Assembly: GCF_001696605.3 (NCBI RefSeq)
Contig: NZ_CP031716.1
Span: forward strand, 2,914,001 to 2,978,000
Direction of reading: 5' to 3'
Source: Acinetobacter wuhouensis
GTDB taxonomy: Bacteria; Pseudomonadota; Gammaproteobacteria; Pseudomonadales; Moraxellaceae
Length of the DNA stretch: 64,000 bases
The position numbers were made by a program, and so were the translations under genes. Below the pieces are notes generated by a model. The model was not told the origin of the DNA and did not search any database. It was given only the letters and a program-made list of their open reading frames with translations. The first letter of the stretch is position 1. Each line of letters opens with the position of its first letter. Positions 1 to 64,000 of the stretch are shown here, piece by piece.

Positions 1-254
1 TCTTGCATAATTTCAAAAACAGAGTGATTGTTTTCAAAATGATGACGCTGAATAATACCCGCAGCTTCGAATTGTGTTAACACACGATATACGGTAGCCA
101 AACCGACATCTTCACCTTGCTCAAGTAATGTTTTATAAATGTCTTCCGCGCTCAAGTGGTGTTGTCTTGAATTTTCTAATAATTCCAAAATCTTGATTCG
201 TGGTAGGGTAACTTTAAGTCCAGCTTTTCGTAAATCTTGATTTGAAATAGGCAT
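1..254 (-). CDS. fur: Ferric uptake regulator Fur, N-terminal part (cut by window edge)
   Basis: The minus-strand frame opens with ATG at 254 and runs off the left edge, giving the first ~84 residues. They read as the winged-helix DNA-binding half of Fur: MPISNQDLRKAGLKVTLPR at the start, then LATVYRVLTQFEAAGI and the metal-site start RHHFENNHSVFE. Fur is the Fe(II)-dependent repressor of iron uptake genes. The divergent fur/bamE arrangement matches that in Pseudomonas and relatives. The metal-binding C-terminal half lies outside the window, so its integrity cannot be judged. A candidate Fur box is seen at the other end of this window, at 62419. Confidence 0.95.
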   Translation of the reverse strand, partial: MPISNQDLRKAGLKVTLPRIKILELLENSRQHHLSAEDIYKTLLEQGEDVGLATVYRVLTQFEAAGIIQRHHFENNHSVFEIMQ

Positions 255-304
255 ATAAAAAGGTCTCTCAACAAATTTTAAGTTGGAATATGCAACAGAG
301 TTGA

Positions 305-339
305 GATGCAGTATGATCTATCCGTGGATCAATTGCATC
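305..339. promoter_or_regulatory. Dyad in the fur-bamE divergent promoter region
   Basis: GATGCA (305-310) and TGCATC (334-339) are exact inverted repeats, with a second pair GATC (315-318) and GATC (327-330) nested inside. The dyad sits between two divergent genes where both promoters must lie, so it could be an operator or two overlapping promoter elements. It does not resemble the GATAAT-type Fur box. Which protein binds is unknown. Confidence 0.35.
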
Positions 340-366
340 ATAATTAATTTGGGATAGTGTAGCAAA

Positions 367-765
367 ATGCAAAAAATCATGCTGACGTTATTCGTCGCTT
401 CTTTACTTGGTGGCTGTTCAGTATTTGGAGTATACAAAGTTGATATTCCTCAAGGAACACCCTTAACCCAAGCTCAAGCTTCAAAAATTCAAGTCGGTAT
501 GAACTACCAACAAGTCCGTTTCTTGCTTGGTAGCCCAACAGTCACAGATCCAATGAATCCAGGACGATGGGACTACATTTACAACTATATCCCAGGAACT
601 TATGCAAAAAAAGCCAAGATTCCCGCAGCACATGGTCAACATCTCAAGGTTTACTTCGATGAAGCAGGTGTAGTCACCCAAATCGAAGGCTTAGACACCA
701 TTCCAGAGTCTCAACCAGGCTTACCAGCTTCTAAAGAAGCGATATTGAATGCGCCCCCACTATAG
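367..765 (+). CDS. bamE: Outer membrane assembly lipoprotein BamE (SmpA/OmlA)
   Basis: A 132-residue lipoprotein. The signal peptide ends in the lipobox LLGGC with Cys17 as lipidation site. The mature part carries the SmpA/OmlA fold signatures GMNYQQVRFLLGSP and WDYIYNY. BamE is a small subunit of the BAM complex that inserts beta-barrel proteins into the outer membrane, acting from the periplasmic face. It is transcribed divergently from fur, and the next gene on the opposite strand encodes RnfH, a neighbour also seen in enterobacteria. The length is normal for the family. A strong hairpin terminator follows within 20 bp of the stop codon. Confidence 0.95.
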   Translation: MQKIMLTLFVASLLGGCSVFGVYKVDIPQGTPLTQAQASKIQVGMNYQQVRFLLGSPTVTDPMNPGRWDYIYNYIPGTYAKKAKIPAAHGQHLKVYFDEAGVVTQIEGLDTIPESQPGLPASKEAILNAPPL

Positions 766-783
766 ACACTTTGCTATAAAAAG

Positions 784-808
784 AAACCCCTCATTGAGGG
801 GTTTTTTA
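784..808 (+). terminator. Rho-independent terminator after bamE
   Basis: The hairpin ACCCCTC-ATT-GAGGGGT is followed by TTTTT. It lies 20 bp past the bamE stop and, being nearly symmetric, may also serve the convergent rnfH gene. Confidence 0.85.
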
Positions 809-848
809 TATGCATTCAATTGTTTAAAGCGATTATTGAAATAATTGC

Positions 849-1169
849 TTATTTGAATAGCAATTGTTGGTAACGATTGCCACGACAATAACGCCCTACA
901 GGATTCGCTTTGGCGCGATTACGGCGAATATCTTTAGGGTTAATGGTTAAAGCTCTATATATTTCAACACGATCCCCTGCGGCTAGCAGTTGTTGTTGAT
1001 CTTTACATTTCACACCAAAAATACCAAAACTAAAATTTTCAGGTAATTCTACCTGCGCAGCCAAACCGCTTTGAGCAATCGCATCAGCAATCGTCATACC
1101 GTCACAAAATTGTAACTCAATGTGAAATTGCTGCGTTTCAGCAGCATATGCGACCCAAACTTTCGACAC
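849..1169 (-). CDS. rnfH: RnfH family protein (UPF0125, RatB-like)
   Basis: A 106-residue ubiquitin-like small protein. The start is taken at GTG 1169 rather than the far upstream ATG: the GTG is preceded by an AAAGGTGGG ribosome site, the reading begins VSKVWVAYA as in the family, and the longer frame would overlap the upstream gene by 79 bp. Family signatures are DRVEIYRALTINPKDIRRNRA near the C-terminus. The cellular role of RnfH is not settled; it often sits beside smpA/bamE and ratA. It is 17 bp downstream of the transporter gene on the same strand, so the two are probably co-transcribed. Confidence 0.88.
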   Translation of the reverse strand: MSKVWVAYAAETQQFHIELQFCDGMTIADAIAQSGLAAQVELPENFSFGIFGVKCKDQQQLLAAGDRVEIYRALTINPKDIRRNRAKANPVGRYCRGNRYQQLLFK

Positions 1170-1186
1170 ACGCCCACCTTTAATTT

Positions 1187-2254
1187 TTAAATCAATTGAC
1201 CAATATAGGCAACGATTGCCAAGATAATTGCCAAAGGAATAACAATACGTACCGCAATACGCCAAATATTATAGAACGCTTCTGAGCTAAAATTCATGGC
1301 TTTACGCAAATGACTGATCTTCATGATCCAACCCACAAAGATTGCATAGATCAGACAAATCACTAAGCCCCATAACATGAGCAATGGATTAAAGATCGTC
1401 GAAATATTTGGAATTGCCCAAACCAACAACGCTGCTAGTAATACGACAAATTGAATCACAATCGAAGTTTGACGCTGTGCCAATTGTTCTTTTGCCAGTT
1501 GCAACAACAATGCAGCAGAAACAATGGCTGTAAATAATAAGGTATAAGCTGGAATTTGCGCTGAAACTGCAAAGAAACCAAATGCAATCACAGCTAAAAT
1601 TTGCGCGACCCAAATCGGTAAAGCTGTTTTCGATGCTTCATTATGTTGTTGCGTATTCAGCAAACTGGTTTGCCAATACAGACCTAAACCTAAACCAGTC
1701 GCTACAAGCGCTAAAATACTCGCTTTACCCCATTCACTGAACTCAACAGGTGTCACGTGCCATGCTTGTAAATTCGTTCCAAAGACATTGGCAACAACCA
1801 ACGACAACACAACACCAAGCGCTGTCAAAGCAATTAAGATTTGACGAGGAACAAATGAAAGTGCGAAAGCAACAACAGCAACGCCGACAAATGCGATATT
1901 CGTCGCGACAGGTAACTGTGCGAACTGTACAGCACTTTGACTAATATTAGATAAGATTCCACCCGCAAGGAACGGAATGAATACGACAGCCAACCACCCT
2001 ACAATACGCCATGATTGAGACGCATCTGCATCACGCGTTAAACTCGACAACGCATTCAGCGCGGTTGTTTTCGAACGCTTTGCCAATGCTACTTCTAAAT
2101 AAGTAATCGGCAATGCCAAAATCAGCATTGACACTAACCACAATATCCAAAAATCAATTTGTCGATCAAGCTGAATACCCAAACTTGGTGCCAAGCCTGC
2201 AATAATCATAAATGAGAGACAAAATGCCATGAGCGGCGATAACCATCGTGACAT
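1187..2254 (-). CDS. Polytopic inner-membrane transporter, probably neurotransmitter:sodium symporter-like
   Basis: A 355-residue, very hydrophobic protein with about ten predicted membrane segments. The start at 2254 (MSRWLSPLM) is chosen because AGGA lies 7 bp upstream and because a terminator of the preceding gene (2343-2376) lies inside the longer frame. The segment PITYLEVALAKRSKTTALNAL followed by WRIVGWLAVVFIPFLAGG resembles the second and third helices of bacterial NSS/SNF transporters, which couple Na+ to amino-acid-type substrates. The substrate cannot be inferred. At 355 residues it is short for an NSS protein (usually 440-500), so family assignment is tentative. It is likely in an operon with rnfH. 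Confidence 0.6.
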   Translation of the reverse strand: MSRWLSPLMAFCLSFMIIAGLAPSLGIQLDRQIDFWILWLVSMLILALPITYLEVALAKRSKTTALNALSSLTRDADASQSWRIVGWLAVVFIPFLAGGILSNISQSAVQFAQLPVATNIAFVGVAVVAFALSFVPRQILIALTALGVVLSLVVANVFGTNLQAWHVTPVEFSEWGKASILALVATGLGLGLYWQTSLLNTQQHNEASKTALPIWVAQILAVIAFGFFAVSAQIPAYTLLFTAIVSAALLLQLAKEQLAQRQTSIVIQFVVLLAALLVWAIPNISTIFNPLLMLWGLVICLIYAIFVGWIMKISHLRKAMNFSSEAFYNIWRIAVRIVIPLAIILAIVAYIGQLI

Positions 2255-2342
2255 AGAATAATCCTGCATGAGGTGTTTCGTAAAAAGTTCTGCTATTTTG
2301 CCTTTCTCGTTGCTGAAAATCAAAACATAAAAGAACATCGCA

Positions 2343-2376
2343 AAAGAAAAAAGCAAATCACCCCTCGATGATTTGC
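2343..2376 (-). terminator. Rho-independent terminator after the hemerythrin gene
   Basis: Read on the minus strand, GCAAATCA and TGATTTGC form an 8-bp stem around an 8-base loop, followed by TTTTTTCTTTT. It lies downstream of the bacteriohemerythrin gene and upstream of the transporter start. Confidence 0.8.
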
Positions 2377-2501
2377 TGCGCTAGATTTTTTATAATCTAT
2401 CCACTTTCTTTTTATACCCTCTGAATTTTTTTAGTTAGAGAGTTGGTCACTTCCATAATTCATTCAAATATTGCCGTTATATCACCAGCATTGATTCGAT
2501 A

Positions 2502-2957
2502 TTATGAGAAGAATCTTGCAAACCAATTCTTACCTTTTTTCTTCTCGTTTTCTTTAATAATGCCCATCATATTCAACTTCACAGCGCCGACATAATCTGC
2601 ATCATCGTGTTGAATATGGTTAATTAACCATTTTGAAAGCACTTCATGTAATTCTTTTTCAATTGAATTACCTTGTTCAAAACTGGTGCGATAGCTTTCA
2701 ATACGTTTAATAAATAAATCATGTACACGTTTATGTGGAACACGATATTTATAACCCGCTTCTTCTTGCAAACTTTCCTCAAAAGTAAAATGCGATTGAG
2801 TATAGTCAATAATATTATCAAGAATTTGCTTAATACGCGCACGATCCGTTGCAATACCAATTTCATCAATTTCATTGATGTAATCCAAAATCCTTTTATG
2901 CTGATCGTCAATCACATCGATACCAGTATTATATTCTGGAATCCATTTCATCTTCAT
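2502..2957 (-). CDS. Bacteriohemerythrin, single-domain
   Basis: A 151-residue four-helix-bundle di-iron protein that binds O2 reversibly, used for oxygen storage, sensing or delivery. All seven expected iron ligands are present: His20 (DDQHKRIL), His56 and Glu60 (SHFTFEE), His75 and His79 (PHKRVH), His114 and Asp119 (NHIQHDDADY). A short basic tail (KKKGKNWFARFF) follows the domain and could contact membrane or another protein. The ribosome site AAGGTGGT precedes the ATG. It is a single gene with its own terminator. The upstream 460 bp is very AT-rich and probably holds its promoter. Confidence 0.93.
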   Translation of the reverse strand: MKMKWIPEYNTGIDVIDDQHKRILDYINEIDEIGIATDRARIKQILDNIIDYTQSHFTFEESLQEEAGYKYRVPHKRVHDLFIKRIESYRTSFEQGNSIEKELHEVLSKWLINHIQHDDADYVGAVKLNMMGIIKENEKKKGKNWFARFFS

Positions 2958-3357
2958 ACGACCACCTTAAAAAAAATAATGTCTTCATATTTCGAAGCCA
3001 TCATAGCGACTATTAATTCAAATAAAAATGAACTGTATTACTCGGAATTAATAAAAAAGTATGCATTAAAGTTTAAACCATTGTTTATATGTGTTAATTA
3101 TTTTAATTCAAAGTAAAAGAGTAAGATATTATTTAACCAATTTGAATCGTGATCATAATCACAATCGCTCAAAATTGTTTTAAATTTTAAATATATAGTT
3201 TAATTTAATTAAATTCAAAATGGTTTTTATTAATATTTAATTATGAATGAAAATATTTTCAATGACCCATCCTTTTAAATATTTAAAAGACATGTATATG
3301 AATAATTCAATTTACCATTTAAAAATGAGGAGCTGTATTTATTTTCTGTCTCTATAC
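2958..3357. other. AT-rich intergenic region without a recognisable gene
   Basis: About 400 bp of very AT-rich DNA between the hemerythrin gene and the amidotransferase terminator. Reading frames on either strand are short and have no family-like composition. It presumably contains the hemerythrin promoter; no clear operator was identified. Confidence 0.6.
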
Positions 3358-3392
3358 ATTTAAAAAGAAGTAATGACTTTCAATATCACTAC
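3358..3392 (-). terminator. Probable terminator after the glutamine amidotransferase gene
   Basis: On the minus strand GTAGTGA and TCATTAC form a 7-bp stem (one G-T pair) around a 9-base loop, followed by TTCTTTTTA, about 30 bp past the stop codon. Confidence 0.6.
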
Positions 3393-3423
3393 TCCTTTTA
3401 TATTTTTATATTAATGCTTAAAA

Positions 3424-4272
3424 TTAATACTGATCTGCTTTAGTTTTTCGCACCAAACTCGGATCTGCCGCTTCACGAATCAGTCTTTCCACTCGTGTTG
3501 TTGCAGTTTTCACCATCTGACCTTCTTTAAATAAAATCATTTCACCAGGCTGATACGCTGTCCATACTTCATTTTCAGTCAGTGGCTCAGTGGTAATCAC
3601 AGCAACACGGTCTTCTTTGGTGGTAAATTGACTAAAATCAATATCGACATCAATATCGACTAATCGCGCGTAAGTAAATGGGTACTCACGAACAATCCAA
3701 TGCAGCTTCGTCGTTGCATAAGTGAAAAGTGCTTGCCCATTCGAAAGGCAAAAATTAAACGTACCATACTCTGCGATCTTCGGAGAAATTTCTTCAAGTA
3801 AAGAAAATATATCATTCAAACTTGGCTCAAAATATCCAAAACGAAGTACCAACTGTTCAAGCAAATAACAAAATGCTAATTCACTATCCGTACTACCTAC
3901 TGGTGTAAAACGCCCTGATAAATGCGGATTAAAATGATGTAAATCACCATTGTGGGCAAAAATCCATTGTCTACCCCACAACTCTCGCATGAAAGGATGC
4001 GAGTTCTCTAAAGTAATTTTACCTTGTGTCGCTTTACGAATATGAGCAATCACATTGCGTGATTTAATCGGGTAATTACGTACTAATTCAGCAATAGGAG
4101 ACTCAACAGCCGATTGATTATCAACAAATAAGCGACATGCTTTATCTTCAAAAAAAGCAATTCCGAAGCCATCAGAATGATCAGATGTTATTCCTGCGCG
4201 TTGCGAAAAACCTTTAAAAGAAAAGGTAATATCCGTCGGTGCAGCACAGTTCATTCCAAGTAATTGACACAT
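3424..4272 (-). CDS. Class II glutamine amidotransferase (YafJ-like)
   Basis: A 282-residue Ntn-hydrolase-type glutaminase domain protein. The start is placed at the second ATG (4272), because this gives Met-Cys with Cys2 as the N-terminal nucleophile after Met removal, as in all class II amidotransferases. Supporting motifs are SDGFGIAFF, the NVIAHIRKAT segment, FAHNGDLHHFNP and GSTDSELAF. No synthetase domain follows, so it is a stand-alone glutaminase-like enzyme similar to YafJ; its acceptor substrate is unknown. It is a monocistronic gene with a terminator 30 bp downstream and a hairpin-rich repeat in its upstream region. Confidence 0.88.
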   Translation of the reverse strand: MCQLLGMNCAAPTDITFSFKGFSQRAGITSDHSDGFGIAFFEDKACRLFVDNQSAVESPIAELVRNYPIKSRNVIAHIRKATQGKITLENSHPFMRELWGRQWIFAHNGDLHHFNPHLSGRFTPVGSTDSELAFCYLLEQLVLRFGYFEPSLNDIFSLLEEISPKIAEYGTFNFCLSNGQALFTYATTKLHWIVREYPFTYARLVDIDVDIDFSQFTTKEDRVAVITTEPLTENEVWTAYQPGEMILFKEGQMVKTATTRVERLIREAADPSLVRKTKADQY

Positions 4273-4490
4273 AATTGATTCATTCATACAGCATTTTAGT
4301 TATATGAATATTGTGCATGAGTCGTCACAAGCTTGCAAATCTCAATCACTGATATTTACTGCAAATGAAGTCATATTCGACCAATGATTTGTTTATGAAT
4401 GAATGATGCTTAATGCGTAGCTGATTATCATCAATGAGTATCAAAAAATAATTAGTGATTGTAGATTTCAAATCAGAGGTACTATCGCGA

Positions 4491-4592
4491 TAGGCGACAC
4501 GGATGTCGCCGTTGGGCGGGGGTATAGGATATACCCCTCGCCCAACAAAGGATTTTTGTTACTTTTCATCCTTGAAAAGTAAGTATCGCCTA
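4491..4592. repeat. Multi-hairpin intergenic element bounded by TAGGCGA/TCGCCTA
   Basis: A ~100 bp element bounded by TAGGCGA (4491-4497) and TCGCCTA (4586-4592). Inside are GGCGACA/TGTCGCC (4493-4510), a long hairpin GTTGGGCG/CGCCCAAC (4511-4546) and ACTTTTC/GAAAAGT (4561-4580). It is markedly more GC-rich than the flanking DNA and has no reading frame of note. The design is typical of small non-coding intergenic repeats dispersed in Acinetobacter genomes. The rest of 4273-4790 shows nothing further. Confidence 0.7.
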
Positions 4593-4792
4593 CACAAATT
4601 GAACTAAACTTTGCAAGGCAGATGGGGCTGTGCTAGCTCAAGAATTTTGTTGTGATAGTCAATGTGTTGAGCACTCTCAGTTTTTAAACATTCTTTAAAT
4701 ACGTAACATCAGTAATTAATTGAATTGAGAATGCATTTCTATTTTTTATAAGAAAAGCATTCTCGTTTACTTTGTAATACAGATCAAAACAC

Positions 4793-5575
4793 TTAGCGAT
4801 TAACCATTTTATTTAACACAAAATTTTTCGCTACTTCATTAACATCTAAAAATACAAAATAATCTAGACAGTTAAATGATTCATCATGAAATGCTTGCTT
4901 AGATAAACGCGCATTCATTTTTAAATAAACATCAAACAATTTCGGGATGCGTTCATCTTGCGGAAAACTATATTCAGGATGCGTTGGTTCAAAAGCAGGT
5001 TTTGCTTTCACATCAATCGATTGTTGTTCAGACATTTTTTTTAGATGTTGGTGGGTATAGTAAGCACGTGCTTTATTGTCTTCTAAACGAATACTGACAC
5101 AGCCCATCAAGTGCTTGGCTTTCATTTTCCACAATACTGTGGGTACCAAGTGTAACCATAACATCGACAATGCACGTCCATTTCGATAACGTGGATGCAC
5201 ACAAGTACGTCCAATTTCTACGATATTGCTTAGATTTGAAAATTGAGAAACATCAAACTCTTGTGCACTATAGCTTTGTGCCAACTCATGACCTTGTACC
5301 AACTTTAATCGTGTATAAGCAACGATTTCATTACTCCATTTGTCACGCAGTACTGCATGCTCACAATCAAGATCATACAAATCTTGATCTAAACCATTTT
5401 CAAATGTAATGCCAAATTGATCTGCGAATTGAACTGCACGGAATTTTTGTACTTCTTTGAGCGTTTTGAGGTCTTCGACCCATTCAAATTTATATTGTGA
5501 TTGTGCTTTTTTAGGTTTTGGAAGTGGTAAAGGAATACTAAAATTTTGACGAACTTGATTTAATTTTGCGAACAT
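4793..5575 (-). CDS. GNAT-fold acyltransferase, OlsB/hemolysin-like
   Basis: A 260-residue protein. The start at 5575 (MFAKLNQ) has an ideal AAGGAGC ribosome site 7 bp upstream, unlike the longer frame. The centre reads EIGRTCVHPRYRNGRALSMLW and MGCVSIRLED, features of the OlsB family that transfers an acyl group from acyl-carrier protein to ornithine in ornithine-lipid synthesis; this family also includes proteins labelled hemolysin or PEP-CTERM-system acyltransferase. No olsA partner is adjacent: the nearest neighbour downstream is a glutamine amidotransferase, beyond a repeat. Ornithine as substrate is an inference from family only. Confidence 0.72.
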   Translation of the reverse strand: MFAKLNQVRQNFSIPLPLPKPKKAQSQYKFEWVEDLKTLKEVQKFRAVQFADQFGITFENGLDQDLYDLDCEHAVLRDKWSNEIVAYTRLKLVQGHELAQSYSAQEFDVSQFSNLSNIVEIGRTCVHPRYRNGRALSMLWLHLVPTVLWKMKAKHLMGCVSIRLEDNKARAYYTHQHLKKMSEQQSIDVKAKPAFEPTHPEYSFPQDERIPKLFDVYLKMNARLSKQAFHDESFNCLDYFVFLDVNEVAKNFVLNKMVNR

Positions 5576-5714
5576 ATTTTCTGCTCCTTGTGCTTTTATT
5601 AACACTAGGCAATCCACATGACAAAGATGTGACGAAATAATGAACGTTTTAAAACAGCTTATAAATGGTCATTCAAGTTTGAAAGAAACTTTTTATTTTT
5701 AGCTAAAATAGAAC

Positions 5715-5743
5715 TAAAAAACTCTCCCCATCTCGGGAAGAGC
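5715..5743 (-). terminator. Terminator after argB
   Basis: On the minus strand CTCTTCCC-GAGAT-GGGGAGAG forms a stem with one mismatch, followed by TTTTTTAG. It closes the dut-algC-argB cluster. Confidence 0.75.
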
Positions 5744-5781
5744 TTAAATATAGAGCAAGCTTAAGACACAAAAATAAATGA

Positions 5782-6711
<930 letters not shown>

Positions 6712-6740
6712 TTAGACTGAAGATATTGAAAATAAAACAG

Positions 6741-8171
6741 TCAATGTGCTCGTAGAATATCTTGAGCGATCATAGGATAACGATCACTGAGCATAGACGC
6801 AAATGTCTGACGAATTTCGTCTAAACGATTTGGACAATCCGCATCAAAACGTACTGTGAAATATTCACCAGTATTCGATGCTCGAATAATCCCAAAACCA
6901 TGTTCAAAATCGAGGCGTATCCCATCTATTTTACTCAGTTCAGCACCGAAACTTTGGCTTAAAGTTTCAATTTCATTGAGTACAGTTTTAGGATCGGTAT
7001 GATGAGTACTGATGTAAGTATCTTCAGTATAAAAACGGTCAGGATAATCGGCTAAAATTTCAGAGAGAGTTGCTTGTGGGAATGCACACATATATTCCAT
7101 GACACGCAGCGCAGCATATAAGCCATCATCATAGCCCATACCACGACCATCATTAAAGACATAATGCCCTGCATATTCTCCACCAAAGACCGCTAGACCT
7201 TTAGATTGCGACATATATTTGCGTAGAAAACTACTTCCTGTGCGAATCATTTTGGCTTTTCCACCCAAATGCTCAACCGCTTGGCGTACCATTGAAGAAC
7301 ACTTCACATCAAATACAATTTCATGTTGTGGATGATCTTTCAAACAAATCTGCGCAAACAGTGCCAATAAACGATCTGCTGAAATAATGTGGGCATTTTC
7401 ATCCAACAATACCACTCGATCACCATCACCATCTAAAGCGATGCCAATATCCGCTTGGTGATTGAGAACATTTTGATGCAGTAATTCTAAATGTGTAGCT
7501 TGTGATGGGTCTGGCGCATGATCAGGAAAATTACCATCTGCATTACAACGAATCGCAACGACTTCACACCCCAATTTCTTTAAAATCAAATTGGCACAAA
7601 AACCTGCAGAACCATTTAAGCCATCGATCACGACTTTCAAAGGTCGAGTTAAATGAATATCTTTTAGAATGGCATGTTGATATGAAAGACAATATTCAGA
7701 TTTGATTTGATGCGAGATTTTAAAATTACTTTCTAAACCTGAATGTTTTTCGCCTTGTAAATACGCAGAAGCCAGTATGCCAATTTTTTGAATCATTTCA
7801 GGTGATGGTGGTTCAGACTGAATAATCCATTTAATCCCATTATCTGTTTTAGGATTGTGACTTGCCGTCACCATGATACCGTTCCCTTGCGTACTACGTG
7901 CAGCAAAGTACAGTTGTGGGGTAGAACAACATCCAATTTCAGTAACCTGAATATTATTATTTTCAAAAACTTGTTTTATTAATTGTGCAAATATTGGGCT
8001 GCTTAAACGTGCATCATAACCTAAGCTAACCTCAGTTTGACCTTTTTCAATAAATTGACTCGCCAAAGCATTTGCAATTCCCTGAATAAGCTCAGGTTGC
8101 ATCATTTCAACTTTTCCGCGAATGTCATAAGCACGGAAAATTTGGAATGGAAAATTATACATTTTATTCAT
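6741..8171 (-). CDS. algC: Phosphomannomutase/phosphoglucomutase (AlgC type)
   Basis: About 476 residues; ATG at 8171 is preferred, with AGAAG 8 bp upstream, over a TTG two codons earlier. It interconverts hexose 1- and 6-phosphates and supplies sugar nucleotides for capsule and lipopolysaccharide. Motifs: IFRAYDIRG near the N-terminus, the phosphoserine loop TASHNP, the metal loop DGDGDR and the sugar-binding GGEYAGH, where the more usual GGEMSGH has Ser replaced by Ala. The C-terminal phosphate-binding domain (RASNTGEYFTVRFD) is present. It lies between dut and argB, an order familiar in Acinetobacter and Pseudomonas. Confidence 0.93.
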   Translation of the reverse strand: MNKMYNFPFQIFRAYDIRGKVEMMQPELIQGIANALASQFIEKGQTEVSLGYDARLSSPIFAQLIKQVFENNNIQVTEIGCCSTPQLYFAARSTQGNGIMVTASHNPKTDNGIKWIIQSEPPSPEMIQKIGILASAYLQGEKHSGLESNFKISHQIKSEYCLSYQHAILKDIHLTRPLKVVIDGLNGSAGFCANLILKKLGCEVVAIRCNADGNFPDHAPDPSQATHLELLHQNVLNHQADIGIALDGDGDRVVLLDENAHIISADRLLALFAQICLKDHPQHEIVFDVKCSSMVRQAVEHLGGKAKMIRTGSSFLRKYMSQSKGLAVFGGEYAGHYVFNDGRGMGYDDGLYAALRVMEYMCAFPQATLSEILADYPDRFYTEDTYISTHHTDPKTVLNEIETLSQSFGAELSKIDGIRLDFEHGFGIIRASNTGEYFTVRFDADCPNRLDEIRQTFASMLSDRYPMIAQDILRAH

Positions 8172-8402
8172 AAGCAAAACTTCTATTCGCTTAACCCTTT
8201 ATGTTGATTCAATTTCTAAACTTTTAGAATAAAAAGTTAAATCATTTATGTGAAAGCTATATCTTTGGGTCAGAGGCAATCATATATATTAACGCATAAT
8301 AATATATTCAAAGTGCATATTTTGTTTATATTTATTTTGTTAAAAACTAGAAAATCATCAATAAAGCCCACATTTTGCAGGCTTTATGATCAAGTAATTT
8401 TT

Positions 8403-8855
8403 TTAATTTTTACCCGTATGACCAAAACCACCTGCACCGCGCTCAGTTGCTTCAAACTCATTCACAACATCAAATTGCGCTTGAATTACAGGAACAAGAA
8501 CGTATTGAGCCAAACGCTCACCTGGCTCTAAAGTAAATGTTGTTTGGCTACGATTCCATACAGAAACCATCAGTTCGCCTTGATAATCTGAATCAATCAA
8601 ACCCACTAAGTTACCTAAAACAATGCCGTGTTTATGACCTAAGCCTGAACGAGGCAAGATTAAACCTGCAAAATTCGGATCTTCGATATAAATTGCCATC
8701 CCTGTTTTGACCAAAACAGTTTGACCTGGCTCAATTTGAATCGCCTCTTCAACACAAGCACGTAAGTCCAAACCTGCTGAACCCGTTGTTGCATAAGTTG
8801 GCATTGGCCATTCTTGACCTAAACGTGTATCAAGTACTTTTACCTGAACTTTCAT
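8403..8855 (-). CDS. dut: dUTP diphosphatase
   Basis: A 150-residue trimeric dUTPase that hydrolyses dUTP to dUMP and pyrophosphate, keeping uracil out of DNA and feeding dTMP synthesis. The five family motifs are visible, among them [40 protein letters not shown] and the C-terminal arm [10 protein letters not shown]. It is full length. It stands at the head of dut-algC-argB. A hairpin AAAGCC/GGCTTT with a short T run at 8363-8388 lies between dut and algC and may attenuate rather than end transcription. Confidence 0.97.
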
Positions 8856-8957
8856 TTTGAAATCCTATTGAAATTAAACGTGGAAATTTTAAATAAAGCA
8901 CCCTTAATCTTTTGCTTCAAAGACCAAGAGTGAATATAAACCTGAGATCATTCGCAA

Positions 8958-10997
8958 TTATTTTTTCAATAATGCTTTTAAATTTTGCAGATATTGCTGT
9001 GCTTGTTGCTTAGGATCGACATTTTCCGCCAACTTTTTCTTACGCCCTAGCCAATCCAACTCATCTTGTGGCAATTCATCTAAGAAACGACTTGGGGTCA
9101 TTTGCTTCATCTGACCACCATTTTTACGTTGCTCTGCCAATGTCAGCGTCAAGCCTTGTTGCGCACGGGTAATTCCCACATACATCAAACGACGTTCTTC
9201 TTCAATCGTTTCAGCGGCAATCGAGTTTTTATGTGGAAGTAATTCTTCCTCTAAGCCCATGATGTAAACGAATGGAAATTCCAAACCTTTTGAAGCATGT
9301 AGCGTGAGTAAATTGACTTTATCTGTGTCTTCTTCTTCCTGCTGTTGCTCAAGCATATCGAGTAACACCATTTTACGAATCACACTTTCAATATTTTTTT
9401 CATCCACATCTTCCGCACGGTTAATCAAACTCTGGATACTGCTATACAACATTTCCACGTTATCGAGTTTGGTTTTTTCCTGTGCTGGAGTGGCAGCCGT
9501 TTCTTTTAAATAATCAATATAGCCCGCTTCCATCATCATCTGACGAATTTTCGGTACAGGCTCATCATCATCTAACAATTCACGTGTGAAGTTGTTAATA
9601 AAATCGGCAAACTCTGCCAATTGCGTGGTTGCTTTCTTTGGCATCACCATTGTTAAACGTTGATCATTCGCCGCAGCCAATAGTGAAAGATGATTTTCTT
9701 GAGCGAATAAACCCAATTTTTCAAGTGTCACAGGGCCAATCGCACGTTTTGGTGTATTGATAATGCGTAAGAATGCACTGTCATCTTCAGGATTAATGAT
9801 GACACGTAAATAACTCATGATGTCCTTAATTTCAGCACGTCCAAAGAACGATTGACCACCTGAAAGTTTATAAGGAATCTGCATTTGACGAAGCTGTGTT
9901 TCTAGAACACGTGCTTGGAAGTTACCACGATACAATACGGCGTAATCTTTCCAATTTTTCCCATTCATGAGTTTATGGGTCAATAAATCTTTGACTACAC
10001 GCTCAGACTCATCATCATCATTACGGCAAGTAATAATTCGAATGACTTCACCGTGACCTTTATCACTCCACAATTTTTTGTCAAAAATATGCGGATTGTT
10101 ATCAATCACATGGTTGGCAGCTTTTAAAATACGACTGGTTGAACGATAGTTTTGTTCAAGTTTGATGACTTTTAAATTGCGGAAATCATCTTTTAGCAAC
10201 GCCATATTTTCAGGTTTTGCACCACGCCATGCGTAAATGGATTGGTCATCATCACCTACCGCAGTGAATTGTCCCATCACACCTACCAATAATTTTACTA
10301 AAATATACTGTGCGGTGTTGGTATCTTGATATTCATCGACCAATAAATAACGAACACGATTTTGCCAACGATCACGAACTTCTGCATTATCCTGTAAAAG
10401 GCGCGTTGGCATAACAATCAAATCATCAAAATCCACTGCATTATAAGCACGTAAATTACGCTCATAGAGTTGATACAAATGCGCAAATTGTACATCTTCA
10501 GTGGTTTCACAAGTCGTATGTGCTTGCTCAGGAAGAATTAGATCGTTTTTCCAATCCGAAATTTTCTTCATGGCTTTGGCAATCAAATCTTTACTTTCTG
10601 CACCTGACAAATTGTCACGATGCATCAAATCCATCAAAATGCGTTTACAGTCGTCTGCATCCAAAATAGAGAAATTGGCTTTTAATGGCGTATTTTTAAG
10701 CTCTATACGTAATAAATTTAGACCGAAAGTATGGAAAGTCGAAACCGAAAGCCCCTTACCCTCTTCTTTACCTAGCAATTTACCCACACGTTCTTTCATT
10801 TCACGTGCCGCTTTATTGGTAAATGTCATCGCCGTAATACGATGTGCTGGAATGCCACACTGCTGAACTAAGTATGCAATTTTTCTTGTAATTACTGAGG
10901 TTTTACCTGAACCTGCCCCCGCAAGTACTAACAAGGGCCCTTGAGTATATTTCATGGCTTCAAGTTGCTTGTCATTCAGTTGACTTGCTTTCGACAT
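8958..10997 (-). CDS. rep: ATP-dependent DNA helicase Rep
   Basis: A 679-residue superfamily 1A 3'-5' helicase that helps replication forks through protein barriers and restarts stalled forks. Motifs in order: Q-motif LNDKQLEAM, Walker A AGAGSGKT near residue 30, DEYQDTN (motif II), GDDDQSIYAWRGA (III), QNYRS (IV), LLTLHASKGLEF (V) and VGITRAQ (VI). It matches Rep rather than UvrD in overall length and in the N-terminal sequence. It is monocistronic, with 102 bp to dut and 343 bp to the next gene upstream. Confidence 0.93.
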   Translation of the reverse strand: MSKASQLNDKQLEAMKYTQGPLLVLAGAGSGKTSVITRKIAYLVQQCGIPAHRITAMTFTNKAAREMKERVGKLLGKEEGKGLSVSTFHTFGLNLLRIELKNTPLKANFSILDADDCKRILMDLMHRDNLSGAESKDLIAKAMKKISDWKNDLILPEQAHTTCETTEDVQFAHLYQLYERNLRAYNAVDFDDLIVMPTRLLQDNAEVRDRWQNRVRYLLVDEYQDTNTAQYILVKLLVGVMGQFTAVGDDDQSIYAWRGAKPENMALLKDDFRNLKVIKLEQNYRSTSRILKAANHVIDNNPHIFDKKLWSDKGHGEVIRIITCRNDDDESERVVKDLLTHKLMNGKNWKDYAVLYRGNFQARVLETQLRQMQIPYKLSGGQSFFGRAEIKDIMSYLRVIINPEDDSAFLRIINTPKRAIGPVTLEKLGLFAQENHLSLLAAANDQRLTMVMPKKATTQLAEFADFINNFTRELLDDDEPVPKIRQMMMEAGYIDYLKETAATPAQEKTKLDNVEMLYSSIQSLINRAEDVDEKNIESVIRKMVLLDMLEQQQEEEDTDKVNLLTLHASKGLEFPFVYIMGLEEELLPHKNSIAAETIEEERRLMYVGITRAQQGLTLTLAEQRKNGGQMKQMTPSRFLDELPQDELDWLGRKKKLAENVDPKQQAQQYLQNLKALLKK

Positions 10998-11247
10998 TGT
11001 TCATCCTCTAAAAACTTCGCGCTTGATTATAGTCATCTAACGAGGACTTGCAAAATGCTTGATGTGAATTTTAAGACACAGTACTACATGTATTAAGTTG
11101 TCAGCTCACCATTTTTATAAATTGGAGAACATCTTCTTAATGATTAAATTTCAATTTATTAATAACTTATCTTCAAACACAGTGAATGCATTTTTATTTT
11201 AAATTCGATTAGCTGTAATTCTACGCTCGAAATATGACTCACAGAAT
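10998..11247. other. Intergenic region upstream of rep
   Basis: This stretch between the rep start and the terminator of the OmpA-like lipoprotein gene has no supported reading frame. It must contain the rep promoter; no operator-like dyad stands out. Confidence 0.5.
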
Positions 11248-11286
11248 AAAAAAAGGAACCATAAAAAGTCTATGATTCCTTTTTCA
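11248..11286 (-). terminator. Terminator after the OmpA-like lipoprotein gene
   Basis: AAAAAGGAA and its complement TTCCTTTTT flank a CATA/TATG inner stem. On the minus strand the T-rich arm follows the hairpin. It lies about 55 bp past the lipoprotein stop. Confidence 0.7.
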
Positions 11287-11340
11287 ACAACACCATCAAG
11301 AAATTAATACGTTTTTACTAACTTCTTCATGTAATGCGAA

Positions 11341-11991
11341 TTAGCTCGCAGCATAGATGCTGATTTCTACACGACGGTTTTGTTCACGACCAGCAGCAGT
11401 TGAGTTATCTGCGATTGGGTTTTGTGAACCATAGCCTTGAGTGTCAATACGGCTAGAAACACCTTGACCTTTCAAGTAGCTTGCTACAGACGCAGCACGG
11501 TTTTGTGACAATGGAATGTTAATTGCATCGTTACCTGTGTTATCTGTATAACCAGTAACAAGAATTACACTCTTGTTGTCTTCTTTCAAAGTTTGAACAA
11601 CTTTGTTTAAAGTACCGTAGAAGTTAGGCTTAATATTTGATTTATTCGTATCAAATGTAATACTACCTGGCATAATTAAAGAAACAGAACCATCTGGATT
11701 ACGGTTAACGTCTACACCAGTACCTTGCATTTGTTGACGAAGTTTCTTCTCTTTATTATCTAAATAAGCACCTGCGCCAGCACCAACTAAAGCACCAATC
11801 GCTGCTGCACGGTTGTTTTGCGCAGAAGTATTTGCATTACCACGAGACAAACCATAGCCTGCTGCCGCACCGATCAAACCACCTAAAGCAGCTTTATCGT
11901 ATTCCATACCGCCGATATTATTACCAGTTGTTTGACAGCCAGAAAGTACGAGAGCCCCTGCTGTTAAAGTTGTAATTACTAGTGCACGCAT
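11341..11991 (-). CDS. OmpA-family outer-membrane lipoprotein (YiaD-like)
   Basis: A 216-residue lipoprotein. The signal peptide ends with the lipobox LSGC, giving Cys19. Residues ~35-80 form a glycine/alanine-rich segment (GGLIGAAAGYGLSRG, ALVGAGAGAYLDNKE) like glycine-zipper domains. The C-terminal half is an OmpA_C peptidoglycan-binding domain with ITFDTNKSNIKP, GYTDNTGND, LSQNRAASVASYL and GREQNRRVEI. It anchors the outer membrane to peptidoglycan non-covalently. It resembles E. coli YiaD in both domain order and length. It is monocistronic. Confidence 0.92.
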   Translation of the reverse strand: MRALVITTLTAGALVLSGCQTTGNNIGGMEYDKAALGGLIGAAAGYGLSRGNANTSAQNNRAAAIGALVGAGAGAYLDNKEKKLRQQMQGTGVDVNRNPDGSVSLIMPGSITFDTNKSNIKPNFYGTLNKVVQTLKEDNKSVILVTGYTDNTGNDAINIPLSQNRAASVASYLKGQGVSSRIDTQGYGSQNPIADNSTAAGREQNRRVEISIYAAS

Positions 11992-12230
11992 GACATGCCT
12001 CCAAGTTGTGTTTTTTGTTGAAGTAATTTTGGTATAAAAAACAAAGTCTCACTATATGTATTTTGTTAAAAAGCGCTTTTTTTTTAACATTTTGTAATAT
12101 TTTGATCTCATTTTACAAACTGAACGCCATAATTTATACATAGTGATGAATTGTGTCTTTTTAAATTCAGTCACAACGACTATATTGCATAATTGAACTT
12201 ATCTTCTCAATCCAAGATTAGGACTGTTCT

Positions 12231-13148
12231 ATGTCATCTCAACAGCAGAAGCAACCTATTTTAAAAAAAATTACGAAAGGTTTAACCGTTGGTACTGTGA
12301 TTACGGGTAGCACTTTCTTTCATGGACCGCCTGTTTTGGCTTTAGGCTTCACGAAATTTTTTAAAAAATCCAAAAAAGTCGATGAAACCAATATTAACAT
12401 TACAAATAGTTGGTTAAGTGTCAATAACTGGTTGATTGATCATGTACTTCCTGAAACGAAATGGGACATTTCTGTCGATGAAAACCTCGACTTAAATATG
12501 CAAGGTCGTTATCTGATGACCTGTAATCATCAAAGTTGGGTGGATACCACAGTGAATCAATACTTTGGTCTAACCCGTATGCCACTCACTCGTTTCTTTA
12601 CTAAATGGGAGCTCATTTTCATTCCATTCGTGGGACAAGCCTTTAAGATTTTAGGCTTTCCAATGATGAAGCGTCACACGAAAGAACAAATTGCGAAAAA
12701 CCCTGAACTGAAACATCGTGATATGGAAGAAGCTCGCAATGCTTGTGAACAGTTATTAAGTCAACCTTTTACCTTGCTGAATTATCTTGAAGGGACACGT
12801 TTTACACCAGAAAAACATGCGCAGCAAAAATCACCTTATACCAATCTACTCAAACCTAAAGCAGGCGGATTAGCCTTAGCACTCAATATTTTAGGTGATA
12901 AAATCGATGCATTGGTCGATATGACGATTGTTTATCCTGATGGTGCGCCAAGATATGGTGAGTTTTGGCTAGGTGAAGTTCCTCGTATTGCCGTCAATAT
13001 GCGTAGAATCAATATTCCTGATTGGGTACTTGGCGGTAACTATGAAGATGATGCAGAATACCGTGAACGTTTTCAAATTTGGGTCGATGAACTTTGGACT
13101 GAAAAAGACCAACTCATTTCCCAAATGAAACAAAAATACAAAAATTAA
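12231..13148 (+). CDS. PlsC-type acyltransferase (YihG-like)
   Basis: A 305-residue lysophospholipid acyltransferase family protein. It has the catalytic NHxxxxD box (NHQSWVD, His100 and Asp105) and the EGTR box at residues ~187-190, with an N-terminal hydrophobic stretch (residues ~18-42) for membrane attachment. Length and motif context match YihG/LCLAT-type enzymes more than the shorter PlsC. The acceptor is probably a lysophosphatidate-like lipid, but specificity is inferred. It is followed 51 bp later by the membrane protein gene on the same strand, suggesting co-transcription. Confidence 0.85.
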   Translation: MSSQQQKQPILKKITKGLTVGTVITGSTFFHGPPVLALGFTKFFKKSKKVDETNINITNSWLSVNNWLIDHVLPETKWDISVDENLDLNMQGRYLMTCNHQSWVDTTVNQYFGLTRMPLTRFFTKWELIFIPFVGQAFKILGFPMMKRHTKEQIAKNPELKHRDMEEARNACEQLLSQPFTLLNYLEGTRFTPEKHAQQKSPYTNLLKPKAGGLALALNILGDKIDALVDMTIVYPDGAPRYGEFWLGEVPRIAVNMRRINIPDWVLGGNYEDDAEYRERFQIWVDELWTEKDQLISQMKQKYKN

Positions 13149-13199
13149 ATTCATTTCGATGAAAAATTAAAAATAACTCAGAAATAACAAAGGATTGGT

Positions 13200-14249
13200 A
13201 TGACAGAACAAGCCACAGATCAAGACAACATAGAAGCACCAAAAGTAGAGAAAACGGTTGGTTGGTGGATCGCTTTTGGTTATGACATCTTTATGATGTT
13301 TATCATCGTGTTTAACTTGTTCTGTTTGAGTGCCAATGCATTTCTAATGAGTGAATTTGGAAATTGGTTTTTTAACGAAATCCAACTTCCACAAGTCTTA
13401 CATTATTACAAAACTGATCTATATCCTTGGGTTGTCAAAACTGAAAGTTGGTTTATTACCTTTTTAATTGCAGAGCTCGGTATTCGTTGGTTCATTGCGA
13501 TTATCAATAAACATCATGCACGTTGGTTCTTCTTTCCTTTTATTCATTGGTATGAAATTTTAGCCATCAATCCATACTTACGTTTTTTACGTTTAATCCG
13601 TGTCGGCATTATTGCCTATCGTTTCCATGAACTTGGTTATAAAGTAGTTCCAGATAGTATTATGAAACGTGTATTGTTCTATTACCGTGTGGTGATGGAG
13701 GAAATTTCAGATCGTGTTGTCATCACAGTGATTGATAGTATCAAACATGAATTAAACACCAGTTCGACGCATAAAAAGATTATCCATAATCTGGTAGATC
13801 ATCACCGAGAGCAATTTGCACAAACATTAGCAGAAATTTTGCAAGAGGCTTTAGCCACTGAATTAAAAGCACAAAACACAGCAATCACCAATGGTGTTGG
13901 ACAAATTGTCCGCCAAGCAATTGAAGACACACCACAATTGACCCAACTGTTACGCCTCATTCCAATTGCAGGTAGCATGATTGAAAATCAAATTCAAAAT
14001 ATTGGGCAACAATTGGGTGAAAATATTACTCAAGGTCTCATTGATCCATTCACCCAAGGAAATGTACAAAGCCCAAATTCAACCTATCAATTGATCTCAA
14101 CTAAATTAAGTCAGTTAAATATTGATAATCAAAAGCTTGAAGAACTGGTTGAATCTGTAGTCTATGAAAGTTTAGAATCAGTTAGGCAACAAGTGAAAGT
14201 AAAACAGTGGCAAATTGAATTAGAAAAAAATGATCAAGCGAAAGAATAA
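13200..14249 (+). CDS. Membrane protein with voltage-sensor-like N-terminal domain and no pore
   Basis: A 349-residue protein of unknown function. Residues ~21-140 contain four hydrophobic segments resembling S1-S4 of voltage-sensor domains: S1-like with Asn39, S2-like with Glu92 and Arg96 (IAELGIRWF), S3-like with Glu119 (HWYEILAI), and an S4-like helix with Arg128, Arg131, Arg134 and Arg141 (LRFLRLIRV). No S5-P-S6 pore with a selectivity filter follows. Instead residues ~150-349 look soluble, helical and glutamine-rich, with repeated amphipathic stretches. The resemblance is by pattern only. It sits between a phospholipid acyltransferase gene and minC, probably in an operon with the former. 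Confidence 0.6.
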   Translation: MTEQATDQDNIEAPKVEKTVGWWIAFGYDIFMMFIIVFNLFCLSANAFLMSEFGNWFFNEIQLPQVLHYYKTDLYPWVVKTESWFITFLIAELGIRWFIAIINKHHARWFFFPFIHWYEILAINPYLRFLRLIRVGIIAYRFHELGYKVVPDSIMKRVLFYYRVVMEEISDRVVITVIDSIKHELNTSSTHKKIIHNLVDHHREQFAQTLAEILQEALATELKAQNTAITNGVGQIVRQAIEDTPQLTQLLRLIPIAGSMIENQIQNIGQQLGENITQGLIDPFTQGNVQSPNSTYQLISTKLSQLNIDNQKLEELVESVVYESLESVRQQVKVKQWQIELEKNDQAKE

Positions 14250-14375
14250 GCAATTCATTGAAAATATTTGTATCTTTACTAGAGAAATCATTCAATATGC
14301 TCTAGCATTTGCTCAATTTCACCATTTGACTTTTAGATAGAAGAATTTAGGTCACAAGCCTATTAAGGAATCACT

Positions 14376-15104
14376 ATGGCTGATATACGGATTACTGGCA
14401 GAATGGTTAATTTTACCCGATTAACCTTTGATACAAATGATCATGATGCCATCCGCCAGCAATTAAATTCAATGATGAGCGAAACCTCTTATCAAGGGGC
14501 TTTAGTTATTATTGACACGACTGTTGAACAAGAGCTTATTGCGCTTATTCAATTGTTAATCAGCTTAGATTTACAGCCTATGGCTGTGATTGATGGCTTA
14601 TTGGGTGACCAAGCACGTGCAATTCAATTTCCAGTATTAGCAGCAGACAGACCATTACAACGGATTAAAGCGACAAAAGAACAAGTGGTTGAAACGCCTG
14701 TAAAAGAACCAACAGCATCAACAACGCAAGTGAATCATGTCAATGCTGAACCCGCTAAAAAAGTCAGTCACATCACCTCTTACCATGATGAAATTTTAAG
14801 AACAGGTCAATGCCTTGTACAAGACCATGGTGACATTATTCTCAATGCTGGGATTAATAGTGGCTCAGAAGTGATTGCTTCAGGAAATATACATATCTAC
14901 GGAAGTGTTCGTGGTAGAGTCATTGCAGGTGCAGGTGGTAACACAACTGCAAGAATTTTTTGTCACTCATTAGAAGCCGAATTGGTTTCGATTGCAGGGA
15001 CATATTGTGTCGCAGATGACATCCCGCCAGATGTAATTAAAAAATCTGTACATATTCACTTAAATGATCAGCAAGAGCTTGTATTTGAAGCTTTGCAATT
15101 TTAA
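14376..15104 (+). CDS. minC: Septum site-determining protein MinC
   Basis: A 242-residue FtsZ-polymerisation inhibitor that blocks division at the poles. The N-terminal MinC_N domain (residues ~1-100) is joined by a variable linker (residues ~105-130) to the C-terminal right-handed beta-helix, recognisable from [25 protein letters not shown] and GRVIAGAGG, which binds MinD and dimerises. It is the first gene of minCDE, 66 bp before minD. The length is usual. Confidence 0.95.
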
Positions 15105-15170
15105 GGTATAAATTAAACACCATATAAAACTCGTTTAAACGGGTGGATGACCATAATAGGAGTGGATTCG

Positions 15171-15983
15171 GTGGCCAAAATTGTTGTCGTTACATCAGGC
15201 AAAGGCGGTGTAGGTAAAACTACAACGAGCGCATCTTTTGCAACAGGACTTGCCCTTCGTGGTCATAAAACTGTTGTGATTGATTTTGACGTAGGTTTAC
15301 GTAACTTAGACTTGATCATGGGTTGTGAACGTCGTGTTGTATATGACTTTGTAAACGTTTTAAATAATGAAGCACGTTTACAACAAGCATTGATTCGCGA
15401 TAAAGATATCGAAAATTTATATATTCTTCCTGCATCACAAACACGCGATAAAGATGCTTTGACTGATGAAGGTGTAGCTCGCGTTATCGATGAACTATCA
15501 CAAGAGTTTGACTACATTATTTGTGACTCACCTGCGGGGATTGAACGTGGTGCGATCCTTGCCATGTATCATGCAGATGAAGCAATCATCGTGACGAATC
15601 CAGAAATCTCTTCTGTACGAGATTCAGATCGTATTATCGGTATGTTGGACAGCAAAACCAAGAAAGTTGAAAACAACGAAGGTCGTGTACGTAAGCATTT
15701 ATGTATCACTCGTTTCAACCCTGAACGTGCTGATAAACAAGAAATGTTAACGATTGATGATATTTCTAAAGATATTTTACGTGTACCAACTTTAGGTGTA
15801 ATTCCTGAATGCCCAAGCGTATTGCAAGCATCGAACGAAGGTAAGCCTGTTATTCTTTATCAAGATGCAAGCGCAGGTCAGGCTTATGATGACCTTGTTG
15901 CACGTTTCCTAGGTGAGGAGCGTCCTTATCGTCATATTACAGTGAAACCTAAGGGTTGGTTAGCACGTCTATTTGGAGCGTAG
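15171..15983 (+). CDS. minD: Septum site-determining ATPase MinD
   Basis: A 270-residue ParA/MinD ATPase that carries MinC to the membrane and oscillates with MinE. The start is placed at GTG 15171 (reading MAKIVVVTSGKGGVGKTT), which has TAGGAGT upstream and gives exactly the length of E. coli MinD; the ATG at 15147 lacks a properly spaced ribosome site. The deviant Walker A KGGVGKT, the Walker B region DYIICDSPAG and the C-terminal amphipathic membrane-targeting helix (KGWLARLFG) are present. Its stop is 2 bp before the minE ATG. Confidence 0.96.
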   Translation: MAKIVVVTSGKGGVGKTTTSASFATGLALRGHKTVVIDFDVGLRNLDLIMGCERRVVYDFVNVLNNEARLQQALIRDKDIENLYILPASQTRDKDALTDEGVARVIDELSQEFDYIICDSPAGIERGAILAMYHADEAIIVTNPEISSVRDSDRIIGMLDSKTKKVENNEGRVRKHLCITRFNPERADKQEMLTIDDISKDILRVPTLGVIPECPSVLQASNEGKPVILYQDASAGQAYDDLVARFLGEERPYRHITVKPKGWLARLFGA

Positions 15984-15985
15984 AA

Positions 15986-16258
15986 ATGGCAGGATTTTGG
16001 AGTAAACTTTTTAGCAATGATGACAAACCATCTAGCGCCCAAACTGCTAAAGATCGCTTAAAAGTTATCGTTGCTTCTGAAAATGGCTTGGGTAAACGCC
16101 TGAGCCAAGATAAGATTGATCAAATGAAGAAAGAAATCATGCAAGTGGTCAATCGTTATGTACGTGGTGTGGATGAGCAGCATATTCAAATGCAAGTTCG
16201 TTCAGAAGCTAACATTGAAATGTTGGAAATGAATATCAATTTACCTGAAGAACGTTAA
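15986..16258 (+). CDS. minE: Cell division topological specificity factor MinE
   Basis: A 90-residue protein that stimulates MinD ATP hydrolysis and sets up the pole-to-pole oscillation. The ATG at 15986 is used (MAGFWSKLF), preceded by TTTGGAG within the end of minD; the longer upstream frame overlaps minD and has no family similarity. The anti-MinCD helix region (SSAQTAKDRLKVIVASE) and the topological specificity domain (DKIDQMKKEIMQVVNRYV) are recognisable. It is the last gene of minCDE and is followed by a hairpin element ending in a T run. Confidence 0.96.
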   Translation: MAGFWSKLFSNDDKPSSAQTAKDRLKVIVASENGLGKRLSQDKIDQMKKEIMQVVNRYVRGVDEQHIQMQVRSEANIEMLEMNINLPEER

Positions 16259-16291
16259 TTTCATTATTGATTAGTCAAGTGAATTGATTCA

Positions 16292-16413
16292 GGGCAAAAT
16301 ATGAGACTGGGATAGCAAAGCGCTGCTTTGCCCAGTCGCAAGACGAGAAGCTGTGCTTCGAGTGGGCAGATCGAGCTAAAAAGGTTTTTTCTGCCCATAT
16401 TTTTGCCCTTTTT
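16292..16413 (+). repeat. Hairpin-rich element after minE, probably also its terminator
   Basis: The outer arms GGGCAAAATATG (16292-16303) and CATATTTTTGCCC (16396-16408) are complementary with one extra base and are followed by TTTTTC, as in a terminator. Between them lie GCCCA/TGGGC and TGGGCAG/CTGCCCA pairs that could form alternative stems. It has no coding potential. It resembles dispersed intergenic repeats of Acinetobacter more than a simple terminator. Confidence 0.6.
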
Positions 16414-16523
16414 CATAGACGAATTTCATAGAAACATTGCTGTTTTCATTCTAATACGATCTGAAAATGCTTTTATAATATTGAGATAAGTCAAACAATT
16501 AATTATTTTGAGGAGATGCTGTT

Positions 16524-16811
16524 ATGGCACTTTCACAGCCAGCAACGTTCAATGAAGAATGGTCAGACGAGCGTGTATTTGCCTATTTGGATCAATTACC
16601 GCCTGAAGGTGTGAATGGTGATTTCCATGTGCTTTATCATGCATTTAAACACATGCGTCCTTTCGACTATGCGCGCTTATTGACTAAATTCATTGCAGAT
16701 GGACGCGATGTCAATGCGACTAATCCAGAAGGTCAACGCATTCATGACGTGATTGCACAGTATCCTCGTCAAAAAGAAGGTTTCTTAGAAGTATTGGCTA
16801 AATTTGCTTAA
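16524..16811 (+). CDS. PA4642-family conserved hypothetical protein
   Basis: A 95-residue soluble protein without signal peptide or membrane segment. The pattern NEEWSDERVFAYLDQLPPEG followed by GDFHVLYHAFKHMRPFDYARLL and NATNPEGQRI matches the small family named after Pseudomonas PA4642. The helical composition and the phrase DGRDVNATNPEGQ recall a truncated ankyrin-like module. The function is unknown. The ribosome site GAGGAG precedes the ATG. It stands alone, closed by a terminator 20 bp downstream. Confidence 0.7.
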   Translation: MALSQPATFNEEWSDERVFAYLDQLPPEGVNGDFHVLYHAFKHMRPFDYARLLTKFIADGRDVNATNPEGQRIHDVIAQYPRQKEGFLEVLAKFA

Positions 16812-16832
16812 TATTTTTAGTGAATAAATAAA

Positions 16833-16859
16833 GGGAAGCTAAATGAACTTCCCTTTTTT
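16833..16859 (+). terminator. Terminator after the PA4642-family gene
   Basis: GGGAAG-CTAAATGAA-CTTCCC is followed by TTTTTT. Confidence 0.85.
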
Positions 16860-17105
16860 ATGCTCATCATTTTGCGCTGATCTATAAACTTCACTCTAGA
16901 TACCTTTGATCATTTAAATACGAATCATCTAGACCCAAACTAAATATTTGAATTTACAGTTATCGACATAATTTTCTAACGAAATAACCATAATGGCATC
17001 AATACAAGTCAAAAGCCTTAATCTAGCCCATTTCAATACGCCAATACCAACTTTCAACATATTCTGTGTTTAATAGAATTAACCCATCAAAAAAGTACAG
17101 ACCAT

Positions 17106-17134
17106 AAAAAACCCAGCTTTCGCTGGGTTTTCTT
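17106..17134 (-). terminator. Terminator after aceA
   Basis: AACCCAGC-GAAA-GCTGGGTT on the minus strand, a GNRA-type tetraloop hairpin, followed by TTTTTATGG. It lies 17 bp past the aceA stop codon. Confidence 0.85.
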
Positions 17135-17150
17135 CGAATCAATTCAGAGC

Positions 17151-18755
17151 TTAGTGAGCAGCGAATTGGTTCATTGTGTTTTTAGCATCGTCGTGCGCTT
17201 TAAGAGCGTTGTCACCAGAGAAGATTTCTTTGTGATCATCACCGATGTCAGAACCAGCCATTGCTTGGTGTTTAACACAAGCGATCGTACCGCGGATCTC
17301 TTTACGTTGAACGCCAGCAACATAAGCAAGCATACCTTGGTCGCCGAAGTAACCTTGAGCAAGCTCATGCGTAGAAAGAGCAGCTGTGTGGTAAGTTGGA
17401 AGTGTGATCAAGTGATGGAACACACCCGCTTCACGAGAAGCATCAGCTTGGAATGTACGAACTTTTTCATCAGCATCAGCAGCTAATTCAGTTGCATCGT
17501 ACTCAGCGCTCATTAATTTAGCACGGTCGTAAGCAGAAACGTCTTTACCTTCAGCAACCCAACGGTCGTATGCTTGCTGACGGAAGTTTAAAGTCCAGTT
17601 GAATGATGGAGAGTTGTTATAAACAAGTTTCGCATTTGGAACTGTTTCTTTAACACGGTTCACCATGTGAGCGATTTCTTCAACGTTTGGAGTCGCAGTT
17701 TCGATCCAAAGAAGGTCAGCACCGTTTTGTAAGCTAGACACACAGTCAAGTACAACGCGGTCAATTTGAGTGCCTTCACGGAACTGATACAAGCCAGAAG
17801 CTAAACGCTTAGGACGGTGTAATTTACCGTTACGTTTGATTAGGATTTCGTCTTCTTGAGCATCAGCGATGTCGATTTCAACTGTGTCTAAGTAGCTGAT
17901 GTATTGAGAAGCGATGTCGCCTGGCTCTTTAACCACTGGGATTTTTTGAGTCAAGTCAGCGCCTTCAGAGTCAGTACGCGCAACGATGATACCGTCATCA
18001 AGACCCATTTCTAAGAATGCATAACGTAATGCATGGATTTTAGCGATGAAGTCTTCATGTGGAACTGTTACTTTACCAGCTTGGTGACCACATTGTTTAG
18101 CATCAGATACTTGGTTTTCGATTTGAAGTGCACAAGCACCAGCTTCGATCATTTTACGAGCAAGTAAGTAAGTCGCTTCTTCGTTACCGAAACCAGCGTC
18201 GATGTCAGCAATAATTGGCACAACGTGAGTTTGGAAACCGTCGATTTGAGCAGTGATTTCAGCGGCTTTAGCAGTATCACCAGCTTCGTTTGCTTTTTTA
18301 AGCGCACGGAACAAATCGTTTAATTCTTTCGCATCAGCTTGACGAAGGAAAGTATAGATTTCTTCGATTAATGCTGGAACTGAAGTTTTTTCGTGCATAG
18401 ATTGGTCAGGAAGTGGACCAAATTCTGAACGAAGCGCAGCAACCATCCAACCAGAAAGGTAGATATAACGACGTTCAGTTGTACCGAAGTATTTTTTGTT
18501 CGCAATCATTTTTTGTTGTGCGATGAAACCGTGCCAGCAACCTAATGATTGAGTGTATTTGCTAGAGTCAGCATCATAAGCAGCCATATCACGACGCATA
18601 ATCGCAGCTGTATATTTAGCAATGTCTAAACCAGTTTTGAAACGGTTTTGCATTTGCATACGCGCAGCATCTTCTGGGCTAATGTCGCGCCAAGTGCTTC
18701 CGAATTTTGCTTTTAATTCACGGATTGCATCAATCGCTGTTAAGTATGTAGACAT
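17151..18755 (-). CDS. aceA: Isocitrate lyase (long, Pseudomonas/Acinetobacter type)
   Basis: A 534-residue enzyme that cleaves isocitrate to succinate and glyoxylate, the first step of the glyoxylate shunt needed for growth on acetate and fatty acids. The catalytic loop reads KQCGH (within SDAKQCGHQAGKV), the variant typical of the long isocitrate lyases of Pseudomonas, instead of the KKCGH of E. coli. DIDAGFGN supplies metal-binding acids, and YNNSPSFNW is the substrate-closing segment. It is longer than E. coli AceA (434) by family-typical insertions. The LysR gene is divergently arranged across a 650 bp gap. Confidence 0.95.
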   Translation of the reverse strand: MSTYLTAIDAIRELKAKFGSTWRDISPEDAARMQMQNRFKTGLDIAKYTAAIMRRDMAAYDADSSKYTQSLGCWHGFIAQQKMIANKKYFGTTERRYIYLSGWMVAALRSEFGPLPDQSMHEKTSVPALIEEIYTFLRQADAKELNDLFRALKKANEAGDTAKAAEITAQIDGFQTHVVPIIADIDAGFGNEEATYLLARKMIEAGACALQIENQVSDAKQCGHQAGKVTVPHEDFIAKIHALRYAFLEMGLDDGIIVARTDSEGADLTQKIPVVKEPGDIASQYISYLDTVEIDIADAQEDEILIKRNGKLHRPKRLASGLYQFREGTQIDRVVLDCVSSLQNGADLLWIETATPNVEEIAHMVNRVKETVPNAKLVYNNSPSFNWTLNFRQQAYDRWVAEGKDVSAYDRAKLMSAEYDATELAADADEKVRTFQADASREAGVFHHLITLPTYHTAALSTHELAQGYFGDQGMLAYVAGVQRKEIRGTIACVKHQAMAGSDIGDDHKEIFSGDNALKAHDDAKNTMNQFAAH

Positions 18756-18873
18756 GATATGTTCCTGTAATAATATTAGGATTTCATCAATTGAAGTGCT
18801 GAACCTGCTCGGTATTCAATTGTTCAGATTTAGAACACTTCGTTGTTATGGACTTAGCTTAGATTGACTCCTA

Positions 18874-18901
18874 GAATTAATCCAATATTTTGAGTTAATT
18901 C
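18874..18901. promoter_or_regulatory. Dyad upstream of aceA
   Basis: GAATTAA (18874-18880) and TTAATTC (18895-18901) are exact inverted repeats whose centres are 21 bp apart, two helical turns. They lie about 120-145 bp before the aceA start in the aceA-LysR gap. This is a plausible binding site for a dimeric regulator of the glyoxylate shunt. Binding is inferred from geometry only. Confidence 0.4.
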
Positions 18902-19404
18902 TCAGTATTTATTTAAAAAATATGTAGATCAAAGTCTTATTATAATTATGTTTCAAAACTTTAAATAATTATTTTTAAATAACTTTTTCAAGAAATAATT
19001 CCTTAGTGTTTGTATAGATATAATACAATTTGTCTGTTTCGACATCATTAGACTTAAGTCTGAACAATCAACAAAAAACTTGATTTCACGTTTTAGCGGA
19101 GAAAATACGGGTAAAATATTCGTAACCCCCCCCCTATCCACCTTGTTCATTAATTTACCTAAACCTTGTGTTTATTATTCATTTCCGAACTAAGCGCTTA
19201 GGCTATACTGTATAATGAATGCTTTGATAAAATTTATAAACTGCTGTGATTTACTCTATGCTTAGACACTTACTGACATCAATTTAATAAATGATAATGC
19301 TCATCCGATAAGCTAGATGTTTTTTCTTCTACTTTTTACACAAAGCCATTTCCTTATGGCATAATCCAAAATGATTTTTAAATTTTATTTTCGGTATTTT
19401 TTTT
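18902..19404. other. AT-rich divergent intergenic region with a C9 tract and a CTAAGCGCTTAG palindrome
   Basis: This long gap between aceA and the LysR gene has no supported gene. It contains a run of nine cytosines at 19126-19134, and the 12-bp perfect palindrome CTAAGCGCTTAG at 19190-19201, immediately before a TATAAT (19211-19216) that could be a -10 box for the LysR gene with a ~180-base leader. The -35 match is poor. Confidence 0.45.
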
Positions 19405-20394
19405 ATGAATCTTGAGCGGGTCGATCTCAACCTCTTAATTTACCTTGACGTTCTTTTACGTGAAAAAAATGTCACCCGTGCCGCAGAACAATTGGGTGTG
19501 ACCCAACCTGCCATGAGTAATATTTTACGTCGTCTCCGTAATTTATTTAATGATCCCTTATTGATTCGTTCTTCTGAAGGTATGACCCCAACAGAACGTG
19601 CTTTAGAATTACAACCGCGTATTCGTGATGCACTTTCTGATTTGTCGATGATTTTGGAACCACGTACCGAGTTCCGCCCTTATACTTCAAATCGTGTCTT
19701 CCGCATCATGACGTCAGACTATGCCGAAGCGACTCTTGTTCCTCGCTTAGTTAAAGCCTTACGTTCAGAAGCACCAAACGTGGTTCTCGACTTTTTAACA
19801 CCAAGTGATGTGTCATATCGTGATATGGAACAAGGTAAAGTTGATTTAGCGATTAACCGTTTCAATGAAATTCCACAAAGTTTCCATCAAGTCCTTGTTT
19901 GGCGTGATAGCTTTTCATGTCTTTTGAATGGTAAACACCCTGCTGCAAATAATTTAAATCTCAAAAGCTATTTAGATGCACAACATATTTGGGTATCTAA
20001 AACGGGTATGGGCGTGGGCTTTGGTGTCAATCCTGAAAAACAAGCAGGTTTAGGCTGGATTGATCAGGCTTTAGAACGTATTGGGCAAAAACGTAAAATT
20101 TCAGTATTTACCCGTCATTATCAAATGCCTGCATTATTGGCTTCAAATGTTGACTTGGTTGCAACCTTACCGACTCGCATTGCTCGCCTACAAGCAAAAA
20201 GCCAAAACTTATTGATTAAAGACCCTCCATTTTATATTCCTGAATTTGAATTAAAAATGGCATGGTGTCCTTTATTGCATCATCACCCTGCACATCGTTG
20301 GTTACGTCAATTGATTCTTTATGTGGCACGCCAAATGATTGAAGAAGAAAATCGTGAATTCATGCAAAATAATTCGCATTTTTCTCAATATTAA
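19405..20394 (+). CDS. LysR-family transcriptional regulator
   Basis: A 329-residue regulator. The N-terminal winged helix-turn-helix (residues ~6-65) is clear: DLNLLIYLDVLLREKNVTRAAEQLGVTQPAMSNILRRLR, followed by a substrate-binding domain (residues ~95-300) with a PLVPRL-type start and an effector cleft. It resembles the NodD/SyrM-like subgroup by its DLNLL start. It is divergent from aceA across 650 bp, so it could control aceA or itself, but LysR targets cannot be assigned from position alone at this distance. The effector is unknown. Confidence 0.87.
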   Translation: MNLERVDLNLLIYLDVLLREKNVTRAAEQLGVTQPAMSNILRRLRNLFNDPLLIRSSEGMTPTERALELQPRIRDALSDLSMILEPRTEFRPYTSNRVFRIMTSDYAEATLVPRLVKALRSEAPNVVLDFLTPSDVSYRDMEQGKVDLAINRFNEIPQSFHQVLVWRDSFSCLLNGKHPAANNLNLKSYLDAQHIWVSKTGMGVGFGVNPEKQAGLGWIDQALERIGQKRKISVFTRHYQMPALLASNVDLVATLPTRIARLQAKSQNLLIKDPPFYIPEFELKMAWCPLLHHHPAHRWLRQLILYVARQMIEEENREFMQNNSHFSQY

Positions 20395-20536
20395 TAGAAT
20401 TTTACTTAAATTCTTATCATTTCAAGCTTATACTCAATTCAAATCGGTAGTGTTTTACACACTACCTCCCTTTATTTGTGTTAATTTATGACATATTAAC
20501 AACATCTCATAATAATGATGATCCATAGGTGGATTC

Positions 20537-21865
20537 GTGAGCCTCTTCCAGAATATCCTCATCATCGCGGTACTTATTGTAGGAGCAGGTTTTTTATCTT
20601 TGACTGAAATCGCACTTGCAGGTGCGCGTAAAGTCAAACTCAAGATCCTTGCCGAATCAGGTGATGAACGCGCACAGAAAGTCCTCGACTTACAGCAAAA
20701 TTCAGCTGATTTCTTTGCTGCGTCGCAGATTGGCTTAAATGCTGTTGCCATCCTAGGCGGTATTTTAGGTGAAGGTGCTTTTCGTCCTTATTTCTTTGAA
20801 TTTGTTTCACGTTTCTATGCTGGTCCTTGGGCTGAAACCATCAGCTTTGCACTTTCATTTACCTTAGTCACTTCATTATTTATTCTGTTTGCAGATCTGA
20901 TGCCAAAACGTATGGCAATGATTGCACCTGAAAAAATTGCTGTCTCGGTCATTAACCCGATTCAGATTTTTATTGTAGTCTGTAAACCATTGGCTTGGTT
21001 TATCAATGCTGTTGCCAACTTGCTTTTCCGTCTGTTCAAAGTGAATACGACACGTGAAGATAATATTACTTTTGACGATATTTCTGCGGTGATGGATGCA
21101 GGTGCGCAAGCAGGTGTATTGCAAAAGCAAGAGCACCATTTTATTGAGAATGTATTCGAACTCGAAGAACGCAATGTACCTTCAAGTATGACCACACGTG
21201 AAAATGTGGTGTATTTTACACTTAAAGAATCAGAAGATAGTATTCGTCAAAAACTGGCTGAATATCCTTATTCAAAGTTTTTAGTTTGTAATGAAAATAT
21301 TGACCAAGTGATTGGCTATGTCGATGCCAAAGATATACTAGTACGTATTTTAAATAATCAAAAAATCAATCAGCTCAATGAATCAACAATTCGTAATGTC
21401 TTAACCATTCCTGATACTTTAACACTCTCTGAACTTCTCGATCGTTTCCGCTCAAGTAAAGAAAAATTTGCTGTGGTGATCAATGAATATGCTTTGGTCG
21501 TTGGTGTGATCACCCTGTCTGACATCATGATTACTGTGATGGGCGATTGGGTTACACCGATGGAAGAAGAGCAGCAAATCATTAAACGTGATAATAATTC
21601 ATGGCTGATCGAAGGTAGCACACCGATTGAAGACATGATGCATGCGCTGGCTATTGATGAAATGCCAGATGCAGATAATTATGAAACTCTAGCAGGTTTC
21701 ATGATGTATAAACTCAGAAAAATTCCACGCCCTGCGGATACCGTGATCTTTGGTGGTTATAAATTTGAAGTTGTCGATGTCGATCATTTTAAAATTGACC
21801 AACTTTTAGTGACACGTCTATTAGAACCTAGTGAAGCAGAAACACCTGAAGAAGAAGCTAAATAA
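20537..21865 (+). CDS. CorC/HlyC-type membrane protein with CBS domains (YtfL/PaeA-like)
   Basis: A 442-residue UPF0053 protein. The start is GTG with AGGTGGA upstream. The N-terminal DUF21/CNNM domain (residues ~1-190) has several membrane helices, including SLTEIALAGARKVKL and the FADLMPKRMAM motif. Two CBS modules (~residues 210-340) and a C-terminal CorC_HlyC domain (~residues 355-435) follow. Family members are linked to Mg2+/Co2+ or polyamine export and are often mislabelled hemolysin. The domain order best fits E. coli YtfL. The substrate is not determined by sequence. Confidence 0.85.
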   Translation: MSLFQNILIIAVLIVGAGFLSLTEIALAGARKVKLKILAESGDERAQKVLDLQQNSADFFAASQIGLNAVAILGGILGEGAFRPYFFEFVSRFYAGPWAETISFALSFTLVTSLFILFADLMPKRMAMIAPEKIAVSVINPIQIFIVVCKPLAWFINAVANLLFRLFKVNTTREDNITFDDISAVMDAGAQAGVLQKQEHHFIENVFELEERNVPSSMTTRENVVYFTLKESEDSIRQKLAEYPYSKFLVCNENIDQVIGYVDAKDILVRILNNQKINQLNESTIRNVLTIPDTLTLSELLDRFRSSKEKFAVVINEYALVVGVITLSDIMITVMGDWVTPMEEEQQIIKRDNNSWLIEGSTPIEDMMHALAIDEMPDADNYETLAGFMMYKLRKIPRPADTVIFGGYKFEVVDVDHFKIDQLLVTRLLEPSEAETPEEEAK

Positions 21866-21899
21866 TCATTTTTTTTAATGGCTAAAATTTTAGACATAG

Positions 21900-21943
21900 G
21901 CTTAGTGACCTACAAGCATAGGTGACTAAGCTTATCTTTTTTT
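21900..21943 (+). terminator. Terminator after the CorC/HlyC-type gene
   Basis: GCTTAGTGACCTA pairs with TAGGTGACTAAGC except for one position, around CAAGCA, and is followed by TTATCTTTTTTT. It is a long and strong hairpin. Confidence 0.85.
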
Positions 21944-22283
21944 AACCACACGATTCGCCCATTTCCTTTATAAATCATGTAAAGAATATGACCCATAGCA
22001 CAGATTGTTTATCATTTTAAAAAATATGAAAATTATCATGATTCAACTCAAATCCAACCACTAAAAATAAATACCTTAAAAATCAAAATATTAAAAATAA
22101 TCACCTTTTTAGTGCAAAAATTATTAAGTTCCATAACTGACTGTTTTTTATATTTTATAATTTTCAAAAATAGTGATGAAATCATCATTTTCAATCATAT
22201 ATTTTAATTTAATCAAATAACTATTAGCATTCACCTACACAAAAAAAGGCTTTTCAATAATGCCTATCTTCAAGGATTGAACT
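21944..22283. other. AT-rich leader region before the citrate transporter gene
   Basis: About 340 bp of very AT-rich DNA with no supported gene. It should contain the CitMHS promoter. No two-component or CRP-like box could be assigned with confidence. Confidence 0.5.
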
Positions 22284-23624
22284 ATGCTCACCGTATTAGG
22301 TTTGGGCATGATTTTGTGCTTTATGTACTTAATTATGTCAAGAAAAATGACTGCTCTCGCAGCTTTAACACTGATCCCAATTGTCTTTGCACTCATCACT
22401 TATGGTTTGAGTTTTTATATCGACAGCATAGGTCACTTCGAACTCAAAGAACTCGGTGAAATGATGTTAGATGGTGTGAAAAAGCTCGCACCTACAGGTG
22501 TAATGCTACTTTTCGCAATCCTCTACTTCGCCATTATGATTGATACTGGGCTGTTTGATCCTTCAGTTAAATTCATTCTTAAATTGGTCAAAGGTGATCC
22601 ACTCAAAGTAGTCATCGGTACAATTACACTTACCATTATTGTGTCATTGGATGGTGATGGCTCTACGACTTATATGATCTGTGTTGCAGCTATGCTTCCG
22701 CTCTACAAGCGTTTAGGTATGAGCCCATTGATCATGGCATGCTTAATGATGCTTGCCAGTGGTATCATGAATTTAACCCCTTGGGGCGGTCCAACGGCGC
22801 GTGCAGCAAGTGCACTCCATGTAGAAGCAAGTGATGTATTTGTACCCATGGTACTTCCAATGATTATTGCGATTATTTGGTTGTATTTTGTTGGCTATAT
22901 GTATGGTCGTTCTGAGCGTAAGCGTTTAGGCATTATCGAATTGGATGTTAGTCATGGTGACAATATTCAAATTTCGACCAACCCAGAAGCCAACCGTGCA
23001 CATTTAAGATGGTTCAATGCTTTGCTTACAGTCGTGTTGATGGTCTGCTTGGTCAAAAGCGTGTTACCGCTACCAATCCTGTTTATGATTGCACTGTGTA
23101 TTGCACTGGTGGTGAACTATAAAGATGTCGACATGCAAAAATCACTGGTTGCACACCATGCAGGAAGTGCTTTAAATGTCGTTGGAATTATCTTTGCAGC
23201 TGGTATTTTTACAGGGATTCTCTCGGGCACGGGTATGGTGGATGCTATGTCTAAGGAGTTGGTGGCGATTATTCCTGAAAGCATGGGACCATTTCTTGCT
23301 CCAATTACCGCTGTAATTAGTATGCCTTTGACCTTCTTTATGTCCAATGATGCTTTCTATTACGGTGTGCTTCCTATTCTTTCTGAAGCTGCTGGACACT
23401 ACGGTATTACCCCTGTAGAAATGGCGCGTGCTTCGATCGTGGGACAACCTGTACACTTACTTTCACCATTGGTTCCATCGACTTATTTACTCTGTGGCTT
23501 GGCTGGAATTGAGCTAGGACAACATCAGAAATTCACCATTAAATGGGCAATTTTGACATGTTTGGTCATGGGTGCTGCGGCATTGGTACTTGGTGTGTTC
23601 CCACTCTATTCGACTTTGCAATGA
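22284..23624 (+). CDS. CitMHS-family citrate:cation symporter
   Basis: A 446-residue inner-membrane transporter with about 11-12 hydrophobic segments. The family signature regions LDGDGSTTYMI, LTPWGGPTARAASAL and the C-terminal SNDAFYYGVLPIL followed by GQPVHLLSPLVPSTYL are all present. CitMHS proteins import citrate complexed with Mg2+ or another divalent metal together with protons. No citrate-related regulator or lyase is adjacent; aceA, 3.5 kb away, would use the downstream isocitrate only in a general metabolic sense. It is monocistronic with a terminator downstream. Confidence 0.9.
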   Translation: MLTVLGLGMILCFMYLIMSRKMTALAALTLIPIVFALITYGLSFYIDSIGHFELKELGEMMLDGVKKLAPTGVMLLFAILYFAIMIDTGLFDPSVKFILKLVKGDPLKVVIGTITLTIIVSLDGDGSTTYMICVAAMLPLYKRLGMSPLIMACLMMLASGIMNLTPWGGPTARAASALHVEASDVFVPMVLPMIIAIIWLYFVGYMYGRSERKRLGIIELDVSHGDNIQISTNPEANRAHLRWFNALLTVVLMVCLVKSVLPLPILFMIALCIALVVNYKDVDMQKSLVAHHAGSALNVVGIIFAAGIFTGILSGTGMVDAMSKELVAIIPESMGPFLAPITAVISMPLTFFMSNDAFYYGVLPILSEAAGHYGITPVEMARASIVGQPVHLLSPLVPSTYLLCGLAGIELGQHQKFTIKWAILTCLVMGAAALVLGVFPLYSTLQ

Positions 23625-23670
23625 GTTGAAACTAGAAATATTCTCCCAATACAGATATTACTAGCCCTCA

Positions 23671-23706
23671 AAAAATAAAAGCACGATATTCGTGCTTTTA
23701 TTTTTG
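23671..23706. terminator. Bidirectional terminator between the CitMHS gene and the next convergent gene
   Basis: AAAAGCACGA-TAT-TCGTGCTTTT is symmetric with A-rich and T-rich flanks, placed between two convergent genes. It can end transcripts from both sides. Confidence 0.85.
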
Positions 23707-23720
23707 ACTAATTTTTAGAA

Positions 23721-24224
23721 TCAATAGCCAGTAATCAGCATATCCAATACAGCTTGATAGTGAATATTAATATCATCTTCTAAAATTTTATACGCGCTAT
23801 CGAACTGTACCATTGGCCAGCCTTCTTTCCAGAAAGGGAAAATATTATGTAGGTCATGCGTCACAATGGCATCTTCACGAATAATCGCTTGCGCCACTTG
23901 AGATAAAACTTGTGCCGTTTCAGCACCATCAATTTTTAAATAATCAATGCCATGCGCTTTTAGAATGCGGATACGGTCTTTTTTATAACGAATTTTTTTC
24001 GCTTGTGCTTCATTTAAATTTAAAGCTAAAACAACTGCTTCTACAAATTTTTCTTCAAAACTTTGATTTAAAGCCACTAAAGCCTGTTTATGTGCTTCCT
24101 GACGTCCTGCTTTCCCACCATCACGAATGATTTTATTTGATTCGACATTGAGTTCATCAGATTTCATTGATTGAAGAATGTCTAAAATTTCAATATCACT
24201 TAATGATGCAGAAGAATCTGTCAT
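23721..24224 (-). CDS. Hypothetical soluble protein, family not recognised
   Basis: A 167-residue charged protein without signal peptide or membrane segment. The first 130 residues look mostly helical (for example EEKFVEAVVLALNLNEAQAKKIRYKKDRIRILKAHGIDYLKID), and the C-terminal part is aromatic (NIFPFWKEGWPMVQFDSAY). I do not recognise a family. A real gene is supported by its length, normal codon composition, a terminator 15 bp downstream and a regular position between two intergenic spacers. It is transcribed alone. Confidence 0.7.
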   Translation of the reverse strand: MTDSSASLSDIEILDILQSMKSDELNVESNKIIRDGGKAGRQEAHKQALVALNQSFEEKFVEAVVLALNLNEAQAKKIRYKKDRIRILKAHGIDYLKIDGAETAQVLSQVAQAIIREDAIVTHDLHNIFPFWKEGWPMVQFDSAYKILEDDINIHYQAVLDMLITGY

Positions 24225-24376
24225 GGGAGTCCTAAAAACAAAATAAATTAAGTGCCTATTTTCGCATAAATTGAAAATTAAAACAGAGATAATGTTAATC
24301 TCAATATAGAAAGGCTACTACTTAGCTGATCATCCATCAATGTTAATCAAATAATAATTCAGGATCTCATCGTGTT

Positions 24377-24652
24377 ATGTCAATTTCAGCTTTAATCGCA
24401 TGTACCAGTTTTTATTCAGCTTTATACCTTTTTTACTTTTATTTTGCCAAGCAACAACAACCTCTTTTGCTTATTTTAGCTGTAGCGCTACTTGTCTTTG
24501 CCTATATCATTACGCCATCGGCAGAAAAGAAAGAACGCCGTCATTTCAATAACACATTGAACTATGAAAATTGGTTTACCTTACCACTCTATACATGGTG
24601 GCGATTATTTAGTTTACCCATACGTTTTTTACTGTCTAAACTATTTGATTAG
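24377..24652 (+). CDS. Small membrane protein, unknown function
   Basis: A 91-residue protein. Two hydrophobic segments are seen (residues ~4-24 and ~27-48), followed by a charged stretch SAEKKERRHFNN and an aromatic amphipathic tail (NWFTLPLYTWWRLFSLPIRFLL) that could be a third membrane-associated helix. No known motif. It is 60 bp upstream of the alcohol-dehydrogenase-like gene, perhaps co-transcribed. No clear ribosome site precedes the ATG, so its start is less certain. Confidence 0.6.
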   Translation: MSISALIACTSFYSALYLFYFYFAKQQQPLLLILAVALLVFAYIITPSAEKKERRHFNNTLNYENWFTLPLYTWWRLFSLPIRFLLSKLFD

Positions 24653-24712
24653 TGTATAAATTATTCTATCCATATATAAATGATTTGATCAATCAATAAA
24701 AAATGAGGTCAT

Positions 24713-25723
24713 ATGAAAGCGATTGCCTACAAAAAACCTTTAGCTATCTCAGAATCAAATGTGTTTTCTGAAATTGAAATCAACCAACCTATTGCCAGTG
24801 GTCATGACTTACTCATCCAAGTTAAAGCCATTTCAGTAAATCCTGTTGATGTTAAAATGCGGCAACGCACTGCACCTGAAAATGACACTTGGAAAATTTT
24901 AGGACATGATGCAGTTGGAACCGTCATCGCCATTGGAGATCAAGTTGAAGACTTTAAAGTCGGTGATGAGGTTTTCTATGCAGGATCAAACCAAAGACAA
25001 GGTTCTTATGCAGAGTATCAATTGGTCGATGAACGTATTGTTGGATTTAAACCTAAATCATTAAGCGATGCTGAAGCAGCTGCGCTACCACTCACATCTT
25101 TAACCGCCTATGAAATGCTCTTTGATCGCTTAAAAGTTCAAGAAACCAAAGCAGATAAACCTGTCATTTTAGTGATCGGTGCTGCTGGTGGCGTGGGTTC
25201 AATTACAGTTCAACTATTAAAAGCCTTAACTGAATTTACCGTGATCGCGACTGCTTCTCGTCCTGAATCCAAAACTTGGCTTAAAGAAATTGGTGCAGAT
25301 TTTGTCATTGATCATCAGCAATCAATTGAATCACAAATCAAAGCTTTAGATATTGGCTCACCGCACTATGTATTCTCTATCAATGGTACAGGAGCTTATA
25401 CACAAGCCATTGCCAATGTGATTGCACCACAAGGGCACTTTGGCTTGATTGATGATCCTGAAAATTTTGTGATTAATCCATTTAAAGTGAAGTCGATTTC
25501 AATTCATTGGGAATCAATGTTTACACGTTCAACTTTTCAAACCAAAGACACCGCTCGACAAGGCGATATTTTAAATAAAGTGTCAAAATTACTCGATGAC
25601 AAACGAGTAAAAACAACTTTAGGACAAAACCTCGGTAAAATTAATGTAGAAAATATTACTGAAGCCCATCGATTGATTGAATCAGGGAAAAGCATTGGTA
25701 AGATTGTATTAGAAGGCTTTTAG
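24713..25723 (+). CDS. Zinc-type alcohol dehydrogenase-like protein / quinone oxidoreductase (MDR superfamily)
   Basis: A 336-residue medium-chain reductase. The N-terminal GroES-like domain has NPVDVKMRQR and LGHDAVGTV, and the Rossmann fold has GAAGGVGSITVQLLKAL near residue 158. The structural and catalytic zinc cysteines of true alcohol dehydrogenases are absent, so it most likely reduces quinones or enones with NADPH. It belongs to the subgroup annotated as zinc-binding alcohol dehydrogenase family (YogA-like). The ribosome site GAGG precedes the start. The substrate is unknown. Confidence 0.85.
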   Translation: MKAIAYKKPLAISESNVFSEIEINQPIASGHDLLIQVKAISVNPVDVKMRQRTAPENDTWKILGHDAVGTVIAIGDQVEDFKVGDEVFYAGSNQRQGSYAEYQLVDERIVGFKPKSLSDAEAAALPLTSLTAYEMLFDRLKVQETKADKPVILVIGAAGGVGSITVQLLKALTEFTVIATASRPESKTWLKEIGADFVIDHQQSIESQIKALDIGSPHYVFSINGTGAYTQAIANVIAPQGHFGLIDDPENFVINPFKVKSISIHWESMFTRSTFQTKDTARQGDILNKVSKLLDDKRVKTTLGQNLGKINVENITEAHRLIESGKSIGKIVLEGF

Positions 25724-25801
25724 TTTAAGAACTTCGAAATGATCAATCTTTATATGCTGGTCAATAAAAGCCTGAGTCAAAGCCTCTAAATTTTAACGCA
25801 T

Positions 25802-25844
25802 GGTGTAATGTCAACTTCGTACAATGACACTACACCCTGTTTTT
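25802..25844 (+). terminator. Terminator after the MDR oxidoreductase gene
   Basis: GGTGTAATGTCA (25802-25813) pairs with TGACACTACACC (25824-25835) with one mismatch, followed by CTGTTTTT. Confidence 0.75.
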
Positions 25845-25857
25845 AATAAATATTTTA

Positions 25858-26814
25858 TTAAACCCGAGATAGTGACGTTGCATATTGAACAACGTCTAGA
25901 TGCCCAAAGAATCCAGGCAAACCACCTGTGTGTAGGAAAATGGTTTTCTGCCCTTTTTGAATCGTCCCATCACGTACGGCTGCAACCAAACCTGCAAATG
26001 CACGTCCTGTATAGATTGGATCTAAAACAATCCCTTCATATTGTGCAATTAAACGTAATGCCTCTTTTACAGGCTCAGTTAAAGCACTATATCCATCACC
26101 AACTTGATCCAGTCGCACACGAATTGTGTCTGAATAATCTGAGGATTGCATATCTGCTAATAAATTACGCACTCGATTTTCAGGATCTGTAACTGCTCCA
26201 GTATGTACACCATAAACCAAATCAGCACCTAACTCATGGACTAAACCCGCCATTGTTCCACCTGAGCCCAATGCAACCACTACATGGTCAATATGTTCAG
26301 CTTGTTGCTTTAACTCTTTGGCACAATCAACATACCCCTGTGCAGCATATGCATTCGATCCACCAAAAGGAATGAAAGAAGCTGTAATGCCTTGCTGTTG
26401 TAAGTCCTGAATCCGTTGTTGAGCAGCTTGTTCTAATTGTCCATCATCAGCATCACCTAACCAATGTAATTTGGCACCAAATAGTCCATCTAAAACAATA
26501 TTGCCTGTTGGATGCTCAGGAGCTTGCCCTGCTAAAACCAATTCAACATTTAATCCTAGTTTTGCTCCTGCAGCAGCTGTTAAGCGAGCATGATTACTTT
26601 GTGCAGCCCCCACAGTCACTAAAGTTGTCGCACCTTGTTCAACTGCTTTTGCACACGAGTATTCAAGTTTTCTGATTTTATTTCCGCCACCACCTAAGCT
26701 AGATAAATCATCACGTTTAATCCATAGATCTTCGGCATTCAAACCTAAAGCAACTGCTAAACGAGGTAAATTTTCTAGTGGTGTATTCCATGTACCTAAT
26801 GCAATTTTATTCAT
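25858..26814 (-). CDS. D-cysteine desulfhydrase family PLP enzyme
   Basis: A 318-residue fold-type II PLP enzyme. The start at 26814 (MNKIALGTWNTPLENL) fits the family N-terminus; the longer frame adds 18 unrelated residues. The PLP lysine lies in GGGGNKIRKLEY, followed by GAAQSNHARLTAAAGAKLGL, and the phosphate-binding glycines are in ALGSGGTMAG. Members degrade D-cysteine to pyruvate, H2S and ammonia or deaminate 1-aminocyclopropane-1-carboxylate; the DcyD subgroup is favoured here. It is 99 bp downstream of the quinone reductase gene on the same strand. Confidence 0.85.
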   Translation of the reverse strand: MNKIALGTWNTPLENLPRLAVALGLNAEDLWIKRDDLSSLGGGGNKIRKLEYSCAKAVEQGATTLVTVGAAQSNHARLTAAAGAKLGLNVELVLAGQAPEHPTGNIVLDGLFGAKLHWLGDADDGQLEQAAQQRIQDLQQQGITASFIPFGGSNAYAAQGYVDCAKELKQQAEHIDHVVVALGSGGTMAGLVHELGADLVYGVHTGAVTDPENRVRNLLADMQSSDYSDTIRVRLDQVGDGYSALTEPVKEALRLIAQYEGIVLDPIYTGRAFAGLVAAVRDGTIQKGQKTIFLHTGGLPGFFGHLDVVQYATSLSRV

Positions 26815-26913
26815 CAAAAATATCTCATGACCATTTGTGTAATGGAATGTTGAATATTGCGATTGCAATGACTACAACTCGACATTGGATCACAATATTC
26901 AAATCTTTTTATG

Positions 26914-27903
26914 TTAAATCACTTCAACCACAACTTTACCGATATGTTCACCCGTATCTAAACATGCATGTGCATCTTGAATCTGATCAAACTTAAAGGT
27001 TTTATAAATCATCGGTAAACATTCACCTTTAGCCCACAGTGGCACAACATGTTCCATTAAGCCTTGGGCAATTTCAGCTTTTTCAGCCGTATTTCGCGCG
27101 CGCATGGTCGACCCCGTAATGGTCAAACGCTTCATCATAATCTGACCTAACTTCACCTCTTTGGCTTTTGCACCACCAAGGAAAGCAATATAAACCAAAC
27201 GACCATCACGACGTAATAAGTTCAAGTTTTGATCTAAATATGGTGCTCCTACCATATCTAGGACAATATCAACACCTGTATTGTCCGTCTTTTCATTGAT
27301 CACTTGCTCAAAATCTTGAGTTTTATAATTAATTGCAGTGGTTAAATGACCTATCGCTGCAACTTTTTCATCTGAACCGACCGTAGCAAATGATTTTAAA
27401 CCTAATGATTGACACAACATTAAAGTCGTTGTTCCAATTCCACTTGCACCACCATGCACAAGCACCGTTTCACCTGCTTTGGCATGTGCCATTTGGAACA
27501 CATTTGCCCATACTGTGAAGAATGTTTCAGGAATCGCAGCCGCCTGAATATATGAAACACCGGTTGGCACGTGAATCGTCTGTGACTCAGGTACTACACA
27601 ATATTCTGCATAGCCACCGCCATTGGTTAAACCACAAACCTTATCCCCTACTTTGAATAAAGTCACATCCACACCCACAGCAACAACTTCACCCGCAACT
27701 TCCAACCCTGGAACAGGGGTCACGCCTTTTGGCATTGGGTATAAGCCTTGGCGCTGTAAAATATCAGGACGGTTGATACCAAAAGCATGCACTTTAACTA
27801 AGACCTCATCAGACTTCGGCTGCGGAATCTCAACTGATTCATACGCCAATTTATCCACGCCACCTGGTTCTGTGATAATCACTTGTTGCATTGTTGTTGC
27901 CAT
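26914..27903 (-). CDS. NAD(P)H-quinone oxidoreductase (PIG3/QorA-like)
   Basis: A 329-residue MDR-superfamily reductase. The start at 27903 (MATTMQQVII) follows AAGGAAGGAAGCA, a better ribosome site than that of the longer frame. The N-terminal catalytic fold has NRPDILQRQGLYPMP, a signature of the p53-inducible PIG3 family, and VPGLEVAGEV. The nucleotide-binding motif is VHGGASGIGTTTLML. It would reduce quinones one electron at a time with NADPH. It is not closely similar to the other MDR gene at 24713. Confidence 0.88.
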   Translation of the reverse strand: MATTMQQVIITEPGGVDKLAYESVEIPQPKSDEVLVKVHAFGINRPDILQRQGLYPMPKGVTPVPGLEVAGEVVAVGVDVTLFKVGDKVCGLTNGGGYAEYCVVPESQTIHVPTGVSYIQAAAIPETFFTVWANVFQMAHAKAGETVLVHGGASGIGTTTLMLCQSLGLKSFATVGSDEKVAAIGHLTTAINYKTQDFEQVINEKTDNTGVDIVLDMVGAPYLDQNLNLLRRDGRLVYIAFLGGAKAKEVKLGQIMMKRLTITGSTMRARNTAEKAEIAQGLMEHVVPLWAKGECLPMIYKTFKFDQIQDAHACLDTGEHIGKVVVEVI

Positions 27904-28349
27904 TGCTTCCTTCCTTTTTAATCCACTACTTTTCATGCTTTTCTATTTGAACATAAAGTTCAGCGTGAATGAATCTTTATCTATTTTTGGTTCAAACTAT
28001 ATTGGAATAAGCTCTTTAAAAAATACACTATTCCGTAATTTTTTGATAAATGCTTTACAGAAGCAAAGCAAACCGAGTACTACAATTCAATATATTGACA
28101 ATGTTGACAAAAATAAATGTCATAAAAGCTAATTTTCAGATTACATTGTTAAACTTATCTGATATTTTAAAATGACTAGGGTTAAATCTGACGGTTTTTC
28201 ATACTAAATGTACTTTATTTTAAAGTTCATCTATTCAAACAACTGCACAGAATTTTAAACAGTACACAGTAATAAAAAACGATCATAATCTTAGTAAAAC
28301 AAAAGTAAAAACAAAAATTTAATACTCAATTATCAAGGACTAGATAAAT
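27904..28349. other. AT-rich divergent promoter region between the quinone reductase and fadL-like genes
   Basis: About 450 bp with no supported gene on either strand. It must contain the promoters of both flanking divergent genes. No unambiguous FadR-like dyad or other operator was found by eye. Confidence 0.5.
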
Positions 28350-29843
28350 ATGAGAATCAATAAAATCGCTTTAGCTGTTATGACCACCTGTATGCCGATC
28401 ACAGCACTCTATGCTGCTGCAATGGATCGCTCTGGACAATCGATTACACCATTTCTACAGCCCAATAATTACTTTGAAGCTGGAATTTCCATTTTAGATC
28501 CAACCGTTGAAGGAAAAGAAGCTGATGTTTCGGCAACACGTCGAGATATTGAAGATATGGGCAATGACTATTATTTTCCCAGTGCTGCAATAAAACTCCA
28601 GCTTACAGACAATATTTCTTTTGGTTTGCTTTATGATCAGCCTTTTGGTGCGGATGTCGCCTACTCAGGCAATAATATTTTTGTGACGGACAGTAGTACC
28701 ACAATTTTAGATCAAAAGTTATTGACTGGATTGATTGATCAAAAATTTGCAAGTTTAACGGCTGAACAAAAAGTCGGATTGGCAATACAAGGCGTTAAAG
28801 GTGCCGATTATTTAAAAACCCCTGCTGGACAAGCAGAGTTTGCCCAAACACTACAAGCGTATAATAACAATGCGACAGCAAAAGCCCAGATTGATACAGG
28901 TGTAAAAGCTGGAATTACCCAACAAGTGGATGCAACTAAAGCTTACCTTGGAAAAGGACAAACTTCCGCAAAAGTCGATACTGAAAACCTGAGCATGATT
29001 TTTGGCTATCAACCCATTAAAAATATTAATATTTATGCAGGTGGCGTCTACCAAACCATTGACGGTAGTTTACACTTAAGAGGTCAAGCGACCAGTGTTT
29101 ATAATGGTTATGATGCAACTTTTAAAAAAGACAGTGGTGTCGGCTGGCTCGCTGGTTTTGCCTATCAAATTCCTGAAATTGCTCTAAAAGCATCAGTTAC
29201 CTACCGTTCAGAGATCGACCATAAAGTCACGACCCATGAAAATGTGTCCAGTCTGCCCGCTTTGGTGGGATTAGGACAAATTTCTCAAGCAACTGCGGAT
29301 AGTATTGCAGGGACACAGAAAAAAACAGATATTACTACGCCACAATCGGTCAATATTGATTTACAAAGTGGCATCATGAAGGACACGGTTGCATTTGCCA
29401 ATATTCGTTGGGTAAATTGGAAAAACTTCGCCATCCAACCTTATCAGTTTGGGGCAATTTCAAAAATTGTGGGACAACTGCCTTCCGTAGCTCAACCGAA
29501 TGGTTTTAATTTATTGAAATATTCAGATGATCAATGGAATGCAACTGTCGGTGTTGGACGCAAATTATCAGATCAATGGGCGGGTAATGTATCTGTCGGA
29601 TGGGACTCTGGTGCAGGCAACCCGATCACAGCACTTGGACCGACAGAAGGATATTGGAATGTCGGGCTCGGTGTGCAATTTAGCCCTACACCACAAACCT
29701 TTATTTCAGGTGGTGTAAAATACTTCTGGTTAGGTGATGCGCAAGGGCAAATCGCTTCTCAATCAGGCAAGAAAACCTATGTTGCTGATTTCACAGATAA
29801 TACTGCGATTGCCTATGGTTTAAAAATTGGATATCGTTTCTAA
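28350..29843 (+). CDS. FadL-family outer membrane transporter
   Basis: A 497-residue outer-membrane beta-barrel. A signal peptide (cleavage after ITALYA) is followed by the N-terminal hatch start AAMDRSGQS, characteristic of the FadL proteins of Acinetobacter. The rest alternates hydrophobic and polar residues in strands and ends in the terminal aromatic KIGYRF. FadL proteins take up long-chain fatty acids or other hydrophobic molecules. Residues ~118-206 form an alanine/glutamine-rich, apparently helical insertion not found in E. coli FadL. It is monocistronic and followed by a strong terminator. Confidence 0.88.
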   Translation: MRINKIALAVMTTCMPITALYAAAMDRSGQSITPFLQPNNYFEAGISILDPTVEGKEADVSATRRDIEDMGNDYYFPSAAIKLQLTDNISFGLLYDQPFGADVAYSGNNIFVTDSSTTILDQKLLTGLIDQKFASLTAEQKVGLAIQGVKGADYLKTPAGQAEFAQTLQAYNNNATAKAQIDTGVKAGITQQVDATKAYLGKGQTSAKVDTENLSMIFGYQPIKNINIYAGGVYQTIDGSLHLRGQATSVYNGYDATFKKDSGVGWLAGFAYQIPEIALKASVTYRSEIDHKVTTHENVSSLPALVGLGQISQATADSIAGTQKKTDITTPQSVNIDLQSGIMKDTVAFANIRWVNWKNFAIQPYQFGAISKIVGQLPSVAQPNGFNLLKYSDDQWNATVGVGRKLSDQWAGNVSVGWDSGAGNPITALGPTEGYWNVGLGVQFSPTPQTFISGGVKYFWLGDAQGQIASQSGKKTYVADFTDNTAIAYGLKIGYRF

Positions 29844-29856
29844 AGTACTATCGGTT

Positions 29857-29891
29857 TAGCATGTAAGTTTCCTAAACTTACATGCTCTTTA
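29857..29891 (+). terminator. Terminator after the FadL-like gene
   Basis: GCATGTAAGTTT-CC-TAAACTTACATGC is a nearly perfect long hairpin followed by TCTTT. Confidence 0.75.
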
Positions 29892-30104
29892 CTCATGAAT
29901 GAACCACTATTCAAAATAATATTTCGATCAGTAAATTCCCGATCACTCTATTAAAACAATCAACAAAATGTCTTAACACTAGCGTCGCCTACTGTATCTG
30001 CCCTTTCACACGCCTGTTTAATATGCTATAACTTTTAAAATCATTTACTTATAATTATTTCCACCAATCCAAATATTACAAATGAATCAGACTAGGATGT
30101 AAAA

Positions 30105-30422
30105 ATGGGCATATATGATCGACTGTCAATGAAGTGGCAAAATATCATTTCCATTGCTTTTCTAACCTTACTCAGCACATTGGCAATTATTGGTTGGGCT
30201 TACTTTCTACACTTTCCTTGGGCGTGGTTATTTCACATTATTCTGATCATTGAGCTTTTCATGCTTTTTGCCGTCAATTATTCAGAATACCAAGCCAGTT
30301 CAGTCAATGGTGCAGGTGGATGGAGTACATTTGGCTATATTTTTTTCCAAGGCGCTTTTGTCATTGCGATTACCGTATTACGTTTCATCATCTGGATTGC
30401 TGAACGCTTTGGACTTGTTTAG
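30105..30422 (+). CDS. Small inner-membrane protein, unknown function
   Basis: A 105-residue protein with three hydrophobic segments (residues ~12-34, ~36-58 and ~80-98). It has many aromatic residues but no charged motif within the membrane. The loop NYSEYQASSVNGAGGWST is polar. The ATG lacks a strong ribosome site (GGATG only). I do not recognise a family; its position between fadL-like and DUF2239 genes gives no clue. Confidence 0.6.
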   Translation: MGIYDRLSMKWQNIISIAFLTLLSTLAIIGWAYFLHFPWAWLFHIILIIELFMLFAVNYSEYQASSVNGAGGWSTFGYIFFQGAFVIAITVLRFIIWIAERFGLV

Positions 30423-30604
30423 TTAAAACCATACAGCGTGAAGCATTCCTAACACAAAAACCAATCACTCATCCAATAAATTCCTTGTCTCTACTTTTCA
30501 AATTATTGAATTTTCAATTCATCACTCACCTCCTTCTATTCTATTGATTTAGTAATTTTTAATTTTTTGACCAAATTATGTTCAGAATTTTTCTTGCATT
30601 TTAA

Positions 30605-30650
30605 TTTTACCCTGATAATATTAGCGCATTATTTAGTTTTACCCTGATAA
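30605..30650 (+). promoter_or_regulatory. Direct repeat TTTTACCCTGATAA upstream of the DUF2239 gene
   Basis: Two exact copies of the 14-mer TTTTACCCTGATAA lie at 30605-30618 and 30637-30650. They are 32 bp apart, about three helical turns, ending 24 bp before the gene start. Paired sites on one face of the helix at this distance suggest a bound regulator, possibly the DUF2239 protein itself, but this is inference. Confidence 0.55.
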
Positions 30651-30674
30651 AACTATTTTATGTGAGAATGAAAA

Positions 30675-31223
30675 ATGAACAGTGAAACACTTTATTCCGC
30701 CTTTCATGGCAATACCCGAATCATCACGGACACCTTGTTTAAAGTTGCCTTGACGATAAAAGAAATTGACAATCATCAATCCAACATTTTGATTTTTAAC
30801 GATCAAACTGGTCAGCAAATTGATCTGGACGTGTCTGGCTCAGAGCAAGATTTAAAGCAACGCTATGCTGAAATTGAAGAAGTTAAAAAGGTAGGACGTC
30901 CAAAGTTAGGGGTCATTTCCCGTGAAATTACGTTGCAACAAAAACATTGGAATTGGTTGGATCAACAAAATGCGAGTGCCTCAGCAGTGATTCGTAAATT
31001 GATTGATCAAGAGCTGAATAATCCTGCATCTGAAAGCAACATCATGTTGGCGAAACAAGCGGTGGATCGCTTTATGTCTGCGATGATAGGCAATATGCCG
31101 AACTATGAAGAAGCCACTCGCGCTCTATATCAAGGCAATAAAACCGCCTTTCTTGAGCTCATTCAAGACTATCCAACCGATTTAAAAGCCTATTTAGAGC
31201 AGCAATCAGCTCATGCATTTTAA
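30675..31223 (+). CDS. DUF2239 family protein
   Basis: A 182-residue soluble protein. The centre VGRPKLGVISREITLQQKHWNWL followed by ASAVIRKLIDQ is the DUF2239 signature. The segment resembles a small arginine/lysine-rich DNA-contacting element and an RHH-like helix, so it may bind DNA, but no function is established. Its start at 30675 follows GAGAATGAAAA. Two exact 14-bp repeats sit just upstream and are candidate operators. It is monocistronic. Confidence 0.82.
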   Translation: MNSETLYSAFHGNTRIITDTLFKVALTIKEIDNHQSNILIFNDQTGQQIDLDVSGSEQDLKQRYAEIEEVKKVGRPKLGVISREITLQQKHWNWLDQQNASASAVIRKLIDQELNNPASESNIMLAKQAVDRFMSAMIGNMPNYEEATRALYQGNKTAFLELIQDYPTDLKAYLEQQSAHAF

Positions 31224-31350
31224 GCCCCCACAAAACATCCAAATATTTTTGGATGTTTTCCCCTGATTTATAATAATTTTTAATTCAAATACTTATACAA
31301 ATAAATCTTTTAAAACCATCCATTTCAATTTTAAAGATGAAATAAAATGC

Positions 31351-31398
31351 TTGCTTTACTCATTAATATTTTTATAATTAGGTAGATCGGTATACCTA
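31351..31398 (+). promoter_or_regulatory. Promoter and overlapping palindromic operator of the TetR gene
   Basis: TTGCTT (31351-31356) and TATAAT (31373-31378), with a 16 bp spacer, form a good sigma-70 promoter. Overlapping the expected start point is a 20-bp imperfect palindrome with arms TAGGTA (31379-31384) and TACCTA (31393-31398). The layout is that of an autorepressed TetR promoter, with the gene starting at 31409. Confidence 0.6.
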
Positions 31399-31408
31399 TT
31401 TTCTTGTT

Positions 31409-31996
31409 ATGAAATCACATCAAGCTAAAGATAAAATTTTGGATGCAGCTAAAACTTTATTCTACAAAGATGGCATTCATGCGACAGGTATCAATACCAT
31501 TACGGATCAAGCTGGCGTTGCCAAAATGTCGCTGTATAACAACTTTCCGTCCAAAGCTGATTTGGTTGAAGCCTATATCGAGTCACGCAATATCGAATGG
31601 CAAGCCTTGTATGCAACACGCATGGAAACAGCACATACACCTTTAGACAAAATTTTAGCGGTGTTTGATGCCTATCGTGACCATGCAGAATCGGCTGTGG
31701 ACAATGGTTTCCGTGGTTGTGGCATGCTCAATGCCGCAGCGGAATTTCCTGCACACAGCCCTGAACGTGATGCAGTGAAATTGCTCAAAGAAGGTATCGA
31801 GCAATTATTAATTGAACATTTAAGTGAATTATTTTCAGATTCTGCGCAGATTCAGTACATCGCCACCATGTTGTCTTTTCTGCTTGAGGGTTCAATCGCC
31901 CGTGCAGGTTTGGAGTGTTCAAGTGACAAGCTAATTATGGTTCGGAAAATGGCGGAAGATCTGATACAGACTCAACTTCAACTTACAGCGAAATAG
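31409..31996 (+). CDS. TetR-family transcriptional regulator
   Basis: A 195-residue repressor. The N-terminal helix-turn-helix (KILDAAKTLFYKDGIHATGINTITDQAGVAKMSLYNNFPSK, residues ~9-49) is typical; the C-terminal half forms a ligand-binding helical bundle with no obvious ligand signature. It starts 10 bp after a palindromic operator that overlaps its own promoter. A DMT exporter gene follows 58 bp later in the same direction, suggesting that it controls that exporter as part of one transcript. Confidence 0.9.
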   Translation: MKSHQAKDKILDAAKTLFYKDGIHATGINTITDQAGVAKMSLYNNFPSKADLVEAYIESRNIEWQALYATRMETAHTPLDKILAVFDAYRDHAESAVDNGFRGCGMLNAAAEFPAHSPERDAVKLLKEGIEQLLIEHLSELFSDSAQIQYIATMLSFLLEGSIARAGLECSSDKLIMVRKMAEDLIQTQLQLTAK

Positions 31997-32054
31997 CATA
32001 AATACAGTCAACCTAAATCACTGTAAAAATGAGAAAAATAAATAGGATATCTCC

Positions 32055-32918
32055 ATGAATGCCAAACAATCAGGTTTAATCAGTATCGGTGCTTTTGTTC
32101 TACTGTGGGGAAGCGCTGCCATTTTTACCAAATGGGGACTGCATCATGGGGCTGTCATTCCCTTTCTGTTCTTTCGTTTTCTCATTGCGACTGTATTGAT
32201 TTCTCTGTTTTGCATCATCAGCAAACAGGCTTTTTTACCGCAGAATACACCTTATAAATATGTGATTTTGACAGGTTGTTTTCTCATTACGGGTTATACC
32301 CTGTTTTATTTTCTATCGCTTGAGTTTGGGATTTCACCTGGATTACTTTCGACTATTTTAGCTTTACAGCCGATTTTGACCTTTTTTATTACCGAGAAAA
32401 GTTTTTCTAAAGTAAAGTTACTTGGGCTGATTCTGAGTTTTATCGGGATTATCTTTTTAGTTTATAACAATCTGTTTGTAAATAAGTTATCGCTATGGGC
32501 AACGGTTTCCTCGATTATTTGTCTGGCATGTATTACTACAGGTGTAATTTTACAACGTAAAATTTCGGAGAAACCGTGGCAGGTTTTACCTCTGCAATAT
32601 GTAATTTCACTGATTTTCATTGCACTAATTATTCCGTTTCAATCCTTTGACTTTGAAATGAATTTAGACTTCTGGATTCCTGTTTTGTACCAAGGGATTA
32701 TTATTTCTGTAGTAGCGCAACTGATTTTTTATAAATTGTTGCAGTCAGGCAATCTGGTCAATACCACGAGTCTGTTTTACCTCGTACCACTTGTGACCTT
32801 GATTTTAGACTTTATGATTTTTAGAACGCAATTGTCTGCCTTTGACTATGTTGGAATTGTGGCGATTTTGAGTGGGGTTTATTTGGTGTATAAGAAAGCC
32901 AATACACAAACGAATTAA
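32055..32918 (+). CDS. DMT-superfamily (EamA-type) transporter
   Basis: A 287-residue inner-membrane protein with about ten hydrophobic segments in two EamA repeats (residues ~5-140 and ~150-285). The first starts with GAFVLLWGSAAIFTKWG, the second ends with DYVGIVAILSGVYLVY. EamA proteins mostly export metabolites or small drugs. It is downstream of the TetR gene on the same strand. The substrate is unknown. Confidence 0.85.
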   Translation: MNAKQSGLISIGAFVLLWGSAAIFTKWGLHHGAVIPFLFFRFLIATVLISLFCIISKQAFLPQNTPYKYVILTGCFLITGYTLFYFLSLEFGISPGLLSTILALQPILTFFITEKSFSKVKLLGLILSFIGIIFLVYNNLFVNKLSLWATVSSIICLACITTGVILQRKISEKPWQVLPLQYVISLIFIALIIPFQSFDFEMNLDFWIPVLYQGIIISVVAQLIFYKLLQSGNLVNTTSLFYLVPLVTLILDFMIFRTQLSAFDYVGIVAILSGVYLVYKKANTQTN

Positions 32919-32943
32919 ATTGAATACTTACTTTTTTAATACT

Positions 32944-32978
32944 GCATATCCTATTTAATCCATTAATTAGGATATGCT
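32944..32978. terminator. Bidirectional terminator between the DMT exporter and the convergent hydrolase gene
   Basis: GCATATCCTA and TAGGATATGC form a 10-bp stem around a 13-14 base loop, followed by TTTTTT. It sits between the ends of convergent genes. Confidence 0.82.
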
Positions 32979-32992
32979 TTTTTAACTTTTCC

Positions 32993-33856
32993 TTAGTTAA
33001 ATAATGTTTTTTGCACATCCAAACCAATTTTTGCTTTTGTTATTTTAACCAATTCTGTTTCATCAGTTTCATTCGGGTGAAAATCCATTCGATAATAAGA
33101 GAAAAATTGTGGAACCAATTTTTTATATGAATCAAATGCAAAATTTCCGAATTTTCTCCAAGAGCTTATGTTTAATAATTGCTGATCACGTGACATTAAT
33201 ACAAATTGATAGCCGACAGTCATCAATGTAATTAATGCTAAACTAAATGTAAAAAGTGCAACTCGAGGAATATAAGCATCTAAACCTTTACCATAAAGAT
33301 ATTCATACATATCATAAGCTACTGCTTTATGTTCTGTTTCTTCAATACTGTGCCATAGCCAAAGCTTTTGAATGTTTTCATCAGTCATTTTTTCATTCAC
33401 ACTTTGCATCATGTATACAACTAACACCGCTGTATAGTGCTCAAGTCCAACTGTTACCAATAAATTCCATTTCTTTGGAAAGAACTTTTCAATGGCTTTA
33501 AGAATAATGCCTGTCGCATTTTCAAGTGATTCTGGATTTAATCCATATTGTTGTGCACTTTCATGAAAAGCATGATGTTCTTTTGAGTGCATCGCTTCTT
33601 GCCCAATAAATGCACTAATATCACGATCCAGCTTTTGATTGCCTTTGACTTTATCTCTTAATGCACGTACGGAACGCACAAAATAAGATTCCCCTTCAGG
33701 AAAAAGTGTAGATAGCCCTGTGAAATAATGTGTATGTGCTGGATCATTGTCATACCAATATTTTGGCATTTCTTGAAATTGATAGTCCATACGACGAACA
33801 GGAAACGATGCTGCAATTCTTTGATTTGATTTTTCTGCCAATGCTTTTGGTTTCAT
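32993..33856 (-). CDS. Ferritin-like metal-dependent hydrolase (PF10118 type)
   Basis: A 287-residue protein. It has the family's histidine and glutamate clusters: QEAMHSKEHHAFHE (residues ~86-99), GLEHYTAVL, and HSIEETEHKAVAYD. A hydrophobic stretch (FTFSLALITLMTVGYQFVLM) could bring it to the membrane. The start segment IAASFPVRRMDYQFQEMPKYW is conserved. Proteins of this family are predicted metal-dependent hydrolases with a ferritin-like helical fold, but no reaction is established. It is monocistronic. Confidence 0.82.
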   Translation of the reverse strand: MKPKALAEKSNQRIAASFPVRRMDYQFQEMPKYWYDNDPAHTHYFTGLSTLFPEGESYFVRSVRALRDKVKGNQKLDRDISAFIGQEAMHSKEHHAFHESAQQYGLNPESLENATGIILKAIEKFFPKKWNLLVTVGLEHYTAVLVVYMMQSVNEKMTDENIQKLWLWHSIEETEHKAVAYDMYEYLYGKGLDAYIPRVALFTFSLALITLMTVGYQFVLMSRDQQLLNISSWRKFGNFAFDSYKKLVPQFFSYYRMDFHPNETDETELVKITKAKIGLDVQKTLFN

Positions 33857-34090
33857 AACTCACTCCAAATTAAAGTTCCAAAAAGGAACTTAACAAAATT
33901 AATTATGATGTGAATAACCACTCTTTTCTATGTTTGATCAAGTCAATTTCGATACTATAGACTTCTGAATTGGCACTTTGCAGATATGTTTCAATTCTAA
34001 AAATAGTTATATTCATTTTATTTACTTTCTTTATTACTATCGTATTTCAGCCAACATTCCTATAAGAAAGCTGCATGAAATCATAAAAAT

Positions 34091-34116
34091 AAAAAACCCG
34101 CTTTCGCGGGTTTATT
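34091..34116 (-). terminator. Terminator after cysN
   Basis: AACCCGC and GCGGGTT flank GAAA on the minus strand, followed by a TTTTTATTTT tract, 18 bp past the cysN stop. Confidence 0.85.
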
Positions 34117-34133
34117 TCAATCAATCCGATCTC

Positions 34134-35747
34134 TTAAAGACGAACCAATCCCACAATTTTTTCTGCCAGTTCTTCAACAGTGTCCTGAGCAAAACTCACA
34201 TCAGCACCTTGCGCAACATCACTGATGATCACAACACCAGTTTGACGAAGCAATGCAACTTGTTCAGCAGATAAACCTGCTTTAGCAATCGCAACAACAC
34301 CTTGCTGAATCAAAACACTTTCAAGTGATTGAGCATTTTCAAGTGCTTTCGCAGAAACAGCCACTACCGCAGGCTTTTGACCTAAACGTGCAGCACGTGC
34401 TTCAGCAGTCACAGGCTCATCATGTGCAGTCCATTCCACCGCAGCTTCAACCATACCTGCACCAACAGTCACATTGCTTAAACGGTCGATGAAGATAAAC
34501 GAACCTGTATAACGACTGTCCTGATAACGATCAAATACCACTGGCGCATCAAACTCAATCTCAACATCTGCAATTGCATTCAGATCAAGCTGTTCAACCT
34601 GGATTTTTTCCAAAGTATTCACGTTGGTACGATAGTTAATTTTCTCAACTTTCGCAGGAATGGTTTGTGTACCAATTTTGACATTGTACAACTTACCGAT
34701 CACCAGCGGTTGATCCGCCATCCACACCACAGACGCACGAACAGAACGTGACAAAGACGGTTGCTCGCCAGCTTTGACAAGGACATTACCGCGAGAAACG
34801 TCGATTTCATCATTCAGTGTCAATGTCACCGCTTGACCTGCAATTGCATGTTCAAGATTGCCATCAAAAGTCACGATTTCTTTCACTGTAGACTTTTTGC
34901 CTGATGGTAAAGCGACAAGCTCATCGCCAACTTTTACTTCACCTAAAGCAATCGTGCCACAAAAACCACGGAAGTCGAGGTTTGGACGGTTGACATACTG
35001 CACAGGGAAACGGAATTCATGCGCACTGGTATCACGTGTGATTTCAACTGTTTCCAGGGTATTCATCAGGGTTTTACCTGTATACCATGGTGTATTTGGT
35101 GATGGATTCACCACGTTATCACCATTCAACGCAGAAATTGGCGTGAAGATGATATTGGCAGGTTTACGATCACCGAGTTGGTTCACGAAAGCATTATATT
35201 CTTCTTGAATTTCATTAAACCGTGCTTCTGAAAATTCAACGAGATCCATTTTATTGATCGCAACCACGATATTACGAATACCCAACAGGCTCGCAATAAA
35301 TGAGTGACGACGGGTCTGGGTTTGTACGCCATATCGCGCATCAATCAGAATAATCGCAAGATCAGCTGTAGATGCGCCTGTTGCCATGTTGCGCGTGTAC
35401 TGCTCATGCCCTGGAGTATCGGCAATAATGAACTTACGTTTTTCTGTAGAGAAATAACGATACGCCACATCAATGGTGATACCTTGCTCACGTTCCGCTT
35501 GCAGACCATCAACAAGTAATGCCAAATCAGGTGCATCACCTGTCGTACCGACTTTTTTTGAGTCACGAGTCACCGCTTGTAATTGATCTTCATAAATCAA
35601 TTTTGAATCGTAAAGTAAACGACCAATCAAAGTCGATTTACCATCATCCACGTTACCGCAAGTGAGAAAACGCAATAAGTCTTTATTTTCGTGCTGTTTT
35701 AAATATGCCAAGATATCTTGGCTAATCAATTCTGATTGATGAGACAT
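34134..35747 (-). CDS. cysN: Sulfate adenylyltransferase subunit 1, GTPase
   Basis: A 537-residue GTPase that drives formation of adenosine 5'-phosphosulfate by CysD. The G-domain has [15 protein letters not shown] (G1), [11 protein letters not shown] (G3) and NKMDLV (G4); EF-Tu-like domains II and III follow. It is ~60 residues longer than E. coli CysN: beyond about residue 465 there is a soluble extension ([23 protein letters not shown]) without a Walker A motif, so it is not a CysNC APS-kinase fusion. It is downstream of cysD with a hairpin repeat inserted in the 152 bp between them. Confidence 0.94.
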
Positions 35748-35798
35748 TGCTCAAAGCTCCACATATTCTTTAGAAATCGGTTTCTGTTCAATCTTCAA

Positions 35799-35886
35799 TC
35801 CCTCTAAATCTCCCTTTGTTAAGGGAGACTTGCTTCTTTCTATGAGAGTCCCCCCTCTTTCACAAAGAGGGGGTTAGGGGGAGATT
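35799..35886. repeat. Hairpin repeat inserted between cysD and cysN
   Basis: The outer arms AATCTCCC (35807-35814) and GGGAGATT (35879-35886) are inverted repeats. Inside are TCTCCCTT/AAGGGAGA and CCCCTCTTT/AAAGAGGGG hairpins. On the other strand, 47276-47312 carries a related half-copy (TCTCCCTAACCCCCTCTTT). Elements of this CCCTCTTT...AAAGAGGGG design are common between genes of many Gram-negatives. Its position inside an operon may affect cysN expression or mRNA stability. Confidence 0.65.
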
Positions 35887-35899
35887 CATATAGAAATAC

Positions 35900-36814
35900 T
35901 TAGAAATAACCTTCCTGCTTTTTCTTTTCCATCGAGCCTGCTTCATCATGGTCAATCATACGACCTTGACGTTCAGAACTCGTCGCCAAAAGCATTTCCT
36001 GGATAATTTCAGGCAATGTCGTTGCAGTTGACTCAACCGCACCCGTCAATGGATAACAACCTAAAGTACGGAAACGTACCGATTTCATTTGTGGAACTTC
36101 GCCTTCTTTTAAACGCATACGTTCATCATCCACCATGATGAGCGTACCACTGCGTTCAACCACAGGACGTTCCGCAGCTAAGTATAGAGGCACCAAAGGA
36201 ATACTTTCTTGGTAAATATATTGCCAGATGTCCAACTCAGTCCAGTTCGACAATGGGAATACACGAATACTTTCACCTTTGTTCACTTTACCGTTATAAA
36301 GATTCCAAAGTTCAGGGCGCTGGTTTTTAGGGTCCCAACGATGTTTATTGTCACGGAACGAGTAAACACGCTCTTTGGCACGTGATTTTTCTTCATCACG
36401 GCGTGCACCACCAAATGCAGCATCAAACTGATATTTATCCAAAGCCTGTTTTAAGCCTTGAGTTTTCATGATATCCGTATATTTAGAGCTACCATAATCA
36501 AATGGATTGACGTTGGCATCTTTACCTTCTTTATTTTGATGTACGATCAGGTCGAAACCATGTTCTTTCGCCATGTTGTCACGGAACGTGATCATGTCCT
36601 TGAACTTCCAGCCTGTGTCGACATGCAACAGTGGGAAAGGAAGTTTTGCAGGATAGAATGCTTTTAAAGCAAGATGCAGCATGACAGCTGAGTCTTTCCC
36701 GATTGAGTAAAGCATCACTGGATTTTCAAATTCAGCAGCAACTTCACGGATAATATGAATACTCTCAGCTTCAAGCTGTTTAAGATGAGTAAGTCTTTCC
36801 TCAGATATAGGCAT
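35900..36814 (-). CDS. cysD: Sulfate adenylyltransferase subunit 2
   Basis: A 304-residue ATP pyrophosphatase-fold enzyme that adenylates sulfate to APS in assimilatory sulfate reduction. It carries the P-loop-like [25 protein letters not shown] and the C-terminal [16 protein letters not shown]. Its GTPase partner CysN is encoded next on the same strand. CysH and CysC are not in this window. The start has no strong ribosome site. Confidence 0.96.
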
Positions 36815-36958
36815 TTTGACAGCACCAGCTCACAAAAAACGTGTACTTATTACACATATTAAAATTTATATTCATTATAGTGATTTACACAGCCACCCTT
36901 TTGCTTGTTTTTTTATATTGATATATAAAAAGATCATAAGCAACTCACAGAGCAAACT

Positions 36959-37402
36959 ATGTCCACACAAATTATACCTTTAGATGAGATTCGTTTTGAA
37001 CAATGGCTTCCACTTTGGCAAGAGTATTTAAACTTTTATAAAACACAATTAAGTAATGAACAAATAAGTTTATCTTGGAAGCGAATCACAAATTCTGAAC
37101 AAGCAGATATGTTTGGTTTTGCGATTCAAGTGAATAATGAGGTTGTAGGTTTTGTCCATTTAATTTCACACATGAGTATGTGGACAGACAAGCCTTGTTG
37201 TTATTTACAAGATTTATATGTGAATGAAACACATCGAAATCAAGGCTTGGCTCGAAAGCTGATAGAGCATAGCTACCAAGTATGCTCTGGAAAATATGAC
37301 CGTGTCTATTGGTTAACCCATGAAAGTAATCTCACAGCGCAATATCTATATGATCGCATTGCAACAAAAACAGGATTTATTCAATACAAAAAAGTGCTAT
37401 AG
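36959..37402 (+). CDS. GNAT family N-acetyltransferase
   Basis: A 147-residue single-domain GNAT. The acetyl-CoA pyrophosphate-binding loop reads ETHRNQGLARKLIEH, preceded by the beta-strand YLQDLYVN. The C-terminus KTGFIQYKKVL completes the fold. The acceptor is unknown. It is divergent from cysD across 144 bp and followed by a hairpin terminator. Confidence 0.85.
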   Translation: MSTQIIPLDEIRFEQWLPLWQEYLNFYKTQLSNEQISLSWKRITNSEQADMFGFAIQVNNEVVGFVHLISHMSMWTDKPCCYLQDLYVNETHRNQGLARKLIEHSYQVCSGKYDRVYWLTHESNLTAQYLYDRIATKTGFIQYKKVL

Positions 37403-37456
37403 GCTAGGCTGAAGCAGCTTCAAATGATAAGTATAAAAAATTCACACATAAAAAAA

Positions 37457-37482
37457 GGCTTATCAAATAATGATAAGCCTAT
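37457..37482 (+). terminator. Terminator after the GNAT gene
   Basis: AGGCTTATCA-AATAA-TGATAAGCCT, a 10-bp perfect stem; the downstream T run is weak (ATAAAACT), and an upstream A run makes it usable on the minus strand for the wzi-like gene region as well. Confidence 0.6.
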
Positions 37483-37639
37483 AAAACTCTTAAAATATGG
37501 GTAAAACAACATCCCCATACTTCGAGGGTAGGAATAACTTCTTTAAATAAGGTCAATTAAAGAAGTCAGTTCATATTAGAATTTTTCAAAAACACTGTAT
37601 ATACCTAGAATTGGGTATATTTTCGCATAATTAGATTGA

Positions 37640-39112
37640 TTAATAACCAAATACAGCTTTATCTAAAGGAATTTCAATTCCAACTGAAGCTCCCGCATCA
37701 TTTCCATGCACATCCGAGTCACTTACCCAACCATTAATTTTCAATGGAATCGTAGGTTTTATGTAATGTGTCCAAGTCAAATCTAAAGCTTTAATTTTAT
37801 CATTTTCAGGAAACGCAAAGTTAATTTGTTCTGTTCCAAAATGTGCTGCTGATTGGTTCACTTTAGCATACATCACACGCCCTGATAATCTATTCATTAC
37901 ATCAAATCGAATATCACCACCCACAGAAACCATTTCACCATCGCCTCCCATTGCATGACCGAGTGGGAAACCATGTTGATAATACCCATCTTTATAAATA
38001 TGGTGATTATATGAAATTCCGCTCACATTGCCATTGGTCGTTGTATCTGCCCATTCAGCATAGAATTGGACTGGCATGTTTTTAAAGCTCGTTGAATAAT
38101 CAACACCTGCTAAATACATTTTTTTAGCGGGTAGCAATCCTGCTTCGTCTTCACCTACATACTGAGCGTAAAAACTAGCAGGTACATTCAACAAAGATTG
38201 TAAATTTAGGCGGGCATCAAAACCAGCAAGCTGATTCGAAGCATTTCCTTCGCCTGTACATGTGATATCTGCGCATTCGTTATCTTTACCCACGAAAGCA
38301 TTCCAGTAAGCTTTAGCACTGCCAGGTTGTCCTTGACCATCGATTTGGAAAGTACGTGAAGCACCTAACTCCAAATATGGTAGTGGTTGTGCTGTTAAAC
38401 GTAAACCAATCAGATTGGCATCAGGAACAGCTTTGTAATCATCCAAACGCCCAGCAAAAGCTTGATATTGCCAAGGACCAATCCAAGACAACCATTTAGA
38501 TTCAAAGGCTTTTTGTTCTGCACGTTGAGCAGTAAAACCATAAACTGGGCGACTAGCATCACCACGAATCAAACTACCATCATGTCCAGGTCCCCAATAT
38601 GTTGGAATTTGACCTGCGATTACCCATTGATTCCAAAGCTTTCCAGCAATATAGGAGCCTTCAACATTCACATCTTGACCATTGTCAATTTGAGGATCTT
38701 TTTCACCATTTACACGTAGTTTCGCATCCCAGTTTGCTCCACCGCCATTCACTTCCAGTGAACCAACATATTGTGCTTTTTGGTTATCACCAAAGGCTTG
38801 TGGAATATTTTTAAGATCAGTTTCTGCAAATAAACCTAACTTCGCAGTTTGATTATCTGCTTTAAGTGCATTTTGAATAGAATCGATAACTTTCTGTTGA
38901 GTATTGTTTGTAATTTTGGCTTGAGATAAGGCACGTTGAATTTCATCACCACTCATCGGCCAAGTCGATGTACTAATTTGAATCACACCTTGCTGATTTA
39001 ACCAGTTCAAATCTGTACGAATATCTTCATTGTTTAATACAATACCTTGTGCAAAAACAGGTAATGACATTCCAAATAATACAGCAGCATACAGTGATTT
39101 TCTTAAATACAT
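37640..39112 (-). CDS. wzi: Capsule assembly Wzi family outer-membrane protein
   Basis: A 490-residue beta-barrel protein with a signal peptide (cleavage after LPVFA). Wzi anchors capsular polysaccharide at the cell surface. Family regions include IRTDLNWLNQQGVIQISTSTWPMS at the mature N-terminus and the barrel segments QIPTYWGPGHDGSLI and RGDASRPVYGF; the final residue pattern (AVFGY) ends in an aromatic residue as required for BAM insertion. Like other Acinetobacter wzi genes, it is not placed in a capsule cluster here: neighbours are a GNAT and a phosphate transporter. Confidence 0.88.
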   Translation of the reverse strand: MYLRKSLYAAVLFGMSLPVFAQGIVLNNEDIRTDLNWLNQQGVIQISTSTWPMSGDEIQRALSQAKITNNTQQKVIDSIQNALKADNQTAKLGLFAETDLKNIPQAFGDNQKAQYVGSLEVNGGGANWDAKLRVNGEKDPQIDNGQDVNVEGSYIAGKLWNQWVIAGQIPTYWGPGHDGSLIRGDASRPVYGFTAQRAEQKAFESKWLSWIGPWQYQAFAGRLDDYKAVPDANLIGLRLTAQPLPYLELGASRTFQIDGQGQPGSAKAYWNAFVGKDNECADITCTGEGNASNQLAGFDARLNLQSLLNVPASFYAQYVGEDEAGLLPAKKMYLAGVDYSTSFKNMPVQFYAEWADTTTNGNVSGISYNHHIYKDGYYQHGFPLGHAMGGDGEMVSVGGDIRFDVMNRLSGRVMYAKVNQSAAHFGTEQINFAFPENDKIKALDLTWTHYIKPTIPLKINGWVSDSDVHGNDAGASVGIEIPLDKAVFGY

Positions 39113-39214
39113 GCTTTTTTTCTCAAGTTCAATTTACTGCCACACCTTAGTTATTTTTAATTTTTTTTTCAATGATAAAATTGTGATGGTTCTATTAAGA
39201 CAATAAGTAAGCAA

Positions 39215-39247
39215 CAAAAAAAGGATGTATAAAATACATCCTTTTTA
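39215..39247 (-). terminator. Terminator after the PiT phosphate transporter gene
   Basis: AAGGATGTAT-AAA-ATACATCCTT with T-rich flanks on the minus strand, ~40 bp past the stop. Confidence 0.8.
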
Positions 39248-39285
39248 TCATATAACCATTCAGATCATACAAGATCTTGTTAAAG

Positions 39286-40908
39286 TTAGAACACTTTCAA
39301 TAACAACCAGAATAACGCACCAGATAAACAAATCGTCGCAGGTAATGTAAAGATCCAAGCAGAAAGAATTGTTTTCACTGTCGCGAAATTTAGACCTGTT
39401 TTATTGGCAACCATGGTACCTGCAACCGCAGAGTTTAAAACATGCGTTGTTGATACAGGCAAACCAAAACCATCCGCTGCTGCAATTGTCGTCATTGCAA
39501 CCAACTCAGCAGACATCCCTTGACCATAAGTCATGTGATGCTTACCAATACGCTCACCCACTGTCACAACAATACGCTTCCAACCCACCATTGTTCCTAA
39601 ACCGAGTGCCAATGCAACTGCAACTTTCACCCAGTTTGGAATATATTGTAGGAACGAATCTAAGTTGCTGCGGTACTCTTTTACCACTTTCTTTTGTTCT
39701 GTAGACATGGCAGGAAGTTGTTCCGCTTTATCTAAACGTTTAAAAGCAGTCGTACTCAAGTACATATCATTACGTAATGACGATACTTCAGCTTCTGGAA
39801 TATCTTTTAAATCACCATACTTGGCAACACGTTCACCTAAATGATCCGTCAAACTTGCCAAAGCAGGAACAACTTCTGGGTTGATCTCTTTGGTTTGAAT
39901 AAATTTGGTAATCGTCACACGTGCTTTTTCATCTGGAATATCTGCGTGTTGCGCATAAATCGCTGTCGCAGTTTGTGTAGACAATTGTGAGAAAGACTGT
40001 AAATGTTGTTGATCTAAGTTTTTATTCAAAGAATAAGCCAATGGCACTAAACCGATCAAAATCAACATGATCAAGCCCATACCCTTTTGCCCATCATTTG
40101 AACCATGCGCAAAACTCACACCTGTACAGGTGAAAATCAAAATGGCACGAATCAAAGGTGGAGGGGGCTTATTCCCTTCTGGTGGTTGGAATAATTCAAC
40201 TTGTTTCTTAAAGATTTTTTTAACCAATAAGAATACAACTGCAGCAAAAGCAAAACCAATCAAAGGTGAGAATAACAAAGCCTTACCGACTTTGAGAACT
40301 TGATCCATGTCTACACCACTTGCACCACTAGATGAATGCAAAATGTAGTTCATGATCCCCACACCCAGAATCGAACCAATCAAGGTATGTGAACTCGATG
40401 CTGGAATACCAAGGAACCATGTACCTAAGTTCCAAAGAATGGCAGCGATTAACATCGCAAAAACCATTGCGAATCCTGCACCTGAACCAACATTCATAAT
40501 CAGTTCAACCGGAAGTAACGCGATGATGCCATAAGCCACTGCACCACTTGCAACCATTACCCCTAAAAAATTACAAAAACCAGCCCACATCACTGCAACA
40601 GGTGCAGGTAGCGCATTGGTATAAATTACGGTTGCTACAGCATTGGCTGTGTCATGGAAACCATTGACAAACTCAAAGCCCAAAGCAATGAATAAAGCTG
40701 TCGCTAAAAGAATGACAGAATATAAACTTAAAGCAGGAACATGTGCTAAATCTGCACTAAGTTGCACACCAATATAAATCAGGGTAGCAATAATGATCGT
40801 CAAAAACACCGGCATAAAAAATTTCGGTGTAGGAACATGCACATTCGTCGATTTGACAGCCTTTTGAGCTTGTGCAGAATCTGAGACGGGAGGTAAATTC
40901 GAATTCAT
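39286..40908 (-). CDS. PiT-family inorganic phosphate transporter
   Basis: A 540-residue inner-membrane phosphate:cation symporter. The two PiT signatures are present: FVNGFHDTANAVATVIYT in the N-terminal half and the inverted-repeat partner DGFGLPVSTTHVLNSAVAG in the C-terminal half. A long cytoplasmic insert (residues ~300-420, soluble and charged) separates the halves, as in E. coli PitA. No phoU-like gene is beside it. It is monocistronic; upstream is a long gap shared with metH. Confidence 0.93.
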   Translation of the reverse strand: MNSNLPPVSDSAQAQKAVKSTNVHVPTPKFFMPVFLTIIIATLIYIGVQLSADLAHVPALSLYSVILLATALFIALGFEFVNGFHDTANAVATVIYTNALPAPVAVMWAGFCNFLGVMVASGAVAYGIIALLPVELIMNVGSGAGFAMVFAMLIAAILWNLGTWFLGIPASSSHTLIGSILGVGIMNYILHSSSGASGVDMDQVLKVGKALLFSPLIGFAFAAVVFLLVKKIFKKQVELFQPPEGNKPPPPLIRAILIFTCTGVSFAHGSNDGQKGMGLIMLILIGLVPLAYSLNKNLDQQHLQSFSQLSTQTATAIYAQHADIPDEKARVTITKFIQTKEINPEVVPALASLTDHLGERVAKYGDLKDIPEAEVSSLRNDMYLSTTAFKRLDKAEQLPAMSTEQKKVVKEYRSNLDSFLQYIPNWVKVAVALALGLGTMVGWKRIVVTVGERIGKHHMTYGQGMSAELVAMTTIAAADGFGLPVSTTHVLNSAVAGTMVANKTGLNFATVKTILSAWIFTLPATICLSGALFWLLLKVF

Positions 40909-41466
40909 GCAGAAATATAGCGAATATTAGAATGCGCTTATTGTTCAATTAAATTGTGACAATTATATGACAAACGACTGCCATATAAAGTGAATTTTTA
41001 AATTATTTCACTTCATTACTTCGCAACAGTTGCGATAAGGTCAATATTTTTATTTATATTAATCATATATTTATCAAAATAATAAGTTTGCAAATCATTA
41101 CAATTCTAACTGAAATATTATTTGTAATATTTCTATCAAATATGACTACTGTAAAAATTAATCTTCAAATTTTGCATGATGTATATGACAATATGATGAA
41201 AAAATAAACATTGCATGATCACCTACTGTGATTGTTTTATTTACCTATTCGACTATTTTTTGATGCAAATTTCACAATAACGATATGCGCTATCGATATA
41301 GCGAAGTAAAATACCAGAATTGATTTTAAGAACATATCAAAATAACCAATTTCTAAAATGAATCATTCTCATGTAAGAAAATGCGCTTGAAATCAGCTTT
41401 TGCAGTAATCGCATACAGTATCTGTTAATATATTGCACGTTTAAAAAAGCCAGCTGAGAGTTTTGA
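40909..41466. other. Divergent intergenic region between the PiT gene and metH
   Basis: About 560 bp, AT-rich, with no supported gene. It should hold the promoters of both flanking genes. I looked for a cobalamin riboswitch and a MetR-type site before metH and saw neither. Confidence 0.5.
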
Positions 41467-44400
41467 ATGTCGACACTTGCCACCTTAAAAGCGCTTCTCG
41501 CCCAACGCATCCTGATCATTGACGGTGCGATGGGTACCATGATCCAACGCCATAAATTAGAAGAAGCCGACTATCGTGGTGAACGTTTTGCCGACTGGGC
41601 ATCGGATCTTAAAGGCAATAATGACCTTTTGGTTCTGACTCAACCGCAAATCATTCAGGGCATTCATGAAGCGTACCTGGATGCAGGTGCAGACATCATT
41701 GAAACTAACTCGTTCAATGGCACAAAAGTTTCAATGTCGGACTATCACATGGAAGAATATGTCCATGAGATCAACTTTGAAGCAGCACGCATTGCCAAAG
41801 CGGCGTGTGAAAAATATTCAACGCCTGAAAAACCACGTTTTGTGGCGGGTGTGCTTGGTCCTACATCACGTACCTGTTCGATTTCTCCAAATGTAAATGA
41901 CCCTGCGTTCCGTAACATTACTTTTGATGAGTTAAAAGAAAATTATATTGAAGCTGCACATGCCTTGATCGAAGGTGGTGCGGACATTCTCTTGATCGAA
42001 ACTGTATTCGATACCCTGAACTGTAAAGCAGCAATTTTTGCGGTTAAAGAGGTGTTTAATCAGCTTGGTTATGAATTGCCATTGATGATTTCAGGAACGA
42101 TTACCGATGCATCGGGTCGTACCCTCACAGGTCAAACTGCGGAAGCATTCTGGAACTCAGTCCGTCATGGTGATTTATTGTCGATTGGTTTTAACTGTGC
42201 GCTCGGTGCAGATGCCATGCGTCCACACGTAAAAACCATTTCCGATGTTGCCGATACATTTGTTTCAGCGCATCCAAACGCTGGCTTACCCAATGCCTTC
42301 GGTGGTTATGATGAAACCCCTGAAGAAACAGCTGCATTCTTAAAAGAATTTGCCGAAAGCGGTTTGATCAATATTACGGGTGGTTGTTGTGGTACCACAC
42401 CTGATCATATTCGTGCTATTTACAATGCAGTCAAAGACATCAAACCTCGCCAAGTGCCTGAAACCAAACCTGCATGCCGTTTAAGTGGTTTAGAGCCGTT
42501 TAACATTTATGATGATTCTTTGTTTGTAAATGTCGGTGAACGTACCAACGTCACAGGTTCTAAAAAATTCTTGCGTTTAATCCGTGAAGAAAACTTTGCT
42601 GAAGCGTTGGATGTGGCATTGCAACAAGTGGTTGCAGGCGCACAGGTGATCGACATTAACATGGATGAAGGGATGCTTGATTCGCAAGGTGCGATGGTGC
42701 ATTTCCTCAATCTGGTTGCATCTGAACCTGAAATTTCTAAAGTGCCGATCATGATTGACTCATCAAAATGGGAAATCATTGAAGCAGGCTTGAAATGCGT
42801 TCAGGGTAAACCTGTAGTGAACTCAATTTCCCTCAAAGAAGGTTATGACGAGTTTGTACAAAAAGCACGTTTATGCCGTCAGTACGGTGCAGCGATCATC
42901 GTCATGGCATTTGATGAAACAGGTCAGGCAGATACAGCAGCACGTAAGCGTGAAATCTGTAAGCGTTCTTATGATGTATTGGTCAATGATGTTGGCTTCC
43001 CTGCTGAAGATATTATTTTCGATCCAAACGTGTTTGCTGTGGCAACAGGGATTGAAGAACATAACAACTATGCAGTTGATTTTATTGAAGCGACAGGTTG
43101 GATTAAACAAAATCTGCCACATGCAATGATTTCAGGCGGTGTATCTAACGTATCGTTCTCATTCCGTGGTAATGAGCCTGTACGTGAAGCGATTCATTCT
43201 GTGTTCCTTTATCATGCCATCAAACAAGGCATGACCATGGGTATTGTAAATGCCGGTCAAATGGCGATTTACGATGACATTGATGCTGAATTAAAAGCTG
43301 CGGTTGAAGATGTGATTCTGAATCAGAATCAGGGCGAAAGTCATCAAGAAGCGACTGAAAAATTGCTTGAAGTGGCTGAAAAATACCGTGGTCAGGGTGC
43401 AGCACAAAAACAGGTCGAAAATCTGGAATGGCGTGAACTTCCTGTCGAAAAACGTCTTGAACATGCTTTGGTTAAAGGCATCACCACTTTTATTGATGAA
43501 GATACCGAAGAAGCACGTTTAAAATCAGCACGTCCGCTTGATGTGATCGAAGGTCCATTGATGGATGGTATGAATGTGGTCGGTGACCTGTTCGGTTCAG
43601 GTAAAATGTTCCTCCCACAAGTGGTGAAATCTGCCCGTGTAATGAAACAAGCTGTAGCTTGGCTGAATCCATTCATTGAAGCTGAAAAGTCTGGCGGTCA
43701 GTCTAAAGGTAAAGTCCTGATGGCAACCGTAAAAGGCGACGTACATGACATTGGTAAAAATATCGTGGGCGTGGTTTTAGGCTGTAATGGTTATGACATC
43801 ATTGACCTTGGCGTGATGGTACCTGCTGAGAAAATTTTACAGACTGCGATTGATGAAAATGTCGATATTATCGGTTTGTCAGGTTTAATTACGCCATCTT
43901 TGGATGAAATGGTTTTTGTTGCCAAAGAAATGCAACGTAAAGGTTTCCATGTGCCATTGTTGATTGGTGGTGCAACAACCTCTAAAGCACATACAGCAGT
44001 AAAAATTGACCCACAATATTCAAATGATGCGGTGATTTATGTTGCCGATGCATCACGTGCTGTGGGTGTGGCAACGACTTTACTTTCTAAAGAAATGAAG
44101 CCGAAATTTGTTGAAGAAACCCGTGCGGAATATGAAAAAGTCCGTGAACGTATTGCCAACAAACAGCCAAAAGCTGCCAAACTGTCTTATGCAGAATCCA
44201 TTGAAAATGGTTTGAAAATTGACTTCGCAGCGAATAAGCCTGCGAAGCCAAACTTCATTGGTATGCAAACACTCACCAATTATCCGCTTGAAACATTGGT
44301 GGAATATTTTGACTGGACACCATTCTTTATTTCATGGAGTCTGGCAGGTAAATTCCCGAAAATTCTGACAGATGAAGTAGTGGGTGAAGCTGCGACTGAT

Positions 44401-45156
44401 TTATACAATCAAGCGCAGGAAATGTTGAAAGACATTATTGAAAATAAACGTTTTGATGCACGTGCTGTGTTTGGCATCTACCCTGCGAACCGTTCTGCGG
44501 CTGATTCTGTTGAAGTTTATACGGAAGATGGTCAATCGGTGACACATACATTCCATCATATCCGTCAGCAGTCTGACAAAGTCACAGGCAAACCAAACTT
44601 GTCATTGGCTGACTTTGTGGCAACGAAAGATCAAGCGGAAGACTGGTTAGGTGGTTTCACCGTATCGATCTTTGGTGCGGAAGAAATGGCGCATGAATAT
44701 AAAGCCAAAGGTGATGATTATTCTGCGATTCTTGCGCAATCTTTAGGTGACCGTTTTGCTGAAGCGTTTGCGGAGCATTTGCATGAGCGTATCCGTAAAG
44801 AGTTCTGGGGCAATCAAGCGTCTGAAAGTTTAAGCAATGAAGAGTTGATTAAAGAGAAGTATGTCGGTATTCGTCCTGCACCAGGCTACCCTGCTTGTCC
44901 TGAGCATTCTGAAAAAGCATCTTTGTTTGACTGGTTAGGTTCTACCGATAAGATTGGTACGCAACTGACTACTAGTTTTGCGATGTGGCCACCGTCATCT
45001 GTCAGCGGTTTCTATTATGCAAACCCGCAGTCTGAATACTTTAACGTGGGTAAAATTGCTCAGGATCAGCTTGAGGATTATGCGAAGCGTAAGGGTTGGA
45101 CAATGGATGAGGCGAAGCGTTGGTTAGCGCCTAATTTGGATGATTCGGTTCAGTAA
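41467..45156 (+). CDS. metH: Cobalamin-dependent methionine synthase
   Basis: A 1229-residue modular enzyme that makes methionine from homocysteine and 5-methyltetrahydrofolate. Domains in order: homocysteine-binding (residues ~1-335, zinc cysteines in GFNCALGAD and [10 protein letters not shown]), methyl-folate binding (~350-620, [14 protein letters not shown]), cobalamin-binding (~640-890, with the B12 signature DVHDIGKN and the lower [12 protein letters not shown]), and S-adenosylmethionine reactivation domain (~900-1229, [12 protein letters not shown]). It is complete. Its terminator follows 15 bp after the stop. Confidence 0.97.
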
Positions 45157-45170
45157 CTTTCCATTAGAAT

Positions 45171-45203
45171 AAAAAATCCCCTCGAGTGAGGGGATTTTTT
45201 TTA
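45171..45203 (+). terminator. Terminator after metH
   Basis: AAATCCCCTC-GAGT-GAGGGGATTT followed by TTTTT. It marks the border of the core metH unit and the AT-rich accessory stretch that follows. Confidence 0.9.
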
Positions 45204-45256
45204 CTTAGGAAACAGTATATAATCTTAATAATAATTAATTACTTGTCACAATATTC

Positions 45257-47020
45257 ATGAAGCGTAATTGGTCAGACTTAATCTCTATTTATGGAAATAT
45301 TCAGGGTGCTAGAGAAGGGTTCGAAGAAGTTTGCCGAAGAATAATTAAAGAACTATATCCTAATGAAAACGTAAAACGTGTTGAACTAAATCAAGGTGAT
45401 GCAGGTATTGATATATTTGTAGGGAATATTCTTAGTGAAATCATAATCTTTCAATGCAAATTTCATTTAAATCAATTAGGAGACTCCCAAAAGAGTCAAA
45501 TACGTGAGTCCTTCAAAAGAATTATTGAAAATAAGGATATCAATTGTGGAGAATGGGTTCTCTGCCTCCCTAAAAATTTGACACTTGAAGAACATTTCTG
45601 GTGGCAAAAATGGACTGAAACTCAAATTATTAAGTTTAATTTAAAAAAAGATTTTTTTAAGCTTTTAGATGGAGAGGACTTAATCAATTATCTTAAAAAA
45701 TTTGATTTATATGATGATATATTTCAAATTAAAGAACTTCTAATAGCTAAAGAAACAAATAATATAGTTAAAGAAACTAATAATTTAATTTCGCAAAAGG
45801 TGGCTTTCTTCGATCCTTATCACTCAAGATTACCTAAAGTCATATGGTCAAGGTATATTGGTATTCAAACACGTAAAAATACACCTTTAATAAATGGTCA
45901 TAAAATCTATATAGGATCCGCTGGATCTGAATGGAATAAAGCTGATAAATATGATGGGGCATATTGTTTAGATATTGATACTGGACAAATCATTTGGTTT
46001 TTTGCAACAAATTCAGATGTTAATGAAATTGCTTTACTTGATGGTTTTATATATTTCGGTTGTGATAATGGTTATTTATATTGCCTTTCAAGTTTAGAAG
46101 GGAAATTGATTTGGAAATTAAAACTAGATTCTGGAGTCATAACTACAATTATTAAACATATGAGATCCCATGATTATTATTTATTAGTAATAACTTATCA
46201 AGGCAACATGTATTGGTTAGATCCAATAAATGGAGACGTTTTTGATAAAGTTCAGACTAAAGAAACGATTATGGGTGATATAAAAACTTTTGGACTAACT
46301 CATGATCAAAATATCATCATACCGACTACATCTGGTCAATTATTAATTTATGGTGAAAATAATTTTCAATTCCAATTATTAAAAAGAATACAACTTAAAT
46401 ACCCAGATGAATATTCAAAAACTGGTTATTCAATTCCAGAAATATACAGCAAACCATTGCTACATGAAAATTTTTTATACATTTCTTATTCTCGTGAGAC
46501 ATACTATTCCTATCCTCCTATTTGCAAAGTCAATTTAGATACAGGAAATATTATTTGGCACTCAAGTCCCATAGATAATTCTCATCATTATGGAAATATA
46601 CGCACAAATTTATTGTTATATAAAAATGAAGTAATTTTTACTCACCCATACTCTAATGAACTAGGTGGTGTTGATAGTTCATCAGGAAAAAACACATGGA
46701 TACTACCCATTGGTAAATCAATGTTTCAACAATGGTCTTCTCCAATAATTCATCAAAGCTTTTGTTATTTAGCCAGACATGATGGATATTTATATAAAAT
46801 CAATCTTGAAAATCACACAAAAGAATGGGGACTATTTCTTGGTTCTCATCAATGTCATGGGGTTGTTTATGACAAGTTTCAGGAACAAACAAATGAATTC
46901 GAAGCTACTGAATGGGAAAATAGAGTTGGTTTTTCTATCTACTCAACTCCTAAACTAGTTAATAATAAGATAATTATTGGTACAGGCGAAGGTTACTTAT
47001 ATTGCATCGAGAATATTTAA
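45257..47020 (+). CDS. PD-(D/E)XK (Mrr-like) nuclease fused to a PQQ-type beta-propeller
   Basis: A 587-residue protein of unrecognised system. Residues ~1-150 form a restriction-endonuclease-like domain: Glu23 (GFEEV), Asp52 in QGDAGIDIF and Gln66/Lys68 in FQCKF make the E...D...QxK active site. Residues ~150-185 are a helical linker. Residues ~200-587 carry repeats of D-x-x-x-G-x-x-x-W and GYLYCL type (for example DTGQIIW, EGKLIW, DTGNIIW, SGKNTW and GYLYCL, GYLYKI, GYLYCI) expected for a 6-8-bladed PQQ-like propeller. No signal peptide is present, so it is cytoplasmic. Base use is clearly more AT-rich than metH, with many ATA, TTA and AGA codons, suggesting acquisition. A defence or nucleic-acid-surveillance role is inferred. 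Confidence 0.8.
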   Translation: MKRNWSDLISIYGNIQGAREGFEEVCRRIIKELYPNENVKRVELNQGDAGIDIFVGNILSEIIIFQCKFHLNQLGDSQKSQIRESFKRIIENKDINCGEWVLCLPKNLTLEEHFWWQKWTETQIIKFNLKKDFFKLLDGEDLINYLKKFDLYDDIFQIKELLIAKETNNIVKETNNLISQKVAFFDPYHSRLPKVIWSRYIGIQTRKNTPLINGHKIYIGSAGSEWNKADKYDGAYCLDIDTGQIIWFFATNSDVNEIALLDGFIYFGCDNGYLYCLSSLEGKLIWKLKLDSGVITTIIKHMRSHDYYLLVITYQGNMYWLDPINGDVFDKVQTKETIMGDIKTFGLTHDQNIIIPTTSGQLLIYGENNFQFQLLKRIQLKYPDEYSKTGYSIPEIYSKPLLHENFLYISYSRETYYSYPPICKVNLDTGNIIWHSSPIDNSHHYGNIRTNLLLYKNEVIFTHPYSNELGGVDSSSGKNTWILPIGKSMFQQWSSPIIHQSFCYLARHDGYLYKINLENHTKEWGLFLGSHQCHGVVYDKFQEQTNEFEATEWENRVGFSIYSTPKLVNNKIIIGTGEGYLYCIENI

Positions 47021-47062
47021 TAGAATATTAAATAAATTTCACCAAAGATACTAACTACCATC

Positions 47063-47251
47063 TCACTCAATGACTAAATTTGCTGATGGACAGTAAAAAT
47101 CTACGATGTAATTTAAAAGCGGTTTCTGTCGATAAAACTGCAAACCTAAAATTTGCTTATTCCGAAGTTTTGACCACAATAACTTTTCTGCGTCGGTCAT
47201 ATTGCTACGTAAGTTACGCGAAACTTGTTTCAAGTTTTTATTGTAAGGTTT
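47063..47251 (-). pseudogene. DUF559 endonuclease fragment (decayed)
   Basis: The minus strand encodes a 62-residue stretch with the N-terminal half of a DUF559 (PD-(D/E)XK) protein: KPYNKNLKQVSRNLRSNMTD, then AEKLLWSKLRNKQILGLQF and FYRQKPLLNYIVDFYCPSANLVIE. It is bounded by an in-frame TAG where the ATG would be expected (47252-47254) and a TGA (47063-47065) right after VIE, where the family continues with VDGSQH. About half the domain is missing, so it is a remnant. It lies between the nuclease-propeller gene and the NERD helicase. Confidence 0.82.
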
Positions 47252-47275
47252 CTATTATTCTCAATTATTCTAATT

Positions 47276-47322
47276 TCTCCCTAACCCCCTCTTTAATTTT
47301 AATAAAGAGGGGTCTTAAAGGA
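47276..47322. repeat. CCCCTCTTT hairpin repeat near the DUF559 fragment
   Basis: TCTCCCTAACCCC followed by CCCCTCTTTA/TAAAGAGGGG. It is a reverse-orientation relative of the repeat at 35848-35886. It lies just upstream of the decayed DUF559 gene. The remainder of 47021-47439 contains nothing else that I can support. Confidence 0.6.
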
Positions 47323-47439
47323 GTTCGGATTTCAAATAAGTGTACCTAAAACAAGAAAAACAATCATCCTTTGATCAGAAAAGCCACTTTTCAATCAAAC
47401 TTCGCTCTGATTTCTTTTAAATTGGAATGTCAGTAAAAA

Positions 47440-49554
47440 CTAATCCACCAACCGTAATTTCTTTAACCTCGCCCGAATCCCACCCTCTTTACGATTATGC
47501 CGTTTCGCAATTTCCTTAATCGACAACTTTTCATCCATAAAAGCATCAATCAAACGGACTTCTTCATCCTCAGTCCATTTCTGCCCAATCATCGAATTAT
47601 CTGCTGCTTCAGTATTTGATGCTGGAACCTGTTCTTCAGCTTTTTCAATACTCACCTCAACCGAGCTTTCTATAACCTCGACCTGAGCAGCCGTTTGTTC
47701 ATATATCTCTTTAATATCGGCAAGAAAGCCTTTATTTTCACACCCTAAAATAAACAGTTTATTCTGAGCACGGGTCATACCCACATAAGCCAATTTCCGC
47801 TCAGAATCCATGTCACGGTTTTCACCAATACGTGGCATATAATCCAGTCCCACAAAAAATACATGTGGGAACTCCAGACCTTTAGAAGATTCAACATTCA
47901 TAATCTTGATTGAGTTTTTATTCAAATCCAGCGCTTTCTTTTCAGCACTGCTGAAAACCAATTCAACCTCAGTATCAGGCATATAAGTACTGAGTCTAGA
48001 CTTCAGTTCCGTCACAAAAATTTCGTATTCAGCAGACTTTGCCTGTAACACTGCAATATCTTTCGGTGCTGTATCGGATTTAAGTAACTGACGAATTTTG
48101 CGGGCAATCAGATCTGCCAAATGACGTACATCATTTTCATGATAAATACTCGGATATTCCCCTGTTTTACACTCACCTGTATCGGGGTCTAAAACACGGT
48201 CATATTCATCATTATTTTCTAGACTATCCAATGCTTTAGGATTTAAAAATGCTTTTGCTATATCCAAAATTTCTTTGGTATTACGATAGCATTTATACAG
48301 TTCAATGGGCTTTTTCCCCTGCACCTGTAAACCAACAGAACGCCAGCTCGGTTTTTTTCGGTTAAAAATATTCTGTGCAGGATCGTAGCAGAACAGAATA
48401 TTGTTGGTTTCAGCCTTCACCAGCTGAGATAAACCAATAATCCATTCCTGAGCAAAATCCTGCCCTTCATCAATCAGAATGGCATCGTACTTTTCGGTTT
48501 CAGCCAGACCGCTCTGTTCCAGATGATCCAGCAATATCTGCCCGACACGGCTGTTATAGTCCGTCTGCTTTTCATTTTTAAGCATGGACAGGTTTGCAGA
48601 TGTGATCTGCTTAACCAGACTATGGAAGTTTCTGACTTCAAGTTTTTCATTAAAGTCATCGCCAAACATATGCCGTAAATGGTTACACAGTGAATTGTTA
48701 TAACAGACCACTAAAATTTTATATTCGGGATAAATCGTTTTTAAATATTTAGCGCGACAAGCCAGCACCAGCGTTTTGCCACTACCTGCCACACCTTTTA
48801 AAATACGGTGTCCATCACCAATATTTTTCGCAATCGACTCCTGAGATAAATCAAGCGCTTTGACCTCCTGTGGCTCAACTGCAAACAGTTCATCCTGCTT
48901 AAATTCATTGACCCGAATTTCAGGAAAAATCATATAACGTAGAAATTTTTCTTCTGCGTAGCTCAGTGCTTCAAAAGGAAATGCGACGTCTTTAAATGCT
49001 GCGATCAGTTTATTTTTAAATGTTTTATTTTCAGCAACTAGGCGTAAGTCATCTTTATAAATGGTTTTATGTGCTGTTGTGATTGAAGGCAGGCTTAAGC
49101 CTATTTCATGGGCATCCTGTTCTTTCAGTTCGGTATAAATGACACAACTGCTGATCGGAAATTTGACATTGCCCTGATAAGGTCCATTCTGCTGTAAAAA
49201 TACCGCGGTCTTTTTAAATTGATTCAGAATATTCAGCATGCACTTACGCACCTGCTGTTCGGGGTTTTGTACAGGAACTGCCTTTGCATTATTTTTATTA
49301 TAAAAACGCCCTGTAAACATTTCGGGATTTAAGGTTTCAAAGCGTTCTTTTGACCAGTCTTTGACTTCGATCACCAGCAAACCATGCTCAGGCAACCATA
49401 CAATAAAATCGGTATAGCGGTTTAAAGCTTTAGGCTCATGCCAAATGATAGCATTATCATGCTGAAAAATAGTTTCAAGCAATTGATAAACCTTACGTTC
49501 CCCACTCGATGCAGACTTTAGTTGTTGTATACTGGGAGGAATCAGTTCAGCCAC
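47440..49554 (-). CDS. NERD-nuclease domain SF1 helicase (UvrD/Rep-like)
   Basis: A 704-residue fusion. The N-terminal NERD domain (residues ~15-130) has Glu19, Asp49 (YTDFIVWL) and Glu63/Lys65 (VIEVKDW), the PD-(D/E)XK core. A superfamily 1 helicase follows: Walker A GVAGSGKT, DEGQDF (II), CYDPAQNIF (III), YRNTKEIL (IV), ESSKGLEFPHVFF (V) and YVGMTRAQ (VI). The C-terminus (WTEDEEVRLIDAFMDEKLSIKEIAKRH) is a Myb/SANT- or HTH-like module found at the ends of several helicases. It probably processes DNA ends or damaged DNA. It is close to the nuclease-propeller gene, in convergent orientation. Confidence 0.87.
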   Translation of the reverse strand: MAELIPPSIQQLKSASSGERKVYQLLETIFQHDNAIIWHEPKALNRYTDFIVWLPEHGLLVIEVKDWSKERFETLNPEMFTGRFYNKNNAKAVPVQNPEQQVRKCMLNILNQFKKTAVFLQQNGPYQGNVKFPISSCVIYTELKEQDAHEIGLSLPSITTAHKTIYKDDLRLVAENKTFKNKLIAAFKDVAFPFEALSYAEEKFLRYMIFPEIRVNEFKQDELFAVEPQEVKALDLSQESIAKNIGDGHRILKGVAGSGKTLVLACRAKYLKTIYPEYKILVVCYNNSLCNHLRHMFGDDFNEKLEVRNFHSLVKQITSANLSMLKNEKQTDYNSRVGQILLDHLEQSGLAETEKYDAILIDEGQDFAQEWIIGLSQLVKAETNNILFCYDPAQNIFNRKKPSWRSVGLQVQGKKPIELYKCYRNTKEILDIAKAFLNPKALDSLENNDEYDRVLDPDTGECKTGEYPSIYHENDVRHLADLIARKIRQLLKSDTAPKDIAVLQAKSAEYEIFVTELKSRLSTYMPDTEVELVFSSAEKKALDLNKNSIKIMNVESSKGLEFPHVFFVGLDYMPRIGENRDMDSERKLAYVGMTRAQNKLFILGCENKGFLADIKEIYEQTAAQVEVIESSVEVSIEKAEEQVPASNTEAADNSMIGQKWTEDEEVRLIDAFMDEKLSIKEIAKRHNRKEGGIRARLKKLRLVD

Positions 49555-49717
49555 GAGGTTATTTACTCTTGATAGAATATTAATTTATAAATTATATTCA
49601 TTTATACGAGATATATCAAAATTTAAGAATAAAAATCAATTATTTAATTATTCTTAATAACAATTTTAACCATCAAAATAGATCATAAAACATACTCAAC
49701 AAAAGAAGTACTCCAAA

Positions 49718-49746
49718 CAAAAAGCCCACTTTTCAGCAGGCTTTCA
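49718..49746 (-). terminator. Terminator after emrB
   Basis: On the minus strand AAAGCC and GGCTTT form a stem with mismatches in its loop-proximal part, followed by TTTTG. Confidence 0.6.
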
Positions 49747-49760
49747 ATAAAACCTTCAAC

Positions 49761-51287
49761 TTAATGCGCAGCACCTGGCCCCACACTATTGGTTGGCTTA
49801 GGACACAACCAAATAATCAAACCAGCAAAGATAAAAACCATCGCAAAAATCAAAAACACATGATTGACTGAAAGCGTTAAAGCCTCTTTATCGACCAAAT
49901 TGGAAATCACCCCCAATGCAGTATCGGAGCTAAAACCATTACTCATTAACTTATTCTGAGTATCTTCAATATGCATGGTCGAAACGATTTCACTTCGAGA
50001 GAGCTTGGTATGGTCATCCCAGATTGTGACTGCAATCGAAGCACCAATCGCCCCTGCCATGGTTCGCATAAAGTTCATCAAACCTGCTGCCGAAGCCACT
50101 TCATCAGGGCGAACCACACCCAATGCAATATTGGATAATGGAATAAAGAAGAACGGTACAGCAAAACCTTGAATAATCTGTGGTAAAGCCAATGCCATAA
50201 AATCTGCATCACTGGTCCAGAATGAACGCATCAAGGTCACACCGCCCAAGATCATCAGACCAAAACTGGACAATGCCCTCGGATCATATTTGGTTGCGAG
50301 TTTTGCCACAATTGGCGACATCATCAAACTACCAAAACCCATCGTCGCCGTCAGATAACCTGCCCAAGATGCGGTATAACCTAAATTAATCTGCAACCAT
50401 TGCGGAATCAGCACGATACTGCCAAAGAATGCTGCAAAGGCAAACGCCAGAGAAATCGTCGCAATAGTAAAGCCACGGTATCGGAAAATCTGGATATTCA
50501 CGATTGGATGCTTTTCATAATATTCCCAAATGAAGAAAGCAATAAATCCAACCACCAAAATCACGGCGAGAATACAAATAAACGTACTACTAAACCAATC
50601 ACGCTCATGCCCCAAATCGAGCATTAACTGAAGTGCACCAATCCATACGATCAGCAAAGTTAAACCAATCGTATCAATTGGAAGTTTAGCAATCGGTGTT
50701 TCAGCAGTTTTCATCAAACGCATCACACCCACAGCACACAACACACCTACAGGTATGTTAATGAAGAAAATCCAATGCCATGAGAAATTATCACTGATTG
50801 TCCCCCCAAGAATTGGTCCTAAAATTGGACCAACCACGGTGGTCATCGCCCACATGCCCATCGCTTGCGAATGCTTTTCAGGAGGGAAAATACGCATCAA
50901 CAAAGTTTGACTGAGTGGCATGATTGGACCACCAAATAGCCCCTGCCCAATACGACAAATTACCAACATGGCGAGGCTATTGGATAAACCACAAAGAATG
51001 GAAAATGTCGTAAAGCCAATCAAACTAATGGTAAAGACTCGAACTGCACCAAAACGCCCTGCTAACCATCCTGTCAGAGGTACACAGATTGCTTCTGCTA
51101 CTGCATAGGAGGTAATGACCCAAGTCCCTTGAGAACTTGAAACCGCCAAACTCCCTGTAATATGTGGTACAGAGACATTGGCAATGGTCATATCGAGTAC
51201 GACCATAAAATTGGCGAGCGCTAAAAAAAATGCTGCTAAAAGTAAACGCCCGCCTTTAAGCTCACCTGAAAAAGTTGCTGTATTCAT
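49761..51287 (-). CDS. emrB: DHA2-family multidrug efflux MFS permease (EmrB-like)
   Basis: A 508-residue permease with 14 hydrophobic segments. Signatures: LDMTIANVSVPHITGSL (motif D1), WVITSYAVAEAICVPLTGWLAGRFG (motif A) and MPLSQTLLMRIFPPEK. It exports hydrophobic drugs with protons, together with an EmrA adaptor and an outer membrane channel. EmrA is encoded 6 bp upstream on the same strand. No TolC gene or regulator is adjacent. The assignment as EmrB is by family and operon partner. Confidence 0.9.
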   Translation of the reverse strand: MNTATFSGELKGGRLLLAAFFLALANFMVVLDMTIANVSVPHITGSLAVSSSQGTWVITSYAVAEAICVPLTGWLAGRFGAVRVFTISLIGFTTFSILCGLSNSLAMLVICRIGQGLFGGPIMPLSQTLLMRIFPPEKHSQAMGMWAMTTVVGPILGPILGGTISDNFSWHWIFFINIPVGVLCAVGVMRLMKTAETPIAKLPIDTIGLTLLIVWIGALQLMLDLGHERDWFSSTFICILAVILVVGFIAFFIWEYYEKHPIVNIQIFRYRGFTIATISLAFAFAAFFGSIVLIPQWLQINLGYTASWAGYLTATMGFGSLMMSPIVAKLATKYDPRALSSFGLMILGGVTLMRSFWTSDADFMALALPQIIQGFAVPFFFIPLSNIALGVVRPDEVASAAGLMNFMRTMAGAIGASIAVTIWDDHTKLSRSEIVSTMHIEDTQNKLMSNGFSSDTALGVISNLVDKEALTLSVNHVFLIFAMVFIFAGLIIWLCPKPTNSVGPGAAH

Positions 51288-51293
51288 AAGCGA

Positions 51294-52451
51294 TTACTTC
51301 GCTGTTGAGGTATCAACCTCTGCATTCATTGACAAACCAACGCGTAATGGATGTTCAGCAAGTTCTTTAGGATCAAGTTTGATACGTACAGGAAGGCGTT
51401 GAACCACTTTGATCCAGTTCCCTGTTGCATTCTGTGCAGGAATTAAGGCAAAAGCAGAACCTGTACCACCAGAGAAACCAATTACAGTACCGTGATATTC
51501 AACTTTTTTCCCATATAGATCAGAAGTTAATGTCGCTTTTTGTCCAACTTTGACATCTTTCAACTGGCTTTCTTTAAAATTCGCATCGACATAAAGTTCT
51601 GAAATCGGAACAATTTTCATCAGACTTGAACCCGCAGCAACACGTTGTCCAATTTGAATACTACGACCTGCAATCACACCATCTAGAGGTGCTTTAATTT
51701 CAGTACGTTGTAAATCTAAAAGCGCTTGATCGACAACGGCTTGAGCCGCCAAAACATCGGGTGTCGAACTTTGTGAAGTACCTCGAATTAAGGCTTCATT
51801 GGCATCTAAATTACTTTGTGCCGCTTTGCGTTTAGACTCCGTTTGTGCCAACACTGCTTTGGCAACATTCACGCTGGCTTTGGCATTATCTAAAGCACTT
51901 TGCGCTTTGCTAAATTCTTCTTTTGAAATTGCACCAGTCGCATTCAACTGCTGACGACGAGCAAATTCTTGTTGCGCTTGGGTAAAAGCCACTTCAGCTT
52001 GTGCCACTTGTGCTTTAGCACTGTTAATGTCGTCGCTACTAATCAAAATTTGAGAAGACAAAGAACTGCTATTGGCTGAACTTTGGGTAAATTGACGTTT
52101 GGCTTTTGCCAATTGCGCTTCAGCTTGAGCAAGCGCAATTTTCGCATCACGATTATCAATAATTGCAAGCACATCGCCCTTTTTCACTTGTTGTGTATCA
52201 CTGACCAATACTTTTTCAACCTGACCACTGACCATGGATGTAACCGCAGCTGTTTCAGCGCCCACATAAGCATTGTCAGTTTCTACGGTATTACCAAAAA
52301 CTAAAGCCCAAATGGCATAGAGTATTGCGATGGCAATAACGATAAAGGCAAAAATCTTCAGCATTTTTTTACGTTTTTGTTTAGCCTGCAAATCCACTTG
52401 AGCTTCAAGCTCATCATTTGGAGAGGCATTCGTAGTGGGCGCGTCAGTCAT
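51294..52451 (-). CDS. emrA: HlyD-family membrane fusion protein (EmrA-like)
   Basis: A 385-residue periplasmic adaptor. The N-terminal membrane anchor (residues ~30-52: KIFAFIVIAIAILYAIWALVF) is followed by the barrel-sandwich start TVETDNAYVGAETAAVTSMVSG, a long helical hairpin (residues ~105-225), and the lipoyl-side return APLDGVIAGRSIQIGQRVAAG. It would bridge EmrB and an outer-membrane channel. The emrB start is 6 bp after its stop, so they are translationally coupled. Confidence 0.91.
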   Translation of the reverse strand: MTDAPTTNASPNDELEAQVDLQAKQKRKKMLKIFAFIVIAIAILYAIWALVFGNTVETDNAYVGAETAAVTSMVSGQVEKVLVSDTQQVKKGDVLAIIDNRDAKIALAQAEAQLAKAKRQFTQSSANSSSLSSQILISSDDINSAKAQVAQAEVAFTQAQQEFARRQQLNATGAISKEEFSKAQSALDNAKASVNVAKAVLAQTESKRKAAQSNLDANEALIRGTSQSSTPDVLAAQAVVDQALLDLQRTEIKAPLDGVIAGRSIQIGQRVAAGSSLMKIVPISELYVDANFKESQLKDVKVGQKATLTSDLYGKKVEYHGTVIGFSGGTGSAFALIPAQNATGNWIKVVQRLPVRIKLDPKELAEHPLRVGLSMNAEVDTSTAK

Positions 52452-52686
52452 CGCATCTTCCTGGCTTACTTTAAATGGGTCAAAACATCGGTACAGTCTG
52501 TGCCACTAAGCTGAATATTTGCTTAGTGAGAATCAGGCATATATTTGATGTGATGATTCAGTCAATTTATAAAAATTGTGATGGATAATTTTACAGGTAA
52601 AAATCATATGGTGAGAATAAAAATATAACTCTAGAGTTTATCTCTATATTTTAGAATAATGTTATTGATTTTAATATTATTTTACT
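52452..52686. other. Region upstream of emrA
   Basis: About 235 bp that should hold the emrAB promoter. It has no gene on either strand; I could not single out an operator. Beyond it lie a terminator and a dyad belonging to the thioesterase gene. Confidence 0.5.
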
Positions 52687-52724
52687 CAAAAAATAAGTCA
52701 CCAAAATGCTCAATTTAGTGACTT
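52687..52724 (-). terminator. Terminator of the thioesterase gene
   Basis: On the minus strand AAGTCAC and GTGACTT form a stem extended by AAA/TTT around a short loop, followed by ATTTTTTG. Confidence 0.7.
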
Positions 52725-52742
52725 CTATTGACATAAATTATA

Positions 52743-52768
52743 CAAAGTGTACTTAAGGGTACACTTTG
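52743..52768. repeat. Perfect 10-bp inverted repeat after the thioesterase gene
   Basis: CAAAGTGTAC (52743-52752) and GTACACTTTG (52759-52768) are exact complements around TTAAGG. It lies 10 bp past the thioesterase stop and before its terminator. No T run follows on either strand, so it is not a standard terminator by itself. It could be a protein-binding dyad or an mRNA 3' end hairpin. Confidence 0.6.
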
Positions 52769-52777
52769 TCAACTTGA

Positions 52778-53305
52778 TCAATAGGCATAAGACGCGATCG
52801 CAGTTGCAATCGCCTTACCTTCATTATTCACCATAGTCATACGCATCGTACAACCTTTACGTCCCATTCTCAGCGTTTCAGCTTTGGCAATAAAATACTC
52901 ACCACGACCAGGTGCAAGATAATCAACACGCATATCCACCGTTGCCAAACGCGAAACTTTTTTCAACGTATCAGGTAATTGGTCAGGTTCTGCTCGTTTG
53001 TACAACTCGCCCATCGCCACAATTCCACCAATACTGTCGAGTAAAGTTGCAGCAACACCACCATGTAAGATTTGAAAAGCAACATTTCCAATCAGAAAAG
53101 GTTTCATTTCGATATAGCCTTCTATTTCATTATCCACCACACGCATTTGCATACTGTTGTGTGAAAAATACGGCGAACCATTAAAGGCTTTGGTGAGCTG
53201 ATTAAGCACCACATTTAGATCAGCCTTTGCGCCTAAATGTAAATTACCAGTCCACTTTTTTTGTGATTCGCTTGGTGCAGAATCAGTTTTAGGAGAATCA
53301 CTCAT
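52778..53305 (-). CDS. PaaI/YigI-like hotdog-fold thioesterase
   Basis: A 175-residue protein. A charged, probably disordered N-terminus (residues 1-22) precedes a hotdog domain with HGGVAATLLDSIGG, the 4HBT/YigI signature, then DMRVDYLAPGRGEYF and a C-terminal strand. Such enzymes hydrolyse acyl-CoA or acyl-ACP thioesters. The substrate is unknown. It is divergent from hemB with 105 bp between the two starts. Confidence 0.86.
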   Translation of the reverse strand: MSDSPKTDSAPSESQKKWTGNLHLGAKADLNVVLNQLTKAFNGSPYFSHNSMQMRVVDNEIEGYIEMKPFLIGNVAFQILHGGVAATLLDSIGGIVAMGELYKRAEPDQLPDTLKKVSRLATVDMRVDYLAPGRGEYFIAKAETLRMGRKGCTMRMTMVNNEGKAIATAIASYAY

Positions 53306-53341
53306 AAGAATTTCGAAACCAATATTGAGAAAAAAATGTAG

Positions 53342-54424
<1,083 letters not shown>

Positions 54425-54455
54425 TCGTTTTATTAGACAATTAAATATTATCTGA

Positions 54456-54652
54456 TACGCGTGAACGTCATCCGCAACGTGTTTGAGACAGGACTACTTT
54501 TGATATTCAATGTTTTTGCAACTCAATTAATCAAAAGATGGTAGTGAACGAGTTTTGCGGATGACAATGGTTTTGCCTACTTTTCCCGAAAGAAAAGTAG
54601 GTCGAGCCGAAGGCTAATCCCATCATTAAAACTTTAGATGTAAGACACCGCC
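54456..54652. repeat. Hairpin-rich repeat, copy 1
   Basis: The first of two related ~200 bp non-coding elements (the other at 57856-58052). GTCATCCGCAA (54467-54477) and TTGCGGATGAC (54555-54565) form 11-bp arms; a second hairpin CCTACTTTTC/GAAAAGTAGG (54576-54601) follows, then the shared sequence GTCGAGCCGAAGGCT and ...GATGTAAGACNCCG. It lies between hemB and thiO. It contains no reading frame that is conserved between copies. Confidence 0.75.
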
Positions 54653-54744
54653 TTAACTTCTTCTTAAATAGAATCTTATTCTAAATACATGAATATCTGT
54701 ACAAATGAATCTGATTTATAATTAAATTCGGTACAAAATACACC

Positions 54745-55851
54745 ATGCACATCGCAATCATCGGAGCTGGCGTCAGCGGCTTACTCACTGCCCTTGAACT
54801 CGTCGAACAAGGTTGTTCAGTCACTATATTTGACCAACAACAAGCAGGACATGCTGCCTCATGGGCAGGCGGTGGCATTTTGTCCCCAATGTATCCGTGG
54901 CGTTACCCACGTGAAGTCAATCACTTGGCACAATACGGTAAACAACTGTATCAACAATGGAATGAAAAACTCTTACCCGAAACAGGGATAGATTTTGAAA
55001 TCCATGAAACAGGCATGCTGATTTTTGATGAAGCTGATTTTGAAATTGGGCTCAATTACAAAGATCAATACAATGAGCCGATGCAACATTGTGAATACTT
55101 AGAACGAGAAGCTCTCGAACAAGTCAACCCACATATTTCTGAACAATTTCAGCACGCAATTTATTTTCCGCAATTGGCAAATGTGCGCAATCCACGCTTA
55201 CTCAAATCTTTAATTAGCTATTTAAAACAACATCCCAAAGTCCAAGTTTTGGAAAATACATGGATTGAAAAATTTAAGCTTCAAAATAGCCAAATCCAAT
55301 CCATTCAAACTTCAAGTGGACAACATTTTCAAGCTGATCAATTTGTGATTACAACGGGGGCTTGGTCAAACTGCTGGTCTGAACAACTGCAATTGTCAAT
55401 TCCTGTTGAGCCTGTGCAAGGTCAAATGCTCTTGTTCAAAACCCCTGAAAATTGGCTACCCACCATGTGCATGAACAATGTCATGTATCTCATTCCACGT
55501 ATGGATGGTCATGTGGTTTGCGGTTCGAGTATGAATCATCTGGGTTTTGATCAGCGCCCAAGTGTACAAACACAGCAAAATATTTATAAAGCCTGTACCG
55601 AAATGGTGCCTGAATTGGCAAATTTCCCGATCGTCAAACAATGGGCAGGATTACGTCCTAGCTCACCGACTGGTATTCCCTATATTGGACAAATGCCTGA
55701 AATCGAAAACCTTTGGGCAAACTTTGGGCATTATCGTAATGGTTTATGCATGGGACCCGCTTCTGCACAATTACTTCGTCAACTTATGCTCAAACAAGAG
55801 ACTTTGGTCGATGCAACAGCTTATTCAACACAGCGTTTAAAACCGAGCTGA
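54745..55851 (+). CDS. thiO: Glycine oxidase ThiO
   Basis: A 368-residue FAD-dependent oxidase of the D-amino-acid-oxidase family that makes dehydroglycine for thiazole synthesis in thiamine production. The FAD-binding start IAIIGAGVSGLLTALELVEQG, followed by AASWAGGGILSPMYPWRYP, and the C-terminal WAGLRPSSPTGIPYIG and HYRNGLCMGP are family marks. The genes for ThiG and ThiS are not nearby. The substrate assignment is by family. Confidence 0.9.
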   Translation: MHIAIIGAGVSGLLTALELVEQGCSVTIFDQQQAGHAASWAGGGILSPMYPWRYPREVNHLAQYGKQLYQQWNEKLLPETGIDFEIHETGMLIFDEADFEIGLNYKDQYNEPMQHCEYLEREALEQVNPHISEQFQHAIYFPQLANVRNPRLLKSLISYLKQHPKVQVLENTWIEKFKLQNSQIQSIQTSSGQHFQADQFVITTGAWSNCWSEQLQLSIPVEPVQGQMLLFKTPENWLPTMCMNNVMYLIPRMDGHVVCGSSMNHLGFDQRPSVQTQQNIYKACTEMVPELANFPIVKQWAGLRPSSPTGIPYIGQMPEIENLWANFGHYRNGLCMGPASAQLLRQLMLKQETLVDATAYSTQRLKPS

Positions 55852-55864
55852 AAGCAGAACATTG

Positions 55865-55892
55865 CCTTAATGCTAGCCAGTTAAGGTTTTTT
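55865..55892 (+). terminator. Terminator after thiO
   Basis: CCTTAA-TGCTAGCCAG-TTAAGG is followed by TTTTTT, 14 bp past the stop. Confidence 0.7.
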
Positions 55893-55894
55893 AA

Positions 55895-56040
55895 TCCTCC
55901 CTCTTGCGGAACATGTTCCTCACCTTTTTCAAAGGAGGGATGAGTAGCTCAGCTACGCAAGATTACTAAAAATCATTTTAGTTGCAAGAAGTTCCCCTCT
56001 TTTTCAAAGATGAGAAGCTAGCTTCGCAAGAGGGGAGATT
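55895..56040. repeat. Composite hairpin repeat between thiO and the TIGR01777 gene
   Basis: CCTCCCTCTT...AAGGAGGG and CCCCTCTTTTTC...GAGGGGAGA form nested hairpins, separated by AGTAGCTCAGCTAC-like palindromes and AGAAGCTAGCTTC. Its parts resemble the CCCTCTTT elements at 35.8 and 47.3 kb. It holds no gene. Confidence 0.55.
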
Positions 56041-56099
56041 TTAGGAATTTTTTCCAATAATTTTGCTTAACTGATCAGCATTAGAACATTGCCTAGAAT

Positions 56100-57002
56100 T
56101 TAATTGGGCGAATGTTGTGTAATCTGCCTTAAAGCACTTTCCAAATTTGCATATTGAAAATCAAAGCCCTCAGCAAGCAAAGCTTTGGGCTGAACATACT
56201 GACCATTTAACACCAATTGCGCTTGCTCACCCATTAGCAAACGCATCACAAAACTCGGTAATGGTAAAAAGGGTTTACGTTTTAATACATTGCCTGCAAT
56301 ACCAACAAATTGCATTTGATAAAGATGATCAGGAGCAACCACATTATAAATTTTCTGATCTGATGTACTTTGAAATAAGAATAAAATTGCTTGAATCACA
56401 TCATCCACATGCACCCAAGTCGTCGGTTGCTGACCTGAACCAATACGTCCAATTAAACCCATTTTAATCGGTAAAAGCATTTGTTGAAGCGCACCTCTTT
56501 GCCCAAATACCACACCTAAACGCATGATTTTAGTATTTTGAGTCGTATCTGCTAAAGCTTCCGCTTCCCATCGCTGACACAGTTCAGACATAAAAATGCC
56601 TTGTGCAGATGAGTTTTCGTCACACTCATTTTGCCATTGTTGGGTAGGATCTATTCCGTAATAACCAATCGCAGAACCTGAAACAATACATCGTGGCTGA
56701 ATCTGATAATCTCGCAAAGCTTGGTACAATTGCTGTGTAGTTTGAACTCGGCTATCAATCAATTGTTGTTTTCTTTGCGCTGTCCAACGACCTTGAGCGA
56801 TGCTTTCCCCTGCCAAATTCACCACATAATCAATGTGTGTATTTTCAAGTTCAGTAAAATTTTCTATCCACGTTAATTTTGCTTCTTGCGAATGTCGTTT
56901 TTGTCGAGAATAGGCGATGACCTCGAAACCATGCTGAAGTAAATAATCAACCAAATGAGTACCAATAAAACCACTCGCACCTGTGATTAAAACCTTCAGC
57001 AT
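56100..57002 (-). CDS. TIGR01777-family SDR epimerase-like protein (YfcH type)
   Basis: A 300-residue short-chain dehydrogenase-like protein. The NAD(P)-binding motif TGASGFIGTHLVDYLLQHG is at the N-terminus, then VNLAGESIAQGRWTAQRKQQLIDSRVQTT, typical of TIGR01777, and a YYGID-type catalytic region. The C-terminal domain (RKPFLPLPSFVMRLLMGEQAQLVL) is also of this family. The substrate is unknown. It lies 35 bp after the ABZJ_00895-family gene on the same strand, a likely operon. Confidence 0.9.
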   Translation of the reverse strand: MLKVLITGASGFIGTHLVDYLLQHGFEVIAYSRQKRHSQEAKLTWIENFTELENTHIDYVVNLAGESIAQGRWTAQRKQQLIDSRVQTTQQLYQALRDYQIQPRCIVSGSAIGYYGIDPTQQWQNECDENSSAQGIFMSELCQRWEAEALADTTQNTKIMRLGVVFGQRGALQQMLLPIKMGLIGRIGSGQQPTTWVHVDDVIQAILFLFQSTSDQKIYNVVAPDHLYQMQFVGIAGNVLKRKPFLPLPSFVMRLLMGEQAQLVLNGQYVQPKALLAEGFDFQYANLESALRQITQHSPN

Positions 57003-57037
57003 AAGATCACCTTTTTTGTTTTTAGCGAAGATTTAAA

Positions 57038-57487
57038 TTACGCACCAAACATTTTCAATGCCATACGTTGCGCCTGTTTACCATAAAACCAATACGTTAT
57101 TAAATATAAAGGAATCGCCAACATTAATAGCATAATCAATGTTGTACCCAGAAAACGTAAATTCGTCATATAAGCCACAAAAGTCTGCCACACTTCTGGA
57201 TCACTATGCGAAAAGATCAACACACCTGCAAAAACGCCCAAAAAGTTATAACTCCAAAAAATTAAGGTATAACCAATGGTCAATTTTTTACGTTCAGCAT
57301 CTGTCGGTGCACGGCGTTGTTGTTTTAAAAATCGCTGTAAAACAATAATCATTGCAGCCAAGTATGGAATCGCAGTTAAAACTCCGGCAATTTGATTAGG
57401 CAATAATGCAACGAGTACACCTGCAATCATGGTTAACACTAAACAAAGGATAAAAAACCATAAAAAATATTTGTTTAAAGACACCAT
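57038..57487 (-). CDS. ABZJ_00895-family membrane protein
   Basis: A 149-residue inner-membrane protein typical of Acinetobacter. The ATG at 57487 (MVSLNKYFLWFF) follows TTAGGTG; the longer reading adds three residues. Four hydrophobic segments are seen (residues ~5-30, ~34-50, ~70-92 and ~105-132) with a charged loop RFLKQQRRAPTDAERKKL. The function is unknown. It is probably co-transcribed with the TIGR01777 gene. Confidence 0.8.
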   Translation of the reverse strand: MVSLNKYFLWFFILCLVLTMIAGVLVALLPNQIAGVLTAIPYLAAMIIVLQRFLKQQRRAPTDAERKKLTIGYTLIFWSYNFLGVFAGVLIFSHSDPEVWQTFVAYMTNLRFLGTTLIMLLMLAIPLYLITYWFYGKQAQRMALKMFGA

Positions 57488-57589
57488 GAGCATCACCTAA
57501 TTGGAATGAATAAACTGATTATAAATTTTTTTTAATTTTTTTTCATTTTCTTGTCAACCAAACTGAAACCCTTGTCGTTATATAAGTAT

Positions 57590-57766
57590 AGGTCGCAGCA
57601 ACCGAATCAGACGCACGGCATCCGCAGATGATTTGGAGACCTTAATCCCAGAGACGAAAAGCTTTTCATGCTTCTTGCAAGATTTAGAATAGCAGCCTAA
57701 ATCGAAGATAACGAAGTATTTTGACCGACGATTTACTCATCACTCGAATCGTCGGTCTTATTTTTT
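57590..57766 (+). ncRNA. Candidate structured small RNA of ~175 nt
   Basis: A strong terminator (GACCGACGATT/AATCGTCGGTC then TTATTTTTT, 57723-57766) stands on the plus strand with no plus-strand gene upstream for 1.7 kb. The sequence before it is GC-richer than the surroundings and can fold: GGTC (57591-57594) with GACC, GAATC with GATTT, CATC/GATG around CGCA, and GATTTAG (57681-57687) with CTAAATC (57697-57703). TATAAG at 57581 is a possible -10 box. It does not match 4.5S, tmRNA or RNase P RNA signatures that I know, so its identity is open. Confidence 0.5.
57723..57766 (+). terminator. Orphan strong terminator
   Basis: An 11-bp perfect stem GACCGACGATT / AATCGTCGGTC around a 13-base loop, followed by TTATTTTTT. 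There is no gene on this strand to terminate, which points to a non-coding transcript. Confidence 0.85.
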
Positions 57767-57855
57767 GTAAAATCCAATTTCTATTTTTAAATTATAACGA
57801 ACTGATGTTACGCAGTAACATCAAAATCACAAATTGCATCTCGTTAAAAAGTGGG

Positions 57856-58052
57856 TACGCGATAACGTTATCCGCATTTGTTTGAGGCAAGACTACTTCT
57901 GACCATAAATGTTTCTGCGATCTATTCAATATTTTTACGGTAGCTGACGAGTTCTGCGGATGACAATGGTTTTGCCCACTTTTGCCGAAACAAAAGTGCG
58001 GTCGAGCCGAAGGCTCATCCCTAAATCTAAACGCTTGATGTAAGACCCCGTC
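57856..58052. repeat. Hairpin-rich repeat, copy 2
   Basis: The second copy of the element at 54456-54652, diverged but alignable over its whole length. It has the arms GTTATCCGCA (57867-57876) and TGCGGATGAC (57955-57964), ATGACAATGGTTTTGCC shared exactly with copy 1, the hairpin CCACTTTTG/CAAAAGTG(C)GG and GTCGAGCCGAAGGCT. It lies just downstream of the Bcr/CflA gene end. No conserved reading frame. Confidence 0.75.
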
Positions 58053-58126
58053 AAGCAAGCTTTAAAATAGTTTTTAAAAAACATCTTTATTTTAAAGTCA
58101 TAACATCAAATTATAACAATGCCCAT

Positions 58127-59338
58127 TTAAATCGCTTTGGCTTTTAAGTCTTTGCCTACTGCTAAAATTGCGACAAAACCCGCCATCGTGAACAATAGCA
58201 TTAAAATTCCCATATTTAACACGTGATTCCATACAAGGAAATTTAAAACAACGCCGCCCAATAAACCACATGCAAATTGCATACTGCCCATAATCGCACT
58301 GGCAGTCCCTGCTCGAGCACCCTGCTCAGACATCGCAAAAGCCATTGCATTTGGTCCCGTAAAACCAATTCCTGAAACGGTTAAAAATAACCCAAACATC
58401 ACCAAAACTAAAGGTGCTTGCGCCATCAAACCAGCAATCACAATAATTACCGAGCCTGTTAATTGAATTACACCGCCAATGGTTAACCGACGAATCACCG
58501 AGAGTTTATGGGCTAAATGCTTATTCAAAGTTGAAACTAAAATAATCCCAAAGGCATTAAAACCAAAGGCAATTGCGAACTGTTGTTGTGTAAGGTGATA
58601 ACCATCCATCAATACGGCTGATGCTGAACTGATGTAGCAAAATAATGCTGCCCCCGTAAAACAGCCTGCCATCATCGGTAATCTAAAACTTTTATCTTTA
58701 AATATAGAAGCATACAGGATGAAAACTTGATTGAAACTCAAATCTAAACGACGTTCTGGTTCAAGTGTTTCTTTAAATAGAAAATGCACACATAAAAAGC
58801 ACATCACACCAATGATACATAGGGCTATAAATACAGCATGCCAACTAAAGAAATGCAGAATCCATGCACCAAGTGTCGGCGCAAGAATTGGTGCAATCCC
58901 CATCACAATCATCATACTGGAAAATGCTTGAGCAGAACTTTGCACATCTAAGCGATCTCGAATCGCCGCGCGTGCCATCACCACACCGACGCAACCACCC
59001 AAAGCTTGTAAAACCCGTGCTGCAATCAAAGACCAATGATCTGGTGCAATAACACACAACAAGCTTGCGATCGCATAGAGTGCCATGCCGAAATATAAAG
59101 GTTTCTTCCGCCCAATCCGATCACTAATCGGTCCGTAAATCAGTTGTCCTACAGCCAATCCAAAGAAATATGCAGGTAAAGTATTCGCAATCTGCTGGGT
59201 TGTGACATTAAAGTCTTGCGCCATTTCTGGTAATGCAGGCAAATACATATCAATAGACAAGGGTCCTAAAGATGTAAATAAAGCCAAAAGCATAATCCAG
59301 CCCGTGGAATACTGCTGTCCCGCGTTTTTTTCAGACAT
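58127..59338 (-). CDS. Bcr/CflA-family drug exporter (MFS, DHA1)
   Basis: A 403-residue permease with 12 hydrophobic segments. The signatures SIDMYLPALPEMAQDF (start of TM1) and YGPISDRIGRKKPLYFG (motif A) identify the Bcr/CflA subfamily, which exports bicyclomycin, chloramphenicol-type or sulfonamide drugs and cysteine. The exact substrate cannot be told. It is monocistronic and divergent from the YccS-like gene across 146 bp. Confidence 0.9.
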   Translation of the reverse strand: MSEKNAGQQYSTGWIMLLALFTSLGPLSIDMYLPALPEMAQDFNVTTQQIANTLPAYFFGLAVGQLIYGPISDRIGRKKPLYFGMALYAIASLLCVIAPDHWSLIAARVLQALGGCVGVVMARAAIRDRLDVQSSAQAFSSMMIVMGIAPILAPTLGAWILHFFSWHAVFIALCIIGVMCFLCVHFLFKETLEPERRLDLSFNQVFILYASIFKDKSFRLPMMAGCFTGAALFCYISSASAVLMDGYHLTQQQFAIAFGFNAFGIILVSTLNKHLAHKLSVIRRLTIGGVIQLTGSVIIVIAGLMAQAPLVLVMFGLFLTVSGIGFTGPNAMAFAMSEQGARAGTASAIMGSMQFACGLLGGVVLNFLVWNHVLNMGILMLLFTMAGFVAILAVGKDLKAKAI

Positions 59339-59484
59339 AGATCGTTTATAATTTCATGAGGATTGATGCAGACAAGTTTACACGCTCCATAGTATGATTT
59401 GTCATAAAGATAAGTGAAAATTCACACAAGCAACATCATTCAACTGACCGTAAAACACACTGAATATTTCATAAGGACACTCCT

Positions 59485-61659
59485 TTGAATAACTGGCTGT
59501 TAAAACTCAAGAAAGCAACTTATAACACAAGTTTTATGTATAACTTGAGGATGATTATTGCTTTTGCTGGAACGGCTTTTGTGCCCTATTTTATGGGGCA
59601 ACAGTTAATGACCATCCCACTGACGCTTGGTGTCGTTGCAGCCGGTTTAAGTGACATTGATGACCGTTTCTCAGTACGCATCATGAACTTAGTCTATACC
59701 TACATTGGTTTTTTTGTCACAGCAGCCTCCGTCAGTTTGTTATTTCCATATCCTGTACTTTTTGCTATTGGTTTAATCGTGTCGTGTATCGGCTGGATTT
59801 TACTGGGTTCTCTTGGTCGTCGTTATGCCACAATTTCTTATGGCTGTTTGGTGGTTTCCGTATACTCCATGCTTGGAGTACACCTCTTTGACCAGTGGTA
59901 CATTCAGCCAAGTCTTTTGGTGATCGGTGCAATTTGGTATGGGCTAATTTCAACGATTAGCTTTTTGCTTTTCCCTGTTCGTCAAGTTCAAGACAAATTA
60001 TCACAGTGTTTTTCGTCACTCGGAAATTTCTTATTTTCAAAATCTAACCTGTTTGATGTCGATATGACTGCAACCAGTTACCAAGACAGTATGATTAACC
60101 TGTCTATGGAAAATGGCAAACTCATTTCTATTTTCAATGATATGCGTGTGACTTTATTGACTCGTTTAAAAGGAGACCGAGGACAACGAGATACACGGCG
60201 TAGTCTGCAATATTATTTTGTTGCACAAGACATTCATGAACGTGCCGATTCAGCACATATTGATTATCAAAAACTGGCAAAAATCTTTGAGCACAGTGAT
60301 ATTTTATTTCGTTTCCAACGTATTTTATCCATGCAAGCCAAAGCCTGTAATGATTTGAGCGATAGTATTTTACACCGAACAACCTATCAGCATAATCAGC
60401 GCTTTGAGCATGCTTTTAAAAATCTTCGATACTCATTGGACAAACTTAAAAGCGAAGGAAAATATGATTTGATCTGGGTCAATGCCCTATTTTCACTCTA
60501 TCAAAATTTAAAATCGATTGATGCTCAACTGCGCAACCTTGAAACAGAACGCCATATCACTTTGGAACAAAGTAAGCATATCGAAAATCAACTCAAAGAT
60601 GATGATTTAAAAGGTTGGGATGATATTGTTATTCGAATTAAACAGCATTTAACCCCTGAATCGGTGCTGTTTCGTCATGCAATCCGCGTCTCGATCGTAT
60701 TATTCTTTGGCTATGTTTTTGTACAACTGACCAATATTCAATATGGTTACTGGATTTTATTGACTGCATTATTTGTCAGTCAGCCCAATTTTAACGCCAC
60801 CAAACGCCGTTTGCGCTTACGAATCATTGGTACTTTAGGCGGAATTATTCTTGGCTATGCGATTTTATTCTTTGTTCCTTCTGTTGAAGGGCAATTATTA
60901 TTGTTAATTATTAGTGGCGTATTGTTCTTTGATTTACGCAGTAAACAATATGCTCAAGCCACTGCATTTATTACGATTATGGCGCTGATCAATTTCAACT
61001 TAGATGGTTTAGGTTTTGAAGCTGCGCTACCACGTATGATCGACACCGTTATTGGCTGTGCCTTGGCTTGGTTAGGGGTGACATTTATTTTTCCAGATTG
61101 GCGTTTCCGTCGTTTACCACGGACCATTCAACGCTCGCTCGAAGCGCAATGTGCTTATCTTGAAAATGTCGTAAGTCAGTACTATCAAGGACGTAATAAC
61201 AGTTTGGATTATCGTATTATCCGACGAGCTGCCAACAATACTGATGCGGATGTCGCTTCGTTAATTTCAACACTCGCCACTGAACCAGATTTTGACCCGA
61301 GCCAAAAAACTCTAGCTTTTGAATTTCTCTGTTTAAATCATACCTTTCTCAGCTATATTGCTGCCTTAGGTGCGCATAGAGAAAAAATTGAAGATCAAGA
61401 AGTATTAAATTTACTTGATCAAGCACTGGATGATATTCGTGGGGCGTTATTAAAAGATGAAATGCCTGATTTAACAGCGCACAACATGCTACAAACTATT
61501 CGTACTCGGTTAAATCACTCTGAAGATAGGGATTCTAAATCATTGATTATTCTGCAACAATTATCACTTATGTTCAGTATTTTGAAACAATTGAGTAACT
61601 TAAAGCAAAACCTGAGTCATGCTCGTGATGATCAATCGACTGAATTGGCTTCTTTATAA
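59485..61659 (+). CDS. yccS: YccS/YhfK-like FUSC-family inner membrane protein
   Basis: A 724-residue membrane protein starting at TTG (AAGGA 8 bp upstream). Two blocks of hydrophobic segments (residues ~20-165 and ~395-530) flank a soluble helical region, and a second soluble domain forms the C-terminus. FSVRIMNLVYTYIGFF in the first block and VRLTNIQYGYWILLTALFVSQPNFNATKRR-like text in the second (TNIQYGYWILLTALFV, NFNATKRRLRLR) fit the YccS/FUSC family of putative efflux proteins. Export substrates are not established. Confidence 0.87.
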   Translation: MNNWLLKLKKATYNTSFMYNLRMIIAFAGTAFVPYFMGQQLMTIPLTLGVVAAGLSDIDDRFSVRIMNLVYTYIGFFVTAASVSLLFPYPVLFAIGLIVSCIGWILLGSLGRRYATISYGCLVVSVYSMLGVHLFDQWYIQPSLLVIGAIWYGLISTISFLLFPVRQVQDKLSQCFSSLGNFLFSKSNLFDVDMTATSYQDSMINLSMENGKLISIFNDMRVTLLTRLKGDRGQRDTRRSLQYYFVAQDIHERADSAHIDYQKLAKIFEHSDILFRFQRILSMQAKACNDLSDSILHRTTYQHNQRFEHAFKNLRYSLDKLKSEGKYDLIWVNALFSLYQNLKSIDAQLRNLETERHITLEQSKHIENQLKDDDLKGWDDIVIRIKQHLTPESVLFRHAIRVSIVLFFGYVFVQLTNIQYGYWILLTALFVSQPNFNATKRRLRLRIIGTLGGIILGYAILFFVPSVEGQLLLLIISGVLFFDLRSKQYAQATAFITIMALINFNLDGLGFEAALPRMIDTVIGCALAWLGVTFIFPDWRFRRLPRTIQRSLEAQCAYLENVVSQYYQGRNNSLDYRIIRRAANNTDADVASLISTLATEPDFDPSQKTLAFEFLCLNHTFLSYIAALGAHREKIEDQEVLNLLDQALDDIRGALLKDEMPDLTAHNMLQTIRTRLNHSEDRDSKSLIILQQLSLMFSILKQLSNLKQNLSHARDDQSTELASL

Positions 61660-61698
61660 AAGAGTATAAAAAATGCCTAGATATTTGGTACAATACGC

Positions 61699-61722
61699 GC
61701 ACTAAAACTTGTGTTTTAGTGC
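61699..61722 (+). promoter_or_regulatory. Hairpin at the predicted 5' end of the YcxB-like mRNA
   Basis: GCACTAAAAC-TTGT-GTTTTAGTGC is a perfect 10-bp stem. TACAAT at 61689-61694 is a fair -10 box, placing the transcript start right at the hairpin. It might stabilise the 5' end or bind a regulator; the -35 is unclear. Confidence 0.4.
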
Positions 61723-61758
61723 TAAACTCTGACTAGATTTACATATACTACTGACACT

Positions 61759-62337
61759 ATGACTGCCAAGAATATTTACGCTTATACCTTACAACCCGTT
61801 CCGTACGAAGTTTCAGAAACTGAACAACGTAGCGCTCAGCTCGCAATTTGGCGTAGTACCAATAAAATTGGTACCAAAGCTTGGGCAATTATGGGGGTGA
61901 TTGTTGCACTTTCTATTCTTGGTCTAATTTTCGTAAAAAACTACTCAACAATCCTTTTTTGGGTACTTTTAGCCTGTGTCGCGATCTATCTTTTGGTTCG
62001 TAAATTTGGTCTTGAGTGGTATGTAAAACGTAAAATGAATGAGTTTCCAGTTCAGGAAATTAAGGGTATTAAACTTGGTGTTCAACCGAGCGGTATCGTC
62101 ATGCGCCAGCAAATGGCTGCTCCATCGGGTATGGGTATGCAAGAAGGTGTAGGAACGATTGGTTGGAAAGATATTTACGAATGGTATAACACACCTGACT
62201 TTTTACTTGTAAACTTTAAAGTTAAAGATCAACAAGGTGCTTATATCCTACCTAAGCGTATGGATAGTAAGAATTTCCCATTTGCGACACTGCGTAAGCA
62301 CTTGAAAGAAACTGTCGGTGAAGCGAAAACACTTTAA
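61759..62337 (+). CDS. YcxB-like membrane protein
   Basis: A 192-residue protein with a pair of hydrophobic segments (residues ~43-60 and ~65-82) separated by a short turn, and a C-terminal cytoplasmic domain with IGWKDIYEWYNTPDFLLVNF and AYILPKRMDSKNFPFATLRKHL, the YcxB C-terminal pattern. Its role is unknown. It follows the yccS-like gene by 100 bp but has its own probable promoter. Confidence 0.75.
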   Translation: MTAKNIYAYTLQPVPYEVSETEQRSAQLAIWRSTNKIGTKAWAIMGVIVALSILGLIFVKNYSTILFWVLLACVAIYLLVRKFGLEWYVKRKMNEFPVQEIKGIKLGVQPSGIVMRQQMAAPSGMGMQEGVGTIGWKDIYEWYNTPDFLLVNFKVKDQQGAYILPKRMDSKNFPFATLRKHLKETVGEAKTL

Positions 62338-62363
62338 TCAAGTCTATTTTTTTGATTTTGAAG

Positions 62364-62388
62364 AACCTCCTTAGTTGGAGGTTTTTTA
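62364..62388 (+). terminator. Terminator after the YcxB-like gene
   Basis: AACCTCC-TTAGTT-GGAGGTT is followed by TTTTT. Confidence 0.85.
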
Positions 62389-62418
62389 TGTCTTTCATTT
62401 GATTGCTTTAATAAAAAT

Positions 62419-62440
62419 GATAATGAGAATAAATATTATC
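62419..62440 (+). promoter_or_regulatory. Candidate Fur box upstream of the PepSY-flavodoxin gene
   Basis: GATAATGAGAATAAATATTATC resembles the Fur consensus GATAATGATAATCATTATC: the 19-mer at 62422-62440 agrees at 13 of 19 positions by eye, and a second half-site GATAATGAGAAT overlaps it. It lies 77 bp before the start of an iron-uptake-type reductase gene. Confidence 0.5.
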
Positions 62441-62516
62441 TACAAATTCATTCTATCTCCTTTATATTCAGTTATAATTTGCGCACATCAAATTTAAGTC
62501 GCTCCCTTTTAGCATC

Positions 62517-64000
62517 ATGTTTAAAAAAGTTTTCTTCCAAATACACTGGTTTCTAGGAATCACAGCAGGTTTAATCCTCTCCCTGATGGGGGTTACAGGT
62601 GCAATTTATTCCTATGAACAGCCGATTCAAAAATGGCTTAATCCGAATAGCTATACCGTTACTGTTGAAAATAAAGCAAAAATGACACCTGTTGAAATTT
62701 ATCAGCATTTTCAGACTAAAAATCCTGAAATGAAGATCAACAGTATTACGATTGCACAGGCACCTGAAGAAGCCTCAAATATCAACATCGTGAAAGAAGG
62801 TGCGCGTAAGGGTTATACCATGATGGTCAACCCGTATACGGCTGAGATTCTGCCTGAAATTAAAGGTAAAGAATTTTTCCAGTTTATCCAACAACTGCAT
62901 CGTAATTTGACTGTAGGCGAAGTCGGTAAGCAGATTACAGGTGCATCCACATTGATGCTGATCTTCTTTGTACTCAGTGGTTTATATCTTCGTTGGCCGA
63001 AAAAGCATTCTGTTAAGCAATGGTTTGCGATTAAACCAAAGCTCAAAGGTCGTAACTTTCTTTGGGACTTGCATGCGGTTGTGGGAACTTGGGTGGTGAT
63101 TTTCTACCTGCTACTAGCATGTACAGGCTTGTACTGGTCTTATGACTGGTGGCGCAGTGGAATGTTCAAAGTATTGGGTGTTGAACAACCTAAACCTGAA
63201 ATGCAAGCTGGGCAAAAAGGCAAAGGTGGTGATGCGAAAGGCAAACAAGGTTCAGAACAGAATCATGGTGCACGTGGGAATGAAGGCGCTTCTGTAAAAT
63301 CTGATAAAAAATCAGACCATAAACAAGATGATAAAGAAGGTTTAAAACCTGAACAAATTCAAATTGCGCTGACTCAAACTTGGAACGGATTTAATTCGCA
63401 GATTAAACGTGACTACTCTACCGTCACTGTTTCGATTCCTAAAAAAGCAGATGGTAAAGTCGAACTTACTTTTGTCGATAAAATTCCACAACATGAGCGC
63501 GCACGTAATAAAGCAACCTACAATTATCAAACTTCAAGTATTGAAAAATTAGACCTATACGAAAGCAAAGCACTCAATGAGAAAATCATGAGTAGCATGT
63601 TACCTGTGCATCGTGGTAGTTTCTTTGGGCCAATTTATCAGTTCCTTGCAATGTTTGCTTCTTTAGCAATGCCGCTTTTCTTTGTGACAGGATGGATGCT
63701 TTACCTAAAACGCCGTAAGCAGAAGAAACTCACCCTCGCAGCAAAGCAATCTGGTTCAGCAGTCACCATTGATCAAAATGCAACACCTTGGCTCATTGCT
63801 TATGCGACACAAACAGGTGTATCAGAACAATTGGCATGGCGTACAGCAAGCAGCTTACAGCATGCTCACCAACCAACAACCGTTAAAGCTGTTCAACAAA
63901 TCACTGTAGAAGATTTACAACACGCCAAACAGGTTTTATTTGTGGTCAGTACTTATGGTACAGGGGAAGCACCAGACTTAGCATCCAACTTTGAGAAAAA
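62517..64000 (+). CDS. PepSY-domain membrane protein fused to a flavodoxin-like reductase (partial)
   Basis: The frame opens at ATG 62517 (MFKKVFFQIHWFLG) and is open to the window end (494 codons). Membrane segments are near residues 12-32, 138-158, 188-208 and 375-395, in the PepSY-TM arrangement; LMGVTGAIYSYEQPIQKWL is typical. A low-complexity Gly/Lys/His-rich linker (residues ~231-278) lies in the periplasmic part. From residue ~430 a flavodoxin start appears (IAYATQTGVSEQLAWRTASSL, VVSTYGTGEAPDLA). The expected C-terminal FAD/NADPH module is out of view. It is probably a ferric-siderophore or ferric reductase; the Fur-box-like site agrees. Confidence 0.85.
   Translation, partial: MFKKVFFQIHWFLGITAGLILSLMGVTGAIYSYEQPIQKWLNPNSYTVTVENKAKMTPVEIYQHFQTKNPEMKINSITIAQAPEEASNINIVKEGARKGYTMMVNPYTAEILPEIKGKEFFQFIQQLHRNLTVGEVGKQITGASTLMLIFFVLSGLYLRWPKKHSVKQWFAIKPKLKGRNFLWDLHAVVGTWVVIFYLLLACTGLYWSYDWWRSGMFKVLGVEQPKPEMQAGQKGKGGDAKGKQGSEQNHGARGNEGASVKSDKKSDHKQDDKEGLKPEQIQIALTQTWNGFNSQIKRDYSTVTVSIPKKADGKVELTFVDKIPQHERARNKATYNYQTSSIEKLDLYESKALNEKIMSSMLPVHRGSFFGPIYQFLAMFASLAMPLFFVTGWMLYLKRRKQKKLTLAAKQSGSAVTIDQNATPWLIAYATQTGVSEQLAWRTASSLQHAHQPTTVKAVQQITVEDLQHAKQVLFVVSTYGTGEAPDLASNFEK

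Follow-up and report, generated by a model that had tools for sequence, protein, structure and literature searches.

The window, i.e. the whole 64,000-nt stretch of Acinetobacter wuhouensis DNA that was analysed, encodes a 587-aa protein in which an N-terminal PD-(D/E)XK nuclease is fused to a C-terminal eight-bladed propeller. Our computational analysis shows that effectors are exchanged on one conserved propeller family, of which this protein is a member. The protein is likely an immune receptor complete in itself and free of NTPase; a ligand at a conserved propeller site would license a swappable effector, here DNA cleavage. Judged from context and modularity, a role in phage defence is probable.

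Gene and domain architecture

The nuclease-propeller gene (45257..47020, + strand) is apparently a single-gene unit, as judged from its open reading frame, its full-length homologues and a GC minimum. The initial annotation had described it as far more AT-rich than metH, and its GC content is indeed 29.4% vs 43.4% for metH. When 623 segments of the length of the gene are compared, the GC minimum of the window falls on it.

The fusion of the two domains is real. The nuclease domain covers residues 1-156 (45257..45724, + strand) and the propeller residues 190-587 (45824..47017, + strand). They are joined by a linker of residues 157-189 (45725..45823, + strand), which has low confidence in the full-length structure model and includes a predicted long helix (158-184) that may act as a hinge or as an oligomerisation element. 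Neither an NTPase domain nor a delivery domain was identified in the product by the Pfam scan, and PHROGs gave no match. A hydrophobic start was not seen by eye, the N-terminus being the nuclease. None of the named systems in PADLOC, Pfam or NCBIfam has such an architecture, in line with the initial annotation, which could match it to none.

The nuclease domain

The nuclease assignment is based on PADLOC, an alignment and a structure model. Across alignment A2, whose 14 sequences include proteins with quite different C-termini, the core of E23, D52, Q66 and K68 recognised in the initial annotation does not vary. The active-site motif is also present in all 14 complete nuclease-propeller proteins. 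Together with the alpha-beta core, these acidic residues and the (D/E/Q)xK motif place the domain in the PD-(D/E)XK superfamily. With the catalytic residues intact, the domain presumably cleaves DNA.

The first full-length model was poor across the nuclease part, because six of the 15 alignment rows were TIR proteins and one was truncated. The nuclease was therefore folded alone, and the N-terminus then modelled as PD-(D/E)XK with a pLDDT of 86.5. The fold matches of this model include Avs4, LlaBIII, AspBHI, LmuA and Cap4. Because the rows of A2 are full length, searching the PDB with its profile retrieved propeller-type chains only, which says nothing about the nuclease. The domain had been labelled Mrr-like; the nuclease fold stands, but Mrr is not its nearest kin, as Mrr_cat (PF04471) reaches only 14.3 bits, below its curated cut-off of 21, and the PADLOC families LmuA (E 1.5e-21) and Avs2 (E 3.6e-7) are nearer. 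The same nuclease is also carried by other C-termini (TPR, NACHT/AAA, NACHT-FGE, ABC-3C and unassigned ones). Some Streptomyces plasmid genes that carry the annotation serine/threonine kinase (records H2 and H5-H7) also contain residues 13-123 of the domain.

The propeller family and its effectors

Pfam, the structure model and the family search agree on an eight-bladed BamB/PQQ-type propeller, in line with the PQQ-type repeats reported before. In the C-terminal two thirds, Pfam PQQ_2 scores 42.6 bits (cut-off 27.6), next to a sub-threshold ACSF4 propeller match. Identity as BamB or a PQQ enzyme was considered and rejected, the score being 44.4 bits vs a BamB equivalog cut-off of 285.2.

A search with the whole protein gave 27 matches, including the window protein. 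Beside it stand eight relatives with the same nuclease-propeller fusion, one of them truncated. Six more matches combine a TIR domain with the propeller, another six attach the nuclease to different C-termini, and the rest are further propellers. The propeller family itself was defined by querying with a propeller taken from a TIR protein. Within the best 120 of 266 matches, 50 members have E-values from 0 to 4e-63 and the next match lies at 7e-14, a gap of 49 orders of magnitude. The window protein falls inside the family (E 6.0e-105).

The N-termini of the 50 members are diverse. TIR domains are carried by 25 proteins (23 complete) and the nuclease by 15 (14 complete), followed by two caspases, two deaminases, one trypsin-like domain, one SIR2-like domain (motif only) and one N-terminus that we labelled unknown. 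One member is a propeller with nothing but a secretion-type N-terminus, and the fragments P0051 and P0063 were left unlabelled. For three truncated proteins of the family, labels were given by eye. The Pfam scores behind the caspase, deaminase and trypsin-like labels exceed the cut-offs. Motifs that we take to mark the active sites are intact throughout: WCxxE in 23/23 TIR domains, and the corresponding motifs in 2/2 caspases, 2/2 deaminases and 1/1 trypsin-like domain. The SIR2-like start of P0048 has no match in Pfam or PADLOC, and this protein could be a chimera.

A maximum-likelihood tree was built from the 50 propellers, with the fragment P0021 omitted; in it, the nuclease proteins form a single clade (96/96). 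TIR accounts for six changes and caspase for two, eight in total for eight labels, on a tree that is unrooted and whose long branches, that of the window protein included, leave details unsure. The two caspase fusions sit apart. This exchange of TIR, caspase, deaminase and trypsin-like domains on the propeller is a finding beyond the initial annotation. A propeller joined to various cell-killing domains suggests an immune receptor family that is tied to no named system. Secretion-type N-termini were observed on three propeller relatives (P0055, P0057 and P0060), two of which carry caspase or trypsin-like domains.

Family-specific positions of the propeller

Conservation was scored over the 50 propellers, with an effective number of 22.5, and many positions are invariant across the family. 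The comparison set consisted of the 70 generic PQQ proteins of the propeller search, aligned to the family. Ten positions are near-invariant in the family (49-50 of 50) but rare in the generic propellers, being found in at most 8% of those aligned there, with denominators that differ by position and a generic repeat alignment that may be out of register in places: Q204 (3/67), N208 (1/69), D254 (1/70), N256 (4/70), N447 (2/28), R449 (0/53), Y465 (1/67), F490 (2/38), W493 (3/51) and R507 (0/70). Positions of the fold are common in the generic proteins (W247 in 68/70, W434 and W481 each in 67/70, G510 in 66/70). W553 and D509 were tried as family-specific positions and discarded, as they are also common in generic PQQ proteins (26/34 and 36/70).

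Of the ten positions, only N256 falls within a predicted strand. Nuclease, TIR, caspase, deaminase and trypsin-like members retain them fully or almost fully, and the window protein carries all ten, which may form a shared ligand site. A phage or nucleic-acid cue had been proposed for the propeller at first. As the near-invariant positions are kept despite the secretion-type N-termini of some relatives, the sequences point rather to a conserved ligand as the putative cue.

Distribution and genomic context

The gene is rare. It was found in one of 175 genomes of the genus (E ≤ 1e-30) and in one of 398 genomes of a phylum sample (E ≤ 1e-50), in both cases the window's own. A search of 38 relatives gave three matches, of which one is the window's own genome and the others are weak and generic. 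This rarity, together with the low GC content, suggests a recent horizontal acquisition, in support of the mobility implied by the initial annotation. Border repeats were not recognised around the gene, and the repeats nearby are short or lie inside it.

Among viral contigs (IMG/VR), 14 pattern matches contained no relative, and phage records held no homologue at E 1e-8. Eight plasmid records matched, none covering 80% of the protein: the nuclease part was found in six from Streptomyces and one from Rhodococcus, and the propeller part in one from Halomicrobium.

A pattern-based scan of genome contigs yielded two homologue loci. In Filimonas zeae, 68 nt separate the start of the gene from the PD-T7-1 homologue (E 6e-157) that precedes it; PD-T7-1 reportedly emerged from a selection for anti-phage function. 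The homologue of Empedobacter brevis has DUF4365-TPR, phosphoesterase/phosphoribosyltransferase and RES proteins as neighbours, with phage-integrase domains (an integrase fragment) about 7.5 kb further on. The neighbours differ between the three genomes with context (window, L002 and L003).

In the window, the gene stands alone between metH (41467..45156, + strand; name as given in the initial annotation) and a convergent gene for a NERD-UvrD helicase (47440..49554, - strand; PADLOC candidate C3a187, E 2.9e-82). metH is the upstream border of a variable slot. The acquired stretch lies just behind an inverted repeat that follows metH (45159..45212, + strand), a hairpin with a T-rich arm that is terminator-like by inspection; a consensus terminator scan does not list it. 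The same CCCCTC/GAGGGG hairpin is found behind metH at locus L060 (genome G002), where it is followed directly by a homologue of the NERD helicase. This helicase belongs to the variable flank and occurs near metH in two of 40 other loci (L060 and L064). Its end shows weak, sub-threshold matches of helix-turn-helix type. The seven neighbours scanned were the NERD-UvrD helicase, PitA, EmrA, EmrB, a thioesterase, porphobilinogen synthase and one unassigned protein. An 89-aa ORF with a TTG start (47080-47349, + strand) lies between the nuclease-propeller and NERD genes; it has no Pfam match and may not be a gene.

metH is present in 57 of 60 genomes of the genus, and its flanks were taken from 40 of these 57 (L036-L075), selected by length of contig. 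Its downstream flank is highly variable across the 40 loci. The genes found there include a short pAgo with SIR2, SIR2 PDC-S25, AAA PDC-S06, RelA/SpoT PDC-S33 and PD-Lambda-3_B. The first ORF of at least 150 aa per locus was taken as the first gene, and a PADLOC match with E ≤ 1e-10 as defence-type. By this measure, at least 13 of 40 first genes are defence-type (five PD-Lambda-3_B, two PDC-S25, two PDC-S33, two PDC-S06, one pAgo-pair SIR2 and one NERD-UvrD), vs at least two of 39 ORFs located 5-8 kb further on (a reverse transcriptase and a ThsB-type protein), both counts being lower bounds from 25 of 47 and 25 of 51 families. The difference has a Fisher p of 0.003, calculated on these lower bounds and on genomes that are related. 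The metH slot is thus often filled by defence-type genes, as our computation shows. Along with the PD-T7-1 homologue adjoining in Filimonas, it provides the defence-type neighbourhood that had been anticipated for the gene.

Comparison with known systems

The nuclease is close to LmuA of Lamassu, although the C-terminus of the window protein is a propeller instead, and an SMC/ABC protein comparable to the SMC-like ATPase LmuB is absent from the seven neighbours scanned. Avs2 and Avs4 have a similar N-terminal nuclease. Avs proteins combine it with a STAND NTPase and a repeat sensor, whereas the window protein has no NTPase and carries a propeller in the place of the sensor. CBASS Cap4 shares the nuclease fold, but the window protein lacks a SAVED domain, its C-terminus being the propeller, and no CD-NTase (nucleotidyltransferase) is encoded among the seven neighbours. 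BamB, an exported lipoprotein, has a similar propeller, which in the window protein is fused to an effector.

Effector exchange and propellers have been described in multi-gene conflict systems, as far as the accessible parts of these papers go (PMC7159879, PMC8195603, PMC10907252). Among these, the MoxR-vWA systems that Kaur et al. 2020 (PMC7159879) describe resemble our case in having propeller-bearing components and swappable effectors in predicted immunity. They are multi-gene, unlike the one-protein design here, and the term "PQQ" is absent from the main text of that paper. In the accessible portions of the open-licence literature, we found no description of a PQQ-type propeller fused to TIR or nuclease effectors.

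Proposed mechanism and alternatives

In the proposed mechanism, sensing would fall to the C-terminal eight-bladed propeller, and the N-terminal PD-(D/E)XK domain would act as effector. The family-specific residues of the propeller would bind a conserved ligand that is produced or exposed during infection. Candidates are a small molecule, a phage protein whose fold is conserved, or a host protein disturbed by phages. Binding would free the nuclease, probably via the helical linker (158-184) and a change of oligomeric state, and the freed nuclease would cut DNA, so that the phage is cleared or the cell killed. Neither an NTPase nor a fixed partner gene appears to be needed. More tentatively, and with somewhat more doubt than confidence, the family may represent an undescribed class of single-protein NTPase-free receptors, whose common eight-bladed BamB-like propeller would respond to one conserved ligand, perhaps a small molecule or a guarded host factor. 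The nuclease, TIR, caspase, deaminase and trypsin-like domains would have been swapped onto it, and exported members would detect ligands of this kind outside the cytoplasm.

Alternatively, the protein might act as effector within a larger conflict system, with an NTPase or adaptor partner encoded at another place in the genome. Homologues of the nuclease do sit on NACHT or ABC-3C proteins, and propeller-bearing components are described for the multi-gene systems of Kaur et al. 2020 (PMC7159879). Such an arrangement is nevertheless unlikely, given that no two of the three genomes with context share the same neighbours and that the gene stands alone between metH and the convergent gene.

Slightly less likely still is a modification-dependent or sequence-specific restriction enzyme, with the propeller as DNA or protein specificity module and a nuclease that cuts foreign DNA constitutively. 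Against this, TIR, caspase, trypsin-like and deaminase domains sit on the same propeller and do not all act on DNA, and three relatives have secretion-type N-termini. Finally, it is very improbable that the gene encodes a toxin, be it of a toxin-antitoxin pair or for conflict between bacteria, or acts against plasmids rather than phages: the gene looks horizontally acquired, the 89-aa ORF behind it might encode a small partner and the effector set overlaps with that of bacterial toxins, but no recognised antitoxin or immunity gene adjoins it, the window protein has no delivery domain and its full-length homologue is absent from the plasmids and phages searched.

Many bacterial immune sensors with multiple effectors rely on an NTPase as switch (Avs, NACHT) or on a nucleotide as second messenger (CBASS). 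If the single-protein receptor proposed here is correct, a propeller alone would couple recognition to many effectors, which is a simpler design. Since the ten near-invariant positions set the family apart, a single search for the ligand could explain how all members are activated. The effector swaps made by evolution on this propeller provide ready-made comparisons.

Other genes of the metH slot

The metH slot is a place to seek more defence genes in the genus. In some genomes, transposase-like or lipoprotein-like genes were seen there by eye. In another species, the slot holds a short prokaryotic Argonaute with its SIR2 partner (L069:981-3908, - strand). At L070 (11609-13033, - strand), it encodes a 475-aa protein without PADLOC or Pfam match. 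A three-gene unit was observed at L044 (9586-13947, - strand); one of its products (575 aa) resembles TnsA at a level below threshold (E 0.0035), and another, of 497 aa, matches PDC-M26A.
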